Source of the DNA: Halalkaliarchaeum desulfuricum
GTDB taxonomy: Archaea > Halobacteriota > Halobacteria > Halobacteriales > Haloferacaceae
Reading direction: 5' to 3'
Assembly (NCBI RefSeq): GCF_002952775.1
Contig: NZ_CP025066.1
Span: 2,108,001 to 2,172,000 of the forward strand
Length of the DNA stretch: 64,000 nucleotides
The position numbers and the translations under genes are program-made. Under the pieces are notes generated by a model. That model saw nothing but the letters and a program-made list of their open reading frames with translations, was not told the DNA's origin and ran no database searches. This document shows positions 1-64,000 of this stretch, piece by piece. Numbering within the stretch: the stretch's first letter is position 1; each line of letters begins with the position of its first letter.

Positions 1-1
1 C

Positions 2-724
2 CTGCAGTACACCGGCGACCCCGTCGAGATGGCGAAGGCGTACAACGACGCGGGCGCAGACGAGTTCGTCTTTCTGGACATCACCGCGAGCGCCGAGGGG
101 CGCGAGACGATGCTGGACACGGTTTCGGCGGTCGCAGACGAGTGTTTCATCCCGCTCACCGTGGGCGGCGGCATCAGGACGAAGGCCGACATCAAAGAGA
201 CGCTCCGTGCGGGGGCGGACAAAGTGTCTATCACGACCGGTGCCCTCGAACGCCCGGAGCTAATAAACGAGGGCGCGGCTGCCTTCGGCAGCCAGTGTAT
301 CGTCATCTCCGTCGACGCCCGACGGCGGTACGACGAGGAGGGCGAACACTACGTCGAGGTCGACGGCGAGTCCTGCTGGTTCGAGTGTACCAAGAAGGGC
401 GGACGCGAGGGGACCGGGATCGACGTGATCGAGTGGGCCCGTGAGGCCGAATCCCGGGGCGCGGGGGAGCTGTTCGTCAACTCGATCGACGCCGATGGCA
501 CGAAGGATGGCTACGACGTTCCCCTCACGTCGGCGGTGTGTGACGCCGTCTCCACGCCAGTGATCGCCTCTTCCGGCTGTGGCGGCCCGGAGGACATGTA
601 CGAGGTGTTCACCGACGCCGGCGCCGACGCGGCGCTGGCCGCGTCGATCTTCCACTTCGGCGAGTATACGATTCGGGAAATAAAGGAGTATCTCGACGAG
701 CGGGACGTCCCAGTCCGGCTGTAG
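2..724 (+). CDS. hisF: Imidazole glycerol phosphate synthase cyclase subunit HisF (5' partial)
   Basis: HisF is the cyclase subunit of imidazole glycerol phosphate synthase. It works with the HisH glutaminase in histidine biosynthesis, converting PRFAR plus ammonia to IGP and AICAR. The reading frame is open from base 2, and nine codons (LQYTGDPVE) precede the first internal Met at base 29, so the gene begins upstream of the window. About 35-40 N-terminal residues are missing, including the first catalytic Asp. The second catalytic Asp is present in the ISVDAR strand. Phosphate-binding glycines ([16 protein letters not shown]) and the C-terminal [10 protein letters not shown] motif are typical of the (beta/alpha)8 barrel. 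A T-run lies about 40 nt after the stop. The identification is secure. Confidence 0.95.
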
Positions 725-769
725 TGGGCGTCGAGACCGGGGAAGTTCGACTGACGCAGAGGTCGTTTT

Positions 770-1786
770 TCACTCCGTATCGGGCGCTTTTCCATCCGGG
801 AACAGCGTCTCCACGTCGACGCCTGACGCGAGCCCGAGCGCAAGCGTTACTCGCGCTTTCGCCGTCGAGAGATCCCCGGCGAACGCGACCCCTGCCTCCG
901 ACAGCGTCACTGCGCCGCCGGGGGTTCCGTACACAGGCTCGGTCGTCCCGGCGCAACACCGGGAGCCGACGACGACTGGGAGTTCCTCTGCGATCGACGC
1001 GATCGCCTCACCGAGTTCTCCCGTCACGTTTCCGAGGCCGGTTCCCTCGATCACGACGCCGCCGAGGGGGTACTCGTCCTCGCTTGTGCCATCCGCCCGA
1101 ACCAATCGATGGATCTCCTCGGCGCCGACACCGGTGCCGGAGTGGACGATCGGAACCGGGGGAATCTCCGCTGAGTCCACCCGTCCCAGAGCTGAGACGC
1201 TCACCCGTCGCTGGGGGGTGCGGTGAATCCGGACGTCGCCCCGGGTCAGCGTCGCGACCGGTCCCTTCCCGGGCGACCGGAACGTGTCCAGGGCGCTGGT
1301 GTGGGCTTTGACGACGTCGCGTGCGGCGTGTATCTCCTGATCGAACGCGACGTGAACGCCCGCAGCGAACCGGTCGTCGGTTGCCGTCCGGACCGCAGCG
1401 ATCAGGTTCGCTGGCGCGTCCGAGGAGGGCTCGTCCAGCCGGCGCTGGGCGCCGGTGACCACGACCGGAACCGACAGGTCTCCGAGCAGCTCCAGCGCGT
1501 ATGCGGTGTCTGCGAGGGTATCCGTCCCGTGGGTAACGACGATTCCGTCGACCTCCGACCGGACGTCTTCGGCCAGTTCGGCGGCTGCGAGTACGTCCCG
1601 CCATCGCATGTCGAATCCCGGTCTGGAACACACCTCGTGAATCTCGAAGTGGGCACGCCCCTCGAGCGCCGGAACCGCCTCGAGCAGCTGATCGCCGGAT
1701 TTTGCGGGTGCCGCTCCGCCGTCGTCGGGTTCGGCCGCGATCGTACCGCCGCAGGACAACACCGCGAGGGTCGGGACAGTCACCAC
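770..1786 (-). CDS. ansA: L-asparaginase, type I-like
   Basis: Cytoplasmic L-asparaginase, hydrolysing asparagine to aspartate and ammonia. The 338-residue protein has the first threonine motif (SCGGTIAA, about residues 11-18) and the second (VTHGTDTLADTA, around residue 85), which carry the catalytic Thr and the Thr-Asp pair of the family. No signal peptide is visible. The alternative is GatD, the related subunit of the archaeal Glu-tRNA(Gln) amidotransferase, but GatD is about 80 residues longer with an extra N-terminal domain, and no gatE lies next to this gene. It converges on hisF with a 45-nt gap and is divergent from the small membrane-protein gene at 1871. Confidence 0.88.
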   Translation of the reverse strand: MVTVPTLAVLSCGGTIAAEPDDGGAAPAKSGDQLLEAVPALEGRAHFEIHEVCSRPGFDMRWRDVLAAAELAEDVRSEVDGIVVTHGTDTLADTAYALELLGDLSVPVVVTGAQRRLDEPSSDAPANLIAAVRTATDDRFAAGVHVAFDQEIHAARDVVKAHTSALDTFRSPGKGPVATLTRGDVRIHRTPQRRVSVSALGRVDSAEIPPVPIVHSGTGVGAEEIHRLVRADGTSEDEYPLGGVVIEGTGLGNVTGELGEAIASIAEELPVVVGSRCCAGTTEPVYGTPGGAVTLSEAGVAFAGDLSTAKARVTLALGLASGVDVETLFPDGKAPDTE

Positions 1787-1870
1787 GGACCACCGCGCGT
1801 TCGTCGGATCATGTTTCGACGTTCGATCGTCAGCCGAAAAGCGTTTGCCGTTGCTCGCGGTGGATTCGGT

Positions 1871-1993
1871 ATGGAAGAACTCATCCTCGACGACGAAGGG
1901 ATGCTCTCGCCGGTCGTCGTCGTCGCCACGATCCTGCTGATCGCAGGCTTTGCCATCGGGCTGCTGTATCAGTTGATACTACTTGTCCTGTGA
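1871..1993 (+). CDS. Very small single-span membrane protein (40 aa)
   Basis: A 40-residue protein starting at ATG 1871. An acidic N-terminus (MEELILDDEGMLSP) is followed by one hydrophobic segment covering about residues 14-39 and ending almost at the C-terminus. The layout suggests an inner-membrane micropeptide with its acidic N-terminus in the cytoplasm. It lies between the divergent asparaginase gene and the convergent msrB, with 21 nt between the two stops. No family was recognised. The uninterrupted hydrophobic run, the acidic haloarchaeal N-terminus and the good fit in the gap support a real gene; its role is unknown. Confidence 0.55.
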   Translation: MEELILDDEGMLSPVVVVATILLIAGFAIGLLYQLILLVL

Positions 1994-2014
1994 AAAACCG
2001 CAGTCGTCGTCCGA

Positions 2015-2440
2015 TCACTCGGCCGGATCGAATTCGAGAGCCACGGAGTTGATACAGAACCGCTTTCCGGTCGGATCGGGGCCGTCATCGAAGACGTGCC
2101 CGAGGTGGCCGTCACACCGGCTGCATTTCACTTCGATCCTGGACATCCCGTGTCTGGTGTCGGGTTCGGTTTCGATGTTCTCCGCTTCGGCGGCGTAAAA
2201 ACTGGGCCAGCCACAGCCCGAGTCGTACTTGGTCTCCGCGTCGAACAGGACGATGCCACAGCCCGTACACCGGTAGAGGCCCTCCTCGTCGCGGTCGACG
2301 TGGTCGCCGCTAAACCGGGCTTCAGTGCCCCGTTCCCGGAGGATCCGGTACGACTCTTCCTCGAGCCGTTCGCGCCATTCGGATTCTGATTCGGGGAGCT
2401 GGTCGGGTCCGTCACTGGGGCCTCGTTCGGCGTCGGTCAT
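2015..2440 (-). CDS. msrB: Peptide methionine-R-sulfoxide reductase MsrB
   Basis: Reduces the R epimer of methionine sulfoxide in oxidised proteins. The 141-residue single-domain protein carries the structural zinc cysteines C58/C61 (CTGC) and C106/C109 (CSRC). Other family marks are the SGCGWPSF signature, the GHLGHVFDDGP loop and the catalytic Cys129 in RFCINSVAL. No MsrA domain is fused. It follows the HAD phosphatase gene on the same strand after 61 nt and has a weak T-rich box about 30 nt before the ATG, so it may have its own promoter. Confidence 0.95.
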   Translation of the reverse strand: MTDAERGPSDGPDQLPESESEWRERLEEESYRILRERGTEARFSGDHVDRDEEGLYRCTGCGIVLFDAETKYDSGCGWPSFYAAEAENIETEPDTRHGMSRIEVKCSRCDGHLGHVFDDGPDPTGKRFCINSVALEFDPAE

Positions 2441-2501
2441 CGTTCCGTCTTGGGGACGAACGGGGAAAAGGAGTTCCTCGATTTCTGGCTCGCGTTCCGA
2501 A

Positions 2502-3179
2502 TCACGGACTGCCGTATCGGGGGCCCCGGCGGGTGAGGCTCACGAGATCGTGGAGGTCGTCGACGACGTACGTCGGATCCCTGTCGAGTTCGTAATCGCG
2601 GCGGTGTGGCCGGCGGATGAACGCCGAGTCGATGCCGGCGTTGTCGGCTGCGGCGACGTCCGACTCGTTGTCGCCGATGAAGAGTGCGGTTTCGGCCCCG
2701 AGGTCCGCGAGTGCGCGTTCGAGGTAGTGGGTGTTCGGCTTCTTGAGCCGGAGACTCTCTACGGTGGGTTCTCGGCCGTACAGCGTCCGGAAGTGGCCGT
2801 CGAGCCCGAAGTGATCCAGGACGAACTCGACGGTCGCCTGCTGATTCGAGGAGACGACCCCGAGCGGAACGTCGAACTCCGGCAGGACGCGGACGTCCTC
2901 GTATGGCGTTTTCCGGCCGGCGGTGGCCTCTCCCTGCTGAATCTCGCTTGCGATCGCGTCCCGGGTGTACCAGAACGTCTCCGGATCCAGATCGTATATC
3001 GAACAGACGGAACGGACGTCCTCGGGGTCGACGTCGACGATCACCGATTCGACGTGTTCGGACGAAGGGTCCGGGATGCCGAGCTCGTCGAACGTTCGCC
3101 AGGCGGCCTCGACGAGGGCGTCGTAACGGGTCCGACCGACCAACACCCCGTCCTTGTCGAACAGGACGGCGTCGTACAT
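2502..3179 (-). CDS. HAD-superfamily hydrolase (phosphoglycolate-phosphatase-like)
   Basis: A soluble phosphatase of the haloacid dehalogenase superfamily, 225 residues. Motif I is FDKDGVL with the nucleophile Asp8 and general acid Asp10. Motif II is VVSSN, motif III lies in RLKKPNTHY, and motif IV is GDNESD, which binds magnesium. A helical C1 cap of about 75 residues lies between motifs I and II. Substrate cannot be assigned; phosphoglycolate-, beta-phosphoglucomutase- and pyrophosphatase-type members share this layout. A TATA box about 29 nt before the ATG supports the start and a leaderless transcript. Confidence 0.85.
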   Translation of the reverse strand: MYDAVLFDKDGVLVGRTRYDALVEAAWRTFDELGIPDPSSEHVESVIVDVDPEDVRSVCSIYDLDPETFWYTRDAIASEIQQGEATAGRKTPYEDVRVLPEFDVPLGVVSSNQQATVEFVLDHFGLDGHFRTLYGREPTVESLRLKKPNTHYLERALADLGAETALFIGDNESDVAAADNAGIDSAFIRRPHRRDYELDRDPTYVVDDLHDLVSLTRRGPRYGSP

Positions 3180-3201
3180 ACCACAACTACCGGGACGGGA
3201 A

Positions 3202-3210
3202 CCTATAAGC
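3202..3210 (-). promoter_or_regulatory. TATA box for the HAD hydrolase gene
   Basis: Read on the minus strand the sequence is GCTTATAGG, centred about 27-29 nt before the ATG at 3179. This is the spacing expected for an archaeal TATA box driving a leaderless transcript. Confidence 0.5.
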
Positions 3211-3251
3211 GCACCCGTTCGGTGACGGCTGACTGCGACCGTCGTGGTCGG

Positions 3252-3653
3252 TCACGCGGTCGCGGGTTCGAGCTTCGAGACGTACGCGGCGAGATCAGTC
3301 GTCGTGACGATGCCGATGACGCCGTCGACATCACTCACGACCGGGAGATGGTGGATGTCGTTTTCGATCATCGTTTCTGCGGCCTCGACGACCGGATCCT
3401 GTGCGCCCGCCGTTACCACGTCTGTCGTCATGTACCGCTCTACGGGCGTCTGGTCCTTCGGCTTACGTTCGGCAACGATCTGGACGAAGTCGGTCGATGT
3501 GAGGATTCCACACAGCTGGTTGTCTTCGTCTGCGACCACGACGGAGCCGATTCCTTCCTCGAGCATCACGTTCGCTGCGTCCTCGACGAGGGTGTCCGGA
3601 GAAACCGTTCGAACGGGCGATGACATCAATCGTCCCACGAGAATGTCTTGCAT
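3252..3653 (-). CDS. Two-CBS-domain protein
   Basis: A free-standing CBS pair of 133 residues. CBS1 covers about residues 5-60 (VGRLMSSPVRTVSPDTLVED) and CBS2 about residues 70-128 (YMTTDVVTAGAQDPVVEA). Each has the family's V-V-D and GI-(V/L)-T-x-x-D endings (GILTSTDF, GIVTTTDL). Such modules bind adenosyl ligands (AMP, ATP, SAM) and act as regulatory sensors; the partner cannot be inferred. A strong AT-rich box (3673-3686) fits a leaderless start at ATG 3653. It lies downstream of the DUF106 gene but is separated by 143 nt containing a tandem repeat, so it is probably its own unit. Confidence 0.9.
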   Translation of the reverse strand: MQDILVGRLMSSPVRTVSPDTLVEDAANVMLEEGIGSVVVADEDNQLCGILTSTDFVQIVAERKPKDQTPVERYMTTDVVTAGAQDPVVEAAETMIENDIHHLPVVSDVDGVIGIVTTTDLAAYVSKLEPATA

Positions 3654-3672
3654 GGGTGTTGGGTAGTGGGAC

Positions 3673-3686
3673 GGTTAATTAAAAAG
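3673..3686 (-). promoter_or_regulatory. TATA box for the CBS-domain gene
   Basis: The minus-strand sequence CTTTTTAATTAACC is the most AT-rich stretch in this neighbourhood. It is centred about 27 nt upstream of the ATG at 3653, suggesting a leaderless mRNA. Confidence 0.55.
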
Positions 3687-3749
3687 GGTTCGTATGGCGG
3701 TGAGTTAGGACGCGACCCGAGCACCGTGGAAAGCATGACACGGGATCCT

Positions 3750-3812
3750 CGCGGTCACGAGGGGCACCCGCGCGGTCACGAGGGGCACCCGCGCGATCAC
3801 GAGGTCGAGGGG
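3750..3812. repeat. 21-bp tandem repeat overlapping the 3' end of the DUF106 gene
   Basis: Two identical 21-bp units (3750-3770 and 3771-3791; unit begins CGCGGTCACGAGGGGC) are followed by a diverged third unit (3792-3812). The third unit contains the last five codons and the TGA stop (3797-3799) of the DUF106/EMC3-like gene on the minus strand. The two perfect units therefore look like downstream copies of the end of that gene. Confidence 0.85.
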
Positions 3813-4699
3813 GACATCTGGATGTTGAGGCTCTTTTGAATGATCTGGGTGAACGCCATCGAGCACAGGAAATACCAGATGATCCAGATCTGGATCGGGC
3901 CGATGATGCCGGTCGTCCACTCGACGGTGCCGGCGATCGGGATGACGATGGCATCGAACGTGCCGTGGGCGTCGCTGCCGCGGAAGCCGACCATCCAGTA
4001 CATCCACAGGAACGCCGGGATGGTGAAGAACATGATCCACACCATCGGCCGGAACTGCTCTTTGAACATCCCCAACTGATCGGACATGGCTTCCATCTGC
4101 TCCTCCTGGATGGCATCGAGCGCCTCGTCGTCGCCGGCCTCCTTGGCCTCTTTGCGGCGATCCTGGATGTCCTTCATCCGTTCTTGGTATTTGGACATCT
4201 TGTCCATGTCCATGAGCGCCGCCCGCAGCAGGGTCGAGTACAGCCCGGTCGCTAGTGCGATCACCATGATCACCGCGTAGAACGGCAAGACGTTGTTGAT
4301 CGGGCCGAGAAGCAGGTGGACGGCGTTGCCGATCAGATCGCGGATGGGCCCCCACGTGTAGCCGACGAAGAACAGAAGCGTCGCCACGAGGGCGCCTTTA
4401 TCGTACTGCGTCCAGGAGGTCGTGTCCGGGACGTCGACGTCACTTCCCGACGTGTAGTCGCTGTCCTCCTCTTCGAGGCCGTCTCGGGTCGCCTCCTGAT
4501 CGGCGAGTTCGAACCCTTCCTCCCCGTCGACCAGGATCTCCTGTTCGATGAGGCGACCCCACTGACCGCTGGTGAGGTCCTCGCGGACGTCGATCCACTT
4601 TAGTTCCCCATCCTCGGCGCGCTCGAGGACGATCTCGACGGCGTCGCGCATCTCGTCGTCGGTGACGAGCTTGCGGACCCTCCGTTCGATACGACTCAT
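3797..4699 (-). CDS. DUF106 / EMC3-Get1-Oxa1-superfamily membrane insertase-like protein
   Basis: A 300-residue archaeal member of the Oxa1 superfamily (DUF106; related to eukaryotic EMC3, TMCO1 and Get1), expected to help insert membrane proteins. A soluble N-terminal region (about residues 1-90) looks like a small winged-helix domain followed by an acidic linker. Hydrophobic spans follow at about 105-125 and 135-160. Next comes a charged cytoplasmic coiled coil (about 165-215, DMDKMSKYQERMKDIQ), typical of the family, then two or three more spans. A GGAGG sequence sits about 5 nt before the ATG. The gene follows adk by 74 nt; the adk-DUF106 neighbourhood is widely conserved in archaea near secY, although secY is absent here. 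Confidence 0.88.
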   Translation of the reverse strand: MSRIERRVRKLVTDDEMRDAVEIVLERAEDGELKWIDVREDLTSGQWGRLIEQEILVDGEEGFELADQEATRDGLEEEDSDYTSGSDVDVPDTTSWTQYDKGALVATLLFFVGYTWGPIRDLIGNAVHLLLGPINNVLPFYAVIMVIALATGLYSTLLRAALMDMDKMSKYQERMKDIQDRRKEAKEAGDDEALDAIQEEQMEAMSDQLGMFKEQFRPMVWIMFFTIPAFLWMYWMVGFRGSDAHGTFDAIVIPIAGTVEWTTGIIGPIQIWIIWYFLCSMAFTQIIQKSLNIQMSPSTS

Positions 4700-4773
4700 T
4701 GTGCCTCCGTAGGAAAAGCGGAGTTAAGAACCTGTTTACTCGAGGCTGGTTCTCCGCTCACTCCCGTCCCGAC

Positions 4774-5382
4774 TCACTCGAGGAGTTCGCTGAGCCGCTC
4801 GAAGACTTTGTCGGGCGAGGCCTCGCCGTCGACCTCGACGAGTTCGCCCTGGTCGCGGTAGAACTCGATCACGGGTTCGGTGTTCTCCTCGTAGACGCGA
4901 AGTCGCTCCGTGACGACGTCTTCGGTGTCGTCGTCGCGCTGTTCGAGTCGCTCGCGGACGGCCTCGTCGTCGGGCATGTCGAACTCCACGTGGTAGATGT
5001 CGCCCGTCTCGGGGTCCACGCGCCGGCCGGTCAGCCGACGGACGAGCTCCTCATCGCTCACGTCGAGATACGCGACGACGTCCAGCTCCGTGATTTCCGA
5101 GAGGTACTCCGCCTGCGAGAGGTTTCGGGGATAGCCGTCGAGAACGAAGCCGTCCGCCTCCGAAATCGCGGCCTCGACGATCTCGTTTACAACCGGATCC
5201 GGAACGAGTTCCCCGGCTTCCATGTACTCCCGGGGGGTTCCATGCTCCGTCTCCATGTCCTTGTTCGCCCGGAGCGCGTCGCCGGTCGTGATGTGTTCGA
5301 GATCGTACTCGGCTGCTAGTCGCTTGCTCTGGGTTCCTTTGCCGGCGCCGGGGGCACCGAGCAACAGCACGCGATGACTCAT
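4774..5382 (-). CDS. adk: Adenylate kinase
   Basis: Catalyses ATP + AMP to 2 ADP in the cytoplasm. The P-loop [10 protein letters not shown] occupies residues 9-18, the AMP-binding segment is TTGDALR, and the LID is introduced by [12 protein letters not shown] without the zinc cysteines found in some relatives. The length (202 residues) is near the bacterial and haloarchaeal norm. An in-frame start 8 codons upstream (5406) exists, but the TATA-like box at 5407-5416 lies about 29 nt before ATG 5382 and overlaps the longer version, so 5382 is chosen. DUF106 is immediately downstream. Confidence 0.95.
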
Positions 5383-5406
5383 TTCGTGTGTACCGTTCGA
5401 GCCCAC

Positions 5407-5416
5407 GGTTAAAGCC
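5407..5416 (-). promoter_or_regulatory. TATA box for adk
   Basis: The minus-strand sequence GGCTTTAACC is centred about 29 nt before ATG 5382. It decides between two in-frame starts, because the upstream candidate at 5406 would lie inside the core promoter. Confidence 0.55.
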
Positions 5417-5488
5417 TTGTAGATACTCCTCCGGAGATGTCGACTTCCGGAGGTAACGACTTTTCACCCCCCGCACCAACGTGGTGGC

Positions 5489-5875
5489 ATGACCCGCTTT
5501 AGCGCCGACACGCCGACGGAACGACGGAAACTGTTCGCCGACGCCGTCGTCGCTCACCGAAAGCGAGCCAGCCCGTTTCTCACGGTCGAGACGTCGAAAG
5601 CCGACGACGAGGAGATCGCCCCGTGGATACAGCTGTCGGAACACACCCTCAACATGGACTGTACTGACGCCGAACTAGAGCGGCTACAGTCGATGCTCGA
5701 CGACTATCCGGAGTTCAGGATCGACCAACTCGAAAGCCCGGAGAACGTCGACGGGACGAACGTTCGGATCAGTGCACGTTCGGACGCGAACCGGCTCGCG
5801 GAGTTCATGGACCGGGCGTTTCGGGAGGTGTATGGTCGAGACGACTCGTACACGGCGTGGGCAGTCGAGGTGTGA
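5489..5875 (+). CDS. Conserved-looking hypothetical protein (128 aa)
   Basis: A soluble, acidic 128-residue protein with no family I can name with confidence. It has regular secondary-structure character: an N-terminal helix (TERRKLFADAVVAHRKR), a Thr/Val-rich strand, a central helix (DAELERLQSMLDDYPEF), and a C-terminal half (about residues 85-125) containing a helix (RLAEFMDRAFREVYG). The two-helix, mixed-sheet pattern would fit a small ligand- or protein-binding fold, but this is inference. A T-rich box about 26 nt before the ATG indicates a leaderless start. Its stop codon lies in the first unit of a 14-bp tandem repeat. Confidence 0.75.
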   Translation: MTRFSADTPTERRKLFADAVVAHRKRASPFLTVETSKADDEEIAPWIQLSEHTLNMDCTDAELERLQSMLDDYPEFRIDQLESPENVDGTNVRISARSDANRLAEFMDRAFREVYGRDDSYTAWAVEV

Positions 5876-5940
5876 GCGTTGCGGTGTGAGCGTCGAGGTG
5901 TGAGCGTCGAGGTGTGAGCGTCGAGGTGTGAGCGTCGAGG
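5864..5940. repeat. 14-bp tandem repeat (about 5.5 copies) starting inside a stop codon context
   Basis: Five head-to-tail copies of GTCGAGGTGTGAGC (5864-5877, 5878-5891 with two changes, 5892-5905, 5906-5919, 5920-5933) are followed by a 7-nt partial copy. The first unit holds the last three codons and the TGA stop (5873-5875) of the 128-aa gene. The array fills the gap between that gene and the convergent membrane-protein gene ending at 5974. Confidence 0.93.
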
Positions 5941-5973
5941 AGCGGTCCCGATAGCAGTACCTGCGTCCGACAC

Positions 5974-6387
5974 TCAGACGTACTCCCGGGCGTATCCTGC
6001 AGCAGCTCCGAGTACCAGGACCGTGAGCGCCAGCACGACGGCTCCGTGATGCTGGATCCAGTCGTACTCGGCTGGGAACGAGTACACGAGGGTCTCGTCG
6101 AGCGAGAGGTGCCACACACCGGCGAGGGCGACCAGCGCCACCCCGAGCACGACCGAAAGCCCCGCCACGAGCGGTGGGTCAGCCCGCCCGCGTTCCCCCG
6201 AGAGGAAGACGACAACGCCGATCGCGGCGAAGAACCCGATGCCGACAGCGCCCGTCGGCCCCGCCGTGTAGTAGTCCGTGAGCAGGTGATCGGGGGCCTC
6301 GATCACCAGTGCGGGAACGCCGAGCACGAGGATCACGAGCAGACAGGCGAGAGCGCCGAGCGTCGAGAGCGTACGCGCTGTGTCCAT
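5974..6387 (-). CDS. Small four-span membrane protein (137 aa)
   Basis: An integral membrane protein with four hydrophobic segments at about residues 8-28, 45-62, 75-95 and 112-132, short connecting loops and no recognisable catalytic motif. It starts only 9 nt after the stop of the GT87-like gene, so the two are almost certainly cotranscribed. A role in the same envelope or polyprenyl-linked sugar process is possible, but only the neighbourhood suggests it. Confidence 0.75.
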   Translation of the reverse strand: MDTARTLSTLGALACLLVILVLGVPALVIEAPDHLLTDYYTAGPTGAVGIGFFAAIGVVVFLSGERGRADPPLVAGLSVVLGVALVALAGVWHLSLDETLVYSFPAEYDWIQHHGAVVLALTVLVLGAAAGYAREYV

Positions 6388-6396
6388 GCGGTCGGA

Positions 6397-7665
6397 TCAG
6401 TCGCCGCCGCTATTGAATGACGTGATCCGTCGAGCGTGTTGTGGGACCGCTGTGTGCTCGGCGACGCGGACGAACGCGAGTCCGACGAGGAGAACCGCCC
6501 CCCACAGTCCCGGCTGTAAGACAGGCAACAGAGGACGCAACGCGTTCGAAGCCAGGATGCTCTCGGAAATTTGTCCGAACGTAACGAGCCCGTACGCGTG
6601 GACGTGGAGAAACAGGAGTCCCAGGAGCGGTATCTCCGGACGGCCGACGTTTCGGTCCAGTTCCAGCGCGAGCAACACCACCACCGCCGGCAGGAGGATC
6701 GTCAGGTCGAACGTGTACGCACGGGGTGCGGCGAGCGGAACGATCGCGATCCCGAGCGCGAACGTCGGGAGGTCTGCCTCCGGCCCGTCGGCGCCGATCG
6801 CGAGCCAGATCGTCGACAGTACCAGAAGCGCACGGACGCCGAGGGCGACCGGTTCGATCGCGAGCAACGGCCTGAAGTACGCAGGCGTCCACAGGTGCGG
6901 GGAACGGGAGCCGGTGCCCCAGTCTTTCCCCCAGAGCAACACGTCGAGGTAGCCCCGGTGGGTCGCTGGATCGAACAGCAACAGCGACAGCCCGACGAGG
7001 GCGAAAAGCGCCGCCATCGCGCCGGCGAACCGCCGGCGACTCCGGAGGAGGTGTGCGCCCGACGGCGCGTAGATGAGTTTGACGGCGCTGCCCAGCGTCG
7101 TGAACACGCCGCTGACGATCGCCGCCGATCGACCGTGGCCCTTCAGGTCACGAATCAGCCCGACCAGCGCGAGCGTCAAAAGCGCCGCGAGAAACGTCGA
7201 CACCTGGCCCATCTTGAAGCCGAACAGTATCGGCTGGAACCCCACGAGCAGCCACAAAAGCAGGAGGCGCTCGAGGGGGTGTACCGAAAGCCCGAACTCC
7301 CGTATCGCGATCTGGAGGCTCACCCACAACGCGAGCACCGAGAAGACGCCCCATGCGGCACCCGGGTTCTCGAAGGCTGCGAGAAACGCCGCAAAGACGG
7401 GGAGCGCGATCGGCGGGTACAGATAGTTTCCGTGAAAGCCACCCTCTTCGTTGGGTTCGTATATGGGATCGCCGGCCTGCCAGTCCGCGATGGCGATCCG
7501 ATACGCTCCGAAGTCGTAGTACCGAAACGCCGTCGAAATCTCTGCGCTCCGGAGCACCACGTCGACCAGCGGATACACCGCGATCGCCCCCATCACCAGA
7601 ACCGCAAGGCTGACGAACGCGGGCTGTTCGTTTCGCAGCGCCCACAGCCGACCCAGTGCCGACAT
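6397..7665 (-). CDS. DUF2029 / GT87-family polyprenyl-phosphate-dependent mannosyltransferase-like membrane protein
   Basis: A 422-residue polytopic protein with roughly ten hydrophobic spans. Its pattern resembles GT87 (DUF2029) GT-C enzymes, which transfer mannose or related sugars from polyprenyl-phosphate donors outside the membrane. After the first span a loop carries a YYDFGAYRIAIADW-type motif; the conserved acidic residues there are the expected catalytic region. The loop ending GGFHGNYLYPPIALPV matches the family's Y-P-P motif. ATG 7665 is preferred over a GTG 15 nt upstream because a TATA-like CTTATC box lies about 26 nt before it. The donor and acceptor are unknown. Confidence 0.8.
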   Translation of the reverse strand: MSALGRLWALRNEQPAFVSLAVLVMGAIAVYPLVDVVLRSAEISTAFRYYDFGAYRIAIADWQAGDPIYEPNEEGGFHGNYLYPPIALPVFAAFLAAFENPGAAWGVFSVLALWVSLQIAIREFGLSVHPLERLLLLWLLVGFQPILFGFKMGQVSTFLAALLTLALVGLIRDLKGHGRSAAIVSGVFTTLGSAVKLIYAPSGAHLLRSRRRFAGAMAALFALVGLSLLLFDPATHRGYLDVLLWGKDWGTGSRSPHLWTPAYFRPLLAIEPVALGVRALLVLSTIWLAIGADGPEADLPTFALGIAIVPLAAPRAYTFDLTILLPAVVVLLALELDRNVGRPEIPLLGLLFLHVHAYGLVTFGQISESILASNALRPLLPVLQPGLWGAVLLVGLAFVRVAEHTAVPQHARRITSFNSGGD

Positions 7666-8020
7666 CGCCTGGGAAAACACGTCGACGTGATAAGTGTTTT
7701 CGGGAGATTCGCTCCGTTAACGGTCAGCAGTCGATCCTCTCGTGTCTGGCCCAGATCGTTCTAGTCGAACTGAGTATCCGCGAACGAGTACTGTAATGAT
7801 TTATAAGTATACGATAAACAGTTCACCAGTACATTCATAAGCTACCACTAGATCATGGCTCGGAACCTAAAACCGAGAAATCAGCGCCTATACTGGGTTA
7901 AAACAGTTATATAATGAATAATCAGAATACAATGGGTTTAAGTTCTTCCAAGGGTAACTAAGTGTAAGGACGTTCGCGCAGGTTCTGTTATTTCACCAGG
8001 GCGTCGTCCAAGAGACATCC
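7666..8020. other. AT-rich intergenic region between the GT87-like gene and tfb
   Basis: About 350 nt without a convincing gene, and far richer in A+T than its surroundings from about 7790 to 7990. It contains several TATA-like stretches on the plus strand (around 7799-7812, 7909-7918, 7931-7938 and 7985-7993). A short inverted repeat CTCGG/CCGAG (7859-7877) is also present. It probably holds the tfb promoter and its control sites. On the minus side a TATA-like box near 7690 serves the GT87-like gene. Confidence 0.6.
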
Positions 8021-9025
8021 ATGAGCGAAACAGACACAACCATCAAGCAGTACGCCGACGCCGACGAGCGGGAGCGATCGGACCGCGTCGGTCGAGAACA
8101 GGAACAGAGTGACGAACGTCGACGGGTACAGACCTGTCCGGAGTGTGACGGACGTCTCGAGACGGACACCGAACACGGCGAGACAGTCTGTACCGACTGC
8201 GGGCTGGTCGTCGAGACCGACGAGATCGACCGCGGTCCCGAGTGGCGCGCCTTCGACAGCGCCGAACGCGACAGCAAGTCGCGGGTCGGCGCGCCGACGA
8301 CGAAGATGATGCACGACAAGGGGCTGTCGACGAACATCGGCTGGCAGGACAAGGACGCCTACGGTCGGGCGCTTTCGAGCCGCCAGCGCCGCCAGATGCA
8401 GCGGCTCCGGACGTGGAACGAACGGTTCCGCACTCGCGACTCGAAGGAGCGCAACCTCAAGCAGGCGCTCGGCGAGATCGACCGCATGGCCTCGGCGCTG
8501 GGGCTGCCCGAGAACGTCCGCGAGACCGCCTCGGTCATCTACCGCCGTGCGCTCGATGAAGACCTCCTGCCCGGCCGCTCGATCGAGGGCGTCGCCACCG
8601 CCGCGCTGTATGCGGCCGCACGCCAGGCCGGTACCCCTCGCAGCCTCGACGAGTTCACCGTCGTCTCGCGGGTCGAGAAGATGGAGCTCACCCGGACGTA
8701 CCGCTACGTCGTCCGGGAACTGAAACTCGAGGTCCAACCCGCAGATCCCGAGAGCTACGTCCCCCGGTTCGTCTCGCAGCTCGGCCTGAGCGACGAGACG
8801 GAGCGCCGGGCGCGGGAACTGCTCCGGAACGCGAAAGACCAGGGGCTCACCAGCGGGAAGTCGCCGGTCGGGCTCGCAGCCGCCGGGGTGTACGCTGCGG
8901 CGCTTCTCACCAACGAGAAGGTGACCCAGAGCCAGGTCGGCGACGTCGCCGACATCTCGGAGGTGACGATCCGCAACCGGTACAAGGAGCTCCTGGAGGC
9001 GGACCCGGACGGTCTGTACGACTGA
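8021..9025 (+). CDS. tfb: Transcription initiation factor TFB (TFIIB homologue)
   Basis: A general transcription factor that binds TBP-promoter complexes and recruits RNA polymerase. The 334 residues include a charged N-terminal extension of about 35 residues, then the zinc ribbon with C39/C42 and C57/C60 (CPEC, CTDC). The B-reader/linker region follows (GPEWRAFDSAERD; RVGAPTTKMMHDKG), then two cyclin-like repeats (about 130-215 and 225-325) with the ERNLKQAL and SPVGLAAAGVYAAAL signatures. Haloarchaea carry several TFB paralogues; this one cannot be assigned a number. It is monocistronic, with a long AT-rich upstream region and T-rich sequence downstream. Confidence 0.97.
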   Translation: MSETDTTIKQYADADERERSDRVGREQEQSDERRRVQTCPECDGRLETDTEHGETVCTDCGLVVETDEIDRGPEWRAFDSAERDSKSRVGAPTTKMMHDKGLSTNIGWQDKDAYGRALSSRQRRQMQRLRTWNERFRTRDSKERNLKQALGEIDRMASALGLPENVRETASVIYRRALDEDLLPGRSIEGVATAALYAAARQAGTPRSLDEFTVVSRVEKMELTRTYRYVVRELKLEVQPADPESYVPRFVSQLGLSDETERRARELLRNAKDQGLTSGKSPVGLAAAGVYAAALLTNEKVTQSQVGDVADISEVTIRNRYKELLEADPDGLYD

Positions 9026-9057
9026 TCGATCCCCCGTCTCTTGGGCCGTCCGTCGTT

Positions 9058-9087
9058 CTCGTTCCTGTTTCCTAGTTTATATTTTCG
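9058..9087 (+). terminator. Possible T-rich terminator after tfb
   Basis: T-clusters (GTTCCTGTTTCC and TTTATATTTTC) follow the tfb stop after about 35 nt. Archaeal termination commonly uses T-runs without a hairpin. The same stretch could contribute to the promoter of the next gene, so the call is tentative. Confidence 0.35.
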
Positions 9088-9092
9088 CGCAG

Positions 9093-9100
9093 CTTTTATG
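9093..9100 (+). promoter_or_regulatory. TATA box for the 59-aa zinc-ribbon gene
   Basis: CTTTTATG is centred about 29 nt before ATG 9126, consistent with leaderless transcription of a gene too short for automatic detection. Confidence 0.5.
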
Positions 9101-9125
9101 CGGGGGCTATCCTAACAGGTCTATC

Positions 9126-9305
9126 ATGGTCGAAGCGTTTGTCCGACTCGTCTGTCCGGAGTGCTCGAAGGACTGGCAGGAAGCCCCGATGGACCTTCCG
9201 AACCTGCGTGAAAACTTCTCGTGTCCGTCCTGTCACGCGACCCGCCGTCTCTCGGAGTTCATGCGGACCGAACGGGATCTCGAGGCCGTAAAACAGTTCC
9301 AGTAG
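9126..9305 (+). CDS. Small zinc-ribbon protein (59 aa)
   Basis: A 59-residue protein with two CPxC knuckles, C10/C13 (CPEC) and C33/C36 (CPSC), separated by 19 residues. It therefore most likely folds as a treble-clef or rubredoxin-like zinc ribbon. The rest is helical and acidic (TERDLEAVKQFQ). Small haloarchaeal zinc proteins of this kind are common and mostly of unknown function; nucleic-acid or protein binding is likely. It sits between tfb and the convergent aIF2-beta gene with a 20-nt gap to the latter's stop. A good TATA box supports the start. Confidence 0.8.
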   Translation: MVEAFVRLVCPECSKDWQEAPMDLPNLRENFSCPSCHATRRLSEFMRTERDLEAVKQFQ

Positions 9306-9325
9306 CGTCCGGTTGTTCTCTTCTC

Positions 9326-9730
9326 TCACTCTCCGGTCGGCGAGAGCGCTCCGCAGGCGTCACATTGGAGCAGTTGGGCTCCCTGTTCGCGTTCGATCTG
9401 CGTGTCCGGGAGTCCACATTCGGGACACAGCACGTACGACTCGGTGTACGACTCGACGGCTTCCTCGACCCGGCGCTGTCTGAAATCCCCGGTCAGGCGG
9501 GCGCGGCCGCTCTCGTCGATGTGGGCGCTCGTGCCCAGTTCGGACTGCAACGCTTTCAGGACGTGTGACTCCTCTCGTCCGAGCGTGTCGACGACGTCCT
9601 GGAAGTTTTCGAACACCGTGACGTGGCCCTCTTCCCGGACTTCCGGAGTCGGTACTTCGAAGCGGTCGCTCGCGTCCTCGATGTTCGGCGTTCGTTCGAG
9701 TGCGCGATCCAGTTGTTCGTCGTACTCCAT
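9326..9730 (-). CDS. eif2b: Translation initiation factor aIF2, beta subunit
   Basis: The beta subunit of the archaeal initiator-tRNA carrier aIF2 (alpha-beta-gamma). The 134 residues match the family length. An N-terminal gamma-binding helix (MEYDEQLDRALER) leads into a central alpha/beta domain (HVLKALQSELGTSAHIDESGR). The C-terminal zinc ribbon has C102/C105 (CPEC) and C123/C126 (CDAC). A TATA-like box at 9753-9762 lies about 27 nt before the ATG. The alpha and gamma subunit genes are not in the window. Confidence 0.95.
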   Translation of the reverse strand: MEYDEQLDRALERTPNIEDASDRFEVPTPEVREEGHVTVFENFQDVVDTLGREESHVLKALQSELGTSAHIDESGRARLTGDFRQRRVEEAVESYTESYVLCPECGLPDTQIEREQGAQLLQCDACGALSPTGE

Positions 9731-9752
9731 ATGCGATGTATACTGCCGGAAC

Positions 9753-9762
9753 CAGTAAAGTC
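9753..9762 (-). promoter_or_regulatory. TATA box for the aIF2-beta gene
   Basis: The minus-strand sequence GACTTTACTG is centred about 27 nt before ATG 9730, giving leaderless spacing. Confidence 0.45.
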
Positions 9763-9883
9763 TTGACGACCCACAACCGCCGAACCGCCAAATTTTGCGG
9801 GAAATACCCCCCGAAAACCGGAGTCCGTGTTAACGACTCTCAGGACAGTAATTTAACCCTCCAGTCGCTATGACTGATTGCTC

Positions 9884-10129
9884 ATGAAGAAGCAGGAACT
9901 CATTCACCTTCACGGCCTGCTCGCGGAGGTACGCAAGCAGTGTGAGGCATGGAACGAGGAGACCGAACTCGACGAGTACGAATCGCTCGGCGTCAAGCCG
10001 ACATCGATCCACCGATCGAAAACGGACCACAAGGAGGCGGTTTTCGCCCTGGCGGACGGGATCACCGCACCGATGGAGGAGACGGAAGTCGACTCCGAGG
10101 CCGAAACGCTGACCGCAACCGCGGACTAA
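9884..10129 (+). CDS. UPF0058 family protein
   Basis: An 81-residue helical protein beginning MKKQELIHLHGLLAEVRK, the signature of the archaeal UPF0058 family, whose function is not established. A TTG lies two codons upstream, but ATG 9884 is preferred because the TATA-like box GTAATTTAAC (9848-9857) is about 31 nt before it. The C-terminal 20 residues are acidic and probably disordered. It is monocistronic, divergent from aIF2-beta and upstream of coaBC. Confidence 0.85.
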   Translation: MKKQELIHLHGLLAEVRKQCEAWNEETELDEYESLGVKPTSIHRSKTDHKEAVFALADGITAPMEETEVDSEAETLTATAD

Positions 10130-10217
10130 CGTTTCTCGCGAAACCGCGATAGTACCGACCACGTAGCGACTGCGCCGTCGATTTCTTTACGTAGTTCCGC
10201 CGAGGAGTTCCGCACGA

Positions 10218-11405
10218 ATGCTCGATGGGGTCAACGTCGCGCTGGGCGTCACCGGAAGCATCGCCGCTGTCAAAGTGGTCGAACTCGCACACGAACTCCG
10301 CCGGCAGGGGGCACAAGTCAGGGCGGTGGTGACTCCCGCTGCCCGGAACATCATCCACCCGTGGGCGGTCGAGTTCGCCACCGAAAACGACGTGGTCACC
10401 GAGATCACGGGCGAGGTAGAGCACGTTCGACTGTGTGGCCGCGACGGCTGGGCGGACGTCCTGCTCGTCGCGCCGATGACCGCAAACACCGCCGGCAAGA
10501 TCGCGGCCGCGATCGACGACACGCCAGTGACGACGTGTGCGACGTCGGCGCTGGGGTCGGGGGTACCGGTCGTCGCGGTGCCGGCGATGCACGAACCCAT
10601 GTACGACCACCCCGGCGTGGCCGCCTCGCTCCAGCGCCTGCAGTCGTGGGGCGTGTCGATCGTGAAACCACGACTCGAGGAAGGGAAAGCCAAGATCGCA
10701 CAGGAATCGGAGATCGTTACTGCGATCGCGCGGGCGACGACGCCACAGACGCTCGCGGGGAAACACGTCGTCGTCACTGCGGGTGCGACCAAAGAACAAC
10801 TGGACCCCATCCGGATCATCACCAATCGGGCCTCCGGAAAGACGGGGCGGGCGGTCGCGCGGGCGTGTCACGTTCGGGGCGCCGACGTGACGCTGATCCA
10901 GGACGGCCCCGAGGTCGGTTACGCCGACGTCGTCGAAATCGAGACTGCAGCCGAGATGATCGAGGCGACCGTCGAGGCGTGTCGCACCGCCGACGCGCTC
11001 GTCTCGGCGGCGGCGATTTCGGATTTTACCGCCGACGCCGTCGCCGAGAAGATCCGCTCCGGCTCGCCGCTGAGTGTCGACCTCGAACCCACGCCGAAGC
11101 TCATCGACAGCGTCCGGGATCGGTACTCGGCGCTGCCGATCGTCGGATTCAAGGCCGAAACCGGCGGCGACAACGAGGAGATGGTACGCGAGGCCCGCCG
11201 GATCCGCGACCGGGTCGGCCTGTCGTTCGTCGTCGCCAACGACGCCGACGTGATGGGCAAAGAGGAGACCCGCGTGCTCCTCGTCGATGACGAGGTGGTA
11301 GAACGGTCGGGGACGAAAACGGACGTCGCCGGCAGCGTCGCCGAGAAGCTCGCGGTGGCGATCGGCGGCGACGCCGACTACGACCGCTCGTCGCCGTCGA
11401 ACTGA
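10218..11405 (+). CDS. coaBC: Bifunctional phosphopantothenoylcysteine decarboxylase / phosphopantothenate-cysteine ligase
   Basis: Carries out two consecutive steps of coenzyme A synthesis: joining 4'-phosphopantothenate to cysteine, then decarboxylation by an FMN enzyme. The N-terminal CoaC (HFCD flavoprotein) domain covers about residues 1-175 with GVTGSIAAVK, APMTANTAGK and the PAMHEPMY motif. The C-terminal CoaB domain covers about residues 185-395 with VTAGATKE, ITNRASGKTG and VVANDADVMG. A T-rich box about 29 nt before the ATG suggests a leaderless start. Its last 28 nt overlap the 3' end of the convergent DUF5518 gene. Confidence 0.95.
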   Translation: MLDGVNVALGVTGSIAAVKVVELAHELRRQGAQVRAVVTPAARNIIHPWAVEFATENDVVTEITGEVEHVRLCGRDGWADVLLVAPMTANTAGKIAAAIDDTPVTTCATSALGSGVPVVAVPAMHEPMYDHPGVAASLQRLQSWGVSIVKPRLEEGKAKIAQESEIVTAIARATTPQTLAGKHVVVTAGATKEQLDPIRIITNRASGKTGRAVARACHVRGADVTLIQDGPEVGYADVVEIETAAEMIEATVEACRTADALVSAAAISDFTADAVAEKIRSGSPLSVDLEPTPKLIDSVRDRYSALPIVGFKAETGGDNEEMVREARRIRDRVGLSFVVANDADVMGKEETRVLLVDDEVVERSGTKTDVAGSVAEKLAVAIGGDADYDRSSPSN

Positions 11406-11782
11406 GAGTCAAGCGTCGCCTGGGTTCCGGTCGACCCCGTGTCTGACCCCTCGTGTTCTTCGCGGATGTACGCGCCGAGGTAGCCGCCGAGGGCGCCGAA
11501 TCCGATCAGGTACGCGGCCCCGAACATCACGACGAACAGCATGATCACGAACGTGAACCCGAAGTCCAACGGCGCCAACACGATCCCGAAGAACAACAGC
11601 GGAAGCAACAGAAGGGAGATGAGGGCACCCGACACCGCGCCGACTTTCGCACCCTCGGTTCGGTCGCCCTTCTCGAGCCACGCCGCGACGCCGCCGCCGA
11701 GGATCGGAGAGAACGGAACGAACGAGGTGACGATGGTGACGACTGCGCCGATCAGTGCGTTGATGAGTGTGTCGCCGTCCAT
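11378..11782 (-). CDS. DUF5518-type membrane protein
   Basis: A 134-residue membrane protein with about four hydrophobic segments and glycine-rich turns (FSPILGGGVAAWL, GALGGYLGAY), matching the haloarchaeal DUF5518 pattern. The C-terminal 25 residues are polar and acidic. The start is ATG 11782 (MDGDTLIN); an in-frame codon 24 nt upstream gives a proline-rich, non-hydrophobic N-terminus and is disfavoured. The gene ends inside coaBC on the opposite strand (28-nt convergent overlap). Function is unknown. Confidence 0.8.
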   Translation of the reverse strand: MDGDTLINALIGAVVTIVTSFVPFSPILGGGVAAWLEKGDRTEGAKVGAVSGALISLLLLPLLFFGIVLAPLDFGFTFVIMLFVVMFGAAYLIGFGALGGYLGAYIREEHEGSDTGSTGTQATLDSQFDGDERS

Positions 11783-11836
11783 ACCGCGTTCTTCCGGCGA
11801 CGGCACTTCACCGTGTCGATGGGTGGAACGGGGATT

Positions 11837-12115
11837 TCACCTTTCGCCGCCGCTGACGGGCGGGAACAGCGCGAGTTCGTCGCCCGCCTCGAGTTGAGTT
11901 TCCAGACCGTCGCCGGAGTGGACGGATTCTCCGTTGTGGAGGACGTTAATGTGATCCTGTAACTCGCCGTCCTCGTCGAGGATTCGCCCTTCGAGTGCGG
12001 GATGTCGTTCTAGCAGCGCCGCGAGCGCGTCGTCTACGGTGTCGCCAGGGGTGTCGATCTCGACGGTGTCCTCGCCGGCGACCTCGGCGAGGTCGGCGAA
12101 CAGTTTCCATTCCAT
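11837..12115 (-). CDS. samp1: SAMP1-like ubiquitin-fold protein (MoaD/ThiS family) with residues after the diglycine
   Basis: A 92-residue beta-grasp protein very close to Haloferax SAMP1: it begins MEWKLFADLAEVAG and has the conserved DHINVLHNGE and DELALFPPVSGG segments. SAMP1 is activated by the E1-like UbaA at its C-terminal Gly-Gly. It serves as a protein modifier, and the family also includes sulfur carriers for molybdopterin. Here the reading frame continues for two codons after the diglycine (ends GGER), so the protein would need trimming before activation. It starts 5 nt after the upstream TrkA-C gene, so it belongs to that transcript. Confidence 0.92.
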   Translation of the reverse strand: MEWKLFADLAEVAGEDTVEIDTPGDTVDDALAALLERHPALEGRILDEDGELQDHINVLHNGESVHSGDGLETQLEAGDELALFPPVSGGER

Positions 12116-12120
12116 ACGGA

Positions 12121-13320
12121 TCAGTCACTGCCGCCGGACAAAGAGGATTGCGCACCCGTCTGTTCCGGTTCCGTCTCCCCCCGGACTCGTCGCTCCGCCC
12201 GCCTGAGGCTGTCGGGCCGCCCGACGAGGTACAGTTCGTCGCCCGCCGCGAGGGCGTAGCTGCGGGGCGGGATCGCCGTGATCGATCCGTCGCGGGGCCG
12301 AACGGCGGCGACTGTCGGGCCCAGGTGGTCGATCGGCGCGCCGACCCATCCGCTTTCTGGTGCAACCGTCGCCACACTCATCGTCTCGTCGGCGTTGCGC
12401 AACAGCGAGGCGAACTCCCGGTCCGCCTGCGGCTCTGCGGGAAGCGTGACCAGCCGATACCGGCGTGTCTGTTCGACATTTTCGGCGTCGGACTCGTCGA
12501 GCGCGACGGTGGCGACGTCGCCGGCGGTCGCCCGGAGTTCGGCCGTGGTCACGCGTTTCGGCCCCTCCTCGTCGGTCCACAGCTGCACCGTGTCACCGGG
12601 AGTCGCTGCGTAGGGTGGGTCCGCCCGAACCGCGATCGCGGCGGTGCCGGGTGCGAGGGTCGGGCCGATGCCCGCCGCGCGCGAGCCGACGCCCAGATAC
12701 TCGACGGTTCCGTCCGAGGTGATTTCGAGGTCGACGTGTCCGACGCCGTAGTCTTCCTTGATGCGTGTAGTGAGTCGCTCTCTCAACTCCTCGACGGTGA
12801 TCCGGCGCGGGAAAAGCAGCGTTTCATCGCTCATCCGTTCTTTTGTCTCTGGGGAAACGGGATCGTAAGAGTCGATGTCGTTGATATCGGCGGCGGGTGG
12901 AAGCGTCACGGACGTGACGCGCCCGGCGCTGCGCACCACTTCCGACACGTCCCCCTGGAGTTGCCGGCCGCCGGCCATCGCTGCGGCGTTTCGTCCCATC
13001 ACGTCGCCAACGCGGAGACCTACCGGCGAGACGGCAGTGGCGACGCCCAGCGCGACGAGGTTGAAAAACGCCGTCGCTGGCTCGAACAGCCCGACCTGTT
13101 CGCCCGCGACGTACGATCCGAGGGAGGCGGTGTTGAGATACAGCGCGATCACGGAGACGCCGAAGATGATGGCGATCCCCTCCGGGAGTTCGTCGTTGAC
13201 GTACCACCGGTAGACCGCCGCCACGCTCCCGGAGGCGACGCCGGCGAGGATCGCGTACGTGAGCAGGTTCAGGAGGGCGACGTTCGGTTCCGCAAACGTC
13301 GCGGCCGGCATCGGAATCAT
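12121..13320 (-). CDS. Membrane protein with TrkA-C (RCK-C) domain, second of a pair
   Basis: A 399-residue protein. The N-terminal third has three hydrophobic spans (about residues 12-32, 45-62 and 80-105). It is followed by an extended soluble region and a C-terminal TrkA-C-like domain (about residues 315-385), with the family's G-x-x-L-Y-L-V-G ending (AGDELYLVGRP). TrkA-C domains bind small ligands, including c-di-AMP in several potassium transporters. ATG 13320 overlaps the TGA of the preceding gene (ATGA), which fixes the start; a longer frame reaching 13422 is rejected. Transport or regulatory function is inferred only from the domain. Confidence 0.85.
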   Translation of the reverse strand: MIPMPAATFAEPNVALLNLLTYAILAGVASGSVAAVYRWYVNDELPEGIAIIFGVSVIALYLNTASLGSYVAGEQVGLFEPATAFFNLVALGVATAVSPVGLRVGDVMGRNAAAMAGGRQLQGDVSEVVRSAGRVTSVTLPPAADINDIDSYDPVSPETKERMSDETLLFPRRITVEELRERLTTRIKEDYGVGHVDLEITSDGTVEYLGVGSRAAGIGPTLAPGTAAIAVRADPPYAATPGDTVQLWTDEEGPKRVTTAELRATAGDVATVALDESDAENVEQTRRYRLVTLPAEPQADREFASLLRNADETMSVATVAPESGWVGAPIDHLGPTVAAVRPRDGSITAIPPRSYALAAGDELYLVGRPDSLRRAERRVRGETEPEQTGAQSSLSGGSD

Positions 13321-14534
13321 GCTGCCACCTCCTCGAAGCCGGTGAGCGCATCGCGGGTGCCCACGACGAACAGTTCGTCCCCTGCAGAAAGCGCCGTCTC
13401 TCCCCGCGGCGTGATATCCCACCCGTCGTGTTTCGCTGCCAGGATGACGACGTCGTACGCCTCCCTGACGTTCACCTCGCCGATCGTGCTCCCATCCAGC
13501 GGCCCGCCCGCTTTCACGGAGACTTTACGGAAGCGCTTTCCGGCTCGACGCAGCAGTTGCGTGAGTTCGAACTCCCGTCGGGTTCCCCTGGAGAGAACCA
13601 TGACCTCCCCCCGTTCCGCCCGGAGGAGGGTGCCGGCGTCCGCCCGGTCGATAGCCACCGTCACCCGTCCGTCCCCGCCTATTGTCCGGTCGACAGGTGA
13701 CGGCGGAGGGGTCTCTTCGGGTTCGCCGCCGTCGGTTTTCGCCTCAACCGTGCTCGTTTCGGTGGACGTGCCCGACGACGCGCTCAACAGTGTCCCCTCG
13801 ACGGTGAGATCCGACGTGACGATCCGGATGGATTCACCCCGGACCAGCCCGGTGGGAACGAGTGCCGGCACCGACACTGCCCGCTTTCCGGAAGGGATCC
13901 GTTTCGAGAGCCCACCGACAGGCGGGGCCGCGGCGACGGTCGCCCGCGCCCGCTCGTCGATCGACACGACCGAGTTCGCCACGTCGAACTCGGTCCGGAG
14001 CTGATCTTCGAACCGCGACTCCAGCTCCGCGACGGGGAGGTCGGCCGGGAACGTCCACTCCTTGGCTTTGATCTCCTCGCGAAGGTCGGCCGAAAGCGGC
14101 GGATACCCCTCGAGGTCCTCGATATCGCCGACGACCGTCACCCGGACCCGTCCCCGCCCGCCGACCAGTTCGACGACGTCCGCCGACAGGGTTCGGTCCT
14201 TCAACCCCTTGAGAGACATCCGTCTGGGCACGTTCGCGCCGAGTTTGTCTCCCTTCGCGTGGGCGTACAGCGCGAGCATCAACACGACGACGATCGCCGT
14301 CAGGATAGCGACGGCGTTTTCGTCGGTCCGGATCGTCTCGTCGTTCAACGCGAGCAGGCCTCCGTTTATCCCTGCGATCGCGAGCGCGAGGACGATGACA
14401 CCGAATCCGGGTATCGACACTCCGGTGACGTACCGGAAGACGAACCCCAGTGTTCCAGCGACGAGGGCTGGAATGACTCCCGTGAGGACGCCCAGATAGA
14501 TCCCCAGCAGGATTTCGAACGGAAGCGATGGCAT
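13317..14534 (-). CDS. Membrane protein with TrkA-C (RCK-C) domain, first of a pair
   Basis: A 405-residue protein built like its downstream neighbour. It has hydrophobic spans at about 5-30, 35-60 and 75-95, a long soluble region with Val-rich strands (GRVRVTVVGD), and a Pro/Glu/Thr-rich linker near residues 245-265. The C-terminal TrkA-C-like domain ends AGDELFVVGTRDAL. The two proteins look like diverged products of duplication and may form a heteromeric sensor or channel. The TATA box at 14554-14563 supports ATG 14534. It heads a three-gene unit: two TrkA-C proteins, then SAMP1. Confidence 0.85.
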   Translation of the reverse strand: MPSLPFEILLGIYLGVLTGVIPALVAGTLGFVFRYVTGVSIPGFGVIVLALAIAGINGGLLALNDETIRTDENAVAILTAIVVVLMLALYAHAKGDKLGANVPRRMSLKGLKDRTLSADVVELVGGRGRVRVTVVGDIEDLEGYPPLSADLREEIKAKEWTFPADLPVAELESRFEDQLRTEFDVANSVVSIDERARATVAAAPPVGGLSKRIPSGKRAVSVPALVPTGLVRGESIRIVTSDLTVEGTLLSASSGTSTETSTVEAKTDGGEPEETPPPSPVDRTIGGDGRVTVAIDRADAGTLLRAERGEVMVLSRGTRREFELTQLLRRAGKRFRKVSVKAGGPLDGSTIGEVNVREAYDVVILAAKHDGWDITPRGETALSAGDELFVVGTRDALTGFEEVAA

Positions 14535-14553
14535 ACCCGTACCCACAGGGTCT

Positions 14554-14563
14554 GTTTATAAAC
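14554..14563 (-). promoter_or_regulatory. TATA box for the TrkA-C pair / SAMP1 unit
   Basis: The minus-strand sequence GTTTATAAAC is palindromic, centred about 26 nt before ATG 14534, and very close to the archaeal consensus. Confidence 0.65.
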
Positions 14564-14628
14564 CGTTTCCGCCGCCAACCGCGAGAGGGACTGCTGGCAC
14601 GGGTGGCTCTCTGCGGTCACACCGACTG

Positions 14629-15030
14629 CTACTTCGGGACCTTCGTCAAAAGCGCCGCGGTTTCCCGGACGTCGTGGGTGTCGACGAGCAGCTCTGCGGC
14701 CTCCCGAACGGTGAAGTCGGGGTCGATGTCCACGCCGTAACACGCCGCATACACCGAAAGCCAGTCGTTGGTCGCCCGGTGGAGCAGTTCCATCTCCCGC
14801 TGTGAAAACCGGACGCCCTCAGTTGCGGTCCGGGCCTCGACGTACAACGCCACCACCGGGCCCAGCCCGTCCCGCGCGGCCGCAGTCGCACATTCCTCGG
14901 GCGTTCGCCCCGCGCCGTCGGGGCCGTTCCCGTCGTCACGGAACCGGTTTTCCCGTCGTTTTCGTGCCTCGGCTGCGAGCCGCAGTATCCGGGATTCGAA
15001 GTCGGACGTCACACCGTCACCGTCCTTCAC
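14629..15030 (-). CDS. Hypothetical protein cotranscribed with the fix genes
   Basis: A soluble protein of about 127-133 residues with no recognised family. It has an N-terminal helix (DFESRILRLAAEARKRREN), a glycine-rich linker, and a helical C-terminal domain (VVALYVEARTA; MELLHRATNDWLSVYAA; TVREAAELLVDTHD). The start is uncertain: GTG 15030 lies 8 nt after the fixC stop, with GAGGGG just upstream, whereas GTG 15012 has no ribosome-binding site. The former is used. Its position as last gene of the ferredoxin-fixABC unit suggests a link to that electron-transfer system. Confidence 0.7.
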   Translation of the reverse strand: MKDGDGVTSDFESRILRLAAEARKRRENRFRDDGNGPDGAGRTPEECATAAARDGLGPVVALYVEARTATEGVRFSQREMELLHRATNDWLSVYAACYGVDIDPDFTVREAAELLVDTHDVRETAALLTKVPK

Positions 15031-15037
15031 CCGTTTT

Positions 15038-16699
15038 TTACCCCTCGTCGAACGCAACGCCCTTCCCTCCGCGGGGATGTTCCCAGTCGGTATCGGCCAC
15101 GATTGCGCAGGTCCCACACTCGACGCACGGCTGGGTGTCGAGACTCACGACGCGCTCCTCGCCGCCGTTGGTTCGTACGCGCTCTTCGCGGTAACAGCCG
15201 CCGCCGAAGTCTTTCGCACTCACCGGACAGGCGGTCACCGCCGCGCCGCTGGCGGCGACGGAGTCGTCGTTCAGCTCGATGTGGGGGTTGCCCACGTCGG
15301 TGTCGTAGGTCAGCTCTCCGATCCGCTCCTCGAGGGAGGGCGGTTCGACGTCGTTTTCCTCCACGACGGGTGCGCCGAGCTCCTCGGCGATCACTGTCGG
15401 GAGCGTGACGTACGGCGTTTGGGTGTCCGGCACCATCGTCGCGAGAAACGCCGACGAGTAGAGCCGCTCCAGCCGGTCGCCGAGCGCTCGCACACCCAGC
15501 CGACCGACCGGCGATCGTGTCACGGCATCGAGCGCGTCCGCGAGGACGTCCCGCTCGCCGACCTGTCGGACGATTTCGTAGCGCCGGGGGCGGAGCTTGC
15601 CCATGACGCCTTCGTCGTTCAGCTTCCGTTCGTACAGCTCCCCCGCGGCGGCGGTGTGTCCGCGCGAACGCGCCTCGACGTACGCCTCGGCTGCGAGCGC
15701 GCCAGCCGTCACCGCGTGGTTCATCCCCTTGATTATGGGGCCTTGCGCCTGCATCTGACCGGCCGCATCCCCGACGAGGACGAGCCGGCCGCGGTGGGGC
15801 GACCGGTGGGCGACTTTCTTCGAGTCGGGGACGAGTTTTGCCGAGTACTCGCGTTCCGTGTATTCGTCGGGGAGCCACTCGCCGAGTGCCGGATGCGTCA
15901 ACAGCGCGTCCAGCAGTTCGTGGGGCTCGGCTCGCGTCTCCACGATGCTGTCGAGGTGAAACACCGTTCCGATGGAAAGCGAGTCCCGGTTCGTGTAGAC
16001 GAACCCGCCACCGCGGGCGTCCCCGAAGAGGTCACCGGAAAACAGGTGAGCCGCCCCCTCGTCGGGTCCGACATCGAAGCTATCGTCGATCTCCTCGGGC
16101 GGGACGTCGACGACGGCCTTGACGCCCTGGAACCACTCTTCGGGTTCCTCCCAGTCCATGAGATCGGCGTCGCGGGCGAGTTCGGAGTTGACGCCGTCGG
16201 CGGCGACGATCAGTTCCGCCTCGATCGGGTCGAGTTCGTCGCAGGTGACACCGATTATCTCACCGCCCTCCCGGAGAAGGCCGTTCACCCTGACCTCGGT
16301 GAGCAGTCCTCCGCCGGTCTCGGCGGTCATCTCGTGGACGCGCTCGGCCAGCCAGGAGTCCATCCGTCGGCGGAGCACCGCGTCCGACCACGCGGTGTCG
16401 TGTTCGTGCAATTTTGTGACGTCGAAGGTCTTGACCTGTCGCCCCGCGACGTTGTGGAGGTAGTACTCCGTCACCGGGCGTTCCGTCGCCGCCTCCCGGA
16501 AGTCGGGAAACAGGTCGTCGATCGTGTACGGGGACGACTCCTCGGCGTAGATGAGTCCGCCGGAGACGTTCTTCGAGCCCGCATCCACCCCGCGTTCCAG
16601 GACGAGCGTTTCGACCCCGTTTCGCGCCAGCGTGGCCGCTGCCGCAGCCCCGCCCGGCCCGCAGCCGACGACGACTGCCTCGAAGGATTCTCGAGTCAT
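15038..16699 (-). CDS. fixC: FixC-like electron-transfer flavoprotein:quinone oxidoreductase with C-terminal FeS region
   Basis: A 553-residue FAD protein that should accept electrons from the FixAB flavoprotein and pass them to quinone. The N-terminal Rossmann motif is VVVGCGPGGAAAAATLARNG (about residues 9-28). A second FAD-contact motif is VLVGDAAGQMQAQGP. The C-terminal ~100 residues resemble a fused FixX-type ferredoxin, with CPVSA and CVECGTC motifs at about residues 494-530 that could hold one 4Fe-4S cluster. Its ATG overlaps the fixB stop (ATGA), so translation is coupled. The fusion combines the FixC and FixX roles, as in mitochondrial ETF-QO. Confidence 0.92.
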   Translation of the reverse strand: MTRESFEAVVVGCGPGGAAAAATLARNGVETLVLERGVDAGSKNVSGGLIYAEESSPYTIDDLFPDFREAATERPVTEYYLHNVAGRQVKTFDVTKLHEHDTAWSDAVLRRRMDSWLAERVHEMTAETGGGLLTEVRVNGLLREGGEIIGVTCDELDPIEAELIVAADGVNSELARDADLMDWEEPEEWFQGVKAVVDVPPEEIDDSFDVGPDEGAAHLFSGDLFGDARGGGFVYTNRDSLSIGTVFHLDSIVETRAEPHELLDALLTHPALGEWLPDEYTEREYSAKLVPDSKKVAHRSPHRGRLVLVGDAAGQMQAQGPIIKGMNHAVTAGALAAEAYVEARSRGHTAAAGELYERKLNDEGVMGKLRPRRYEIVRQVGERDVLADALDAVTRSPVGRLGVRALGDRLERLYSSAFLATMVPDTQTPYVTLPTVIAEELGAPVVEENDVEPPSLEERIGELTYDTDVGNPHIELNDDSVAASGAAVTACPVSAKDFGGGCYREERVRTNGGEERVVSLDTQPCVECGTCAIVADTDWEHPRGGKGVAFDEG

Positions 16700-18387
16700 T
16701 CGAGTTTCCCCCCGTCGGCGGCGGCCTCGAGATCGATCTCCCCGGTGTCGATCCCCTCGATTAACCGCGGCAACACCTCGAAGAGGTCACCCTCGATGAA
16801 GTAGTCCGACCAGTCGTGGATCCGGGCGTCCGGGTCGGTGTTGATCGCCACGATCGTCCCCGCCTCGTCACAGCCGACCTTGTGCTGGACGGCGCCCGAG
16901 ACGCCGGCGGCTATGTACAGGTCCGGTTCGATCTCCTGTCCGGTCTCGCCGATCTGCCGCTCCTCTTTCGTGTACTGCTCGACGTGACCCTCGAAGTTGA
17001 ACGAGCCGGTGACGATACCCCGGGTTACTCCCACGTCGGCGCGTTCGAACCTGTCGGCCAGATCCAGGGCGAGTTCCATCCCGCGGGTGGGGTCCGCGCT
17101 GATCCCCCGGCCCATGCACACCACGACGTCGTTCCCCGTGAGGTCGATCCCGCCTTCCAGCCGATCGAAGTCGATCACTTCGGCCCGGAACCACTCGTCT
17201 TGGAGCCCGAGGTCGTGTTCGATTACCTCCCCGTCCCGCTCTGGCTTCGGTTGTGGAACGTCGAAGCTCCCCGGGATGACCGACGCACCCTGGGGATGGA
17301 ACTCCCGGGTCGGGTTGTCGAGACAGAGGATCGTCGAGTACTCGAACCCGGAGAAGTCGGGACGCTTCATGTGGAGTACCCGCTGGAACTCGCGGTTGTT
17401 CCCCGACCCACCCGTTTTTACTGGGTTCGAGATGGTCACGTCCGTAATGTACAGTCCCGAGCAGTCGCTCGCGAGGCCGGAGTCGAGTTCGCCCTGCACG
17501 AGCGCAGAGAGGTCCCGTCCGTTGTTGGTCGCCGGAAAGAGGGTGTACCGCGGCTCGTCGTAGTCGCGCCAGTCGGCGGGATCCGGATCGGTACCGGGAG
17601 TGCGGTCCTCGCCGACGCCCACCGGCGGCTCGGCTCCCCACCGGGCCATGTCACAGAAGATCTCCGTGTACGGTTTGTGCTGGAACCGCTCGAGGCGGTC
17701 GTCCTCGTGGTAGACGACGACGTCGGCGCCGTGTTCGACGCACGTTTCGGTGTGACCTGCGACGTCGTCGCCGATCAGTACGGCGACGACCCGCTCGTCG
17801 GCGTCGTACTGTCGGTTGTACTCGTCCATTAGCTCCCGTGCCTTCCCGAGCATCTCCAGGGAGACGTCGATCAGTTCTCCGGACTGTGTCTCGCAGTACA
17901 CCCACATGTCCCGATAGACCCCCGCATCGAGGGCCTTGACGTACTGTTTGTCGGCAGTCGGGTGATCGAGTTCTGGGTGTCTCTCCTCGGGCGGGCGTCT
18001 GTCGCTTTCTTCCCCCTCGCTTCCCGCGACCGAGTCGATCCGGTTTTCGATCAGGCGTTTGACGCTGTCGCGATCGTTTCCGGCCGATTCCCGTTCGATC
18101 AGTTCCCGAAGCCGTTCGACGTCGTCGATCTTCCTGACCGCGTTGCCCACGTCCGCCGCGGACATCTCTTCGAGATCGAGGCCGGAGTCCCCGTCCTCGT
18201 CCGCTGATCCCTCCTCGTCTTCGCCCTCGAACTTCTCGATGCGGCTCTCTATCAGCGTCTTCGCCGTCGATCGGTCTTTTCCGGACTTCTCGGCTTCGAG
18301 GATCTCACGGAGTTCGTCGACGTCGTCGACGTCGGCCAGTTCGGGGCCGAGTTCCGAGACGTCGTACTCGCCTGGGTCGAGCGTCAT
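16696..18387 (-). CDS. fixB: Electron-transfer flavoprotein alpha subunit FixB with duplicated N-terminal extension
   Basis: ETF alpha subunit; forms the FAD-binding heterodimer with FixA and passes electrons to FixC. The C-terminal domain has the alpha-subunit FAD signature (AAGVSGAVQHKVGCDEAG) and ends around IHDWSDYFIEGDLFEV. It has 563 residues rather than the usual 310-340. The surplus is an N-terminal ~125-residue acidic extension with two copies of a helical motif (DVDELREILEAEKSGKDR at about 22-39; DVERLRELIERESAGNDR at about 90-107), plus insertions. ATG 18387 is chosen because GGGGGTGA lies 8-10 nt before it; GTG 18399 overlapping fixA is the alternative. Confidence 0.92.
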   Translation of the reverse strand: MTLDPGEYDVSELGPELADVDDVDELREILEAEKSGKDRSTAKTLIESRIEKFEGEDEEGSADEDGDSGLDLEEMSAADVGNAVRKIDDVERLRELIERESAGNDRDSVKRLIENRIDSVAGSEGEESDRRPPEERHPELDHPTADKQYVKALDAGVYRDMWVYCETQSGELIDVSLEMLGKARELMDEYNRQYDADERVVAVLIGDDVAGHTETCVEHGADVVVYHEDDRLERFQHKPYTEIFCDMARWGAEPPVGVGEDRTPGTDPDPADWRDYDEPRYTLFPATNNGRDLSALVQGELDSGLASDCSGLYITDVTISNPVKTGGSGNNREFQRVLHMKRPDFSGFEYSTILCLDNPTREFHPQGASVIPGSFDVPQPKPERDGEVIEHDLGLQDEWFRAEVIDFDRLEGGIDLTGNDVVVCMGRGISADPTRGMELALDLADRFERADVGVTRGIVTGSFNFEGHVEQYTKEERQIGETGQEIEPDLYIAAGVSGAVQHKVGCDEAGTIVAINTDPDARIHDWSDYFIEGDLFEVLPRLIEGIDTGEIDLEAAADGGKLE

Positions 18388-18391
18388 CGTT

Positions 18392-19246
18392 TTAGTCACC
18401 CCCCGCGGCGAACGGCTGCATCTCCTCGAGGATCTGTCCCATGGCCTCGGGATCCCCGGGGTCGACCGCGAGTGCCTCCCGTTCGGAGGGCGGCCGCGGA
18501 ATCGGATCCACGCTCTCGACGATCGTGGGCGACCCGTCGAGGCCGACGTAGTCGGGATCCAGGTTCAGTTCCTCGTGGTCCCACATCTCCAGGTGGTCCT
18601 CGTACTCCTCTGCTCGCTTTTGTGTCTCCCGGCGGAGACGCTTGTGTTGGAGTCGATTCGTCGCGGTCCGGTAGGTGGGTTGAAACTCCGGATCCGCGAC
18701 GACGACCGCGGGCATCGGGACCTCGACGGTTTCGATCTCCTCGACGTCTCCCTCGACGAGGCGTTTCGCGCGGAGCCGCCGGTCGTCCTCGTCGACCTCG
18801 AGTGCGACGACGTGGGTGACGAGCGGCCAGTCGAGACACCAGCAGGTCTGTGGGCCGGTGTGGCCGGTCTCCCCGTCGGCCGTTTTAAATCCCGCAAACA
18901 CCAGGTCCGGCTCGCCGTGGTGCCGGATCGCGGTCGCGAGCGTGATCGCGGTCGCCCAGGTGTCCGCCGCCGCGAACTCCCTGTCGGAGATGAGATACAG
19001 GTCGTCGGCGTAGACGTCACGCATACCCTCCTGGAGGATACTCTTGTATCCGGGAGGCCCCATACTCATCAGGCTCACTCGGCCGCCGTGTCGAACGCGG
19101 GTCTGTAACGCCGCCTCCAGGGCGTGTTTGTCGTTCGGGTTCATCACCGTGGGGGTCTTCCCCCGTTCGAGGTGGCCGTCCTCGTCGAAGGACACCTCCC
19201 CTTCTCGGAAATCAGGGACGCCTTTCGTCAGTACTATTGTGTGCAT
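18392..19246 (-). CDS. fixA: Electron-transfer flavoprotein beta subunit FixA
   Basis: ETF beta subunit of 284 residues, partner of FixB. It has the adenine-nucleotide-binding fold of the family: LTKGVPD at the N-terminus, NPNDKHALEAAL, VSLMSMGPPGYKSIL and the FAGFKTADGETGHTGPQ segment. These match FixA-type rather than mitochondrial-type beta subunits, raising the question of bifurcation. The stop lies 4 nt before ATG 18387 of fixB. It follows the ferredoxin gene by 84 nt, within which a TTTATGG stretch could be a secondary promoter. Confidence 0.93.
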   Translation of the reverse strand: MHTIVLTKGVPDFREGEVSFDEDGHLERGKTPTVMNPNDKHALEAALQTRVRHGGRVSLMSMGPPGYKSILQEGMRDVYADDLYLISDREFAAADTWATAITLATAIRHHGEPDLVFAGFKTADGETGHTGPQTCWCLDWPLVTHVVALEVDEDDRRLRAKRLVEGDVEEIETVEVPMPAVVVADPEFQPTYRTATNRLQHKRLRRETQKRAEEYEDHLEMWDHEELNLDPDYVGLDGSPTIVESVDPIPRPPSEREALAVDPGDPEAMGQILEEMQPFAAGGD

Positions 19247-19330
19247 GGCTACCGAGCCTCAAGAACATCTTGGGTCGAAACGCCATAAACACTGTGTGGA
19301 ACACGCCAACGTCGGCCGCCGGAACCTGTC

Positions 19331-19690
<360 letters not shown>

Positions 19691-19738
19691 TTAACTCTTG
19701 TCACGACGTACTCCCGGTCCACCGTCACAACCGGACGG

Positions 19739-20521
19739 TCACTGCAGCCGTTTCGTCGCCTCGACCAGCGGGTGGCGGGCGTAGTCGACGACCTCGATGT
19801 CGTCGATCCGCTCGAGCCCCTCCTTGCTGGCCGTCTTTGCCATCCCCAGTTCGATCTCCTCGTCGATGTCGATGACGTACGCCTCCATCTTCTCGATGCC
19901 GAGGCGTCGGGCGGCCATCACCCGGTGATGGCCGTCGGCGAGATACAGGGTGCCAGCGTTGTCGATCACCACGAGCGGTTCCGCGAGCCCACGTTCGAGT
20001 TCGTACTGTCTCCCCTCGAGTTCGTCCCCGTACACCCGCCCCTGTGTCGGAATCAACGACTCCAGCTTCACCGCCCGGCGCTCCTCTTCGATCTCGATGT
20101 CGTGAATCTGCTCCAGTGTGCGCCTGAGCTTGCCGACCTTCCCGGGGGTAGCCCGCTCGATCTGTGACCGGACGACATCCGTATTCGAAATGATCCCGAC
20201 CAGATTACCCGCGTCGTCGACCACCGGGAGCTTTTGAATCCCTGACCGAAGAATGACCCGTGCGGCGTCGGTGACGGCCATGTCCGGATGTGCGACGATG
20301 AGATCCTCATTCATCACCGTAAACACCGGCGCGTCCTCGTCGGCAAAAAGCAAGTCTCTCGCCGAAACGAACCCCTCGACGCTCCGACCGACACACACCG
20401 GAAAGCCGTTGTGTCCGTCGCTTTCCACGACGCGGCGGGTGACCTCTTCGACGGTGTCTTCCGGTGCCACCGTCTGGACGTCGCGGGTCATGTACTCTTT
20501 GACGGTCGGCTTGCCGCTCAT
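19739..20521 (-). CDS. CBS-pair protein fused to a ParB/sulfiredoxin-like domain
   Basis: 260 residues with two CBS motifs (about 8-60 and 70-128) followed by a helical linker and a ParB/Srx-type domain. The latter has VKLESLIPTQGRVY, PLVVIDNAGTLYLADGHHRVMAARRLG (about residues 185-210) and AYVID. ParB-like domains of this kind are nucleases, CTPases or kinases (SerK-like free-serine kinase has the DGHHR motif), so a CBS-regulated kinase or nuclease is possible. ATG 20521 is preferred over a TTG six codons upstream. It stands alone between the ferredoxin and DHH genes. Confidence 0.85.
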   Translation of the reverse strand: MSGKPTVKEYMTRDVQTVAPEDTVEEVTRRVVESDGHNGFPVCVGRSVEGFVSARDLLFADEDAPVFTVMNEDLIVAHPDMAVTDAARVILRSGIQKLPVVDDAGNLVGIISNTDVVRSQIERATPGKVGKLRRTLEQIHDIEIEEERRAVKLESLIPTQGRVYGDELEGRQYELERGLAEPLVVIDNAGTLYLADGHHRVMAARRLGIEKMEAYVIDIDEEIELGMAKTASKEGLERIDDIEVVDYARHPLVEATKRLQ

Positions 20522-20596
20522 CGGTTTCCCGTACGGCAAGCAAACGGAAAAGCGTAGTCACCGACGGTCTCCATCCGACGGGCGGTCCTCCGCCGT

Positions 20597-22048
20597 TCAG
20601 TCTTCGGGAAACGTCACGTCGGTGTCGAAATCCAGGGTCGGCACCTGCCTTGCGTCCTCGACCGCCTCGAAGAACCGATCGGCGATGACCTCGCGCACGA
20701 CCTCGGTGAGTTCGGTCACGTCCTCCTCGGCCGTGGTCCCGAGGATTCCGAGCGGCACCTGTACGCCCGCCATGTCGGCGTGTCCGCCCGCCGAGCCGAC
20801 CTCCGCGAACGCGTCGCGGAGCACTTCGCCGAGATCGAGGTCGGCGCCTCGCGCGCGAGCAGAGCCGTACGCGACACCGTCGGCGAAACCATACACGAAG
20901 GTAACTGTGATCCCGTTCATGTTCAAAAGCGCGTCAGCCGCTTGCGAGAGAGCGTCCCGATTGCCGATCTCTCCGACACAGGAGCTCAATACGGAGTCTC
21001 GCACATCGCGATTCTGTATCGCCCGGGCGACCGTCTCCATCGTTTCCCCGGAGACGCCGGGGGATTCGATCCGCTCGAGCGCCGCCACGTCGGCGTTGTC
21101 CACGAGATACGCTGCGGCCTCGAAGTCGAGGGCAGAAACCTCGCGAGTGAAGTCGCGTGTATCGATCCTGATGCCGTACAAAAGCGCCGTCGCGAGCGTC
21201 TCTCCGGGATCGATCCCCAGCCGGTTGAAGTACTCCGCGAGCAGGGTGCTCGTCGAACCGACGCCGCTTCGGATGTCGGTGTACGGCGCTCGTATCGGCT
21301 CTCTCATCGGGTGGTGATCCACTATCAGATCGACCGCGATCTCGGGCGGCAGGCTGTCGTTTACCCCCGGTCGCGAGTGATCCACCAGCGCGATCCCGTC
21401 GTACGTCGACGGATCGAACTCCTCGATCTGACGGATTGGGAGATCCAGCAGGTTCACGAGAGCCCGGTTCTCCTGGTGGGCGATCTCGCCGAAGTAGCAG
21501 GCTTCCGCCTGGACGCCGATCTCCTCTGCGAGTCGGGCCAGCCCGATCGCACTGGCGATCGCGTCGGGGTCCGGGTTGTCGTGGGCGAACACGCCGAGGG
21601 GGCCGGACAGTTCTCGCAGCGTCGTGTGGAGGTCGGCCATTAGCTGTCCTCCCTCGCCGCCGCTGGCCTCGAGAACGCGTCCGGCGACCGCCTCCGTCGG
21701 GTCGATCAGCTGGTCGGCCGCCTGCTCCAGGCGTTTCACCGTCTCCGGTGCGGGATCGAAGCCGACCGACGCGAGGATCTCCGCGTCGGGAAACGCGCCC
21801 CTGGCTGCGTCGGCGGCGGCGACGTTACGTTTCGACTGGTCGGAGGCGACGATCACGAGGTCGACGTCGTCGGGAAACGTCGACGGATCGGTCGGATCGC
21901 CCTCCCGGGCGAGGATTTTCTCCTCGCGGAGCGTGGAAGCCCAGCCGCTGTCGGCAGTGACGACGTACAGCGCGTCCCGCCCCTTCGGGACGTTCTCGAT
22001 GACAGTGTGGGCGACCGCCCCGCAGCCGAGCACCAGCCGCCGTATCAT
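20597..22048 (-). CDS. TrkA-N (RCK-N) / DHH / DHHA1 phosphoesterase
   Basis: A 483-residue fusion. The N-terminal TrkA-N Rossmann domain (about residues 1-115; LVLGCGAVAHTV, VTADSG, VIVASDQSKRN) binds NAD or a similar nucleotide. The DHH domain (about 140-300) has HDNPDPDAIASA, VDHSRPG and DHHPM, supplying the catalytic Asp/His metal ligands. The DHHA1 domain (about 340-440) ends with the GSAGGHADMAG motif. DHH-DHHA1 enzymes cleave oligonucleotides or cyclic dinucleotides. The RCK-N fusion suggests nucleotide-controlled activity, possibly c-di-AMP or nanoRNA hydrolysis. ATG 22048 removes a 36-residue unlikely leader. It follows the DUF2298 gene after 37 nt. Confidence 0.88.
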   Translation of the reverse strand: MIRRLVLGCGAVAHTVIENVPKGRDALYVVTADSGWASTLREEKILAREGDPTDPSTFPDDVDLVIVASDQSKRNVAAADAARGAFPDAEILASVGFDPAPETVKRLEQAADQLIDPTEAVAGRVLEASGGEGGQLMADLHTTLRELSGPLGVFAHDNPDPDAIASAIGLARLAEEIGVQAEACYFGEIAHQENRALVNLLDLPIRQIEEFDPSTYDGIALVDHSRPGVNDSLPPEIAVDLIVDHHPMREPIRAPYTDIRSGVGSTSTLLAEYFNRLGIDPGETLATALLYGIRIDTRDFTREVSALDFEAAAYLVDNADVAALERIESPGVSGETMETVARAIQNRDVRDSVLSSCVGEIGNRDALSQAADALLNMNGITVTFVYGFADGVAYGSARARGADLDLGEVLRDAFAEVGSAGGHADMAGVQVPLGILGTTAEEDVTELTEVVREVIADRFFEAVEDARQVPTLDFDTDVTFPED

Positions 22049-22085
22049 AGTTCTCGCCACGGCGTCCGGCCGGAAAACGCTACCG

Positions 22086-24485
22086 TCACGCGCTGAGTTG
22101 GTCGGGATCGACGCGGTAGATCCGGACTGTCTCGGTTTCGAATGCGAGTTCGACACCCTCGAACTGTTGGAAGGACACCTCGCCGTAGCGGTCGCGTTCC
22201 CCGGGACCGACCCACACGTGGGTGACGTCGTACTCCTCGAGGACGGCGATACGCTCGGCGTCGTCGCCAGCGTACGCCCGATCGACCGCGTTCGCGCGCT
22301 CCCAGTAGACGTCGCCGCCGCGGTAGCCGACCTGGTGTTGCCACCCGGCGACGGTCGGGATTCCGGTCAGACTCGAGGCCGGATTCGCGTTCCAATCGTA
22401 CATCCCGGGTGCTGAGGGGTTCTCCGCGAGCCCGGTCGGTGAACTGTACGCGCCCGGCGCCTCCAGCAGCGTGGCCTCCCGTCCGATGGCTGCCGCCTCC
22501 GTGGGGGCATTGTCGTCGAGCCACTCGATCGCGGGAGCCTCTTCTGGGTGATCCCGTTCGACGAACGCCGTCGCGTCGAGCGTGCCCGCGTCGTGCCGGT
22601 CGAAATGTGCGTCCAGCGCGAGCGCGGCGTACGGCAGCGTGGTCACGAGCAACAGCCCGACGAACGCCCGGCCAGCGACCCGTCGCGTTTCTGGGCTTGG
22701 CCACCAGGTGGCGAGCCCGTCCCGGCCGGGGGGCTCGAAGAGATCCGCGAGCACCGGCCCCATGGCGAGGCCCCACAGCACCCACACCTGGAAGTACGTC
22801 TTGAAGACGGTGTTGAACCGTCCCGGGCCGGCCTCCTCGGCGACGTACACGAGTTCGACGATGGTGACGAGCCCGGCTCCACCCACGAGCAGCGCTGTCT
22901 CGAACCCGACATCCCGTCCCAGGCGGAGCGCGATCCAGCCGCCGACCAAAAGCGGGCCGACGACGACTAGGGCGGCAAAGTCGAACAGGACGCCCGCAAC
23001 GGCCGCCAACACAACAGCCACTGCGAGCGATCCTCGACCCTCTGTCCCGAGTTTTCCGAACAGGAACACGAGAAACGCCGCGAGGAACGCGCCGTGAACG
23101 ACCACCAGCGCGCCCAGGCCAGACCGATCTGCGGCTTCCAGGATCGCGACCGTCTGCCCGGCGCTTGCGCCGAGCAGAAACGACGCTCCCAGGAGGAAGC
23201 CGACGAGCCCGGAAAGTCCTGCAACGACCAACGCTCCGCCTGTACGGCACAGTTCGGTCGACAGCGGACTCTCCTTCCACCCTGCCCTCGCGTCGTTCGT
23301 GTTGTCGCCGCCGAGCCACGACCGGAGCGAATTCTCGATGCGTTTCCCGCCCGGCAATAGCGGTAATGGCCTCGCGGGCGCGAAGGTAAGCGCCAGCCAC
23401 GCGACGCCGTACATCGTCGGGAAGCTCCAGGTGTCGGTCGGGATCTGGAACCCTCCCAGAACCGGAAGCACGGCGAACACGAGCAGCCGTCGCCGTCGGA
23501 GTTGGTCGGCCGGCGTCTGCCAGTAGGCGAAGGCCACGGCGACGGCGAGAAGGAGGAACGATCCGCCCATCATGTGGGCGTGGAGGTCGCCGTTGAGCCA
23601 GGCGAAAAACGGGAACTCGTTTATCGTGCCGGGAATGACCCGACTCGCAGTCCAGTAGCTGAACCCGTCGATACCGGCGAGGAGATCGGCCGCCTCCGGC
23701 TCCGCTCGGCCGGCGACTACCTCGGCGAGCCGTCTCCGGAGCCCCTCGGGGAGCCAGCCTGCGAGCAACCGAGTCGCCGTGAGGAGATTGCTCGCGAGGC
23801 CGACGAACACTGCCCCGAACGCCCCCGCCCGCCGACGCGAAATCCCGCGCGTGGACGCGACGTTGCCGGCGAGATCGAACGCCGTAGTCACGAGCAACGC
23901 ATAGAACCCGGCGAGCGCGAGGTTGTACGCGTACTGTGGCGGGGTGGCCGTGAGCCCGGAAAGGAGCGTCGCCGCGAGGTGGCCGCCGTAGTAGTACTGC
24001 AACGGTTCTCCGGCGAACCACATGTCCGGCGGCGGGAGCGTCTCGGCACGGAGCAGCGTCCGCAACAGCCCGTAATCCAGGAACTTCTCGCCGCCGACCG
24101 GGTTCACGGCGGGATCGGCCGCCCGGATCACGATCACGAGCAGAAACGCAGCCAGGAACACGACTGCGGCGTCGGTGGCGCCATCGCGATCGAACGGGAG
24201 GTCGTCGGCAACTGTCAGTTCGCCCTCGCGGAGGCGGTCGAGATCTAACGCCGAGGCGGCCGAGAGGGCGACGAGCACTGCGAGCCCGACCCAGAGCGTC
24301 CACCACCCGAACGCGACCTGTCCGACCCAGTAGGCGACGATCGTGACGACGGTGACGCCCACGATCGGTGCCAGGCCCGCACCGCCGGTAGAAAACCGGG
24401 AGAACAGCCGGGCTGCGATCGGATAGCCGAGGACAGCCAGGAGCGCGAACGCGAGGAGCCACCGTCCGACGAGGAGATACTCCAT
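22086..24485 (-). CDS. DUF2298 large polytopic membrane protein (GT-C-like)
   Basis: A 799-residue membrane protein with about 16-18 hydrophobic spans and large extracytoplasmic loops, typical of DUF2298 (YYY-repeat) proteins. These resemble GT-C glycosyltransferases or oligosaccharyl-processing enzymes. Recognisable pieces are YYYGGHLAATLLSGL near residue 175, NEFPFFAWLNGDLHAHMMGG, and the C-terminal soluble part with YDWNANPASSL and VTHVWVGPGERDRYG. A longer upstream frame is rejected because it would run through the divergent GT2 gene. The divergent GT2-GtrA pair suggests a shared polyprenyl-linked sugar pathway. Confidence 0.85.
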   Translation of the reverse strand: MEYLLVGRWLLAFALLAVLGYPIAARLFSRFSTGGAGLAPIVGVTVVTIVAYWVGQVAFGWWTLWVGLAVLVALSAASALDLDRLREGELTVADDLPFDRDGATDAAVVFLAAFLLVIVIRAADPAVNPVGGEKFLDYGLLRTLLRAETLPPPDMWFAGEPLQYYYGGHLAATLLSGLTATPPQYAYNLALAGFYALLVTTAFDLAGNVASTRGISRRRAGAFGAVFVGLASNLLTATRLLAGWLPEGLRRRLAEVVAGRAEPEAADLLAGIDGFSYWTASRVIPGTINEFPFFAWLNGDLHAHMMGGSFLLLAVAVAFAYWQTPADQLRRRRLLVFAVLPVLGGFQIPTDTWSFPTMYGVAWLALTFAPARPLPLLPGGKRIENSLRSWLGGDNTNDARAGWKESPLSTELCRTGGALVVAGLSGLVGFLLGASFLLGASAGQTVAILEAADRSGLGALVVVHGAFLAAFLVFLFGKLGTEGRGSLAVAVVLAAVAGVLFDFAALVVVGPLLVGGWIALRLGRDVGFETALLVGGAGLVTIVELVYVAEEAGPGRFNTVFKTYFQVWVLWGLAMGPVLADLFEPPGRDGLATWWPSPETRRVAGRAFVGLLLVTTLPYAALALDAHFDRHDAGTLDATAFVERDHPEEAPAIEWLDDNAPTEAAAIGREATLLEAPGAYSSPTGLAENPSAPGMYDWNANPASSLTGIPTVAGWQHQVGYRGGDVYWERANAVDRAYAGDDAERIAVLEEYDVTHVWVGPGERDRYGEVSFQQFEGVELAFETETVRIYRVDPDQLSA

Positions 24486-24533
24486 CGTCAGTGTGGCGCG
24501 TGCGATCCACCATACGCTTTCGGATTCGAACGG

Positions 24534-24542
24534 GTTTTTAAG
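24534..24542 (+). promoter_or_regulatory. TATA box for the GT2-GtrA pair
   Basis: GTTTTTAAG is centred about 27 nt before GTG 24565. It decides the start of the GT2 gene, because an in-frame ATG at 24493 lies upstream of it. Confidence 0.6.
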
Positions 24543-24564
24543 CCCACCCACGAAACCGTCGTTC

Positions 24565-25296
24565 GTGTCCACCGTCGGCGTCGTCATCCCCGCGTTTCGC
24601 CCGGAGGTCGAGCGGACGCTGTCGTATCTTCGGGAACTGGAGTCGGTTCTCTCGCCGGACGTCATCCGACTGGAACTCGACGACCCGGATCCCGACGTCG
24701 TCGCGGCCTTCGAGGGATCGCCCGCAACGGTAAACGCGGTCGACCGTCGCCGGGGGAAAGGGGCGGCGATCGCGGAGGGATTCGACACACTCGAGACCGA
24801 CGTCCTCGCGTTCTTCGACGCCGACGGCGCGACGCCGGCGGCGTCGGCCGAGGCGGTCGTCGCCCCGGTCCGACGGGGGGAAGTTCCGTTGGCGGTCGGA
24901 TCGCGGCGGCATCCGGACTCGCGTGTGGCCGGCCATCAGGGTGTCACCCGGCGAGTCCTCGGCGACGCGTTCGCGTGGTCGGCCCGCAGGTTGCTCCCGG
25001 CCACGCTGTACGACTACCAGTGCGGTGCGAAAGCGATCTCCGCCGGCACCTGGCGAAACGTTCGAAAGCACCTGTCGGAAACCGGGTTCGGCTGGGACAT
25101 CGAACTGATCGCAACCGCGGCCGCGCTGGGCTATAAGATCCGGGAGGTGCCGATCGAGTGGGAAGACCAGCCCGGTTCGACGGTGTCGCCTGCGGGCGAC
25201 GGGCTCCGGATGGCCAGAACGCTTCTGTCGGCCAGCCTGTGTGCCCGGAACGTGCGGCGCCAGACCGATCGGGACGGGGAGGGGATGGAAACGTGA
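24565..25296 (+). CDS. Family 2 glycosyltransferase (polyprenyl-phosphate sugar synthase-like)
   Basis: A soluble 243-residue GT-A glycosyltransferase resembling dolichyl-phosphate glucose/mannose synthases. It has a nucleotide-sugar-binding N-terminus (VGVVIPAFRPEVE), DRRRGKGAAIAEGF, a DxD-type FFDADGA motif, SRRHPDSRVAGHQGV, and the downstream DYQCGAKAI and FGWDIELIATAA motifs that mark DPM1-like enzymes. The start is taken as GTG 24565 because of the TATA box 27 nt upstream. It overlaps the next gene by 4 nt (GTGA), so transfer of the activated sugar through the GtrA partner is plausible. Confidence 0.88.
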   Translation: MSTVGVVIPAFRPEVERTLSYLRELESVLSPDVIRLELDDPDPDVVAAFEGSPATVNAVDRRRGKGAAIAEGFDTLETDVLAFFDADGATPAASAEAVVAPVRRGEVPLAVGSRRHPDSRVAGHQGVTRRVLGDAFAWSARRLLPATLYDYQCGAKAISAGTWRNVRKHLSETGFGWDIELIATAAALGYKIREVPIEWEDQPGSTVSPAGDGLRMARTLLSASLCARNVRRQTDRDGEGMET

Positions 25297-25742
25297 TCGG
25301 CGCGGCGGTCCGGGAACTGGCCACCGCCGACCGCTTCGGGAAGTTCCTCTCGGTGGGGGCTGCGGGCGCGGTCCTCGACCTGTCGGTGAGTTCCGCGCTG
25401 ACGATCGGGGGGATCCCGCCGGAGTACGCCAAGGTCGTCGGCGCCGAGTGTGCGATCATCGTGATGTTTTTCATCAACGACCGATGGACGTTTCCCGAAC
25501 ACGGCGAATCGGGGATTCGCTCGACAGGCCGCAGACTACTCAAGTCGAACGTCGTCCGGAGCGGCGGGCTGGTGGTCCAGTTCCTCGTCGTGCGGACGCT
25601 CACCCGTCTCGACGTGAGTGTCGTCGTCGCCGGGACGGACGTGTGGGCGTTTTTGACGTTCCCGATCGCGATCGCGTGTGCGTTCGTCTTCAACTACACC
25701 GCAGAGAGCCTGGTCACCTGGCGGGTGCTCAGGGACCGGTAG
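25293..25742 (+). CDS. GtrA-like membrane protein
   Basis: 149 residues with four hydrophobic spans, matching GtrA/DPMS-type proteins that flip or hold polyprenyl-phosphate sugars. Features include GKFLSVGAAGAVLDLSVSS, an NDRWTFPEHG loop and FNYTAESLVTWR near the C-terminus. It starts at GTG 25293, overlapping the GT2 stop as GTGA, so translation is coupled. A longer frame from 25158 lies within the GT2 gene and is rejected. Confidence 0.88.
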   Translation: MIGAAVRELATADRFGKFLSVGAAGAVLDLSVSSALTIGGIPPEYAKVVGAECAIIVMFFINDRWTFPEHGESGIRSTGRRLLKSNVVRSGGLVVQFLVVRTLTRLDVSVVVAGTDVWAFLTFPIAIACAFVFNYTAESLVTWRVLRDR

Positions 25743-25809
25743 CTGTGATGTTGTGATGGCACCGAAAAAAGGACAACAGGCGATCGGTTCGTCCGACGTT
25801 CCGGACGCG

Positions 25810-26160
25810 CTAGAGCTTCTCGAGGTTGTCGATCTTCTCCTGTGACCAGTCGTAGAACGGTTCGTCGACCTCGTTGAGCGACTCGACGCACTTGTTGTAC
25901 TCGGCTCTCGCCTCCTCGACGAGCGGATCGTCCGGATTGGCCTCGATCCAGTCGCGGAGATCCTGCAGTGCCTGCGGCGAGTACGTCTCGATCTTGCCTT
26001 GCCGGTCGACCAACTCCAGTTTCCGTTCGTCCTGGCGGAGCGTCTTGAACAGGGCCCAGGTAGCGAGCACCCAGAACGCGATGATCGCGATAATCATCCC
26101 GATCCAGGCCTCGATGGAGAGGCCCAGGATCTGTCCGACGACGGGTGTGATTCCGGTCAT
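25810..26160 (-). CDS. Single-span accessory protein of an NSS-family transporter
   Basis: A 116-residue protein with one hydrophobic span (about residues 16-38) and a hydrophilic C-terminal domain. The latter contains two amphipathic helices (SPQALQDLRDWIEANPDDP; VEEARAEYNKCVESLNEV). Its ATG overlaps the transporter stop (ATGA), so the two are translationally coupled. Small single-span partners are known for bacterial NSS transporters (MetS with MetP in Corynebacterium), but this one carries a much larger soluble tail. Its likely role is stabilising or regulating the transporter. Confidence 0.78.
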   Translation of the reverse strand: MTGITPVVGQILGLSIEAWIGMIIAIIAFWVLATWALFKTLRQDERKLELVDRQGKIETYSPQALQDLRDWIEANPDDPLVEEARAEYNKCVESLNEVDEPFYDWSQEKIDNLEKL

Positions 26161-27611
26161 CAGTCGTCACCTCCCGGTGCTGCAGTATCGGTTGTCGCTT
26201 CGGGCTTGTCGAAGTAGTTCATGATCAGGTAGCCGGCGATCGGGAACGTGATCAGCACGGCAACGCCTGCGATCATCTCGTTGGTCCCGAAGTTCTCGTA
26301 AGCGAAGAACGCCATGATCCCAACCATGACCACAGGGATCAGATACTTGACGATCGGGTTAAACCACGTGCCGACGTAGAGTCCGCTGGTCTTGTTGACC
26401 GAGAGCACGCGGAGCCGTTCGGGGGTGAAGTACCAGCCGATGCCGATCATCACGGCCAGCGTCGCCAGCGGTAGTCCCCAGTTGGCGAACGTGAAGTCCG
26501 CGAAGTCGAGGAACGACACGGAGTAGGCGCTCGGGAGGCCGAGCAACCAGATGACGCCCGTCACCGCGAGCACAGTCTGGTTGCGCGACAGGGGACTCTC
26601 CTCGAAGACCGTCGTCACCGTCACCTCGGTGATGACCACCGCGGAGGTGAACGCCGCGAGGAAGAACCCGACGAAGAAGATTATCGCCCACAGGTCGCCG
26701 ATCGGCATCGGCTCGAACACCTGCACCAGCGTGATGAACGTCAGGCCGGCGCCGGCGTCAGGATCGAGGCCGTAGGCGAACACCAGCGGGAAGATCGCGA
26801 ACGCCGCGAGCACCCCGATCGACGCTTCGCCGATCGCGGTGAAGAAGCCGCCACCCAGCGGCGCGTCGTCGTACTCGCGGAGGTAGCTCCCGACGGTGAT
26901 CGCGATACCCCAACCGAGACCGGTCGAGAACAGCGCCTGTCCGAGCGCGGCGATCCAGGTGTCGCTGATCAGCAGGTACTCCCACTGGACGGTGAAGGTG
27001 AACGCCAGCCCCTCAGCGGCGCCCGGCAGCGTCAGCGCGCGGATCGCGATTGCGGCGAGCGCGATCACCAGGCCGGGGACGGCGTACACGACGAGCCGCT
27101 CGACGCCGTCACGGATGCCCAGCACGAGCACACCGGCGACCAGGGCCATCACGATGGTGTGCATGAGGACCATGATCCCCGGACTGTTGGTGAACGCAGT
27201 CCAGAACGCCTCCGCCTCGAAGCCGGCGGCGGTGAACTCGAGGGTGAACGACTGGAGCATGTAATACAGGATCCAGCCGACCACCGGCGAGTAGTACGTC
27301 ATCAACGCGATGTTCACGAGGATGACGATCACCCCGAGTCCGGCCATTCCTCCCGGGCCCGTGCAGTCGCGCAACGCGCCGATCACACCTTTCTCGCTGT
27401 ACCGCCCCAGCGCCGTTTCGGCCATCAACCCGGGAACGGCGATCAGGAACAGCAGTATGAGGAACGCCAGCAGAAACGCCCCCCCACCGTTTTCCCCCAG
27501 TACGAACGGGAATCGCCAGATGTTCCCGGAGCCGACCATGGCGCCGATCATTGCCATCAGGAACCCGAATCGGGTTCCCCATTCTGCGCGTGAAACTTTC
27601 GCGTCACTCAT
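26160..27611 (-). CDS. Sodium:neurotransmitter symporter (NSS/SNF) family transporter
   Basis: A 483-residue sodium-coupled transporter of the LeuT fold with 11-12 hydrophobic spans. The N-terminus carries the family signature (MIGAMVGSGNIWRFPF, with the unwound TM1 that binds sodium and substrate); GGGAFLL and PGLMAETALG follow. Amino acids are the usual substrates of prokaryotic members. ATG 27611 is preferred over a longer frame with no hydrophobic character. The coupled small membrane protein and the two DAO-type oxidoreductases just upstream suggest uptake of an N-methylated or secondary amino acid, but that is inference. Confidence 0.93.
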   Translation of the reverse strand: MSDAKVSRAEWGTRFGFLMAMIGAMVGSGNIWRFPFVLGENGGGAFLLAFLILLFLIAVPGLMAETALGRYSEKGVIGALRDCTGPGGMAGLGVIVILVNIALMTYYSPVVGWILYYMLQSFTLEFTAAGFEAEAFWTAFTNSPGIMVLMHTIVMALVAGVLVLGIRDGVERLVVYAVPGLVIALAAIAIRALTLPGAAEGLAFTFTVQWEYLLISDTWIAALGQALFSTGLGWGIAITVGSYLREYDDAPLGGGFFTAIGEASIGVLAAFAIFPLVFAYGLDPDAGAGLTFITLVQVFEPMPIGDLWAIIFFVGFFLAAFTSAVVITEVTVTTVFEESPLSRNQTVLAVTGVIWLLGLPSAYSVSFLDFADFTFANWGLPLATLAVMIGIGWYFTPERLRVLSVNKTSGLYVGTWFNPIVKYLIPVVMVGIMAFFAYENFGTNEMIAGVAVLITFPIAGYLIMNYFDKPEATTDTAAPGGDD

Positions 27612-27793
27612 GACATACCATGCCTCACTACAGGCAACTACCCACAAAGTACTTAATTCTTGATGGTTCTGTATGCTGTTTGATGTATTTTGACATGCAA
27701 GAACGTGTCACGTCAACGGCCGAGGACACTGCGATCGAACGACCGTTCGGCTGGGTCTGGAAAACTCGTATTCGGAATTCTGAACAGTAATGA

Positions 27794-28903
27794 TTATTGA
27801 GCATCAAACCGGTCCATTGCGAGAGACTGGAGCAGATCCGGTTTGGCCCCGTCTCGCAACCACTCTCCGATCAGTTCGCCGATCGCCGGCGCCGTGGTGA
27901 CGCCGTAGCCGCTCATCCCGACGGCGAGCAGGTAGCCGTCGACCGCGGTGTCGTCGACGATCGGCAGTCCATCGGGAGTCACCGTCCGAAGCCCGTTCCA
28001 TTCGTTGAGGATTCGGACATCCGAAAGCGACGGGAAGTATCGATCGACGACGTCCGCAACAGTGAGGTAAAACGACTCCTCGATGGGCCGGGCGTGATCC
28101 GGATCCAACCGCGTAGTGTCCTCGTATGCTCTGGCGAACCGTCCGGCAAGCAGGTCCCCGCTTCCCTCCTGTCTCACGTACACTTCGTCCTCGAAGAACG
28201 TGAGCGGAACCGGGTGGGTCCGGTTCGCCTGCAGAACGACGATCGGCCCCTCCGTGTGACGGAGCGGCGTGGAGACACCGACCATTTCATCTATCTCGTG
28301 TGCCCAGGGCCCGGCGGCGTTTATCACCCGCGATGCATCCGTTTTCCCCTCCGTGGTTTCGACGCCCGCGACGGCACCGCCCTCGACGATCACGTCGGTC
28401 ACGGCGACGCCGGTCTCGATCTCCGCACCGTGGTCGCGGGCCACCGAAGACATGTACTGGAGAATCTCGTTCGGATCGAGCACGCCGTCCTCGGGGACGA
28501 GAAGCCCCCCGGCGAACCGCTCGGGGTCGAGGCCGTACGTCGTCAGGTCCGACGGAGAGACGATCTCGGATACGAAGCCGAACTCGTCGTAGGTCGCGTG
28601 TAGCTCCCGGAGGTGGGCCACGTCGGCCTCCGAGGAGGCCGTATGAAGCGTCCCGATCGGATCGAACTCGAACTCGCCGCTCTCGATCAGGGGTTCGTAC
28701 CACTCCCAGGACATCTCCCGGCGCTTGTGTTCTGCCCGATCGGGCCTCCCCTGATACCGGATGAACTGTGCAATCGACGCGGCCGTCGTTCCCGATCCGA
28801 GCGAGTTCTTCTCGAACAGTTTGACTGGCCGGCCCTCCCCGGAGAGATGGTACGCGAGACTTACACCGACGATGCCGCCGCCGACGATTACTGTTGGTTT
28901 CAT
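27794..28903 (-). CDS. DAO-family FAD-dependent amino-acid/amine oxidoreductase (1)
   Basis: A 369-residue flavoprotein of the D-amino-acid/glycine/sarcosine oxidase family. The dinucleotide motif is VIVGGGIVGVSLAYHLSGEG (residues 5-24), followed by LFEKNSLGSGTTAASIAQ and the C-terminal FAD contact LAVGMSGYGVTTAPAIGE. It oxidises a primary, secondary or N-methyl amine group; substrate and electron acceptor are unknown. It starts 5 nt after the stop of the second DAO gene, so they form one operon with similar, diverged products. The NSS transporter lies 182 nt downstream on the same strand. Confidence 0.88.
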   Translation of the reverse strand: MKPTVIVGGGIVGVSLAYHLSGEGRPVKLFEKNSLGSGTTAASIAQFIRYQGRPDRAEHKRREMSWEWYEPLIESGEFEFDPIGTLHTASSEADVAHLRELHATYDEFGFVSEIVSPSDLTTYGLDPERFAGGLLVPEDGVLDPNEILQYMSSVARDHGAEIETGVAVTDVIVEGGAVAGVETTEGKTDASRVINAAGPWAHEIDEMVGVSTPLRHTEGPIVVLQANRTHPVPLTFFEDEVYVRQEGSGDLLAGRFARAYEDTTRLDPDHARPIEESFYLTVADVVDRYFPSLSDVRILNEWNGLRTVTPDGLPIVDDTAVDGYLLAVGMSGYGVTTAPAIGELIGEWLRDGAKPDLLQSLAMDRFDAQ

Positions 28904-28908
28904 GAAGG

Positions 28909-30105
28909 TTAGATGCTGTCTGCCGGTTTCCCGTGGCCCGCGGGATCGGCCTCGAACCGATCGAGGCCGAAGAACTCGATGTCGAAGACGTCCGTCGAGC
29001 CTGTCGCGACAAGGTCACTCAGCGCTTTGCCGACGACGGGTCCGTGTTTGAATCCGTGTCCCGAAAACCCGCAGCCGGCGTAACAGCCAGCCGGCCCGAT
29101 CTGGTCGATCACGAAGTCGTGATCCGGTGTGTTCGAGTAGATTCCGGCGTAACTGCCACGCAGCCTGGCGTCCTCGAGCCCGGGAACGAACTCGACGAGC
29201 GCCTCGGTCAGTTCCAGCACTGTCGACTCCTCGACCGTGCCGGTGGGGGCGTCCGGTCCGACCGTCTCCCCTGTGTGATGTGTCGCGATCAGGACGCCGT
29301 CGCCGAAGTCGGACCGCACGTACCAGTCGCCCCCCGGCGGCGCTGTCGTCGGGATCGTACTGACGTCTCCCGGTTCGTACTCTTCTCCCGGTTCGAGGAG
29401 GAGCACCTCCTCCTTCGTGAGTTTCAGGGGAATCTCGACGCCGAGCGGCTCCAGTAGCTCGGGAGTCCACGGTCCCGCAGCCACGACGACGTTCTCGGTT
29501 TTGACCGTCCCCGCGTCGGTTTTCACGCCCGCGATGGCGTCCTCGTCGACCAGCAACTCCTCGACGGGTATCCCCGTGAGCACTGTCGCCCCGTTTTTCC
29601 CGGCCGCCCGGGCGAAACCGCCGGCCGCGTCGGCGCCGTCGGAGTAGGCGGCGGTCTCGTCGACGATCCCGAACTCGACGTCACCCAGTGCCAGCATCGG
29701 GAACGCCGCCGCGAGCGTTTCCCGGTCGACTTCGCTCACCGGGATCCCGAGCGACGTCAGTACGTCGAACCCCTCCCGGGCGTAGCGACCGGTGGGAGTG
29801 TCCTCCCGGCCGAGTCTGACGAGGGGGTTCGGTTCGTACGCGATTGGTTCGCCGGTGTGTCCCTCGAACTCCCGGTAGAAGTCGTGGCTCCAGGCGGCCA
29901 TTCTGGCGTAGATCTCCTGCGGTCCGTAGTGGTGGCGGAGGATCGCCGAGGAGTCACCGGTCGAACCGCTCGCGATGTTGTCTCGCTCCAGGAGCGTCAC
30001 GTCCAGTTCCGTTTCCGTTGCAAGGAAGAAGGCGGTACTCGTTCCCATGATCCCGCCACCGACAACCACCACGTCGGTCCGGGACGGGAGCGACTGGGTT
30101 CCCAT
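28909..30105 (-). CDS. DAO-family FAD-dependent amino-acid/amine oxidoreductase (2)
   Basis: A 398-residue paralogue of the neighbouring oxidase. It has a Rossmann motif VVVVGGGIMGTSTAFFLA (about residues 12-29), LLERDNIASGSTGDSSA and CGFSGHGFKHGPVVGKAL near the C-terminus. The SGDSSAI-type sequence and H-G-F-K-H segment resemble sarcosine or dimethylglycine oxidase-like subunits. A longer frame to 30273 is rejected because it would cover the divergent rpo11 promoter and start. Together with gene 1 it may form a heteromer or act on two related substrates. Confidence 0.88.
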   Translation of the reverse strand: MGTQSLPSRTDVVVVGGGIMGTSTAFFLATETELDVTLLERDNIASGSTGDSSAILRHHYGPQEIYARMAAWSHDFYREFEGHTGEPIAYEPNPLVRLGREDTPTGRYAREGFDVLTSLGIPVSEVDRETLAAAFPMLALGDVEFGIVDETAAYSDGADAAGGFARAAGKNGATVLTGIPVEELLVDEDAIAGVKTDAGTVKTENVVVAAGPWTPELLEPLGVEIPLKLTKEEVLLLEPGEEYEPGDVSTIPTTAPPGGDWYVRSDFGDGVLIATHHTGETVGPDAPTGTVEESTVLELTEALVEFVPGLEDARLRGSYAGIYSNTPDHDFVIDQIGPAGCYAGCGFSGHGFKHGPVVGKALSDLVATGSTDVFDIEFFGLDRFEADPAGHGKPADSI

Positions 30106-30199
30106 GTACGTCGGCAGTCGCGGGGCAGGCAAATAGCTTTCTCGGCCGAGGCGGTCGTCGATACGAAACGTTGAAACCTCGAACAGGCAAAAGAGCGGT

Positions 30200-30484
30200 A
30201 TGGAACTGCGGGTCATCCAGAAAACCGACGCGGAACTCCGCATCGAGATCGCCGGGGAGGACCACACGTTCATGAACGTGCTGAAGGGTTCGCTGCTCGC
30301 CGAGGACGGAGTCGAGGCCGCGACCTACGACATGAATCCCGAACAGTCGGGGGGTCAGACGGAGCCTGTCCTTTCGATCACGACCGACGGCGACGTCGAT
30401 CCCCTCGAGGCGTTGGAGTCGGCCGCCGGAACCGTGAGCGAACGGTCGAGCGAGTTCATCGCGGCGTTCGACGCCGCGGTATAG
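30200..30484 (+). CDS. rpoL: DNA-directed RNA polymerase subunit Rpo11 (L)
   Basis: A 94-residue subunit that pairs with Rpo3 in the assembly platform of archaeal RNA polymerase (homologue of Rpb11 and bacterial alpha). Diagnostic features are the [12 protein letters not shown] segment, followed by [14 protein letters not shown], and a helical C-terminus ([25 protein letters not shown]). The length matches the family. It is divergent from the DAO pair and convergent with maeB, 30 nt apart. Confidence 0.95.
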
Positions 30485-30514
30485 TCGAGTTGTCCCGGCG
30501 GCCCAGCCGACCGG

Positions 30515-32758
30515 TTACTGGGCGTCGACGACCGCGACGCCCGCGAGGTTGACGATGTCTTTCACTTCGTCGCCCCGCTGGAGGACGTGTACCGGTTTTT
30601 CCATCCCGACGAGCATCGGGCCGATCGCCTCCGCGCCGCCGAGCCGCTGGAGCAGCTTGTAGCCGATGTTGCCCGCCTCGAGGTTCGGGAAGATGAGCAC
30701 GTTCGCGGGCTCGTCGAGCTCGGCAAACTCGTAGGTGCCGTTCAATATTTCTTCGACGACGGCTGTGTCGGCCTGCATTTCGCCGTCGACCGGGAAGTCG
30801 ACCGCCGGATCCTCGTGGAGCATCTCGACTGCGCGACGCGGCTTGCGGGTACCCTCGTTGTCGACGCTTCCGAAATTGGAGTACGACAGCATCGCCGCCC
30901 GGGGTTCCACGTTGAATCGTCGCGCGAGATCGGCGGTGTGACGCGTGATCTCCGCGAGCACCTCGTCGTCTGGATCTTGATTTACGGTCGTGTCCGCGCA
31001 GAACACCACGCGGTTCCTGAAGGTCAACATGTACACGCCCGCAGCGTACTCGGTGTCCGCGGCCGTTCCGATCACCTGAAGCGGTGGTCGAAGCGCGGAC
31101 GGGTAGTGGTGAGTGAGTCCCGTAAGCAGGGCGTCGGCGTCCCCCTGTTCGACCATCACGCTCCCGAAGTAGTTCGAGTCGCGTCTGACCAGTTCCTCCG
31201 CCTCGCTTCGCGTGATCCCCTTTCGCCGTCTGAGTTCGTAGAGTCGCTGTGCGTACTCCTCGTTGTTCTCCGTTCGCGGATCCACGACGGTCGGCGAGAA
31301 GGCGAGTCCAAGGCGCCGTGCAGTCTTTTGAATTTTCTCTTCGTTTCCGAGCAACAGGGGCTCTGCGATCCCTTGTTCTTCGAGCTGGTAGGCGGCACGG
31401 ATCATCTTCTCGTCGGTACCCGCCGCGAGCGCAACCCGTTTGGGATCGCTTTTCGCTTTGTTCAACACGACCCGCATCATCTCGCGGGACTTCCCGAGGC
31501 GAGCCTCGAGCCGTTCGACGTACGCTTCGACGTCGATCTCCTTTCTGGCGGCTCCCGACTCGATGGCCGCCTTTGCCACGGCCGGCGAAATCTCGAACAG
31601 CACCCGTGGATCCAGCGGCTTCGGGATGACGTACTCGGGCCCGTACTGGAGCGGCTGATCGCCGTAGGCTTTGACGACGGCGTCGGGCACGTCCTTTCGT
31701 GCCAGCTCCGCGAGCGCCCGGGCGGCCGCCCGCTTCATCTCCTCGTTGATCTCGGTGGCGCGGACGTCGAGTGCTCCCCTGAAGATGAACGGGAACCCGA
31801 GCACGTTGTTCACCTGGTTCGGATAGTCCGACCGCCCGGTTGCCATGATGACGGTGTCCTCGCGGGCACCTTTCGCGTCCTCGTAGTCGATCTCCGGGTC
31901 GGGGTTGGCCATGGCGAACACGATCGGGTTCTCGGCCATCGAACGGATCATCTCCGGCGAGACGATGCCACCGACCGACAGCCCGACGAACACGTCCGCC
32001 CCCTCCATCGCGTCCGCCAGATCGCCCTCGGGAACGTCCCGGGCGAACTCCTGTTTGAATTCGTTGAGATCGTCGGATCGGGACTCGGTGATGATCCCCG
32101 AGGAGTCACACATCAGGATGTTCTCTTTTTTTGCCCCCAACGAGACGTAAAACCGGGCAGTCGCGATCGCCGAGGCGCCTGCCCCCGAAAAGACGATCTC
32201 CAGGTCCTCGATCCGCTTGTCGGAGATGTCGACTGCGTTCAACAGCGCGGCACCGGAGATGATCGCAGTGCCGTGCTGATCGTCGTGAAACACCGGGATG
32301 TCCATCTCCTCGTGGAGCCGCGTCTCGATCTCGAAACACTCCGGGGCCTTGATGTCCTCGAGGTTGATCCCGCCGAAGGTCGGCTCCATCGCGGCCACCG
32401 ACCGGACGAAGTCGTCGGGATCGACGTGATCGAGTTCGATGTCGAACACGTCGATGTCGGCGAACCGCTTGAACAGCACGCCCTTCCCCTCCATCACTGG
32501 CTTCGAGGCCTGTGCCCCGATATTGCCGAGACCCAGCACCGCGGAGCCGTTCGAGACCACCCCCACGAGGTTCCCCTTGGCCGTATAGGTGTAGGCCTTC
32601 TCGGGGTTGTCGTCGATGTCCATGCAGGGTGCGGCGACACCGGGCGAGTACGCGAGACTCAGATCACGCTGTGTGTTTGTCGGTTTCGTGGTCGATATCT
32701 CTATCTTCCCCGGCGGGTCGCGCCGGTGATATTCCCTTGCGTCGTCTTCTAGTCCCAT
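30515..32758 (-). CDS. maeB: NADP-dependent malic enzyme with C-terminal phosphotransacetylase-like domain
   Basis: Decarboxylates malate to pyruvate while reducing NAD(P). The malic domain (about residues 20-155) has [11 protein letters not shown] and FHDDQHGTA. The NAD domain (about 165-400) has [16 protein letters not shown] and [12 protein letters not shown]. The PTA-like C-terminal domain (about 430-740) has [19 protein letters not shown] and [16 protein letters not shown]. This architecture and the 747-residue length are those of MaeB, where the PTA domain is regulatory (acetyl-CoA binding) rather than catalytic. A TATA-like ATTTTTACA lies about 28 nt before the ATG. Confidence 0.95.
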
Positions 32759-33084
32759 GTTGGGTGGTCCTTTCGGGAGTGTAAAAATCTATGTGTCCGT
32801 GTCGAGTGTGTATTCGTCGAACGTCGAACAGATCTACCGGCCGTTCGATGGCGGCCTCGAAATCTCTGCTCGGGAACGCCTTTGGTTGGCGTTCTTCGCC
32901 GGCGAGATCGAAGCCCGAACAGTTCTATGCGGGAGTGAATAAGCACCAGCAATGCCGTGTGGCTGTCGGCAATCAAATCCCAAAGTAACCATAGGTACTG
33001 CCCTGTGGTGGTCTCTGTCGTTTGCGGTCCCGATATCGTTGTGTCGGCGGTGGATTTATTAAATAAAAATGACATTATAACTGT
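32759..33084. other. Intergenic region between maeB and the VOC pseudogene
   Basis: 326 nt with the divergent promoters of maeB (about 32783-32791, minus) and of the VOC remnant (GATTTATTAAATAAAAATG at 33053-33071, plus). A stretch of about 60 codons is open on the plus strand from 32757 to 32942. Another on the minus strand has aromatic-rich, transposase-like composition near 32930-33020. Neither is long enough or recognisable enough to call a gene. Given the mobile element next door, degenerate insertion-sequence remains are possible. Confidence 0.4.
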
Positions 33085-33715
33085 ATGATTCCAGAAGACG
33101 TACCACAGTTAGACGTAACGATACCTGAGATAACGCAGGTGGCGTTCGTCGTCGAAGATTTGGATGACGGAATGAACCGGTTCGGGGGAATTCTAGGTGT
33201 CGACGAGTGGGACGTCTACCGGTTCGAACCACCTCGCCTGACGAACCGAACGTACCGCGGGGAGCCACACGATTACGGAGAATCGAGGAGAAAGCCCCGT
33301 GTTCAGCGCGGGGATGAATCCGACAACTGGGAATCAACCACCGGAAGTCAGATACCCGGAGTTTAATAATCGCGTGAAACCTAGGCATGAATACACCGAG
33401 GCGGTTCAGCCGCCCGAGTAAACGGATAATATCGGGATTCGGGAGTCTACGTCCGGAAGAATCCCTTTCGTGACCGCTGGATTCTCTGAACAGGTAACTC
33501 TGAATCCCATACCGGGGATAGGAGTAACGGCGGCTTGGCCCCGCCAGCAGTCCCGTCATGCCGACCGGACTGCAAACCTGAAAACTCCCAACTCAGCGGC
33601 GCAGTGCCGTGGGAATCTTCGCCCTTTAGGGCGGAGAGGAGGTCAATCGATGGCACTGGCGATTACAGACGTCGGTGGAACGATGCCCGAACCCGACCGA
33701 ACCTACACAGTCTGA
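33085..33715 (+). pseudogene. VOC (glyoxalase/bleomycin-resistance)-family protein, interrupted
   Basis: The first 65 codons (33085-33279) read as the start of a vicinal-oxygen-chelate domain (TQVAFVVEDLDDGMNRFGG, then VYRFEPPRLTNRTYRGEP). The frame is then lost in a non-coding insertion and resumes at 33650 with MALAITDVGG, which fits the next beta-strand of the same domain. This joins directly to MPEPDRTYTV and a stop at 33715, which looks like the usual C-terminus. The central ~60-70 residues of a normal VOC protein are therefore also gone. The gene carries both an insertion and an internal deletion and cannot make an active enzyme. A strong AT-rich promoter remains upstream. Confidence 0.7.
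33280..33649 (+). mobile_element. IS200/IS605-derived non-coding element (PATE/MITE-like)
   Basis: About 370 nt inserted in the VOC gene, without a transposase. It holds three hairpins of the kind found at ends of haloarchaeal IS200/IS605 (IS1341) elements: CCCCGTG-TTCAG-CGCGGGG (33295-33313), GGCGG-TTCAG-CCGCC (33400-33414) and CGCCC-TTTA-GGGCG (33620-33633). The last is followed by GGAGAGGAGGTCAA, a typical right-end tail. No flanking direct repeat is seen, as expected for this family. The middle reads like the degenerate 3' end of a tnpB gene. The overall picture matches palindrome-associated (PATE) elements; exact boundaries are uncertain by a few bases. Confidence 0.6.
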
Positions 33716-33738
33716 ACACCGCCAGATGTACTGTGACA

Positions 33739-33747
33739 AATTTTAAC
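33739..33747 (+). promoter_or_regulatory. TATA box for the gene at 33774
   Basis: AATTTTAAC is centred about 31 nt before ATG 33774, supporting that start over an internal Met five codons later. Confidence 0.5.
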
Positions 33748-33773
33748 ATAGAGTAGGGGCAACCTTCCGATAG

Positions 33774-34115
33774 ATGGCCCCTGCAAGCATGCCACCGACG
33801 ACGGAGGCCAGGGAGGTGTTCAGGTCGCTCGGCTACACGATCTCCGGTGGGGAGACGACGTTCGTCGCCGAGCGAAAGTGGCGCCGCGTTCACGTGGTTC
33901 CGCTCGACGCGGACGACGCGAAGGAACCGGAACATGTACTCACAGACGGCGGCGAGGACGGCGCCCGACTTCGGTGTTATGTGACCTGGAAACGCGCGGC
34001 CCCCGACCTCCGGGAGTTCCTGCTCGGGTTGAAACCCCCGTACGATTGGGCAGTCATCGGTGTCGACAGGGAGGGTGACTTCGAAGTGATGCAGGGCGCA
34101 CCGAACAGCCCCTGA
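33774..34115 (+). CDS. Haloarchaeal hypothetical protein (113 aa)
   Basis: A soluble 113-residue protein with a mixed alpha/beta pattern: helix (TEAREVFRSLGY), strands (TTFVAERKWRRVHVVPL and ARLRCYVTW), helix (DLREFLLGL), strand (YDWAVIGVDREGDFEVM). No catalytic motif stands out. It resembles small conserved haloarchaeal proteins of unknown function. It has its own TATA box and is followed 96 nt later by dodecin, with a separate promoter. Confidence 0.75.
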   Translation: MAPASMPPTTEAREVFRSLGYTISGGETTFVAERKWRRVHVVPLDADDAKEPEHVLTDGGEDGARLRCYVTWKRAAPDLREFLLGLKPPYDWAVIGVDREGDFEVMQGAPNSP

Positions 34116-34211
34116 GAGTTCCAACCGGCGGCCGTTCGTCGAGGGGAGGGGTCTCCTCTCGCAGAAACAACACGTCATTTTAATATCTCTCCACGAGTAG
34201 GAGCCATCGCC

Positions 34212-34412
34212 ATGGTTTACAAGAAAATCACGCTGATCGGGAAAAGTGACGAGAGCTTCGACGCTGCTGCTGACGACGCCATCGATCGGGCGAAAGACAC
34301 CCTAGAAAACGTCTACTGGGCCGAAGTAAAGGAGTTCGGCGTCGAAATTGCGAGTGTCGAAGACAGGCAGTACCAGGCTGAAGTCGAAGTCGCGTTCGAA
34401 CTGGAAGACTGA
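34212..34412 (+). CDS. Dodecin (flavin-binding dodecamer)
   Basis: A 66-residue protein with the dodecin fold: beta-strand [11 protein letters not shown], amphipathic helix [20 protein letters not shown], then strands [11 protein letters not shown] and [13 protein letters not shown]. The Trp in VYWAEVKEF is the residue that sandwiches flavin in archaeal dodecins. It stores riboflavin or lumichrome and buffers free flavin. A TATA-like CATTTTA stretch (34176-34184) lies about 31 nt upstream, and an AGGAG precedes the start by about 8 nt. Confidence 0.93.
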
Positions 34413-34470
34413 TCGATTGCCTCGAGGTCGAGTCGCAACGACCTTGCCGTTTTCTTCCGTACCCTCCTGC

Positions 34471-36732
34471 ATGAGCGTCTCCGCACTCGCCCGGCAGCTT
34501 CGTCAGGAGGCGACCAGGGCAAACGAGCGGCGCCTCCTGGTGATCGCGGGCGACCGCGACGCTGGATTCGACGCCGCATTCGACGCGATCGTAGGCTCCG
34601 TCGGCGACGACAGCGTGGACGCGTCCGTTACCGTCGTCTCGTCTCGGTCGGGGTTCCGGTTCGAACGTTACCCCCCGGAAAACGCCGACGAGCTACTCGG
34701 ACAAACGCGAACCGCAGTCCTGCTCGACTGCCATGAGGAATTCACTCCGAACGTGGTCGGGCAACTCGCGGGCGTCGTAGACGGCGGTGGACTGTTTGTC
34801 CTGTTGACGCCGCCGCTTGACGACTGGCCGGAGCGCAGGGACGCGTTCGACGAATCGATGGCAGTGCCACCGTTCGAAGTCGACCAGGTTGGCGGTCGGT
34901 TCCGGTCCAGACTCGTCTCCACGCTCCGGGAGCATCCGGGTGTCGGAATCGTCGACGTTGGCGCCGGTGTCGAGGAGGAGACCCGAATCGTTCGCGAGGG
35001 GACGACTGATCCCCCGGAGGCACCCATCCGCCGCAAACCGGAGCGCCCTTCGGGGGCGACGTTTCCGGATCCGGTCTACGACCGGTGTCTGACCGGCGAT
35101 CAGGCACGGGCCGTCGGGGCGTTCGAGCGACTCCGGGATCCCGGACACGCCGTCGTGCTGGAGGCCGACCGGGGGAGAGGGAAATCCAGCGCGGCCGGGC
35201 TTGCCGCCGGGGCGCTCGCGGCAACGGGTCTGGACGTGCTGGTTACGGCACCCACGAGGGAGTACGCCGGGGAACTGTTCGCGCGGGCCGGGACGATCGT
35301 CGACGACCTGGGAGCCACCACGAGCGAGATCCGGTTTGCTCTCCCCGCCGAGGCTGTCTGCTTGCCGGGTGAGCCGGACGTCGTGTTCGTCGACGAGGCG
35401 GCCGCGCTGCCGGTGCGCACGCTGGAACGCCTGCTCGAAGCGCCAGCAGTCGGCTTCTGCACCACCGTCCACGGCTACGAGGGCTCCGGACGCGGGTTTT
35501 CGGTCCGGTTCCGCGACCGCCTCGCGGAGTCCGAGTTCCGGGTCACGGAGCTTTCCATGCGGGAACCGATCCGGTATGCCGCCGGCGATCCAGTCGAGTC
35601 GTGGGCGTTCCGGGCGCTGTTGCTCGACGCCAGCCCGGCGGTGGAACCGGCCATCGCGGACGCCGCTCCCGAGACCTGCACCTATCGGGAGCTCTCTCCC
35701 GAGGAACTCGCCGCCGACGAACACCTCCTGGGCGAGGCGTTCGGGCTGCTCGTGACCGCCCACTACCGGACGGAGCCGAACGACCTCGCCCGGCTCCTCG
35801 ACGCGCCGAACCTGTCGGTCCACGCGCTGTTGTCGGGCGGCCACGTGGCGTCTGTGGCGCTTGTCGCCCGGGAGGGCGGGCTCTGTGAGGCGACCCGTCT
35901 GCGGACGTACCTGGGTGAACGGATCCGCGGAAACATGCTGCCGGACGTGTTGACCAGCCAGCTCCGGGATCCCGATGCGGGTGCCCCGACGGGCTACCGG
36001 ATCGCCCGGATCGCGACCCACCACGCTGTCCGATCTCGAGGGCTCGGTTCCCGACTGCTCGAGGAGCTCCGAAATGGGATCGGCTCCAAGGAAGGGATCG
36101 AGTATCTCGGCGTCGGCTACGGCGCGACGCCGGAACTGCTCGGGTTCTGGACGGACAACGGCTACGGAACCGTCCACGTCTCGACGACGAGAAACGACTC
36201 GAGCGGGGAGTACTCCGTGCTCATGTTGAACCCGACCGGACAGACTGGCCAGGAGCTTGCGGCGCGTCACGCGGCGTACTTCCGGGATCGGATGCGGGAT
36301 CTCCTCTCGGATACGCTCGCCGATCTGGATCCCGACGTCGCCCGACTCGCGATCGGTGCCTGCCCTGCTGATCCGGAGATCGCGGCCGATCGGTTGTCGG
36401 ATCGCGACTGGCGCGTAGTCGCGAGCGCCGCCTACGGGCCGGGGATGTACACCGCCGCCCCGGGAGCGTTCCGCGAGCTCGCGATGGCGGGACTGCTCGC
36501 GTCGCACCCGGAGGACAAACCGGGCTGCGAGGACGTCCGGAGCCTTTCCCCCGACGAACAACGGCTACTGGTTCGGAAAGTCCTCCAGGGGGCACCCGCA
36601 GAATCGGTCGCAGAGGAACTGGGATACCACTCCCGCGGGGAGTGTCTCCGAGCGCTCGGACGGGCGTACCGACCCCTCGTCGAGCGATACGGCGGCGTCA
36701 CCGCCCGCGATGAACGGGGGCGATACGAATGA
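34471..36732 (+). CDS. tmcA: tRNA(Met) cytidine acetyltransferase TmcA
   Basis: Forms N4-acetylcytidine in tRNA (wobble position of elongator tRNA-Met and, in archaea, other RNAs), using acetyl-CoA and ATP. The 753 residues have an N-terminal DUF1726-type domain (about 1-185), then an RNA-helicase-like ATPase with P-loop EADRGRGKSSA (around residue 232), TAPTREYA and Walker B VFVDEAAALP. The GNAT domain follows (about 430-600; IATHHAVRSRGLGSRLLEEL binds acetyl-CoA), and a C-terminal tRNA-binding region. ATG 34471 is used; a longer frame from 34348 overlaps dodecin and is rejected. Its stop overlaps the DUF456 start (ATGA). Confidence 0.95.
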   Translation: MSVSALARQLRQEATRANERRLLVIAGDRDAGFDAAFDAIVGSVGDDSVDASVTVVSSRSGFRFERYPPENADELLGQTRTAVLLDCHEEFTPNVVGQLAGVVDGGGLFVLLTPPLDDWPERRDAFDESMAVPPFEVDQVGGRFRSRLVSTLREHPGVGIVDVGAGVEEETRIVREGTTDPPEAPIRRKPERPSGATFPDPVYDRCLTGDQARAVGAFERLRDPGHAVVLEADRGRGKSSAAGLAAGALAATGLDVLVTAPTREYAGELFARAGTIVDDLGATTSEIRFALPAEAVCLPGEPDVVFVDEAAALPVRTLERLLEAPAVGFCTTVHGYEGSGRGFSVRFRDRLAESEFRVTELSMREPIRYAAGDPVESWAFRALLLDASPAVEPAIADAAPETCTYRELSPEELAADEHLLGEAFGLLVTAHYRTEPNDLARLLDAPNLSVHALLSGGHVASVALVAREGGLCEATRLRTYLGERIRGNMLPDVLTSQLRDPDAGAPTGYRIARIATHHAVRSRGLGSRLLEELRNGIGSKEGIEYLGVGYGATPELLGFWTDNGYGTVHVSTTRNDSSGEYSVLMLNPTGQTGQELAARHAAYFRDRMRDLLSDTLADLDPDVARLAIGACPADPEIAADRLSDRDWRVVASAAYGPGMYTAAPGAFRELAMAGLLASHPEDKPGCEDVRSLSPDEQRLLVRKVLQGAPAESVAEELGYHSRGECLRALGRAYRPLVERYGGVTARDERGRYE

Positions 36733-37211
36733 TAGAGATCGCGCTGCTCGTCGCGGTCGTGCTCCTGATTGCGGGCGTCGTCGGTAGCGTCGTCCCGCTG
36801 GTTCCCTCGGGGCTGTTCTCGCTTGCGGGCGTGCTCGTCTACTGGCTGTTCGGCAGCGAGCCCATCGGCCCGCTTTTGCTTTTCAGTCTCCTCGCGGTCG
36901 CGCTGTTCGCAGCGGTCGTCGAACAGTTCGGCGGCGCGATCGCGGCGAAAGCCACCGGCGCGTCGAACCGGACGACGATCGCCGCAATCGTCGCGGGGCT
37001 GTTGCTGTTTTTCGTCGCGGGCCCGGTCGGGATCGTGGTCGGGATCGTCGCCGTGGTTTTCGTTGCCGAACTGCTCGAGGACGTCCCGCCCGAGATCGCG
37101 TTCCGGCGGGCGATGTATACGCTCGCCGGAATCCTGGCTTCGACGGGAGTGCAGTTACTGTTGACGCTGTCGGTGCTCGCCGGATTCGTCGTTTTCGTGG
37201 TTCTGCTTTGA
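36729..37211 (+). CDS. DUF456 membrane protein
   Basis: A 160-residue membrane protein with four to five hydrophobic spans and the repeated glycine-rich segments of DUF456 (VGSVVPLVPSGLFSLAGVLVY; FFVAGPVGIVVGIVAVVFVAEL). Function is unknown in the family. It is translationally coupled to tmcA (ATGA), but no functional connection is known. The stop precedes the convergent reductase gene by 61 nt. Confidence 0.85.
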   Translation: MIEIALLVAVVLLIAGVVGSVVPLVPSGLFSLAGVLVYWLFGSEPIGPLLLFSLLAVALFAAVVEQFGGAIAAKATGASNRTTIAAIVAGLLLFFVAGPVGIVVGIVAVVFVAELLEDVPPEIAFRRAMYTLAGILASTGVQLLLTLSVLAGFVVFVVLL

Positions 37212-37272
37212 GCAAACCCGCGGTCTCGCCTCGTGGAAGTGAGCGCACCACCCGACACGGAAACGGTGGGTG

Positions 37273-38643
37273 TTAGTACTTCGGCTCCGCGCCGGTCGTC
37301 TCGTAGATCCTATCCATGATTTCGTCACGCCGGCTCTGCCACTCCGTGAAGCCGCCCGGCGAGGAGGGGTACCGCTCGTACTCGTCGATGAGTTCGTCGG
37401 CGAGCGACTTCGTCTCGTAGAAGTTCCATATCTGGCCCCAGTAGCCGAAGCTCTTGACTGCGGTTTTCAGCTTGAGCCCGAGCCCCACCGACGTCGTCCC
37501 GGAGTAAAGCGCCTCGGCGAGCTTTTCGCCGGGCAGCGCCGCGAGAAGCCCCATCAGGTCGTCGACGTCGACCGCCGTCGAGAGGATGTTGTACACGTCG
37601 AGGCCCGCGTACCGACCGCCGAAGTGATCCATCACCCGCTGGTTGTACTCCCACAGCGCAGCCTCCGAGACGTCCTCGTCCGTGATCGCCTTGACCGCCT
37701 GCTCTGCGGCGTACTTGCCGGCGTAGGCGGCGCCGGCGATCCCCCCACCCGTCGTTGGATTGACGTGGGCAGCTGCGTCCCCGACCGCCATGAACCCGGG
37801 CGCGACCGCCGAGTCGTACGGGCGCCGCGTTGGAAGCGCCGCGCCGAGTTTGTCTTTCACTGTGGCACCGGAAAACTCCGGACGGGTGCGCAGATCGCGT
37901 TGGAGGTCCCGAACCAGTTTCATCGGTTCCTCGTTCATCTGAAAGCCCAGGCCGGCGTTGATCTCCGTCTCGGTCCGGGGGAAGTACCACAGGTAGCCCG
38001 CCGCGCGTTCGGTCGGCTTGAACACCAGCGCGTCGTTCCACTCGACGGGTTCAGGGACCTCCACGATCTCGCGGTACGCGGAGCTGAACTGGGAAAACGA
38101 GACGTTCGTGTCGAACGTCGCCCCCGAGAGGTCGGCCGTGTCCTGCAGGATCGACAGCGACCCCGCGCCGTCGATCACCACGTCCGCGTCGTACTCGACG
38201 ACATCGCCGCGCTTTTTCCCCCGAACCCCGGTGACGCGTCCCTCGTCGGTCTGTGTCACGTCCGCGACGACCGTGTCGTAATCGATCTGGACACCGGCGT
38301 CTGTAGCGCCCTCGATGATTCGCTTGCCGTACTCCCATCGGTCGATCACCGCCAGCTCGCCCGGAACGGGAATCTCGAGCACCGTGTCCTCCTGTGGGAT
38401 CTCGAACCGGCCGTGATCGACCTCGGGGTTGGTAATCGCCGGCTCCAGTTTCGATTTCGGGATCGCCTCCGGAAACGCGTCTGCCCCCTTGAGGGCGTCC
38501 CCGCAGGCGATGTGTCCCGCCTCCGACTCGTCTTTTCGCTCTACGATACAGACGTCTAGTCCCTCGCGAGCGGCCGTGGCGGCGGCGTAACAGCCGCCCG
38601 TCCCCGCGCCGACTACGACCACGTCGTACTCCTGGGCGGTCAT
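37273..38643 (-). CDS. Geranylgeranyl reductase family flavoprotein
   Basis: A 456-residue FAD enzyme of the archaeal digeranylgeranylglycerophospholipid reductase family, which saturates the isoprenoid chains of membrane lipids or related polyprenols. The N-terminus has VVVGAGTGGCYAAATAAREG with ERK ending the second strand, followed by the family's AGHIACGDALKG. The mid-protein FAD motif GDAAAHVNPTTGGGIAGA (about residues 287-305) is diagnostic. Haloarchaea have several paralogues, and this one could act on menaquinone or lipid precursors. A TATA-like box about 35 nt upstream of ATG 38643 supports the start. Confidence 0.9.
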   Translation of the reverse strand: MTAQEYDVVVVGAGTGGCYAAATAAREGLDVCIVERKDESEAGHIACGDALKGADAFPEAIPKSKLEPAITNPEVDHGRFEIPQEDTVLEIPVPGELAVIDRWEYGKRIIEGATDAGVQIDYDTVVADVTQTDEGRVTGVRGKKRGDVVEYDADVVIDGAGSLSILQDTADLSGATFDTNVSFSQFSSAYREIVEVPEPVEWNDALVFKPTERAAGYLWYFPRTETEINAGLGFQMNEEPMKLVRDLQRDLRTRPEFSGATVKDKLGAALPTRRPYDSAVAPGFMAVGDAAAHVNPTTGGGIAGAAYAGKYAAEQAVKAITDEDVSEAALWEYNQRVMDHFGGRYAGLDVYNILSTAVDVDDLMGLLAALPGEKLAEALYSGTTSVGLGLKLKTAVKSFGYWGQIWNFYETKSLADELIDEYERYPSSPGGFTEWQSRRDEIMDRIYETTGAEPKY

Positions 38644-38741
38644 TGCATGTTGTGACTGCCGGGGAAGCAAAACTCTTTATGCCGAATTCTGTCCTCCTCA
38701 GGGCGTCACACATCCCGAGTCGGGTCTTTCGAGTTCGTCGG

Positions 38742-40187
38742 TTACTGGGCGGTGTCGACTGCCGACTCGATCTTTCCGCGAGCCCGATCGACGAGGTCGT
38801 CGACGTCGTCGCTTTCGGCGTACAGTCGGACGTACGGCTCGGTCCCGCTGGGACGGACGAGCAGCCACGAGTCATCGGGGAACGACAGCCGGATCCCGTG
38901 TTCGGTGGAGACGTCCGCCTCGGGGAACGCCGCCGGAAGCGTCTCGGAGAGGCGTTCCATCGCGTCGACTTTCCGGTCGTCGGGACAGTCGACGCTCACC
39001 TTCCGGTAGGGTCGTGCGGACACCGGCTCCCGGAGGGTGTCCAGGCTCTCGCGGGCGACCAGACACGACGTCACGGCCGCGCTGGCGACGCCGTCGATCC
39101 ACCTGCCGAACGCGGTGTGGATGTGTTTCCACGGCTCGGCGGCGAAGACGACGTCCCCACCGTTGGCCTCGATGCCGGCGATCCCCTCGTGGAGGGCACC
39201 CAACCTGACGCGCTCGACGCGGCCGCCGGCCGTCCGAACGCGCTCGTCGATCCGGCTCGAGGCGTTCGGCGTCGTCACCACCACCGGATCGGTCGTTTCA
39301 GGTCTCCGGCCGCCGGCAGCAGACTGACGGACGTATTCCTCGGCCAGAATCGCCAGGACGGTGTCCTCGTGGATCACTTCGCCGTCGGTGTCGACGAGAA
39401 CGATCCGGTCGGCGTCGCCGTCGTGACCGATTCCGAACGGGACATCGTCTGCGTCGGCGAGGAACCGGCGCAGGTCGGACAGCGACTCCGGTGTGGGTTT
39501 GCTCTCTCGGCCGGGGAAGTGGCCGTCGACGTTTCCATTGAGGGTGAGAACGGAGGCACCGAGCTCGCGCAACACCGGAGGCGTGGCGAGCGACGCCATC
39601 CCGTTGCCGCAGTCGACGGCGATGCGCATCCCCGCAAGCGGCGGATCGTCATCGGGTTCGATCCCGGCAATCGTCGACGCGTACTCGACGACTGCCCGCC
39701 GGTACGCCGGAAGCACGCTCGTCGTTTCGGCTTCCGTCCAGGCGTCCCACGCTGCCGGTGCGGTCCCCTTCGCGATCGCTTCCTCGATCGCCGTTTCCAG
39801 TTCGCGGGGGAACTCGCTGCCGTCCGAAAACAGTTTGATGCCGTTGTCGTGTGGTGGGTTGTGGGAGGCGGTGAGCATCACACCGCGGCGCCCCCGCGAG
39901 GCGAACGCGAGCGCCGGGGTGGGAAGCTGTCCGGCCCGAACGGGACGAACCCCGGTCGATGCCACCCCGGCCTCCATCGCCGCCGCGAGCGCCGGTCCGG
40001 TGTCCCTGCCGTCCCGGGCAATCACTACCTCGGGAGCCCCGTCCGGTTCCTCTCTCCTTCCGTGCTCCGTCCGGGAGTCCTGTTCTCCGATGCCCGTTCC
40101 AAGCGCCTGCCCGACGGCCAGTGCGAGGCGGGGCGTCACTCGTGTGCGCGCATCCCCCCGAATTCCCGCGGTCCCGAACAGATCCAT
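38742..40187 (-). CDS. glmM: Phosphoglucosamine/phosphomannomutase family enzyme
   Basis: A 481-residue alpha-D-phosphohexomutase. The phosphoserine loop is TASHNPPHDNGIKLF (about residues 105-119), the metal loop GHDGDADRI (about 250-258), and the phosphate-binding loop RPSGTEPYVRLYAE (about 445-458). The N-terminus MDLFGTAGIRG is the GlmM/ManB pattern. A hydrophilic insertion of about 20 residues lies before VVIARDGRDTGP. It supplies sugar-1-phosphates for surface glycans; glucosamine versus mannose specificity cannot be fixed. ATG 40187 is chosen, since codons upstream run into the acyP promoter region. Confidence 0.88.
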   Translation of the reverse strand: MDLFGTAGIRGDARTRVTPRLALAVGQALGTGIGEQDSRTEHGRREEPDGAPEVVIARDGRDTGPALAAAMEAGVASTGVRPVRAGQLPTPALAFASRGRRGVMLTASHNPPHDNGIKLFSDGSEFPRELETAIEEAIAKGTAPAAWDAWTEAETTSVLPAYRRAVVEYASTIAGIEPDDDPPLAGMRIAVDCGNGMASLATPPVLRELGASVLTLNGNVDGHFPGRESKPTPESLSDLRRFLADADDVPFGIGHDGDADRIVLVDTDGEVIHEDTVLAILAEEYVRQSAAGGRRPETTDPVVVTTPNASSRIDERVRTAGGRVERVRLGALHEGIAGIEANGGDVVFAAEPWKHIHTAFGRWIDGVASAAVTSCLVARESLDTLREPVSARPYRKVSVDCPDDRKVDAMERLSETLPAAFPEADVSTEHGIRLSFPDDSWLLVRPSGTEPYVRLYAESDDVDDLVDRARGKIESAVDTAQ

Positions 40188-40232
40188 ACGCAGGCATCGA
40201 ACGCGGGAAACCTGAGTCCGTCGGTTCAAACA

Positions 40233-40240
40233 CCTATAAG
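40233..40240 (+). promoter_or_regulatory. TATA box for acylphosphatase (possibly shared with the mutase)
   Basis: CCTATAAG lies about 28 nt before ATG 40265. It falls in the 77-nt gap between divergent genes and could also contribute to the mutase promoter on the minus strand. Confidence 0.5.
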
Positions 40241-40264
40241 TGAGTCAAGGGGAGAGGGTATCGT

Positions 40265-40543
40265 ATGGGCGAGCACACACGAGCGCACGTGTACGTCTCG
40301 GGGAACGTACAGGGGGTGTTCTACCGGGCGAACACGCGCGACACGGCGACGGAACTCGGCGTCGACGGCTGGGTTCGGAACTTGAAGGACGGCCGCGTCG
40401 AGGCCGTCTTCGAGGGTCCCGAACCGAAGGTCCGGGAAATCGTCGACTGGTGTCACGAGGGGAGCCCCGCCGCCGACGTCTCGGCTGTCGACGTCGAGTA
40501 CGAACAGCCGAAGGGACTGGACGGGTTCGAGGTCCGGTGGTGA
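40265..40543 (+). CDS. acyP: Acylphosphatase
   Basis: A 92-residue small ferredoxin-like-fold enzyme that hydrolyses acyl phosphates. The catalytic Arg lies in VQGVFYRANT (about residues 15-24) and the catalytic Asn in GWVRNLKDG (about residues 34-42). The length matches the family exactly. The next gene begins 4 nt after the stop, so the two are cotranscribed. Confidence 0.95.
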   Translation: MGEHTRAHVYVSGNVQGVFYRANTRDTATELGVDGWVRNLKDGRVEAVFEGPEPKVREIVDWCHEGSPAADVSAVDVEYEQPKGLDGFEVRW

Positions 40544-40547
40544 CATC

Positions 40548-40781
40548 GTGACAACCAACTACGTCCTCGTTCACGTGTTCGCGTATCCGTGGTTCTTCGT
40601 CGGCACTGTGGGTGCCGCGGTGCTTTCGTACGGCGGGTACATGCTCCTCCAAGGGACGTTCTTCAGTGGAGAGTCGGTCACCGGCGAACCGCTCATGATC
40701 GCGCTGTTTGGACTCATCGGCGGGCTGATTCTCATGATTTTCGGCTGGACGAAGGCCGCACGGCTCGCGTTTGAATTCTGA
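40548..40781 (+). CDS. Small two-span membrane protein (77 aa)
   Basis: 77 residues with two hydrophobic segments (about 12-36 and 48-68) and short polar ends. It starts at GTG 40548, 4 nt after acyP. No family was recognised; its neighbours do not suggest a function beyond cotranscription with acylphosphatase. It converges on the nuo operon end at 40833. Confidence 0.65.
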   Translation: MTTNYVLVHVFAYPWFFVGTVGAAVLSYGGYMLLQGTFFSGESVTGEPLMIALFGLIGGLILMIFGWTKAARLAFEF

Positions 40782-40832
40782 CCCCGCGGGCCGACAGTCA
40801 CGGAAGCGAAAAAACGACGCGGCAGTTGCCGA

Positions 40833-42353
40833 TCAGGCGAACAGGACCGCCGCGACCGCCTGCGCCGTTTCGATGACTGGACCGATCCCCGGCAGCAGGA
40901 GCACGGTCGCCACGGCAGCGAACATCAGCGCCGCGTAGATCCCGGTCGGACGGGAGCTGACCGCATCGAGACTGCTTCCGGTCGGATCGTCGATCCACAG
41001 TGCCTTCACCACGCGGCTGTAGAAGTACAACGACAGCGCGCTGTTTACCGCGCCGACCGCCGCGAGGTAGACGAAGCCGTTCTGGATCGCACCCGCGAAC
41101 AGGAAGTACTTCGAGAAGAACCCGCCAAAGGGCGGCAGTCCCGCAAGCGAGAACATGAACACCGTCATCGCGACGCTGGCCATCGGCGCCTTGCGCGCGA
41201 GGCCGGCGTAGTCGTCGTAGGTCCGCCCGACGCCCCAGTACTCGACCATAGCGACGAACAGGAACGCGCCCGTGTTCATGAACCCGTAGACGAGCAGGTG
41301 GGCCATCGCCGCGCCCATCACGTCCGCGTTGTGGGGGCCGCCGGCGGAAAGCGCCGCGAGTCCGATCAACGCATAGCCCGCGTGCCCGACCGACGAGTAC
41401 GCGAGCATCCGTTTGACGTTCTCCTGGACGGCCGCCGCGAAGTTACCGACGGTCATCGTCAGCACCGCCAGGATCGCGAACGCGAGCGCCCAGTCGACGT
41501 TGATCGCGACGGCTGTCGCAAGCGGGAACGCCTCCACGAACACCCGGAACGCCACGACGAAGCCGGCGGCCTTCGAGGCCGACGAGAGGAACGCGCTCAC
41601 CGGCGCGGGTGCCCCCTCGTACGCCTCCGGCGCCCAGAAGTGGAACGGAACGGAGGCGGTCTTGAACGCGAATCCAGCAAGCACCATCACGATACCGATG
41701 CCCGCGACGCCGGCCAACCCGTCTACGTCAGCGAGGCCGGCGGCGACCTCCGTCAGCAGCAGCGAGCCAGTCGCCGCGTACACCAGCGAGATCCCGAACG
41801 CGAAGATCGCAGACGAGACGGCGCCGATGAGGAAGTACTTCGTCCCGGCTTCGATGCTTCCCTTGTCACTCTTGAGGAACGCGACGAGCGCGTACGACGG
41901 CAGCGACGCCAGTTCGAGGGAGACGAACACCGTTGCCAGCGAGTTCGAGACGGCCATCAACGCCATCCCGGAGGTCGCAAACAGCACGAGCGAGTAGAAC
42001 TCGGCGGTGTTGTCGACGTCCTCGAGGTAGTTGAAGCTCGCCACGACGACCATCGCCGCGACGGAAGCGAAGATGGCGGTGAAGAACAGCGCCATCCCGT
42101 CGACGACGATCGCGTCCCTGAAGAACGTCACCGCGCCGCCGTTTACGGCCTCGCCGGCGACCAAGTACCACACCGAAAACGCCAGTGCCACGAGCGCGCC
42201 GGCGGCGGAAATCCCGGCGAACAACCCGTTGGACGGCTCGTCGGGCCGGATCGCGTCGACTGTCAACAGCAGAAGTGCCGTCAGGATCAACACGATCGGC
42301 GGTGCGAGCGCGAACCACTCCGAGGCCGCCATCACCGATTCGGGTGCCACCAT
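40833..42353 (-). CDS. nuoN: NADH-quinone oxidoreductase subunit N
   Basis: A 506-residue antiporter-like membrane subunit of respiratory complex I, last gene of the nuo operon. About 14 hydrophobic spans carry the proton-pump motif with the key Lys/Glu of TM5-TM7 (SYALVAFLKSDKGSIEAGTKYFLIGA) and the family's AYSSVGHAGYALIGL. The ATG overlaps the last base of the nuoM stop (TAATG), so translation is coupled. Confidence 0.95.
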   Translation of the reverse strand: MVAPESVMAASEWFALAPPIVLILTALLLLTVDAIRPDEPSNGLFAGISAAGALVALAFSVWYLVAGEAVNGGAVTFFRDAIVVDGMALFFTAIFASVAAMVVVASFNYLEDVDNTAEFYSLVLFATSGMALMAVSNSLATVFVSLELASLPSYALVAFLKSDKGSIEAGTKYFLIGAVSSAIFAFGISLVYAATGSLLLTEVAAGLADVDGLAGVAGIGIVMVLAGFAFKTASVPFHFWAPEAYEGAPAPVSAFLSSASKAAGFVVAFRVFVEAFPLATAVAINVDWALAFAILAVLTMTVGNFAAAVQENVKRMLAYSSVGHAGYALIGLAALSAGGPHNADVMGAAMAHLLVYGFMNTGAFLFVAMVEYWGVGRTYDDYAGLARKAPMASVAMTVFMFSLAGLPPFGGFFSKYFLFAGAIQNGFVYLAAVGAVNSALSLYFYSRVVKALWIDDPTGSSLDAVSSRPTGIYAALMFAAVATVLLLPGIGPVIETAQAVAAVLFA

Positions 42354-43876
42354 TACAGTCCACCCCCGTTCTCGACGAGCGGCATAACTGCGTCCCTAAT
42401 CATCTCGAAGAACAGGTCCGGGACGACCCCGAGCACGATGATCGCCGCCAGCAGCGCCGCAAGCGGGAGCACGTCGTGAACCGGGGCACGCCCGACATCG
42501 TAGTCGGCTTCCAGCCTGTACGGCCCGAACAGCGTCTTCTGCATCGCAAACAGCAGGTAGCCCGCGACGATGACGATGCCGAACATCGCCACCGCGGTGA
42601 AGACGGGCATCAGTCCGGCGGCGGCCGGCGAACCGAACGAGCCCACGAAGATGAAGAACTCGCCGGCGAAGCCGGCCATCAGCGGCAGGCCCATGTACGC
42701 GAACGCGCCGGCGACGAGGATCCACACCGCGATCGGCATCCTATCCGCCATCCCGGACATGTCCGTCACCATCCGGGTGTGGGTCGCGTTGTACACGACG
42801 CCGACCGCCATGAACATCAGCCCCGAGATGAGGCCGTGAGCGATCATCTGGAACGTCGCGCCACCGAGTCCGTACTCGGTAAAGGCGACGAGGCCGAGGA
42901 TGACATAGCCCATCGACGACACCGACGAGTAGGCGACGATCCGCTTGAGGTCCTGCTGGGCCAGCGCGAGCATCGCACCGTAGATCACACTGAGCACGGC
43001 GATGATCGCGATCGGCACCGCGAGCGCGGACGCCTGCTCGGGCAGCATCGTGAAGTTGAACCGGAGCAGGGCGTAGGTCCCCATCTTCAACAGGACGCCC
43101 GCCAGCATCACCGACACCGGCGTGGGCGCCTCGACGTGGGCGTCCGGCAGCCAGGTGTGCAGCGGGACGACCGGGACCTTCACCGCGAACCCGAAGAACA
43201 TCGCGACGAACGCCGCCGTGAGCAGCGTCGACGGCGCGAGCCCGAGGATCGGGTCGATCTGTCCCGCCGCGATCGCCGCTGTCGTTTCGGGGAGGCCGAA
43301 CGTTTCGACCGGCAGGGAGAACACAAGCGCCATGTAGCCGATGAACATCACCAACGACGCCACGTTCGTGTACACGAAGAACTTGATCGCGGCGTACTTC
43401 CGACGCGGGCCGCCCCACACGCCGATGAGGAAGTACATCGGCAGCAGCACCGCCTCCCAGAAGACGAACCACAGGAAGAAGTCGAGCGCGACGAACACGC
43501 CCAGCAGGTTCGCCTCCATGAACAGCATGAGCCCGTAAAACTGGCTTTGCCGTTCGTCGATCGGCGTCCAGGCGCTCACGATCGAAAGCGTCGTGAGGAA
43601 GGTCGTCAACACGACCAGCGGCAGGCTGATCCCGTCGAGTCCGACGAACCACTGGATCTCATAGCCCGCGAATTCGAGCCACGCGGCCTGCGTCTCGAAC
43701 GCGAGTGTTCCGTCGGTGAGCGCGTTGCCCGCGGCGTCGAACGCCTGCCACAGCAGCAAGCTACCCACAAGCGGGATCAGGCTCAACACGAACGCCAATT
43801 TCCCAGCGTATTCGTCGGGCGACAACAGCACGACGAACGCCGCAAGGAACGTCACGGCGAGTAGCGCTTCGAGCAT
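42353..43876 (-). CDS. nuoM: NADH-quinone oxidoreductase subunit M
   Basis: A 507-residue antiporter-like subunit. Characteristic pieces are GLDGISLPLVVLTTFLT, FFLWFVFWEAVLLPMYFLIG with the conserved Glu, KVPVVPLHTWLPDAHVEAP (the TM-lysine loop), and VAYSSVSSMGYVILGL. The ATG at 43876 forms ATGA with the nuoL stop; an in-frame GTG/ATG a few codons upstream (43888) is disfavoured. Confidence 0.95.
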   Translation of the reverse strand: MLEALLAVTFLAAFVVLLSPDEYAGKLAFVLSLIPLVGSLLLWQAFDAAGNALTDGTLAFETQAAWLEFAGYEIQWFVGLDGISLPLVVLTTFLTTLSIVSAWTPIDERQSQFYGLMLFMEANLLGVFVALDFFLWFVFWEAVLLPMYFLIGVWGGPRRKYAAIKFFVYTNVASLVMFIGYMALVFSLPVETFGLPETTAAIAAGQIDPILGLAPSTLLTAAFVAMFFGFAVKVPVVPLHTWLPDAHVEAPTPVSVMLAGVLLKMGTYALLRFNFTMLPEQASALAVPIAIIAVLSVIYGAMLALAQQDLKRIVAYSSVSSMGYVILGLVAFTEYGLGGATFQMIAHGLISGLMFMAVGVVYNATHTRMVTDMSGMADRMPIAVWILVAGAFAYMGLPLMAGFAGEFFIFVGSFGSPAAAGLMPVFTAVAMFGIVIVAGYLLFAMQKTLFGPYRLEADYDVGRAPVHDVLPLAALLAAIIVLGVVPDLFFEMIRDAVMPLVENGGGL

Positions 43877-45888
43877 CACAGGAACCACCCCCCTGCGATC
43901 CCGAGGATCACGATCAACGCCACGAGACCGAGCGTGAGAAGCGCCGCGTAGTTGGTCACCACGCCGGTCTGGAGCCGCCTAACGCGGCTCCCGGCTGCGA
44001 GGCTGACCGAAGAGATTCCGTTCACGACGCCGTCGACGACGCCCTGGTCGAACCGATCCGCGGCGCCCGCGATGTCTGCCGTTCTGTTCGCCAGCCAGAC
44101 CTGATATTCGTCCTGGTAGTAGTTGTTGTACACCACGTCTTTGACCGTTCCGAGTTTCTCCGTGTGTTCGGTCGGCTCGGGAACGTTGTAGAGCCGCCAG
44201 GCGACGAGGAGCCCGAGCACAGCCAGACCGAGCGACACGCCGGCCGCGACGATCACCGTCACCTCCGGCGAGTCGGCGATCATCCCGGGAGAGAAGGCGA
44301 TGAGGTCGTTGTAATGCGAGTAGCTCACAGCCGGGAACCCGGAGTCGAGCCACTGCGTGAGGTAATCCAGCTGGATCCCGGTGAGCTTCTGGACCGGCAC
44401 CATGTTGACGAAGCCGGCGACGACAGCCAGCACGCCCAGCACGACGAGCGGGAACTTCACGTTCCAGCGAACGCCGTGGGGATCCTCGGCGATGTCGGTT
44501 CGCGGTTCGCCGTGGAAGGTGAGAAACACCATCCGGAAGGTGTAGAAGGCGGTCACCGGGACGGCCAGCAGCCCCATGACGTACGCACCGAGCAGGAGCG
44601 GCTCGTTCAGGCCGTGGACGAACGCCTCGTAGAGCACTTCGTCCTTCGACCAGAAGCCAGCGAACGGGAAGATACCCGCGAGCGCGAGCGAACCGGCGAG
44701 GAACGTCCAGTAGGTTACCGGCATCCGGTCTTTCAGACCGCCCATGTCCCACATGTTCTCGTTGTGGTGCATCGCGATGATCACCGACCCGGCGCCGAGG
44801 AACAAAAGCGCCTTGAAGAACGCGTGGGTCATCAGGTGGAAGGTTGCGGCCACGTAGGAGCCGACACCCAGCGCGAGCATCATATACCCGTACTGGGAGA
44901 TCGTCGAGTAGGCGAGCACCTGCTTGAGTTCGTCCTTGACGACGCCCATGGTCGCCGCGAACAGCGCGGTGAACCCGCCGATGAAGGCGATAATCGCGAG
45001 CGTCGTCGGCGTGACGGCGTAGAAGCCGTACATCCGCGCGACGAGGTAGACGCCGGCGGCGACCATCGTCGCGGCGTGGATCAGCGCCGAAACCGGCGTG
45101 GGGCCCTCCATCGCGTCGGGCAGCCAGGTGTGAAGCGGGAACTGCGCTGACTTGCCGACGACCCCGCCGAGCACGAGCAGGCCGAGGATCGTCAGCCAGG
45201 TCTCGACGCCCAGATCCCCGGGCGTCCAGATCGTCGCTTCGCCCTGCATCGCGAGGTCGGCCAGTTCCGGGAACGACCCCGCGCCCGCGAACTGGGCGGT
45301 GCCGAACGTCGCGAAGACGGCGACCACGCCGATCAGGAAGAAGTAATCGCCAAACCGGGTGACGAGGAACGCCTTCTTCGCGGCGCTTGGCGGGCCTGCC
45401 TCGCGGAACCAGAAGCCGATGAGGAGATACGAACACAGCCCCACCAGCTCGAAGAACATGAACGCCATCAGCAGGTTGTCCGCCACGACGAACCCGAGCA
45501 TCGATGCCGAGAACAGCCCGAGTCCGGCGTAGTACCGCGGGAGGTCGCGTTCCCCCTCGTCGTTCATGTATCCGAGACTGAACACGTGGACGAGGAACGC
45601 GATCAACGACACGATGACGAGCATCAGCGCCGACAGCGGATCGATCAAGATTCCGAACGTGAGTTCGTAGGTGTCGGCTGCAGCCCATGTGTACAGCGTC
45701 TCGTCTATCGGGTCTGCCCCCAGAGCAATGGACGCGGCCACCCAGATCGATAGGAGGAGGGATCCACCGGTCGCGACGATCCCGGCGAACGCCCCTTTCT
45801 TCGGCAGCAGTCGCCCAGCGAACACGCTGATGACGAACGCCGCGAACGGCAACAACACGATCGCCGGCACGTAGTCGAATGCAGCCAT
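43876..45888 (-). CDS. nuoL: NADH-quinone oxidoreductase subunit L
   Basis: A 670-residue large antiporter-like subunit with the extra C-terminal lateral helix region. It shows FFELVGLCSYLLIGFWF (Glu of TM5), SAQFPLHTWLPDAMEGPTPV (TM7 lysine region), HAATMVAAGVYLVAR and AYSTISQYGYMMLALGVG. The last ~90 residues include a hydrophilic stretch before the final membrane anchor, as in NuoL. It is separated from nuoK by 4 nt. Confidence 0.95.
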   Translation of the reverse strand: MAAFDYVPAIVLLPFAAFVISVFAGRLLPKKGAFAGIVATGGSLLLSIWVAASIALGADPIDETLYTWAAADTYELTFGILIDPLSALMLVIVSLIAFLVHVFSLGYMNDEGERDLPRYYAGLGLFSASMLGFVVADNLLMAFMFFELVGLCSYLLIGFWFREAGPPSAAKKAFLVTRFGDYFFLIGVVAVFATFGTAQFAGAGSFPELADLAMQGEATIWTPGDLGVETWLTILGLLVLGGVVGKSAQFPLHTWLPDAMEGPTPVSALIHAATMVAAGVYLVARMYGFYAVTPTTLAIIAFIGGFTALFAATMGVVKDELKQVLAYSTISQYGYMMLALGVGSYVAATFHLMTHAFFKALLFLGAGSVIIAMHHNENMWDMGGLKDRMPVTYWTFLAGSLALAGIFPFAGFWSKDEVLYEAFVHGLNEPLLLGAYVMGLLAVPVTAFYTFRMVFLTFHGEPRTDIAEDPHGVRWNVKFPLVVLGVLAVVAGFVNMVPVQKLTGIQLDYLTQWLDSGFPAVSYSHYNDLIAFSPGMIADSPEVTVIVAAGVSLGLAVLGLLVAWRLYNVPEPTEHTEKLGTVKDVVYNNYYQDEYQVWLANRTADIAGAADRFDQGVVDGVVNGISSVSLAAGSRVRRLQTGVVTNYAALLTLGLVALIVILGIAGGWFL

Positions 45889-45892
45889 GAAT

Positions 45893-46195
45893 TTACCACC
45901 TCATCGTTGCGGCCTTGGTCACGTCCAGTTCACCGAAGTTGCGATACAGTACGAGGATGATTCCCAGTCCGACGGCGACCTCCGCTGCCGCGAGCGCGAT
46001 CACGAACAGCGTGAACGTCTGTCCGGTCATGTTCCCCCAGTACAGGGAAAAGGCGACGAAGTTGATGGCTGCCGCGTTCAACATCAGCTCCACGGACATC
46101 AGGAAGTACAGCGCGTTTCGCCGGGTCAAAACGCCGAACAGCCCGATAGAGAACACCGCCGCCGCAAGGAACAGATAATATTCCGGCGGGACCAT
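45893..46195 (-). CDS. nuoK: NADH-quinone oxidoreductase subunit K
   Basis: A 100-residue three-span membrane subunit. The conserved glutamates lie in LMSVELMLNAAAINFVAF and IALAAAEVAVGLGIIL, which form the proton path between subunits H/J and the pumps. The ATG overlaps the nuoJ2 stop (ATGA). Confidence 0.95.
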   Translation of the reverse strand: MVPPEYYLFLAAAVFSIGLFGVLTRRNALYFLMSVELMLNAAAINFVAFSLYWGNMTGQTFTLFVIALAAAEVAVGLGIILVLYRNFGELDVTKAATMRW

Positions 46196-46572
46196 CAGCG
46201 GTCACCCCCATCGGAAGCACCGCCATCGGCGGCCGCCGCGGATCCGCCGGCAGGCGCAGCGTCCGAATCGTCGTCGGAGCCGCCGAATCCTGTCTCGAAC
46301 CGTCCGCCTTCCTCGCGCTTTGCGAGAAAGATCGCCGAGTCGATCGCGACGTCGAGCAAGACTGCGATGATCAGAAACGCCGCGAGGAATCCCTCTGCGG
46401 GAATTTCGCCCAGTTCGAGATCGAACAGGGCGTATCCGAGGTTCATCACGATCGACTCGCCTTCGGGGAAGCCCGCTGCGGGTCCGAACGGTGCAGTCAC
46501 GAAGACGATCGCCATCACGACGAACAGTGCGACTGCGGCCAACCCCGGCAGCAACCGGTTCCGTCCTGTCAT
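46195..46572 (-). CDS. nuoJ2: NADH-quinone oxidoreductase subunit J, C-terminal part
   Basis: 125 residues corresponding to the second half of NuoJ: a signal-like N-terminal span, then FLAAFLIIAVLLDVAIDSAIFLAKRE, and a 35-residue Gly/Ala/Asp-rich tail of low complexity. NuoJ is split into two genes, as reported in haloarchaea. The ATG overlaps the nuoJ1 stop (ATGA). Confidence 0.88.
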   Translation of the reverse strand: MTGRNRLLPGLAAVALFVVMAIVFVTAPFGPAAGFPEGESIVMNLGYALFDLELGEIPAEGFLAAFLIIAVLLDVAIDSAIFLAKREEGGRFETGFGGSDDDSDAAPAGGSAAAADGGASDGGDR

Positions 46573-46829
46573 GTCGTTGCCACCTCCGTTTCGTTGCGCG
46601 TAAGCATCACGGCGAACGTGATGAGCACCAGAACCCCGCCGACGTACACGAGGATCTGGATCGCTGCGAGGAACTCCGCCTGCAGCATCACGTAATGCAC
46701 CGCGACGCTGATCAGCGCGCCGCCCAGCATCAACACGGCGTTGAACACGTTCCGTGCGAGGACGACGCCCAGGCTGAACCCCACTGTCACCAGGGCGAAC
46801 AGCGCGAACGCGACTAGTTCATATACCAT
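46569..46829 (-). CDS. nuoJ1: NADH-quinone oxidoreductase subunit J, N-terminal part
   Basis: 86 residues with three hydrophobic spans and the conserved NuoJ sequences NPVxA-like RNVFNAVLMLGGALISVAVHYVML and IQILVYVGGVLVLITFAVML. The last segment contains the pi-bulge helix of the J subunit. It is coupled to nuoJ2 by ATGA. A 124-nt gap separates it from nuoI. Confidence 0.93.
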   Translation of the reverse strand: MVYELVAFALFALVTVGFSLGVVLARNVFNAVLMLGGALISVAVHYVMLQAEFLAAIQILVYVGGVLVLITFAVMLTRNETEVATT

Positions 46830-46953
46830 TGTGTTAAGTGTGCTTGAGGTATCCCTTTGAAGATTACGAGTCCGATCGCCGCTGTCATCGTCCGAGAATC
46901 GGGCCGCGGCTGCGGCGGCCGTCGTTCCCGGTGGGCGGGTCGGTCCCGTACTC

Positions 46954-47415
46954 TTACTGGTAGTCGATCTCCCCGTCCCCTTCGCCCACCCAGGCGCTCC
47001 GATCGGGTTCGCGCGCCTCGAGCGGGTCGATCTCCTTGTACCAGGGAACGTTTTTCAGCTGCTCTTTGTTGTAGGCGAACTCGTGTTTGCCGTCCGCGGT
47101 AAACTCGAAGTTCTGGGTGAGCAGGATCGCGTCGGTCGGACAGACTTCCTCACACAACCGACAGTAGATGCACTGTCCGATGTGGAGGTTGTACTGTTCG
47201 CCGTTCCGCTGGTCGTCCATCACGATCTGGATCGTGTCGTTCGGACAGACGTTCTCGCACTGGCGGCACCAGATACACCGCTCCTGGCTGTACTTGTGGA
47301 CCCCGCGGAACCGCGGGCTCACTTCCGGCTCTTCCTCCGGATATTTCACCGTGAACTTCTTGCCGTCCAGCGCGTGCTTCATCGTCACCGCCATCGATTT
47401 GAGTAGTCCGATCAT
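46954..47415 (-). CDS. nuoI: NADH-quinone oxidoreductase subunit I (two 4Fe-4S clusters)
   Basis: A 153-residue peripheral subunit with two CxxCxxCxxxCP motifs (CIWCRQCENVCP and CIYCRLCEEVCP, about residues 53-64 and 92-103) that bind clusters N6a and N6b. In haloarchaea lacking NuoEFG, an unidentified donor must feed electrons here. It lies 1 nt after the nuoH stop. Confidence 0.95.
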   Translation of the reverse strand: MIGLLKSMAVTMKHALDGKKFTVKYPEEEPEVSPRFRGVHKYSQERCIWCRQCENVCPNDTIQIVMDDQRNGEQYNLHIGQCIYCRLCEEVCPTDAILLTQNFEFTADGKHEFAYNKEQLKNVPWYKEIDPLEAREPDRSAWVGEGDGEIDYQ

Positions 47416-47416
47416 A

Positions 47417-48478
47417 TCAGACGATCACCCCCACGATAACCGCAGTCAACACGAGGTTGGCGAGCGCGAGGACGAGCAGTCCCTTCCAGCCGATCTCGAT
47501 CAGTTGGTCGATCCGGACCCGCGGGATCGCGGACCGGAGCCACTGGGTCAAGAGGAAGAACGCCCAGATCTTGATGATGAACCAGACGAACCCGGGCAGG
47601 ACCGGACCGGCCGGCCCGCCCAGGAAGACCGTCGCCAGGATCGCACCGCCGAGGAAGATGTGCAGGAACTCCCCCAGATAGAACAGCACGAAGTAGACGC
47701 TGGAGTACTCGGTCTGGTAGCCGGCGACGATCTCGGTCGGTGCCTCCGGGATGTCGAAAGGGTTCCGACCGATCTCAGCCATGCTCGCCGTCAGGAACAG
47801 CACGAACGCGAACGGGTTGACGATCGCGTACCACGCCGGGATCTCGAAGCCGGCGATCGTGAACAGCGCGGTCTGTTGTGCGGCAACGATTTCGCCGAGT
47901 TGAAGCGTTCCTGCGAAGATCACCACCGACATCGCCGCCAGGATCAACGGAATCTCGTAGGCGATGTTCTGGGCGACCGCCCGCAGCGATCCGAGAAGCG
48001 AGTACTTGTTGTTCGATGCGTACCCGCCCATCACGAGCGATATCGACGCGATGGACGCGAACGCGAAGACTAAGACCAGACCGACTTCCGGATCGGCGAG
48101 GTGGATGTTGAACGGTCCGAGATCACCCATCGGGATGACCGCGAAGCCGAGGATCGCCGACGCCGGCAGGATCAACGGGGCGAGATCGTACGAGGGTCGT
48201 TCGACGCCGTCCGGAATGATGAGTTCCTTCGACAGCAGCCGGACCGAGTCGACGATGATCGTACCGAGCCCCCACGGACCGACACGTTCGACCGAGAACC
48301 GATCGGTGAACGCGGCGGTGATCTTCCGTTTCGCCCACGGGCCGGCGAGGGCGGTCATGCTCAGCATGACGACGGCGACGAACACCGCGCCGATTACGCC
48401 GCCAACGACCTGGCCGAGCAGACCCTCCAGCCCGAGCACGTTTGCGATCTGTTCTGGGAACAGCTGGAGGGGCGTCAC
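47417..48478 (-). CDS. nuoH: NADH-quinone oxidoreductase subunit H
   Basis: A 353-residue membrane subunit forming the quinone chamber. It has eight or nine hydrophobic spans; KRKITAAFTDRFSVERVGPWG is the conserved amphipathic quinone-site loop, and AEIGRNPFDIPEAPTEIVAGYQTEYS is the family's most conserved loop. It overlaps the nuoCD end by 4 nt. Confidence 0.95.
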   Translation of the reverse strand: MTPLQLFPEQIANVLGLEGLLGQVVGGVIGAVFVAVVMLSMTALAGPWAKRKITAAFTDRFSVERVGPWGLGTIIVDSVRLLSKELIIPDGVERPSYDLAPLILPASAILGFAVIPMGDLGPFNIHLADPEVGLVLVFAFASIASISLVMGGYASNNKYSLLGSLRAVAQNIAYEIPLILAAMSVVIFAGTLQLGEIVAAQQTALFTIAGFEIPAWYAIVNPFAFVLFLTASMAEIGRNPFDIPEAPTEIVAGYQTEYSSVYFVLFYLGEFLHIFLGGAILATVFLGGPAGPVLPGFVWFIIKIWAFFLLTQWLRSAIPRVRIDQLIEIGWKGLLVLALANLVLTAVIVGVIV

Positions 48479-50145
48479 CGGTCCACCTCCCCGAGCACGA
48501 TGTCGAGGCTACCCAGCGACGCGACCATGTCCGGGATGTACTCCCCGTTCGACATCTCCGGCAGCGTCTGCAGGTTGGAGAAACACGGGCTGCGGATCTT
48601 GAATCGCGCGGGCTTGTCGGTTCCGTCCGAGCGGATGTAGATCCCGAGTTCGCCTTTGGCACCCTCGACTGCCCGGTAGATCTCCTTGTCTTCGTCGGGG
48701 CGCAACGTCCGGGGGACGTTCGCCTGAATGTTGCGTTCGTCCTCGGGCCAGTCTTCGAGCAGGTCGACACACTGCTCGATGATCTTCGCGGACTCTTCGA
48801 CTTCCTTCATGCGAACGAGCACGCGGCTGTAGTTGTCACAGCCGTCCATCGTGATGACGTCCCAGTCGAGTTCGTCGTAGTAGCCGTACGGGTCGTCCCG
48901 GCGGAGGTCGTAATCGACGCCGGAGCCGCGAACGATCGGTCCGGTGGCCCCGTAGTTTTTCGCCACCTCCGGCGGCAGCACGCCGGTGTCGATCGTCCGC
49001 ATCTGGAAGATCTCGTTGCTGGTGACGAGGTCGTTGAACTCCTGAATCGCAACCGGAAGCTCGTCGAGGAAGTCCCTCGTCATCGAGAAAAACTCCTCGC
49101 GGGGCTCCGGGATGTCCCAGACGACCCCGCCCAGCCGGAAGTAGTTGAACATCAACCGCTGGCCGGTGAGTTCCTCGAGGATGTTCTGGACCTTCTCGCG
49201 CTCCTTGACGGCGTACATGAAGATCGCCGTGAAGTCGCCGTACACGTCGAGGCCGAACGTCCCGAGCGCCAGCATGTGCGCGGCGATCCGGGTGAGCTCC
49301 GCACTCATCGTCCGGAGCACCTGCGCGTACTCGGGCACTTCGATGTCCGCGAGGTCCTCGGCCGCCCGCGCGTACGCCCACTCGTTCAGGATGCCGCCGG
49401 GGGTGTAGTCCCAGCGGTCCGGGTAGGGCATGATCTGGTGGCGGTAGGTGCCCTGTTGACACATCTGCTCTTCACACCGGTGGAGGTAGCCGATGTCACA
49501 CTCGACGTCGGCCACCTGCTCGCCGTCGAGCACGCACTTGAGGTGAAGCACCCCGTGGGTCGCCGGGTGATGCGGGCCGATGTTCAAAAACATCGTGTCC
49601 GACTCGGCGTCCTTGTGATCTTCCTGTAGCGGATTTGCGTGTTCCCGCAGCGGGACGATCTGGGGCTGGTTGCCGTCGTAGTCCATCGATAACGGATGCC
49701 CCTGCCACGTCTCCGGGAGGAGAATCCGCCTGAGGTCGGGGTGGTCGTCGTACTCGATGCCGACGAGGTCGTACGCCTCCCGCTCGTGCCAGTCGGCCGT
49801 CCGGAACACCGGTTCGGCAGATTCCGAAACGGGTCGGTCCTTGTCGGCGGGAACGACCACGTCGACTTCCTGGGTGGGATCGTCGAACTTCTTCAGATGA
49901 TAGATCGACTCGTACCGGTCCTGGTACTCCTGGGCGGTCACACACGAGAGGTGGTCGAAGCCGGCCTCCTCCTTGAGCAGCGAGAGCGTGTCCTGGACGT
50001 CGTCCGGACGGATCACGAACCCGGGAGCGTTGACGTGGTCGTCGCGTTCGAGAACCAGATCACCCAAAAGCGACTCCAGCTCGTCGGGCTCCTGCTCCGC
50101 GACGGTCTGCGGTTCGGTTTCTGTCGTCTGTTTTTCCATGCTCAT
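48475..50145 (-). CDS. nuoCD: NADH-quinone oxidoreductase subunit C/D fusion
   Basis: A 556-residue fusion of NuoC (about residues 1-165; GFDHLSCVTAQEYQDRYESIYHL, ERETYDLVG-like EREAYDLVGIEY) and NuoD (about 170-556). NuoD contributes FLNIGPHHPATHGVLHLKCVLDGE with the quinone-binding His, YLHRCEEQMC and the C-terminal GSLDIVLGEVDR. The C/D fusion also occurs in enterobacteria. The N-terminal ~30 residues are acidic. It overlaps nuoB by 4 nt. Confidence 0.95.
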   Translation of the reverse strand: MSMEKQTTETEPQTVAEQEPDELESLLGDLVLERDDHVNAPGFVIRPDDVQDTLSLLKEEAGFDHLSCVTAQEYQDRYESIYHLKKFDDPTQEVDVVVPADKDRPVSESAEPVFRTADWHEREAYDLVGIEYDDHPDLRRILLPETWQGHPLSMDYDGNQPQIVPLREHANPLQEDHKDAESDTMFLNIGPHHPATHGVLHLKCVLDGEQVADVECDIGYLHRCEEQMCQQGTYRHQIMPYPDRWDYTPGGILNEWAYARAAEDLADIEVPEYAQVLRTMSAELTRIAAHMLALGTFGLDVYGDFTAIFMYAVKEREKVQNILEELTGQRLMFNYFRLGGVVWDIPEPREEFFSMTRDFLDELPVAIQEFNDLVTSNEIFQMRTIDTGVLPPEVAKNYGATGPIVRGSGVDYDLRRDDPYGYYDELDWDVITMDGCDNYSRVLVRMKEVEESAKIIEQCVDLLEDWPEDERNIQANVPRTLRPDEDKEIYRAVEGAKGELGIYIRSDGTDKPARFKIRSPCFSNLQTLPEMSNGEYIPDMVASLGSLDIVLGEVDR

Positions 50146-50843
50146 GGCGAATCAGCCCAGTTGTAGCGCATCACCAGATCGTCCTCGTCGATCTGTTCGG
50201 CCAGCTTGTCGACGATCTCGTCCCGTTCGAGATCGCCGAACTGCTCGAGCTCGTACGGTTTCACCGTGACGGGACTCGACTCGCCGTTCGCGATGCGTTC
50301 CTGCAACTTCGCGATCGCGTAGATGAGCGCCTCGGGCCGCGGCGGACAGCCGGGGATGTGGATGTCGACCGGAATGACCTCCTCGGCACCTTTGACGACG
50401 TTGTACCCCTCCTGGAAGGGACCGCCCGAGATGGTACACGATCCCATCCCGACGACGAACTTCGGTTCGGGCATCTGGTCGTACACGCGCTTCATCCGGG
50501 GGGCGAACTTCGACACCACCGTCCCGGGGACGATGATCACGTCGGCCTGCCTCGGGGAGGCGCGGGGGACGCCCGCGTGAAAGCGGTCGAGGTCGTGTTT
50601 GACCGCGTACGTGTGCATCATCTCGATGCTGCAGCAGGCGATCCCGAACTGCAGCATGAACATCGACGACCCGCGCGCCCAGTTCATGAACTTGTCGAAC
50701 TTCGTGAGAATAAACGGCGAGGAACCGAGCGCGTCCCGAAGCGGGGAGTTGAATCGGTTGTCCTGACCCGTCATCCGGGCGTCTCGGGTGTCCGTCTGTA
50801 CCTTCGATTCGTCGGCGACGAACGGTTTTCGTTCCGTGCTCAT
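50142..50843 (-). CDS. nuoB: NADH-quinone oxidoreductase subunit B (cluster N2)
   Basis: A 233-residue subunit that carries the terminal 4Fe-4S cluster N2. The tandem cysteines are in QFGIACCSIEMM, the third in GMGSCTISGGPF, the fourth in IPGCPPRPEALI. About 55 N-terminal residues are an acidic haloarchaeal extension. It overlaps nuoA by 4 nt. Confidence 0.95.
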   Translation of the reverse strand: MSTERKPFVADESKVQTDTRDARMTGQDNRFNSPLRDALGSSPFILTKFDKFMNWARGSSMFMLQFGIACCSIEMMHTYAVKHDLDRFHAGVPRASPRQADVIIVPGTVVSKFAPRMKRVYDQMPEPKFVVGMGSCTISGGPFQEGYNVVKGAEEVIPVDIHIPGCPPRPEALIYAIAKLQERIANGESSPVTVKPYELEQFGDLERDEIVDKLAEQIDEDDLVMRYNWADSP

Positions 50844-51253
50844 TGTGCATCACGCTCCGTCTTCCGTCTGGTCGCCCGCGGCGATTTCACCCACTGTACC
50901 GCGCCGATGCGCCACGCCCACACGAGACCGATGACCAGGATGCCGACGAAAATCAACATCGGGGCGAGCAGCTGCATCGCCGGGACGCCCTGCTCCAGTG
51001 CCGGACGATACACCAGCACCCACGGGAACAGCAGGACCGTCTCGATGTCGAACACGACGAAAAGCAGCGCAACCATGTAGTACTGGATGTTGAATCGCAG
51101 CCTCGCCGTGCCGGTCGGCACCTCACCGCTCTCGTATATGGCGGTTTTACCTTGTTCGGGCACACTCGGTCGGATCAGGGCGGATATCACCATCATCGAC
51201 AGGCCGATGGCGAATCCGACGACCGCGAGCGCGCCAATCGCTATCCAGCTCAT
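50840..51253 (-). CDS. nuoA: NADH-quinone oxidoreductase subunit A
   Basis: A 137-residue three-span subunit, first gene of the nuo operon. The conserved segment YESGEVPTGTARLRFNIQYYMVALLFVVFDIETVLLFPW contains the family's F-D-x-E motif. ATG 51253 is preferred over a longer frame to 51352 because the strong TATA box at 51291-51302 lies inside that longer version. Confidence 0.93.
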   Translation of the reverse strand: MSWIAIGALAVVGFAIGLSMMVISALIRPSVPEQGKTAIYESGEVPTGTARLRFNIQYYMVALLFVVFDIETVLLFPWVLVYRPALEQGVPAMQLLAPMLIFVGILVIGLVWAWRIGAVQWVKSPRATRRKTERDAQ

Positions 51254-51290
51254 TAGGGGAGTTCTCCGTAACGCTCGGGGGTTGGATGCC

Positions 51291-51302
51291 CCAATATATA
51301 AG
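51291..51302 (-). promoter_or_regulatory. Promoter of the nuo operon
   Basis: The minus-strand sequence CTTATATATTGG is a near-consensus archaeal TATA box. It is about 43 nt before ATG 51253, giving a predicted leader of about 15-20 nt. It should drive the ten-kilobase, eleven-gene operon. Confidence 0.7.
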
Positions 51303-51370
51303 GGTTGATTCTTAGTCGAGAACCCGTTTAAGTCACCGTGCGAAACCGACACACGGCAGTCTGTCGTCGG

Positions 51371-52999
51371 TCAGTCGTGCCGGAAACACCGCCGCCCGGT
51401 GAACGCCATCGCCATGTCGTTGTCGTCGGCGGCCTCGATCACGTCTGCGTCGTTGACGGAGCCTCCCGGCTGGATCACCGCGCCGACACCGGCGTCGGCG
51501 GCGTCCTCGATCCCGTCGGGGAACGGGAAGAACGCGTCCGAGGCCATCACCGCACCTTCGGCGGACTTCCCGTCTGCGTCCGTTTCGGCTTTCATTGCGG
51601 CGATGTTCACCGCGTCGACGCGGCTGACCTGCCCGACACCGAGCCCGACCGTCTCCGTGCCGGTCGCGAAGACGATTCCGTTCGATTTGACGTGTTTGAG
51701 CGTCTTCCAGGCGAACAGCATCGTCTCGATCTCCTCGTCGGTCGGCTCCCGCTCGGTGACGACTTCGAGGTCGTCGACCGTCGGCGCCCACTCGTCCCGT
51801 TGCTGGAGGAGACGTCCGCCGACGATCGGCTTTTCGGCCATCGGCGGTCGATCCGCGTCGCCACTGGTGTCTCCCCCGGTCGATCGCTCGCCGAACGGGC
51901 CGACCTCGAGCACCCGAAGATCCGACCGATCGCCCAGCACCTCGACTGCCCCGTCGGTGTAGCCGGGTGCGACGACGACCTCCTTGAAGGAATCGACGAT
52001 CCGCTCTGCGGTCTCGACGTCACAGGTCCGGTTGAGGGAGACGACCCCCCCGAACGCGGACTTCGCGTCCGTTCGCAACGCGCGATCGTATGCGTCTGCA
52101 AGCGTATCGGCGGTCGCACAGCCGGCCGGATTGGCGTGTTTGATCACGGCTGCGGCCGGCTCGTCGAACTCCCGGACGAGCAGCAACGCGGCGTCGGCGT
52201 CGTTGTAGTTGTTGTACGACAGCGCCTTCGCCCCCTCGTTGAGTTGCCTGGCTCCCACTACGTTCGGCTCCTCGCAGGTCGGATCCGCGTAGACGGCCGA
52301 CTCCTGGTGGGGGTTTTCTCCGTACCGCAGCGTCCGGACGCGGTCGCTGGACGCGAGCCGGCGTTCCGGGAACGCGTGGTCGGCGTCACCGCCGACGTGG
52401 ACGTCGGTCGGCCGTCCCTCCTCGTCGCGCTCGAGGGTTACGCGGTTCTCGGCGAACCACCGCACTGCTCGCGGATACGCCACGTATTCGGCGCGTTCGA
52501 GCACCCGTCGTTTCAGCGACGCCTCGTCGTCGTCCCCGTACACGGGCACCGGTTCCTGTGTCACGATCGGCCCGCCGTCCACTTCCTCGGTCACGACGTG
52601 TACCGTGCAGCCGGAGGTGCGGACGCCGGCTTTGAGGACTTCTTCGTGGGCGTTTGCTCCCGGAAACGCGGGCAGAAGTGACGGATGGACGTTCAGCGTC
52701 GTCGGCGCACGGTCCAGAAACTCGTCGGTCAACACCCGCATGTAGCCGTCGAGACACACCAGATCGAAGTCGTACGGTTCGAGACGCTCGAGCAACCGTC
52801 GCTCGTGGGACGCCCGCGACTCGTCGCCCTCTCGCTCGATCACTTCCGTCGGGATCCCGCGCTCGGAGGCCGCCTCAACCACGGGCGCACCGTCGTGGTT
52901 CGTGGCCACGACGGCGAACTCGGCCCCGCCGGGCGCGATCTCGTCGATCCGAAGCAGGTTCCGTCCCCGATTGCTCGCCAGTCCAGCGAGTTTCACCAT
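51371..52999 (-). CDS. purNH: Fused PurN (GAR transformylase) and PurH AICAR-transformylase domain
   Basis: A 542-residue bifunctional purine enzyme. The N-terminal PurN domain (about 1-185) has GLASNRGRNLL, NHDGAPV and the formyl-transfer loop NVHPSLLPAFPGANAHEEVL. The C-terminal PurH AICARFT domain (about 210-542) has RYGENPHQ, KALSYNNYNDADAALLL, KHANPAGCA, LFAWKTLKHVKSNG and the final DAFFPFPDGI. The IMP-cyclohydrolase domain of bacterial PurH is absent; haloarchaea are expected to use a separate PurO. ATG 52999 has a GGGAGGG about 8 nt upstream. It is divergent from purB. Confidence 0.93.
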   Translation of the reverse strand: MVKLAGLASNRGRNLLRIDEIAPGGAEFAVVATNHDGAPVVEAASERGIPTEVIEREGDESRASHERRLLERLEPYDFDLVCLDGYMRVLTDEFLDRAPTTLNVHPSLLPAFPGANAHEEVLKAGVRTSGCTVHVVTEEVDGGPIVTQEPVPVYGDDDEASLKRRVLERAEYVAYPRAVRWFAENRVTLERDEEGRPTDVHVGGDADHAFPERRLASSDRVRTLRYGENPHQESAVYADPTCEEPNVVGARQLNEGAKALSYNNYNDADAALLLVREFDEPAAAVIKHANPAGCATADTLADAYDRALRTDAKSAFGGVVSLNRTCDVETAERIVDSFKEVVVAPGYTDGAVEVLGDRSDLRVLEVGPFGERSTGGDTSGDADRPPMAEKPIVGGRLLQQRDEWAPTVDDLEVVTEREPTDEEIETMLFAWKTLKHVKSNGIVFATGTETVGLGVGQVSRVDAVNIAAMKAETDADGKSAEGAVMASDAFFPFPDGIEDAADAGVGAVIQPGGSVNDADVIEAADDNDMAMAFTGRRCFRHD

Positions 53000-53186
53000 G
53001 TGTGGTCCCTCCCTGCGACGGCGGAAAACCGTTCCGGTCAATCCACTCGACTCTCGGATATCTATCCATGTTCTCGGGTATATTTCCGTGTTTATCGACG
53101 TTTCCGCGGGGGTATATGCACGCCCGTGGCCAGCCCGTGCCGTCCGCACCGACAGCCTTTTGCGCGTTCCGAGGGCACGAGCGGGC

Positions 53187-54641
53187 ATGACCAGAGACTC
53201 CGTTCCGTCGACGTGGGAAACGGGTGCGCCCTCTGACCTTTCGCGATCGGATCCGCTCGCAGCCGTCTCTCCACTCGACGGACGCTACGCGGACCACACC
53301 GCAGCACTTTCGCCGTACGCGAGCGAGGCGGGATTGATGCGGGCCCGGGTGCACGTCGAGGCGGCGTATCTGCTCGCGCTGGCCGACCTCGAGGCCGTCC
53401 CGCTTTCTGTTTCCCGCGACGACCGGGCAGTGATCCGAGACGTCGTCGAGTCGTTCGACGCCGAAGACGCCGACCTCGTCAAGCGCCTGGAAACGGAGGG
53501 AGCACACGGATACGAGAGAACGAACCACGACGTGAAAGCGATCGAGTACTTCCTCCGGATACGGTTGGGGACTTCCGGCGGTATCGACGACACCGAACGG
53601 CTGTTCCCGTGGATCCACTTCGGACTGACAAGCGAGGACGTCAACAACCTGGCTCATCGGTTGCTCGTCCGCGATGCCGTCGAGGAGGTGCTGTTGCCGG
53701 CGGCTCGCGAAGTCCGGGACCGACTGACGTCGATGGCACGGGAGCACCGGAACGTTCCGATGCTCGCCCGCACGCACGGTCAACCTGCAACGCCGACCAC
53801 GTTCGGCAAAGAGATGGCCGTCTACGCGGCGCGGGTCCGCACTGCCGAGGCTCGCCTGGTCGCAGCTGTCGACGGCCTCGCCGGGAAGCTCGCCGGGGCG
53901 TCGGGGACCTACGCCGCACACCACGCGGCCTACCCGGACGTGGACTGGCGGGCGTTCTCGCGGTCGTTCGTCGAATCGCTCGGGCTCGAACACCGACCGC
54001 TCGCGACTCAGGTGAACCCCTGTGACGACCTGGCTGAACTGTTCGACGCGCTGCGGGGCGTCAACAACGTTCTGCGGGACCTGGCGCTCGACGCCTGGCT
54101 GTACATCTCCGATCGGTATCTCGGCCAGGAGACCGCCGAGGGTGAGACTGGATCCTCCACGATGCCCCACAAGGTGAACCCGATCGACTTCGAGAACGCG
54201 GAAGGTAACCTCTCGAAGGCGAACAGCGATCTCGCGTTCCTCGCGGACTACGTGACCACGTCCCGGCTCCAGCGCGATCTCTCGGACTCGACGGTGAAAC
54301 GGAACGTCGGTGCCGCCCTGGCGCACTGTCTGGTCGCCTACTCGAAACTCGCGAACGGGCTCGAGAAAGTGACGCCCAACGAGCAGGTGATGCGCGAGGA
54401 ACTCGAGGCAACTCCCGAAGTGATCGGCGAGGCGGTCCAGACGATCCTGCGGCGGGAGGGAGACACCGACGCGTACGAACGGGTGAAACAGCTCACACGC
54501 GGTCAGCGGGTAACTCTCGAGGCGTTCAGGGAGTTGTTCGCCGAGCTCGACGTCGACGAGTCGGTACGTACGGAGCTGCAGGAGCTGACACCTGTCGGAT
54601 ACACGGGGCTGGCTGACGAACTCGTCGACGAACTCGAGTGA
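53187..54641 (+). CDS. purB: Adenylosuccinate lyase
   Basis: Cleaves SAICAR and adenylosuccinate in purine synthesis. The 484 residues have SPLDGRYADHTAALSPYASE near the N-terminus, HFGLTSEDVNNLAHRLL, ARTHGQPATPTTFGKEMA, and the fumarase-family signature GSSTMPHKVNPIDFENAEGN (about residues 318-337) with the catalytic Ser/Lys. A longer frame to 52902 is rejected because it runs through purNH. A T-rich GCCTTTTGC box about 27 nt before ATG 53187 suggests a leaderless start. Confidence 0.96.
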   Translation: MTRDSVPSTWETGAPSDLSRSDPLAAVSPLDGRYADHTAALSPYASEAGLMRARVHVEAAYLLALADLEAVPLSVSRDDRAVIRDVVESFDAEDADLVKRLETEGAHGYERTNHDVKAIEYFLRIRLGTSGGIDDTERLFPWIHFGLTSEDVNNLAHRLLVRDAVEEVLLPAAREVRDRLTSMAREHRNVPMLARTHGQPATPTTFGKEMAVYAARVRTAEARLVAAVDGLAGKLAGASGTYAAHHAAYPDVDWRAFSRSFVESLGLEHRPLATQVNPCDDLAELFDALRGVNNVLRDLALDAWLYISDRYLGQETAEGETGSSTMPHKVNPIDFENAEGNLSKANSDLAFLADYVTTSRLQRDLSDSTVKRNVGAALAHCLVAYSKLANGLEKVTPNEQVMREELEATPEVIGEAVQTILRREGDTDAYERVKQLTRGQRVTLEAFRELFAELDVDESVRTELQELTPVGYTGLADELVDELE

Positions 54642-54678
54642 CCTGTCCGGATCCGTCGCCCGCGCTCCGGAGTAGTGA

Positions 54679-55854
54679 TCATCTCCGTCCGAGTAGCTCC
54701 CTGACAGCGATCGAAAGCGCCGTGGCCGCCTGCCTGACCGACGTGACACTGACGTACTCCCGGTCGGCGTGAGCCACGGGACCCGTCTCGTCGGCGAGGC
54801 TCCCCGGCCCGAAGACGACGGTCGGTGCGGGCGCGAAGTAGGACGCCTCCGTCGCGGCGGCGAACGGACGGACGTCGCCGCAGTCGTCGTCGCCCGTGGC
54901 GGCGGTAGCGGCAGCTTCCGAGAGCGTTTTCACCAGTTCGTGATCGGGGTCGGTGGCGAACGACTCGAGAAACGGCGACGGGCGATCCGTGAGTGCGAAC
55001 GAGACGCCGACGTTGTCCGGAACTTCCTCGCGGACGGCGGCCTCCAGCGCGGTCCGGAACTCGTCTGCCGTCTCCGGCGGGATCGGACGGCGGTCGACGA
55101 CGAGCCGACACGACGCAGGAACCTGGTTCGTCGACTCTCCACCCTCGACGGTCGTCGGCACGAGCGAGGGTGCACCCAGTTGCGGATGTGGGTTCGCGCC
55201 ATCGTCGAACCGCCTGATCGCGGTCAGGGTCCCCTCCAGCGCCGCCACCGCGTTGACCCCGCTTTCGGGTTCGGCGGCGTGGGCCCCCACGCCGTCGAGA
55301 TCGATCGTCCCCTGAAACCGCCCCTTTGCGGCGGTACAGACGTCGAGTTCGGTCGGCTCGCCGACGACGTACATGTCACCCGAAAGCGCGTCGTCGGTGC
55401 CCGGAAGGCGGCCCGTGAGCGCGGCCGCACCGGTCGATAGAGTCTCCTCGTCGGGGGTGACCGCCAGGGTGAGTCGGCCGGTTTCCGGCCGGGCCGAGAG
55501 GAACGCCGAAACCATCGCCGCGAGCGGTCCCTTGGCGTCGCAGGCGCCGCGGCCGCGGATCACCTCGCTTTTGTCGCCGTCGGTCCCGCTTTGATCGCGT
55601 TCGAAGGGAACGTGTGGCGACACGGTGTCGAGGTGGGTGTTGAAAACCAGGTGTGGGCCGGCCGCAGGTGCCGTCGACTCGGTTCGGGCGAGCGTGTTCC
55701 CGTGGTCGTCGACGGTTACCTGGACGGAGGGATCGGCGTGGCGTCGAATGGTTTCCACGAGGAACTCCCTGACGTCTTCGACGTCCTCGTTCGACGGGTG
55801 TTGTACTGCCGTCTCGAGGAACGCGATCGGATCGAACTCCGGGTGTTCACTCAC
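54679..55854 (-). CDS. dapE: M20-family succinyl-diaminopimelate desuccinylase
   Basis: Removes succinate from N-succinyl-LL-diaminopimelate in the succinylase branch of lysine synthesis. The 391-residue M20 peptidase has metal ligands in NTHLDTVS, RGRGACDAKGPLAAMVSA and TPDEETLSTG. A dimerisation domain covers about residues 185-290, and a late His occurs in GPVAHADREYV. Other M20 enzymes (ArgE, LysK) look alike; position at the end of the dap operon decides the assignment. It starts at GTG 55854, 27 nt after the dapF stop. Confidence 0.85.
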   Translation of the reverse strand: MSEHPEFDPIAFLETAVQHPSNEDVEDVREFLVETIRRHADPSVQVTVDDHGNTLARTESTAPAAGPHLVFNTHLDTVSPHVPFERDQSGTDGDKSEVIRGRGACDAKGPLAAMVSAFLSARPETGRLTLAVTPDEETLSTGAAALTGRLPGTDDALSGDMYVVGEPTELDVCTAAKGRFQGTIDLDGVGAHAAEPESGVNAVAALEGTLTAIRRFDDGANPHPQLGAPSLVPTTVEGGESTNQVPASCRLVVDRRPIPPETADEFRTALEAAVREEVPDNVGVSFALTDRPSPFLESFATDPDHELVKTLSEAAATAATGDDDCGDVRPFAAATEASYFAPAPTVVFGPGSLADETGPVAHADREYVSVTSVRQAATALSIAVRELLGRR

Positions 55855-55881
55855 GGATACAAAGGAAAAATGCGGCTGCCG

Positions 55882-56895
55882 TCACTCGACTGGTCCCTCT
55901 GCAGCCGGCGGATCTTTGGGTTCTTCGGCAACACCTGGAAGCACCGTCCCGGTGTACTCCCGCGTTACCGGACCGGACAGGTGGGCCGGCTCGCCGTCGG
56001 GAATACGAACGCGGAGTTCACCGCCGGGGGGGCGCAGATCGACGACGGTGCCGTCGACGACTCCGAGGTGGGCCGCGACCGCAGCGATCGCAACGGCTCC
56101 AGTCCCACATGCCCTCGTCTCGCCCTCGACCCCACGCTCGTAGGTCCGCTGCTCGAATGTTGCTCCCTCGCCCTCGCTATTTTCGGGGTCATCGACCCGA
56201 GAGGCGACGTTCACGTTCGCCCCGTCCGGGAAGACGTCCGCGTGTCTGATCGGGGGTGCCACCGTCTCGAGGTCGATCTCGTGGACGTCGTCGACGAAGG
56301 CGACCGCGTGAGGAACGCCGGTGTCGACTGCCGTGACGGTCAATTCCCCGATCTCACGTTCGACTACCGCCTCGTCGATCCGGGGGATTCCCATTTCGAT
56401 TTCGACGTATCCGTCGCCCGGTTCGCCCGGGTCGACTGTCGCGTGTCGGGTCCCGGCCATCGTGTCGATCATGAACTCGATCTCGCCGGTTCGCTCGTGG
56501 GCCCACTGTGCGGCACACCTGGCGCCGTTGCCACACATCGCCGCCACCGAGCCGTCCGGCTGGACGAGCGTCATCACGACACGCGGTGGCGTAAACTCCG
56601 GGGAGAGATCCAGAAAGAGAACGCCGTCCGCGCCGGTCCTGGGTTCGGGGACCACCGCTTCCGGAAGGGCCGATCCGGAGCCGCCGTCGAGTGCAGTCGC
56701 CCCACCGTCGGGGCGGGACGGATGCTCATCCCCGTTCTGAAGACGGGAGACGCCAGTACTTCGATCGCACACTGCCGTCGCGAACGCTCGTCGGTCCGGG
56801 ATCCCCCGGACTGCGGGGTGACTCGCGTCGACGACGACGAAGTCGTTTCCTGCTCCGTGGTACTTCTCGAACGGGGCTGCGTGAGTTTGGCTCAT
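55882..56895 (-). CDS. dapF: Diaminopimelate epimerase with internal insertion
   Basis: Converts LL- to meso-diaminopimelate. The two catalytic cysteines are in MCGNGARCAAQ and RACGTGAVAIAA. FEKYHGAGNDFVVVD marks the N-terminus. At 337 residues it is about 55 longer than usual. Most of the surplus is a low-complexity stretch (about residues 48-90) inserted between CDRSTGV and TGADGVLF, which are normally almost contiguous in this family. The C-terminal 15 residues are Pro/Glu-rich. Its start overlaps lysA by 4 nt. Confidence 0.93.
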   Translation of the reverse strand: MSQTHAAPFEKYHGAGNDFVVVDASHPAVRGIPDRRAFATAVCDRSTGVSRLQNGDEHPSRPDGGATALDGGSGSALPEAVVPEPRTGADGVLFLDLSPEFTPPRVVMTLVQPDGSVAAMCGNGARCAAQWAHERTGEIEFMIDTMAGTRHATVDPGEPGDGYVEIEMGIPRIDEAVVEREIGELTVTAVDTGVPHAVAFVDDVHEIDLETVAPPIRHADVFPDGANVNVASRVDDPENSEGEGATFEQRTYERGVEGETRACGTGAVAIAAVAAHLGVVDGTVVDLRPPGGELRVRIPDGEPAHLSGPVTREYTGTVLPGVAEEPKDPPAAEGPVE

Positions 56896-58202
56896 TCGTG
56901 ATCCTCCAGTGGCTCGATCGGTCGCTCGACCCGGGTGAGGTCCTCGACGGTTTCCCTGTGTCGAACCGGACGAGAGTCCGACAGGTCGGATCCGTCGACG
57001 GCGACTTCCGCGGGACGGGGACGGGAGTTGTACTGACTCGCCATCTCGTACCCGTACGCTCCGGCGATCCCCACGGCGAGGACGTCGCCGCGCTCGGGCC
57101 GGGTGAGCGGACGATTGTCACAAAAGACATCGGCACTTTCACAAATAGGTCCCGCGACTGTGGCAGGTATCGCCTCCTGGGATAGGTTCGCTGACAGGTT
57201 CGCGATCGGGTGATAGGCGTCGTACAGCGCCGGCCGGATCAGGTCGGTCATGCCGGCGTCGACGCCGACGATCGTCGTATCCGGCGTCGGCTTGACCGTG
57301 TTGACACGGGTCAACAGGACGCCGGCGTCGGCGACGACGTAGCGTCCGGGTTCGATCGCGAGCCGGGCCGCGTCGCCGTCCCGTCCCGGTACAGTCCCCA
57401 GCGCGTCCCTCGTGGCTGCGGCAACTGCATTCAGATCCAGCGGCGGTTCCTCCTCCCGGTACGGGACGCCGAAGCCGCCGCCGACGTCGACGTACTCGAG
57501 CCCCGGCAGTCCCTCGACCGAGAGTTCTTCGGCGACCGTCCGTGCCAACTCCCCCATTCGACCGACGAGTTCGCGGTGGTCCGCGAGATCTGCCCCCGAG
57601 ATCCCGGAGCCGGCGTGTGCGTGCAGTCCGACGAGATCGAACCGCCGCGCCGCGTCGATGGCGGTCTCCGGTGCGCGGGAAAGCGGCACGCCGAACTTCG
57701 CGTGCCCGCCGGTCCGGACCTTCTCGTGGTGGCCGGCGCCGATCCCGGGGTTGACGCGAAGACACACTCGACCGTCGAAACCGCGCTCGTCGAGCCGATC
57801 GAGAGTGTCGGCCGCGCCGACGGTGACCGTGATGTCGGGATGATCGTCCCATGCGGAGACGACCGCATCGAGGTCGCGGGCGGGCGGGTTCACCGCTGTG
57901 TAGTGAAGGCTGTCTCCCCGGAAGCCGGCGGCCAGCGCTCGCTCGACCTCGCCTGCGGAGGCACATTCGGCGTCGAGCCCGGCCCGTCGGACCGTCTCCA
58001 GGACCGAACGCCCGGTGTGGGCCTTGACAGCGTATCTGACCTCCGCCTCCGGAAACGCGTCACGGAGCCGATTGCAGTTCTCACTGACGCGCTCGAGATC
58101 GATGACGTATAGGGGGGTTTCGAACTCCTCGGCGAGTGCTGTGAGTCCGTCCGTGTCCCAGTCGTCGAGTCGACGGATCCGGTCGTCGTTCGTTCCGTCC
58201 AT
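56892..58202 (-). CDS. lysA: Diaminopimelate decarboxylase
   Basis: The last step of lysine synthesis, decarboxylating meso-diaminopimelate. The 436-residue fold-type III PLP enzyme has the PLP lysine in RYAVKAHTGRSV (about residue 62), HAHAGSGI, YVDVGGGFGVPY for the phosphate, EPGRYVVADAG, CESADVFC with the substrate cysteine, and GAYGYEMAS with the catalytic Tyr. ATG 58202 is 1 nt after the dapD stop; a longer frame is rejected. Confidence 0.95.
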   Translation of the reverse strand: MDGTNDDRIRRLDDWDTDGLTALAEEFETPLYVIDLERVSENCNRLRDAFPEAEVRYAVKAHTGRSVLETVRRAGLDAECASAGEVERALAAGFRGDSLHYTAVNPPARDLDAVVSAWDDHPDITVTVGAADTLDRLDERGFDGRVCLRVNPGIGAGHHEKVRTGGHAKFGVPLSRAPETAIDAARRFDLVGLHAHAGSGISGADLADHRELVGRMGELARTVAEELSVEGLPGLEYVDVGGGFGVPYREEEPPLDLNAVAAATRDALGTVPGRDGDAARLAIEPGRYVVADAGVLLTRVNTVKPTPDTTIVGVDAGMTDLIRPALYDAYHPIANLSANLSQEAIPATVAGPICESADVFCDNRPLTRPERGDVLAVGIAGAYGYEMASQYNSRPRPAEVAVDGSDLSDSRPVRHRETVEDLTRVERPIEPLEDHE

Positions 58203-58203
58203 T

Positions 58204-59043
58204 TCACTCCCGTAGCGTTCCCTCTCGCCGCGTCGCTTCCAAGGTCTCCTCTTCGACGTGGGTGGCGACGACGGCGGGTTTGTACGCGCCACCCTCGAGC
58301 AGATCGTGATTCGACACCGATGACTCCACATACCGGATGAACGCCCGCCGGTTTCCTGGAAGATGGCCGTAGACGACCTTCTCATCGACCAGATCGTACA
58401 CCGGGATCCGCGGCGTGAGGAGGGTGTTCTCTCCGACGACGCTGTTTTCGCCGATCCTGAACCCCGAGGTCACCCGACAGCCGGCACCCAGCGAGACGCC
58501 GTCCTCGATTATTACCGGAGCGTCCTCGATCGGTTCCAGCACACCGCCGATCAACGTGTTCGCCCCCAGCTTCACGTCCTCGCCGATCTGGGCACACGAG
58601 CCTACCGTGTCACACGAGTCGACGAGCGTTCCGTCGCCGACGGACGCGCCGACGTTGACGAACGCCGGGCTCATGACGATGCAGTCGGCGCCGAGGTGAG
58701 CACCGCGACGAATCACCGTTCCGTCGGGCGTGTTTCTCGTTCCCCGATCGCCGAGGTCGTCGGTGCGGCGAAGCGGGAGCACGTCGTAGTAGGTGACGCC
58801 GCCGTACTCCCGCGGTTGGGTTTCGCGGAGGCCGAAGTTGAGCAAAACCCCTCGCTTCACCCACTCGTTTGCCTCCCAGCTTTCGACGTCGTCGCCGGTC
58901 TTTTCGGCCGCACGGATCTCCCCTGCCTCCAGCGCTTCGAGGAACGCCTCCAGGGTGGCCAGGTCCTCGTCGTCCGCTTGCTCGGCAGTCAGACCGTTCT
59001 CGTACCGGTGCCACAGATCGTCGATTGCAGATTCGAGCGTCAT
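58204..59043 (-). CDS. dapD: Tetrahydrodipicolinate N-succinyltransferase
   Basis: Transfers succinate from succinyl-CoA to tetrahydrodipicolinate. The 279-residue protein has an N-terminal helical domain (about 1-95) and a left-handed beta-helix of hexapeptide repeats (about 105-230; GAHLGADCIVMSPAFVNVGASVGDGTLV, IGEDVKLGANTLIGG, IGENSVVGENT). This is DapD rather than the acetyltransferase DapH, as its length, N-terminal domain and the linked dapE all indicate. Its ATG overlaps the dapB stop (ATGA). Confidence 0.92.
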   Translation of the reverse strand: MTLESAIDDLWHRYENGLTAEQADDEDLATLEAFLEALEAGEIRAAEKTGDDVESWEANEWVKRGVLLNFGLRETQPREYGGVTYYDVLPLRRTDDLGDRGTRNTPDGTVIRRGAHLGADCIVMSPAFVNVGASVGDGTLVDSCDTVGSCAQIGEDVKLGANTLIGGVLEPIEDAPVIIEDGVSLGAGCRVTSGFRIGENSVVGENTLLTPRIPVYDLVDEKVVYGHLPGNRRAFIRYVESSVSNHDLLEGGAYKPAVVATHVEEETLEATRREGTLRE

Positions 59044-59978
59044 CTGTCGTCTCCGTTGTCGATTGCGTTCTGGTTCGTTTCGTCCATCGTTTTGTCCGGC
59101 GATGCTCCTGCGGTCGCTTGCCTCGAAGGGTCGGACTCTTCGTCCACGACGTCGGGCTCTTCGTCTACGACGTCGGACTCCCCATCGACGACATCGGAAA
59201 ACGCGTACCGTCCGGGGCTCCGGCCTGCGAGCCACGCCGCCGCGTCGAGCGCTCCGGCCGCGAATACGCCCCGATCGCCCGCCCGGTGGGAAAGCGAGAG
59301 CGTCTCCCGGTTGCCCGCAAGGAGGAGTTCGTGCTCGCCGGTTATGTCGCCCGCCCGGCGCGCGTGAACGCCGATCTCGCCGGCGATCCTGGGCTGGTCA
59401 CCCTCTCTGCCGTGCACCCGACCGGGCGCGTCGGCACCGTCGCCGACGATCGCCTCGATGTCCTCGAGGATCGTCTTTGCGGTGCCCGACGGCGCGTCCC
59501 GCTTGCCGTTGTGATGGGTCTCGGTGAGTTCGACGTCGTAGTCGGGCAGTGCCCCGACCGCCTCCCGAACCGCCCGACGGAGCGCCATGATCCCCCGGGA
59601 GAAGTTCGACGCCACCAGTACGGGAACCGATTCGCTCGCCCGATCGAGCGCCTCGCGGTCGTCGTCGTCGAACCCGGTCGTCCCGGTCACGAGGGGAACG
59701 TTCGCCTCGGCGCAGGCGTCGGCGTATCCGACGGTCGCTGCCGGCGCGGTGAAGTCGACGAGGACGTCCGGCTCGACCTCCGAGAGCGCTTCCGCGAGGG
59801 GGTCACTCCCCTCGGCGGTTCGAACCGGCACGCCCGCGACCTCGCCTATGGTCGACCTGTTGACCGCGAGCGCGACGTCGAGGTCGTCGCGTTCGTTCGC
59901 GAGGTCGATCACCTCCCGTCCCATCCGACCGCCGGCCCCGGTGACCGCGACCCGGACGGGATGACGCTGCCGACTCAC
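59040..59978 (-). CDS. dapB: 4-hydroxy-tetrahydrodipicolinate reductase with repetitive C-terminal tail
   Basis: An NAD(P)H-dependent reductase of lysine synthesis. The N-terminal VTGAGGRMGREVI binds nucleotide, GTTGFDDDDRE follows, and ETHHNGKRDAPSGTAKTI holds the catalytic His-His and Lys. The core ends near residue 256 (SPGRYAF). A further ~56 acidic residues follow, including three 7-residue units of S/P-DVVD-G/E-E (about 262-282), and are probably disordered. It starts at GTG 59978, overlapping the dapA stop (GTGA). Confidence 0.93.
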   Translation of the reverse strand: MSRQRHPVRVAVTGAGGRMGREVIDLANERDDLDVALAVNRSTIGEVAGVPVRTAEGSDPLAEALSEVEPDVLVDFTAPAATVGYADACAEANVPLVTGTTGFDDDDREALDRASESVPVLVASNFSRGIMALRRAVREAVGALPDYDVELTETHHNGKRDAPSGTAKTILEDIEAIVGDGADAPGRVHGREGDQPRIAGEIGVHARRAGDITGEHELLLAGNRETLSLSHRAGDRGVFAAGALDAAAWLAGRSPGRYAFSDVVDGESDVVDEEPDVVDEESDPSRQATAGASPDKTMDETNQNAIDNGDDR

Positions 59979-60886
59979 GGGTTCGGCACCTCCGGTTCTT
60001 CAGTCGCGTCCAACTCCGCGAGCACGTCCCGGAGGTACTCGCGGTTCTCCGGGGTGAGCCGCGTCAGCGGCGACCGGATGTGGGGGCTGGTGTGCCCCCG
60101 AATGTGCATGGCTTCCTTCACCGGGATCGGGTTCGTTTCGACGAACAGCGCCCGCATCAGCGGGCCGAGCTCGTGGTGGAGTCGTCGGGCGCGGTCGTAA
60201 TCGCCCGCAAGCGCCGCGCCGACCATCGCGCAGGTGCGCTCGGGTTCGACGTTGGCGACGACGCTTATCGTCCCGGTTCCGCCGACCGAGAGCGTCGGCA
60301 ACGTCATCCCGTCGTCGCCCGAGAGCACGTCGAACGACTCCCCACGAGTTCGTTCGACGATCTCGGAGATCTGGTTGAGGTCACCCGAGGCGGCCTTGTA
60401 GCCGGCGATGTTGGGATGGGCGGCGAGTTCGACGGTCGTGTCGATCGGGATGTTCTGTCCGGTCCGGGAGGGGACGTTGTAGACGATCTGTGGCAGATCG
60501 ACGGCGTCGGCGATCGCCGTGTAATGTTCGTAAAATCCCTGCGCCTCCGGCTTGTTGTAGTACGGCGAGATCAAAAGCAGGCCGTCGGCTCCCGACTCCT
60601 CGGCGCGCCGCGAGAGGTCGATCGCCTCGTGGGTGGAGTTCGAGCCGGTGCCGGCGATGACCGGGACGTCGTCGACGGCTGCCACGACCGTCTCGACGAC
60701 CTCCGCGTGTTCGTCGTGTGTGAGTGTCGCCGACTCCCCGGTCGATCCGACCGGGACGAGCCCGTCGACGCCGGCGGCCTCGAGACGGCGGGCTTCGGCT
60801 GTAAGCGTTTCGTGGTCGACCTCGCTGTCGTCCGTAAACGGCGTTACTATCGCGGGATAGACGCCTTCGAAGTGTGTTTCCGTCAT
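59975..60886 (-). CDS. dapA: 4-hydroxy-tetrahydrodipicolinate synthase
   Basis: Condenses pyruvate and aspartate semialdehyde, the first committed step to lysine. The 303-residue class I aldolase has PVGSTGESATL near residue 42, catalytic Tyr in IVYNVPSRTGQNIP (about residue 135) and the Schiff-base Lys in NIAGYKAASGDLNQ (about residue 163). It heads the dap operon; 45-95 nt upstream of the start lies an 11-bp tandem repeat that may affect its control. Confidence 0.94.
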   Translation of the reverse strand: MTETHFEGVYPAIVTPFTDDSEVDHETLTAEARRLEAAGVDGLVPVGSTGESATLTHDEHAEVVETVVAAVDDVPVIAGTGSNSTHEAIDLSRRAEESGADGLLLISPYYNKPEAQGFYEHYTAIADAVDLPQIVYNVPSRTGQNIPIDTTVELAAHPNIAGYKAASGDLNQISEIVERTRGESFDVLSGDDGMTLPTLSVGGTGTISVVANVEPERTCAMVGAALAGDYDRARRLHHELGPLMRALFVETNPIPVKEAMHIRGHTSPHIRSPLTRLTPENREYLRDVLAELDATEEPEVPNP

Positions 60887-60930
60887 TGTTATCTGGGGTT
60901 CGTGTGCTGTAATCCGTGTTCGTAGGTTGT

Positions 60931-60981
60931 CGCGTGTGGTTCGCGTGTGATTCGCGTGTGGTTCGCGTGTGGTTCGCGTGT
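60931..60981. repeat. 11-bp tandem repeat upstream of the dap operon
   Basis: Four full head-to-tail copies of CGCGTGTGGTT (60931-60941, 60942-60952 with one change, 60953-60963, 60964-60974) and a partial fifth. The 11-bp period places copies on about the same face of the helix. It lies 45-95 nt upstream of dapA and could be an operator or a slippage product. Confidence 0.9.
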
Positions 60982-61220
60982 TGCTCCGGACGCTGACTGT
61001 CGAGTCGAACGTTCCGGATTTAGATCTCGGCCGCCGGCGCCGACGAACGCGCCGCCGACGGTCGAGGTGAAGTCGAACGCCGCCCGAGACGGGGTCGCCA
61101 CTCCCGCAACGAGCGTTACCGCACCCGTTTTTTGGGGAAGAAGGGACGCGAAGCTGCCGAACGGGGCGTACCGTCGACAGGTGCGGTGAGTGTCACGGAC
61201 GGAAACAGGGCGGTGGAGGC

Positions 61221-61230
61221 CTTATATATT
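61221..61230 (+). promoter_or_regulatory. TATA box for the NYN-PUA pair
   Basis: CTTATATATT is near-consensus. Predicted transcription start is near 61250, leaving a leader of about 15 nt to an ATG at 61267 or about 50 nt to ATG 61300. Confidence 0.65.
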
Positions 61231-61299
61231 GCGCCTTCGGCGGGTCTCGCGCCGTCCTCGAACGACATGCCTAACAGCCGGCCGACCGACTACCCCGCC

Positions 61300-61797
61300 A
61301 TGACCGACATTCACCCGGATCAGCGCGTCGCCGTACTCGCCGATTCACAGAACCTCTATCACACCGCACAGAGCCGCTTCTCGCGGAACATCGACTACAC
61401 CCAACTGCTCTCCCGCGCTGTGCAGGACCGGCAGCTCATTCGAGCGATCGCGTACGTGATCCGTGCAGATTCCCCCGAGGAGGAGAGCTTCTTCGACGCG
61501 CTCGAGGACATCGGATTCGAGACCAAGATCAAGGACATAAAGACGTTCGCCGACGGGTCGAAGAAGGCCGACTGGGACGTGGGGATGAGTCTCGACGCCG
61601 TGACGCTCGCCAACCACGTCGACGTCGTCGTGCTGTGCACGGGCGACGGGGACTTCTCCCGGCTCTGTTCGCACCTCCGTCACATGGGGGTTCGGGTGGA
61701 AGTGATGGGATTCGGCTCCTCGACGGCCGACGAACTCGTCGACGCGGCGGACAACTTCCTGGATCTCTCGGACCGCGAGGAGGTGTTCCTGCTGTGA
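61300..61797 (+). CDS. NYN-domain (LabA/DUF88) putative ribonuclease
   Basis: A 165-residue single-domain protein of the NYN family (PIN-like fold). It has VAVLADSQNLYHTAQ near the N-terminus with the first catalytic Asp, KADWDVGMSLDA in the middle, and LCTGDGDFSRLCSHLRHMGVRVEVMGFG with the second acidic cluster. The Asp pattern predicts metal-dependent RNA cleavage. ATG 61300 (MTDIHPDQRV) is chosen because conserved sequence begins there; ATG 61267 would add 11 residues and is compatible with the promoter. It overlaps the next gene by 4 nt (GTGA). Confidence 0.85.
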   Translation: MTDIHPDQRVAVLADSQNLYHTAQSRFSRNIDYTQLLSRAVQDRQLIRAIAYVIRADSPEEESFFDALEDIGFETKIKDIKTFADGSKKADWDVGMSLDAVTLANHVDVVVLCTGDGDFSRLCSHLRHMGVRVEVMGFGSSTADELVDAADNFLDLSDREEVFLL

Positions 61798-62306
61798 CTG
61801 ACGGGGGCTCGACTGGGTCGGCTCCCGATGCGAGCGCGCCGGATCTGGCGTCGTTGCGTACGGTCGCCGACTACCAGTTCGGGGCGGGCGCGGGCGAAGC
61901 CCTGTTCCCCCTGGGGGAAGAACTCACCGTCCGTCGATCCACCGGCGGTCGACCGCGCCAGGTCGTCGCCGACGAGGGGCGGCTCGTTTCCTACGGCGTC
62001 GACGGACGGTTCACCCTCGGCGTCGCCGGGGGTCGACGGCTGCATGAAACCCTCGATGGCGAGTACACCGTCGCCGTCGGCGACGAGTCGGAGCCGTTCG
62101 TCCGCGAGGGCAAAAACGTGTTCGCGAAGTTCGTCGTCGGCGTCGACGACGCCGTCAGACCCCGCGACGAGGTGGTGGTGGTCCACGAGACGGGTTACGT
62201 CCTGGCCGTCGGGCGGGCGGAGCTGTCCGCCGCCGGGATGGAAGAGTTCGAAACCGGCATGGCAGTGAAAGTTCGCGAGGGTGCTGGCGATCCGGCGTCC
62301 GAGTGA
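61794..62306 (+). CDS. PUA-domain protein coupled to the NYN nuclease
   Basis: A 170-residue protein with an N-terminal mixed region (about 20-85; DYQFGAGAGEALFPLG, RPRQVVADEGRLVSYGVDG) and a C-terminal PUA domain (about 92-165). The latter has DESEPFVREGKNVFAKFVV, RPRDEVVVV and GYVLAVGRAELSAAGMEEF, resembling the RNA-binding domains of archaeosine transglycosylases. It starts at GTG 61794 inside the NYN stop (GTGA). An RNA-binding partner or targeting factor for the nuclease is inferred. No catalytic residues of a transglycosylase are present. It ends 1 nt before the convergent MTHFR-like gene. Confidence 0.85.
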   Translation: MTDGGSTGSAPDASAPDLASLRTVADYQFGAGAGEALFPLGEELTVRRSTGGRPRQVVADEGRLVSYGVDGRFTLGVAGGRRLHETLDGEYTVAVGDESEPFVREGKNVFAKFVVGVDDAVRPRDEVVVVHETGYVLAVGRAELSAAGMEEFETGMAVKVREGAGDPASE

Positions 62307-63875
62307 TCAGTCGCCGCTCGTCGGCGGTTCGATGCCGGCGTTCTTGCTGGCGTAATCGCGCCCGAGGAAGTAGTTGAGCCACGAGGAGGTGTTTTCGAGT
62401 TCCCAGTCGGGCGGGGGAATGTACAGCTCGCGGAGTTTTTCGCGGGCTTTTTCGGGGCCGCCGTCGGCCTTCAACTCTCTGTACGCCTTCACGTAGATAC
62501 ACTTCTGCTCTTCCGGGTGGACTTCACACCAGCCGTCGTAGCTGCCACCGCAGGGGCCGTTGCGCTGGCTTTTCGGGCACTGTGACATCGGACACTGGTA
62601 GGCGAGATCGAGGAGCGCACAGTTGCCACACTCCTGGCAGTCGTTGGAGGCGGTTTTGACCATCCGTTCGGTCATCTGGTAGGGCTCCTCGAGCCGGCTG
62701 CCGTCGACCTTCTTTGCGCTCCAGCGCATCGGCCCGAAGAGGGCGCCGTCGGGTTCGAACAGCTGGTCGTGCATCACCTTGAACCCGCGGTAGGTAAGCG
62801 ACTGTTTGGGCTGTTCGGGGAGGGTGGTTCGTTCCCAGGTGTTGAGCCCCGTTTCGGGGTCGCGTTCGTAGTAGTAGAAGCCGTCCTCCATGGGGTAGTC
62901 GAACTCCTCGACGATTTCGCGCCACTCGGGCACGAGCTCTTCACCGCGTTCGACGACGTACTCGACGCCGTCGTGATCGACCTCGTGGCCGGCGATGTGG
63001 ACGCCGTCGTAGCCCATCCCCTTCATGAAGGCGTACATCTTGGCGGCACGCTCCAGACGGGCTTGCTTGCCGTCGTCGTCGTTTTCTTCAGCCTCGGTTT
63101 CGATATCCTCGAGGAGATCGTCAGTGACGATGACGCCCGGGATGCGGTTTTTGTTCATCGCGTTCGCCGAGCCGGGATCCAGCACGTAGATGTTGCCGAT
63201 CACGGGCACGTCGAGGTCGTGATCCTCGACGTACTGCAGCAGTTCGTGGAACTTGCGAGCATCGTAGCCCACCTGTGGGATCACGAACCGGGCGCCCTGC
63301 TCGATTTTCTTTTCGAGTTTCCAGTACTGGGGAACGAGTTCGGATTCGAGCCGTTTGAAGGGGGAGACGGCGACGCCGGCGAAGAAGTCGGTGGGTTCGA
63401 GACTCTTCTCGCGACCGAACTTGTCGGTGTACTCGAGCCCCTCGTTGAGATCCGAGATGAGATCCATGATCTGAACCGGGTCGAGGTCGTAGACGGGTCG
63501 AGACTGGCCCTGATAGCCGTCGTTCTGGTAGTCGCCGGTCATCACGAGCAGGTTCTGGATCCCCTCCCGGTCCATCGCGTACAGCAGGCTCTCGAGCTGG
63601 TTGCGGTTCTTGTCTTTCGCGGTGAAGTGCACGAGCGGATCCACGTCGAGATCCTGGAGCTTCATCCCGAGGTACTCCGCGGAGATCGCCGGGTTACCCC
63701 CCGCGTTTTCCGTCACCGAAATGCCATCGACGACGTCACCTTCCGAGGCGATTTCCGCCGCCTCGAACACCGCGTCCTGTTGTTGCTCGCGCGCGCCGCG
63801 TCCGGGAACGTGTTCCCACGTCACTCCGAACTCCTCGTCGTCGAGAATCGATTCCTTGAACGTGTTCGTAGTCAC
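62307..63875 (-). CDS. Methylenetetrahydrofolate reductase-like protein with Cys-rich C-terminal domain
   Basis: A 522-residue protein. The N-terminal half (about 1-320) is a MetF-type (beta/alpha)8 barrel (WEHVPGRGAREQQQDA, NLLVMTGDY, GVAVSPFKRLESE, QVGYDARKF). The C-terminal ~130 residues form the MTHFR_C-like domain, with cysteines in DCQECGNCALLDLAYQCPMSQCPKS and GPCGGSYDGWCEV that could bind an FeS cluster or zinc. It should reduce methylene-tetrahydrofolate (or the archaeal equivalent) to the methyl form for methionine synthesis. It carries its own TATA box. Confidence 0.87.
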   Translation of the reverse strand: MTTNTFKESILDDEEFGVTWEHVPGRGAREQQQDAVFEAAEIASEGDVVDGISVTENAGGNPAISAEYLGMKLQDLDVDPLVHFTAKDKNRNQLESLLYAMDREGIQNLLVMTGDYQNDGYQGQSRPVYDLDPVQIMDLISDLNEGLEYTDKFGREKSLEPTDFFAGVAVSPFKRLESELVPQYWKLEKKIEQGARFVIPQVGYDARKFHELLQYVEDHDLDVPVIGNIYVLDPGSANAMNKNRIPGVIVTDDLLEDIETEAEENDDDGKQARLERAAKMYAFMKGMGYDGVHIAGHEVDHDGVEYVVERGEELVPEWREIVEEFDYPMEDGFYYYERDPETGLNTWERTTLPEQPKQSLTYRGFKVMHDQLFEPDGALFGPMRWSAKKVDGSRLEEPYQMTERMVKTASNDCQECGNCALLDLAYQCPMSQCPKSQRNGPCGGSYDGWCEVHPEEQKCIYVKAYRELKADGGPEKAREKLRELYIPPPDWELENTSSWLNYFLGRDYASKNAGIEPPTSGD

Positions 63876-63916
63876 AGTAATGGAATACTACGGTCTCTGG
63901 TCCGTAATTGCCTCTC

Positions 63917-63928
63917 CTTATATATTGA
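63917..63928 (-). promoter_or_regulatory. TATA box for the MTHFR-like gene
   Basis: The minus-strand sequence CCAATATATAAG-like (core ATATATAAGG) is about 46 nt before ATG 63875, giving a predicted leader of about 20 nt. A second AT-rich block (ATTTAAACAG, about 63931-63941) lies just upstream. The remaining bases to 64000 show no gene. Confidence 0.6.
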
Positions 63929-64000
63929 ACCTGTTTAAATAGCCCCGCTCGGTGCGTCGATCGATCACGGCATCGCGTCGGAAAGCGTCACGTAATGTCC

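What the first reader, a model, noticed from the sequence alone, without database searches (positions are those of the whole stretch)
11837..12115. SAMP1 homologue with two residues beyond the diglycine
The last codons read V-S-G-G-E-R-stop. Haloferax SAMP1 ends at the diglycine, which is adenylated by UbaA. An added Glu-Arg would block activation unless removed, as happens with eukaryotic ubiquitin precursors. This suggests a maturation step, perhaps by a JAMM-type protease, or a form not used for conjugation.
Basis: partly seen in the sequence, partly recalled or inferred. Interest (0 to 1): 0.58.

Follow-up and report, generated by a model that had tools for sequence, protein, structure and literature searches.

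The report
Capped SAMP1 that needs protease trimming
A small ubiquitin-like protein of a salt-loving archaeon carries two extra amino acids after the glycine pair it works with, and in its relatives such caps were seen only in species that also have the protease JAMM1, which suggests that JAMM1 trims the protein into its active form.

Summary
Window 11837-12115 (-) encodes a SAMP1 orthologue ending FPPVSGG-Glu-Arg-stop; the one same-genus genome seen ends GG-Glu-Gln, so it is not a sequencing error. It is not unique: 28 of 96 resolved family genomes (99 searched) and 70 of 380 resolved order genomes (392 searched) have SAMP1 caps, mostly 1-12 residues. The GG is kept in 96 of 96, while cap sequence drifts.

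New result: every capped SAMP1 seen lies in a genome with a JAMM1 desampylase. Order-wide, 70 of 274 resolved JAMM1+ genomes are capped against 0 of 106 JAMM1- (28 genera, 11 families). SAMP2 in the family sample: 42 of 78 against 0 of 12. JAMM2, in 99 of 99 family genomes, does not track the caps. Some SAMP2 are fused through GG to acetyltransferase or peroxiredoxin domains. This genome also extends SAMP2 by 12 residues, and has one E1 and an intact JAMM1.

Best reading: SAMP1 is made as a precursor and JAMM1 exposes the diglycine. Cleavage is inferred, not shown; the strictly phylogenetic test was underpowered. Capped carriers trimmed by JAMM proteases are known elsewhere.

The parts
11837..12115 (-). 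SAMP1 (MoaD-type ubiquitin-like protein) coding sequence, 92 aa, with a two-residue C-terminal cap
   Evidence: ORF; NCBIfam NF041918 SAMP1 130.8 bits over cut-off 60; Pfam ThiS; Haloferax SAMP1 structures
11846..11866 (-). FPPVSGG, the functional C-terminus with the diglycine (11846-11851)
   Evidence: Read; FPPV[S/T]GG kept in 96 of 96 resolved family genomes
11840..11845 (-). Cap codons GAA AGG = Glu-Arg beyond the diglycine, the proposed pro-peptide
   Evidence: same-genus genome has GAA CAG = Glu-Gln
11837..11839 (-). Stop codon TGA

Best explanation
The gene encodes pro-SAMP1. The E1-like enzyme UbaA needs a free C-terminal glycine, so the Glu-Arg cap must first be cut off; the desampylase JAMM1, encoded elsewhere in the same genome, most likely hydrolyses the Gly-Glu bond and exposes VSGG for adenylation, thiocarboxylation (MoaD role with MoaE) and conjugation. 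The cap sequence is probably of little consequence: a lineage that has JAMM1 can tolerate, and repeatedly acquires, short caps or even whole domains fused after the diglycine, whereas a lineage without JAMM1 cannot. Shown here: the cap, its recurrence, the intact GG, the constrained body and drifting cap, the co-occurrence with JAMM1, and the presence of JAMM1, one UbaA and MoaE in this genome. Inferred: the cleavage itself, its site and its enzyme.
For: Capped SAMP1 in 28 of 81 JAMM1+ and 0 of 15 JAMM1- family genomes; extended SAMP2 in 42 of 78 and 0 of 12. Order-wide 70 of 274 resolved JAMM1+ and 0 of 106 resolved JAMM1- genomes; by genus 27 of 70 and 0 of 28, Fisher 2.7e-5; stratified within families 6.7e-4. 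JAMM2 is in 99 of 99 family genomes, including the JAMM1- ones. Own genome: JAMM1 over the NCBIfam desampylase cut-off (155 against 130), UbaA over its cut-off (508.6 against 450), JAMM motif present, one ThiF-family E1, MoaE. Body against cap pN/pS 0.19 against 0.64 in a Halorubrum-type set; SAMP2 0.25 against about 1.0. Published: HvJAMM1 cuts linear SAMP1-MoaE after the SAMP1 glycine and restores function in vivo (PMC4443979); CsJAMM cuts Caldiarchaeum SAMP precursors (PMC6043591).
Against: No cleavage has been observed for this protein. Genomes share ancestry: in the family tree JAMM1 changes only 4 times and the independent-pairs test (3 pairs) cannot reach significance; the family-unit estimate is 0.005. 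Most JAMM1+ genomes (204 of 274 resolved) have no cap, so JAMM1 permits but does not require one. A GG-ending paralogue in this genome could supply the activity. G113, an incomplete JAMM1- genome, has an extended FPPVAGG paralogue.
Confidence: 0.8

Rival explanations
1. The cap is trimmed by general carboxypeptidases or other peptidases, and JAMM1 is incidental.
For: Caps are short and their sequences vary, which a general peptidase could handle.
Against: Caps should then occur in JAMM1- genomes too; 0 of 106 resolved order genomes and 0 of 15 family genomes show one. A carboxypeptidase does not easily stop at Gly-Gly (inference), nor free SAMP2 from a fused domain.
Confidence: 0.1
2. The capped SAMP1 is not processed and works without a free diglycine, for example as a non-covalent partner, while the GG-ending paralogue does sulfur transfer and conjugation.
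For: A GG-ending paralogue (FPPVAGG-stop) lies in the same genome.
Against: The diglycine is kept in all 96 resolved family genomes, 28 of them capped; the body remains constrained; it does not explain the link with JAMM1.
Confidence: 0.07
3. The link with JAMM1 is a by-product of shared ancestry, and the enzyme that trims caps is another one, such as JAMM2.
For: The strictly phylogenetic test was underpowered (3 independent pairs); JAMM2 is present in 99 of 99 family genomes.
Against: If JAMM2 were enough, caps would be possible in JAMM1- genomes, which all have JAMM2 in the family sample and none is capped. The pattern holds inside g10, g68 and g92 and stratified within families (6.7e-4).
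Confidence: 0.08
4. A sequencing error or misread stop adds the two codons.
For: None found.
Against: The same-genus genome has a cap of the same length, and caps occur in 27 genera of the order sample.
Confidence: 0.01

Closest known systems
Haloferax volcanii SAMP1 / UbaA / HvJAMM1
   Same: Orthologous modifier, E1 and desampylase; HvJAMM1 can cut a linear bond after the SAMP1 glycine, as shown with an artificial SAMP1-MoaE fusion (PMC4443979, passages)
   Different: Haloferax SAMP1 ends at the diglycine (7 of 7 Haloferax loci), so the enzyme's natural role there is removal of conjugates, not maturation
Caldiarchaeum subterraneum SAMP precursors (Csub_C0702, Csub_C1603) and CsJAMM
   Same: SAMPs with residues beyond Gly-Gly cut by a JAMM protease in vitro (PMC6043591, passages)
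   Different: A distant archaeon; no survey of caps against JAMM presence in the passages seen; sequences were not compared here
Bacterial capped sulfur carriers: PtmS2 (cap MV), PtmS3 (cap C), and the QbsD-trimmed carrier of thioquinolobactin synthesis
   Same: One or two residues after GG that need a protease (PMC6006322, passages)
   Different: Small-molecule sulfur donors in biosynthetic gene clusters, the protease often clustered with the carrier; here the genes lie about 0.7 Mb apart. Details of QbsE are recalled
Eukaryotic ubiquitin precursors and ubiquitin-ribosomal protein fusions
   Same: Translation as tailed or fused precursors, cut after Gly-Gly (PMC11354881, passages)
   Different: Trimmed mainly by cysteine-protease deubiquitinases (recalled), not by a JAMM protease

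Membership tests
SAMP1 | Match to the curated SAMP1 model over its cut-off | tested here: met
   NF041918, 130.8 bits against 60
SAMP1 | Conserved C-terminal diglycine | tested here: met
   VSGG at residues 87-90
SAMP1 | Diglycine at the very C-terminus of the gene product | tested here: not met
   Glu-Arg follow it; also not met in 27 other of 96 resolved family genomes, so it does not define the orthologous group
SAMP1 | Isopeptide conjugation to proteins and sulfur transfer to molybdopterin | not testable with these tools
   MoaE and UbaA genes are present
Capped ubiquitin-like carrier matured by a JAMM protease | Residues after an intact diglycine | tested here: met
Capped ubiquitin-like carrier matured by a JAMM protease | A JAMM protease with complete motif in the same genome | tested here: met
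   JAMM1 155 bits against cut-off 130; Glu23 and HSHx7SxxD
Capped ubiquitin-like carrier matured by a JAMM protease | Caps absent where the protease is absent | tested here: met
   0 of 106 resolved JAMM1- genomes capped, 7 of 113 unresolved
Capped ubiquitin-like carrier matured by a JAMM protease | Cleavage exactly after Gly-Gly | not testable with these tools
   Needs biochemistry or mass spectrometry
Capped ubiquitin-like carrier matured by a JAMM protease | Protease gene next to the carrier gene, as in some bacterial clusters | tested here: not met
   SAMP1 at about 2.12 Mb and JAMM1 at about 1.41 Mb of one contig

The most novel reading that the evidence does not exclude
In many haloarchaea JAMM1 is chiefly the maturase of ubiquitin-like modifiers and is therefore indispensable there: capped SAMP1, capped SAMP2 and natural SAMP2 fusions to acetyltransferase or peroxiredoxin domains form a family of precursors, comparable with ubiquitin-ribosomal protein fusions, whose processing ties modifier supply to a partner enzyme and lets one protease switch all modification on or off.
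Probability: 0.35. Interest if true: 0.68.

Novelty: new member of a known kind. Interest (0 to 1): 0.52.

Why it matters
If true, the archaeal desampylase has a second job, maturing its modifiers, that can be predicted genome by genome. Haloferax volcanii, the model organism, lacks the cap and so hides this job. It also gives natural archaeal examples of ubiquitin-like precursors and fusions, and a simple rule (no JAMM1, no cap) that can be tested in culturable Halorubrum species.

Tried and rejected
Rejected: sequencing error (same-genus cap); JAMM2 as sufficient enzyme (present in 99 of 99 family genomes including all 15 JAMM1- ones); simple stop-codon readthrough as the origin of caps (SAMP1 caps have a median of 2 residues, against a median of 39 for hypothetical readthrough of 68 capless genes, of which 29 had no stop within the flank held); a conserved cap motif (cap pN/pS 0.64 in 18 four-residue SAMP1 caps, about 1.0 for SAMP2 between two genomes). 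Inconclusive: the independent-pairs test on the family tree (3 pairs). No structure was predicted, since a protease-SAMP complex cannot be modelled with the tool.

Limits of the counts. Family sample: 99 genomes, SAMP1 ends resolved in 96 (G031, G040 and G050 had no listed position); SAMP2 found in 90 and all 90 read. Order sample: 392 genomes; 280 by the capless pattern (its last codon TRR would also accept Trp TGG, and not all 280 sequences were printed), 37 by the capped pattern, 75 by neither and searched by protein. Of these 75, 63 were settled by reading DNA and 12 were left unresolved and dropped: 5 JAMM1+ (G243, G184, G142, G252, G124) and 7 JAMM1- (G154, G161, G204, G352, G413, G424, G113). 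JAMM1- status is absence from the 279 genomes listed; 93 such rows were not printed. The genome lists and genus-unit counts used were transcribed by hand. The two samples overlap. The names SAMP3, arCOG assignments beyond, and details of QbsE are recalled.

Full report
Observation. The minus-strand ORF at 11837-12115 reads as described, ending V-S-G-G-E-R-stop with codons GTC AGC GGC GGC GAA AGG TGA. It is a SAMP1 orthologue: NCBIfam SAMP1 130.8 bits against a cut-off of 60, matched over residues 1-90, that is, exactly up to the diglycine; Pfam ThiS; closest solved structures are Haloferax SAMP1 2l83, 3po0 and 4hro. The same-genus genome G015 ends GGC GGC GAA CAG TGA, Gly-Gly-Glu-Gln-stop. The two bodies differ with pN/pS 0.24, so the gene is under constraint. 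The window is part of a single 3,313,120-base contig.

Not an isolated oddity. All 99 family genomes searched have a SAMP1-like match. The C-terminus could be read in 96: 28 have residues after the diglycine and 68 do not. All 96 keep FPPV[S/T]GG. Among 46 named loci from public genomes, 13 are capped, for example Halorubrum sodomense (TVGR), Halorubrum distributum (SVGR), Halorubrum ezzemoulense (AADR), Halalkalicoccus paucihalophilus (SAPR), Halopenitus malekzadehii (S) and Salinigranum salinum (RR); all 7 Haloferax loci are capless. On a tree of 96 family genomes the SAMP1 cap changes state at least 16 times and the SAMP2 extension at least 10 times.

SAMP2 too. The same genome's SAMP2 (NF041919) carries 12 residues after LRLIKGG. 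In the family sample 42 of 90 SAMP2 genes are extended, some by whole domains. All 7 g24 genomes read have a long extension, shown by Pfam to be a GNAT acetyltransferase domain in G095 and similar by eye in the others. Three of 3 g12 genomes have one too, AhpC/TSA peroxiredoxin by Pfam in G037; G014 and G020 resemble g12 by eye. The window's genome also has a GTG-started MoaD-like domain joined through VYGG to a DJ-1/PfpI domain.

Link with JAMM1. This genome has two JAB-family proteins. One is JAMM1: NCBIfam desampylase 155 bits, cut-off 130, with Glu23 and HSHPRGPPTPSETD, and similar to Pyrococcus JAMM1 structures 5lda and 5ld9 (organism recalled). JAMM1 is in 84 of 99 family genomes. SAMP1 caps: 28 of 81 JAMM1+ against 0 of 15 JAMM1-. 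SAMP2 extensions: 42 of 78 against 0 of 12. The second JAB protein, JAMM2, is in 99 of 99, so it does not track the caps. Order-wide (392 genomes) JAMM1 is in 279; resolved genomes give 70 capped of 274 JAMM1+ and 0 of 106 JAMM1-, with 5 and 7 unresolved. By genus the figures are 27 of 70 and 0 of 28 (Fisher 2.7e-5); counting each of the 11 families with a resolved JAMM1- genome once gives 0.005; stratified within families the probability product is 6.7e-4. Where one genus holds both states, capped members are JAMM1+ and JAMM1- members are capless: g68 and g92 and g10 (the capped g10 genome G053 is in 450 contigs). On the family tree alone the test has too little power: JAMM1 changes 4 times, and of 3 independent pairs none goes the other way.

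How it most likely works. Adenylation by an E1 needs a free terminal glycine (described for MoaD/MoeB in PMC4443979, passages). The genome holds one ThiF-family E1, which scores as UbaA (508.6 bits, cut-off 450), and one MoaE. A capped SAMP1 must therefore be trimmed before use. HvJAMM1 has been shown to cut an artificial linear SAMP1-MoaE fusion exactly after the SAMP1 glycine in vitro, and in vivo the cleavage and the resulting DMSO respiration depended on jamm1 (PMC4443979, passages). CsJAMM cuts Caldiarchaeum SAMP precursors (PMC6043591, passages). The cap itself looks like a disposable piece: pN/pS is 0.64 against 0.19 for the last 40 body codons in a Halorubrum-type set of 18 four-residue caps, and about 1.0 against 0.25 for SAMP2 in the two same-genus genomes. 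Caps are much shorter than readthrough would give, so their length is limited in some way that I cannot explain; there are long exceptions, such as G111.

What is known. Capped sulfur carriers in bacteria, and the need for a protease such as QbsD, are described (PMC6006322, passages). Iyer and colleagues proposed that JAB peptidases free ThiS/MoaD from fusions (PMC1779556, passages). Makarova and Koonin listed archaeal GG-ending proteins and suggested Jab as a deubiquitinase; the words 'precursor' and 'extension' do not occur in that text (PMC2948915, passages), and its table lists a GNAT acetyltransferase gene as a genomic associate of a halobacterial ThiS family. A survey of archaeal fusions reports MoaD-MoaE fusions and the need for their cleavage (PMC11237513, passages). 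My searches of the open library showed no report of natural haloarchaeal SAMP caps or of their link with JAMM1; most subscription papers, including the original HvJAMM1 study, were not seen.

Verdict. It is a new member of a known kind, with a genome-wide rule that I did not find in print in those searches: no JAMM1, no cap.

Noticed in passing
L005:1480-1716 (+), G000:C1:1541383-1541616: The same genome's SAMP2 has 12 residues after its diglycine (LRLIKGG-NGNVGFGDDCRA); the same-genus SAMP2 has 12 different ones.
   Followed up: yes
L003:802-1779 (-), G000:C1 near 2922552-2922815: A MoaD-like domain joined through VYGG to a DJ-1/PfpI domain (GTG start), a third ubiquitin-like domain in this genome with sequence after Gly-Gly.
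   Followed up: partly
L004, G000:C1:2395242-2395508 (-): A longer MoaD-like protein (ThiS family) that ends in FMFCL without a diglycine.
   Followed up: no
L147-L150, L232, L153, L172: SAMP2 fused through its diglycine to AhpC/TSA peroxiredoxin (L147 by Pfam; L148-L150 and L232 by eye) or GNAT acetyltransferase (L153 by Pfam; L172 by eye) domains, all in JAMM1+ genomes.
   Followed up: partly
L312, G113:C52:4250-4850: A 59%-complete genome without a JAMM1 match has a FPPVAGG paralogue with a long extension: a possible exception to the rule, or a JAMM1 missing from an incomplete assembly.
   Followed up: partly
window 12121-14546 (-): Two neighbouring membrane-type genes with TrkA-C domains lie directly upstream of SAMP1 (the first with a sub-threshold Pfam match); the nearer one stops 5 bases before the SAMP1 start codon, as in an operon.
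   Followed up: no

Follow-up and report, generated by a model that had tools for sequence, protein, structure and literature searches.

A VOC-family gene of Halalkaliarchaeum desulfuricum is interrupted by a 370-nt element without a transposase, and we propose that this element is probably a palindrome-associated transposable element (PATE) that constitutes a mobile, independently promoted omega-RNA gene, served in trans and inserted in a VOC gene that separately suffered an internal deletion. The window, that is, the whole stretch of DNA analyzed, comprises 64,000 nucleotides (contig NZ_CP025066.1, positions 2,108,001 to 2,172,000, forward strand), and coordinates given without a contig count from its first letter. 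The element is an insertion with a clean boundary, has a second copy and a family of relatives, contains a conserved box and an RNA structure with covariation, and lacks TnpB. The features concerned are the following.

33085-33276, + strand: VOC-family gene, first 64 codons (partial PF13669 match; homologues in relatives)
33273-33276, + strand: TTAC target site and presumed TnpB-adjacent motif, outside the element (found before most subfamily-A copies)
33277-33646, + strand: 370-nt transposase-less IS200/IS605-type element, a PATE (99% copy; empty-site match)
33295-33313, + strand: left-end hairpin CCCCGTGTTCAGCGCGGGG, conserved among family members and shared with two of the genome's tnpB-bearing elements
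33362-33369, + strand: conserved TATA-like box (TTTAATAA), the element's own predicted promoter (isolated conserved block)
33393-33500, + strand: 5' RNA domain of TnpB-less members (model R1, 83.5 bits)
33492-33637, + strand: omega-RNA core, homologue of Rfam sot0042 along the entire model (69.6 bits)
33535-33539, + strand: loop TTGGC, pairing with the terminal GTCAA as a pseudoknot (97.3% of cells paired)
33616-33637, + strand: right-end hairpin (7 of 9 pairs changed on both sides)
33642-33646, + strand: terminal motif GTCAA, the element's right boundary (family comparison, pairing)
33647-33666, + strand: predicted guide, the first ~20 nt of the flank, VOC coding sequence (expected from omega-RNA anatomy)
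33647-33685, + strand: VOC codons 65-77 (SMALAITDVGGTM), direct continuation of codon 64 (alignments with orthologues)
33681-33685, + strand: deletion junction at a CGATG repeat, with ~84-90 codons gone (orthologue comparison)
33686-33715, + strand: last 9 VOC codons (PEPDRTYTV) and stop (matches orthologue ends of the form ...MPEPDRTYP)

Reading and translating the sequence placed the broken VOC gene at 33085-33715, as the original prediction had it. Leaving out 33277-33646 puts codons 1-64 and the 22 codons of 33647-33715 in one frame of 86 aa, and its alignment with homologues runs straight across the junction (...HDY followed directly by SMALA...). Homologues of the joined product were found at 14 haloarchaeal loci; they mostly have 166-176 aa, and for the majority identity is 59-72%. 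The two pieces, as had been claimed, thus come from one VOC gene; the break that was predicted after codon 65 exists, but its true position is after codon 64. Taken separately, the first 64 codons match the start of Glyoxalase_4 (PF13669) with an E value of 7.6e-5 and 23.4 bits, below the curated Pfam cut-off of 27 because one third of the domain remains, and the assignment to the VOC family was made through the intact homologues. The weakness of this Pfam match would suit an account in which the pieces are unrelated and the 370 nt are ordinary intergenic DNA. That account is so improbable that we regard it as refuted: the pieces rejoin seamlessly to the 14 orthologues and align with the gene of Halorubrum salsamenti, and the insert has a 99% second copy.

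The H. salsamenti gene is the closest orthologue found and is intact (175 aa, 89% amino acid identity over the 64 residues). Across the 77 codons that it shares with the remnant there are 41 synonymous and 7 non-synonymous differences, which argues that purifying selection acted on the VOC gene during most of its past and that the break is probably recent. Synteny with H. salsamenti is absent around the gene, and a VOC match was not found in a sister genome (G001), similarity to which begins abruptly at ~33733, just downstream of the remnant, with a different gene order upstream. A TATA-like TTTATTAAATA at 33055-33065, ~26 nt before the VOC ATG and recognized by eye only, is consistent with a leaderless promoter, in keeping with the upstream promoter that had been predicted. 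The VOC gene is an ordinary insertional pseudogene.

The gene carries a second lesion. The later piece, described in the original prediction as 22 codons of the same domain, is indeed VOC sequence but actually consists of the 13 codons of SMALAITDVGGTM and the 9 C-terminal codons. In the window GGTM is followed directly by PEPDRTYTV, the C-terminus of the orthologues, most of which have ~84-90 residues between the two; an internal deletion had been correctly surmised, and its size underestimated at 60-70 residues. Since CGATG stands on both sides of the missing stretch in H. salsamenti and in a single copy in the window, at 33681-33685, a repeat-mediated in-frame deletion between 5-bp repeats appears to be the simplest account, and the deletion is best explained as an event separate from the insertion. 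Cutting by TnpB was also considered and may have been the cause, but the junction lies ~38 nt past the element's right end, outside the expected guide, so that an unrelated repeat-mediated deletion is simpler.

Comparison with haloarchaeal relatives, the check that had been proposed, supplied both intact VOC orthologues and the exact insertion boundary. The roughly 370 nt of hairpin-bearing DNA are exactly 370 nt, and their interpretation as a transposase-less insertion derived from IS200/IS605 is borne out by a clean empty-site match to the orthologues and by the second copy. The element lies directly behind TTAC, and the orthologue comparison shows neither a target duplication nor lost bases. 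Elsewhere in the same genome, a copy of 99% identity (G000:C1:1918322-1918692) lies outside any VOC gene and is preceded by CTCAC, not TTAC; this recurrence excludes chance as the origin of the insert and indicates that the element is mobile and has recently been active. The original prediction had counted the same 370 nt without a VOC gene elsewhere as evidence against itself. Such a copy was found, but what it shows is mobility. The phrase "hairpin-bearing non-coding DNA" was right about the hairpins and overlooked a conserved omega-RNA-like gene with a promoter-like box and a widespread family.

Several properties place the element among PATEs. Palindromes lie near both ends, the termini GGAG... 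and ...GTCAA do not form inverted repeats, a target-site duplication is absent, and 370 nt is too short for a transposase, with no match to TnpA or TnpB within the element; autonomous IS200/IS605 elements, in comparison, encode TnpA and/or TnpB. Insertion on the 3' side of a constant short target, which is not duplicated, is in line with IS200/IS605 behavior, from which the second copy and subfamily B (described below) deviate. Furthermore, two of the genome's tnpB elements (C1:162540-164027 and 1450224-1451709, with 428-aa TnpB frames) have a matching left end and likewise sit behind TTAC. The genome contains 3 TnpA and 7 TnpB matches in all, which are candidates for action in trans.

In the accessible text of Dyall-Smith et al. 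2011 (PMC3119063), PATEs of Haloquadratum walsbyi are transposase-free relatives of IS605 that share with our element the lack of terminal inverted repeats, the near-terminal palindromes, the absence of target duplication, a length too short for a transposase, and IS605-type ends. The likeness concerns these described features, and in that same portion of the source these PATEs are treated as non-coding repeats, without promoter, omega-RNA or guide. A PATE-like remnant has also been reported in Halanaerobium (PMC7290912). Separately, another repeat of the window's genome, with end CTGTCTCTTACCCATAACTCAAACTC and at least 338 bp identical, was found in just two copies (G000:C1:2015343-2015408 and G000:C1:2216615-2216688; loci L121 and L122), both of which lie in IS605-type left-end palindromes, reminiscent of the SMR repeats of Haloquadratum, which target PATEs.

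A search with the element found relatives in 48 of 170 genomes of the same family, and the 5'-domain model R1 matches 50 of 167 such genomes, spread over 17 of 28 genera. Forty related elements were retrieved with their flanks and compared with the window element. Most copies of subfamily A have TTAC at the left, GAGGA(T/G)GTCAA at the right and unrelated flanks, as expected for a mobile element whose guide comes from the 3' flank; the second copy (CTCAC) and a few others, whose left ends have shifted or been lost, depart from this pattern. Subfamily B (L076, L090, L092, L102 and L109) begins with CTATCTTT, ends with GTCAC, has a different left boundary and lacks TTAC. Most relatives have no TnpB within 1.5 kb, and in the flanked loci it is almost always missing. 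Where it is clearly present, at L053/L200 (one locus) and L066, it seems to belong to a neighboring element, and L183 has a weak partial match. A clear member lies on plasmid pNRC200 of the model organism Halobacterium salinarum NRC-1 (L180:1990-2367, corresponding to NC_002608.1:267920-268286), with no annotated gene on it.

Shorter forms were also observed. A ~50-nt terminal-only PATE in a tailed haloarchaeal virus (Halorubrum virus OP630575.1, ~16050; L179:1501-1549) has its left and right ends fused and its RNA part missing, and a similar ~50-nt copy lies behind TTAC in the window's genome (G000:C1, ~99177; L119:278-331). In a plasmid search, matches to the element outside the best hits included 21 Klebsiella and 10 Enterobacter plasmids.

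Between the left hairpin and the RNA, the 31 subfamily-A copies share almost nothing except a single TTTA/TTTTA block, which precedes the conserved start CCGAGGCGG, almost always by 32-35 nt. The same spacing recurs in most further copies found with the 5'-domain model and in the pNRC200 copy. This arrangement would fit an archaeal TATA box, with transcription starting ~26 nt downstream, close to where the conserved RNA begins.

The conserved RNA of the family is ~255 nt long and ends in the omega-RNA core. The element aligns to sot0042 (RF02656) with an E value of 2.4e-17; its 69.6 bits do not reach the gathering score of 88, and tnpB-linked copies of the same genome score 114-117 bits. We therefore call the core homologous to sot0042 without counting it as a member under the curated threshold. 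The same match is seen in 9 further copies of the family, as well as in tnpB elements. As in the tnpB (IS1341-type) omega-RNAs, or sotRNAs (RF02656; Picinato et al. 2025, PMC12558985), the core extends over the whole 174-position model, although its span of ~141-146 nt contrasts with roughly 160-187 nt in most high-scoring tnpB-linked loci. Haloarchaeal omega-RNAs have been described with a pseudoknot between the loop of the second hairpin and the terminal motif (PMC12558985), and the element has both this pseudoknot and the right-end hairpin characteristic of RF02656, with a predicted guide likewise placed in the 3' flank.

A consensus structure including the pseudoknot was evaluated on 22 representatives: 93.8% of cells are paired and 15 pairs are changed on both sides. 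The covariation score was 0.204; shuffles gave 0.097 +/- 0.008 (0 of 500), and slid controls did not exceed 0.087. Kinship among the sequences inflates covariation counts, so the slid controls and the change seen in subfamily B weigh most. That change is compensatory, TTGGC/GTCAA of subfamily A becoming GTGGC/GTCAC in subfamily B (U-A to G-C). A long-range GAC/GTC pairing given by RNAalifold was replaced by the TTGGC/GTCAA pseudoknot, which the subfamily-B change supports.

Unlike tnpB-linked omega-RNAs, the element overlaps no tnpB, has a TATA-like box and carries an extra 5' domain of ~110 nt. Model R1, built on the first ~110 nt of the RNA, was run on the window, on loci of its own genome and on 30 sot0042 loci of nine genomes. 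The 5' domain was not found at any of the 26 tested RNA loci linked to tnpB, and the other 4 of the 30 had the domain and no TnpB. These observations bear on whether the element is merely a decayed tnpB transposon or end-only MITE, its conservation reflecting end DNA needed by TnpA and not an RNA. We consider this quite unlikely. Its ends do resemble tnpB elements of the same genome, and Haloquadratum PATEs are described as arising from IS605-type elements by deletion of the core (PMC3119063), but the conserved 5' domain is missing from tnpB elements, and the family spreads over 17 genera, keeping its TATA-like box in place and showing internal covariation. In addition, the ~50-nt terminal-only copies show IS605 ends without the middle, and the RNA part is therefore not required for merely having such ends.

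The 5' domain is also at the center of the main rival to the guide reading. In an all-stem scan, GGGATTC of the 5' domain paired with GAATCCC of the core over 7 bp (96.8% paired, one compensatory change), in competition with a core helix, and the RNA could therefore differ in role from an ordinary guide. It might act as a decoy or regulator whose 5' domain pairs with the core and inactivates TnpB, protecting host or element; occurrence of the domain only where TnpB is absent agrees with this. We nevertheless judge such a role unlikely, as the pseudoknot, right-end hairpin and guide-adjacent terminal motif are all kept under covariation, which a decoy would need less.

The omega-RNA gene reading, which we prefer, may be outlined as follows. 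The element inserted behind TTAC after VOC codon 64, and would be moved by TnpA from another element acting on its ends with their subterminal hairpins. Its own promoter would make the ~255-nt RNA, which would run from the omega-RNA core into the 3' flank; the flank would become the guide, each insertion rewriting it. TnpB made elsewhere in the cell would load this RNA and cut element-free insertion sites, here an intact VOC allele on a sister chromosome, and repair would copy the element back. Transcription, TnpB loading, cutting and TnpA action in trans are steps that we infer from sequence, and guide use in trans has the least support. Haloarchaea are polyploid, and TnpB homing would therefore be useful on the chromosome. 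Homing by TnpB in multicopy plasmids was shown for complete IS200/605 elements (Mears et al. 2025, PMC11870625), and the route proposed here shares with it a guide made at the insertion site and the cutting of element-free copies; those elements carry their own TnpB, whereas here TnpB would come from another element.

A 489-bp PATE of Halorubrum virus HRTV-DL1 is very strongly transcribed in its 3' part, with a ~300-bp peak on nearly one strand only, and its authors suggested ncRNA activity (PMC10544981). We considered it as a relative of proven expression. In the deposited HRTV-DL1 record, however, a sot0042 match was not found and only a terminal-only copy (L179) was recovered, so its expression data are not transferable to our element and the case is an analogy, not a shown homologue. 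PATEs or MITEs with a TnpB guide RNA, and stand-alone omega-RNA PATEs, were not found in the literature searched, with most subscription papers outside its coverage. PATEs as such have been described before; an architecture of promoter plus RNA, with a 5' domain, was not found in that literature.

TnpB is the ancestor of Cas12 and is usually discussed with an omega-RNA from its own element. Beyond the single locus, we see an even chance that haloarchaea host a large, old family of protein-free mobile guide-RNA genes that use the TnpB and TnpA of others. In such a family, the specific 5' domain would replace the 5' part derived from tnpB, and a single TnpB might work with many guide genes, akin to a dispersed, self-copying guide array. 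If this is true, the persistence over 17 genera of a protein-free element that keeps only its ends, promoter and guide RNA would imply that TnpB serves, in trans, a community of parasitic guide genes. It would also offer a reason for the strong transcription and the retention of some PATEs.
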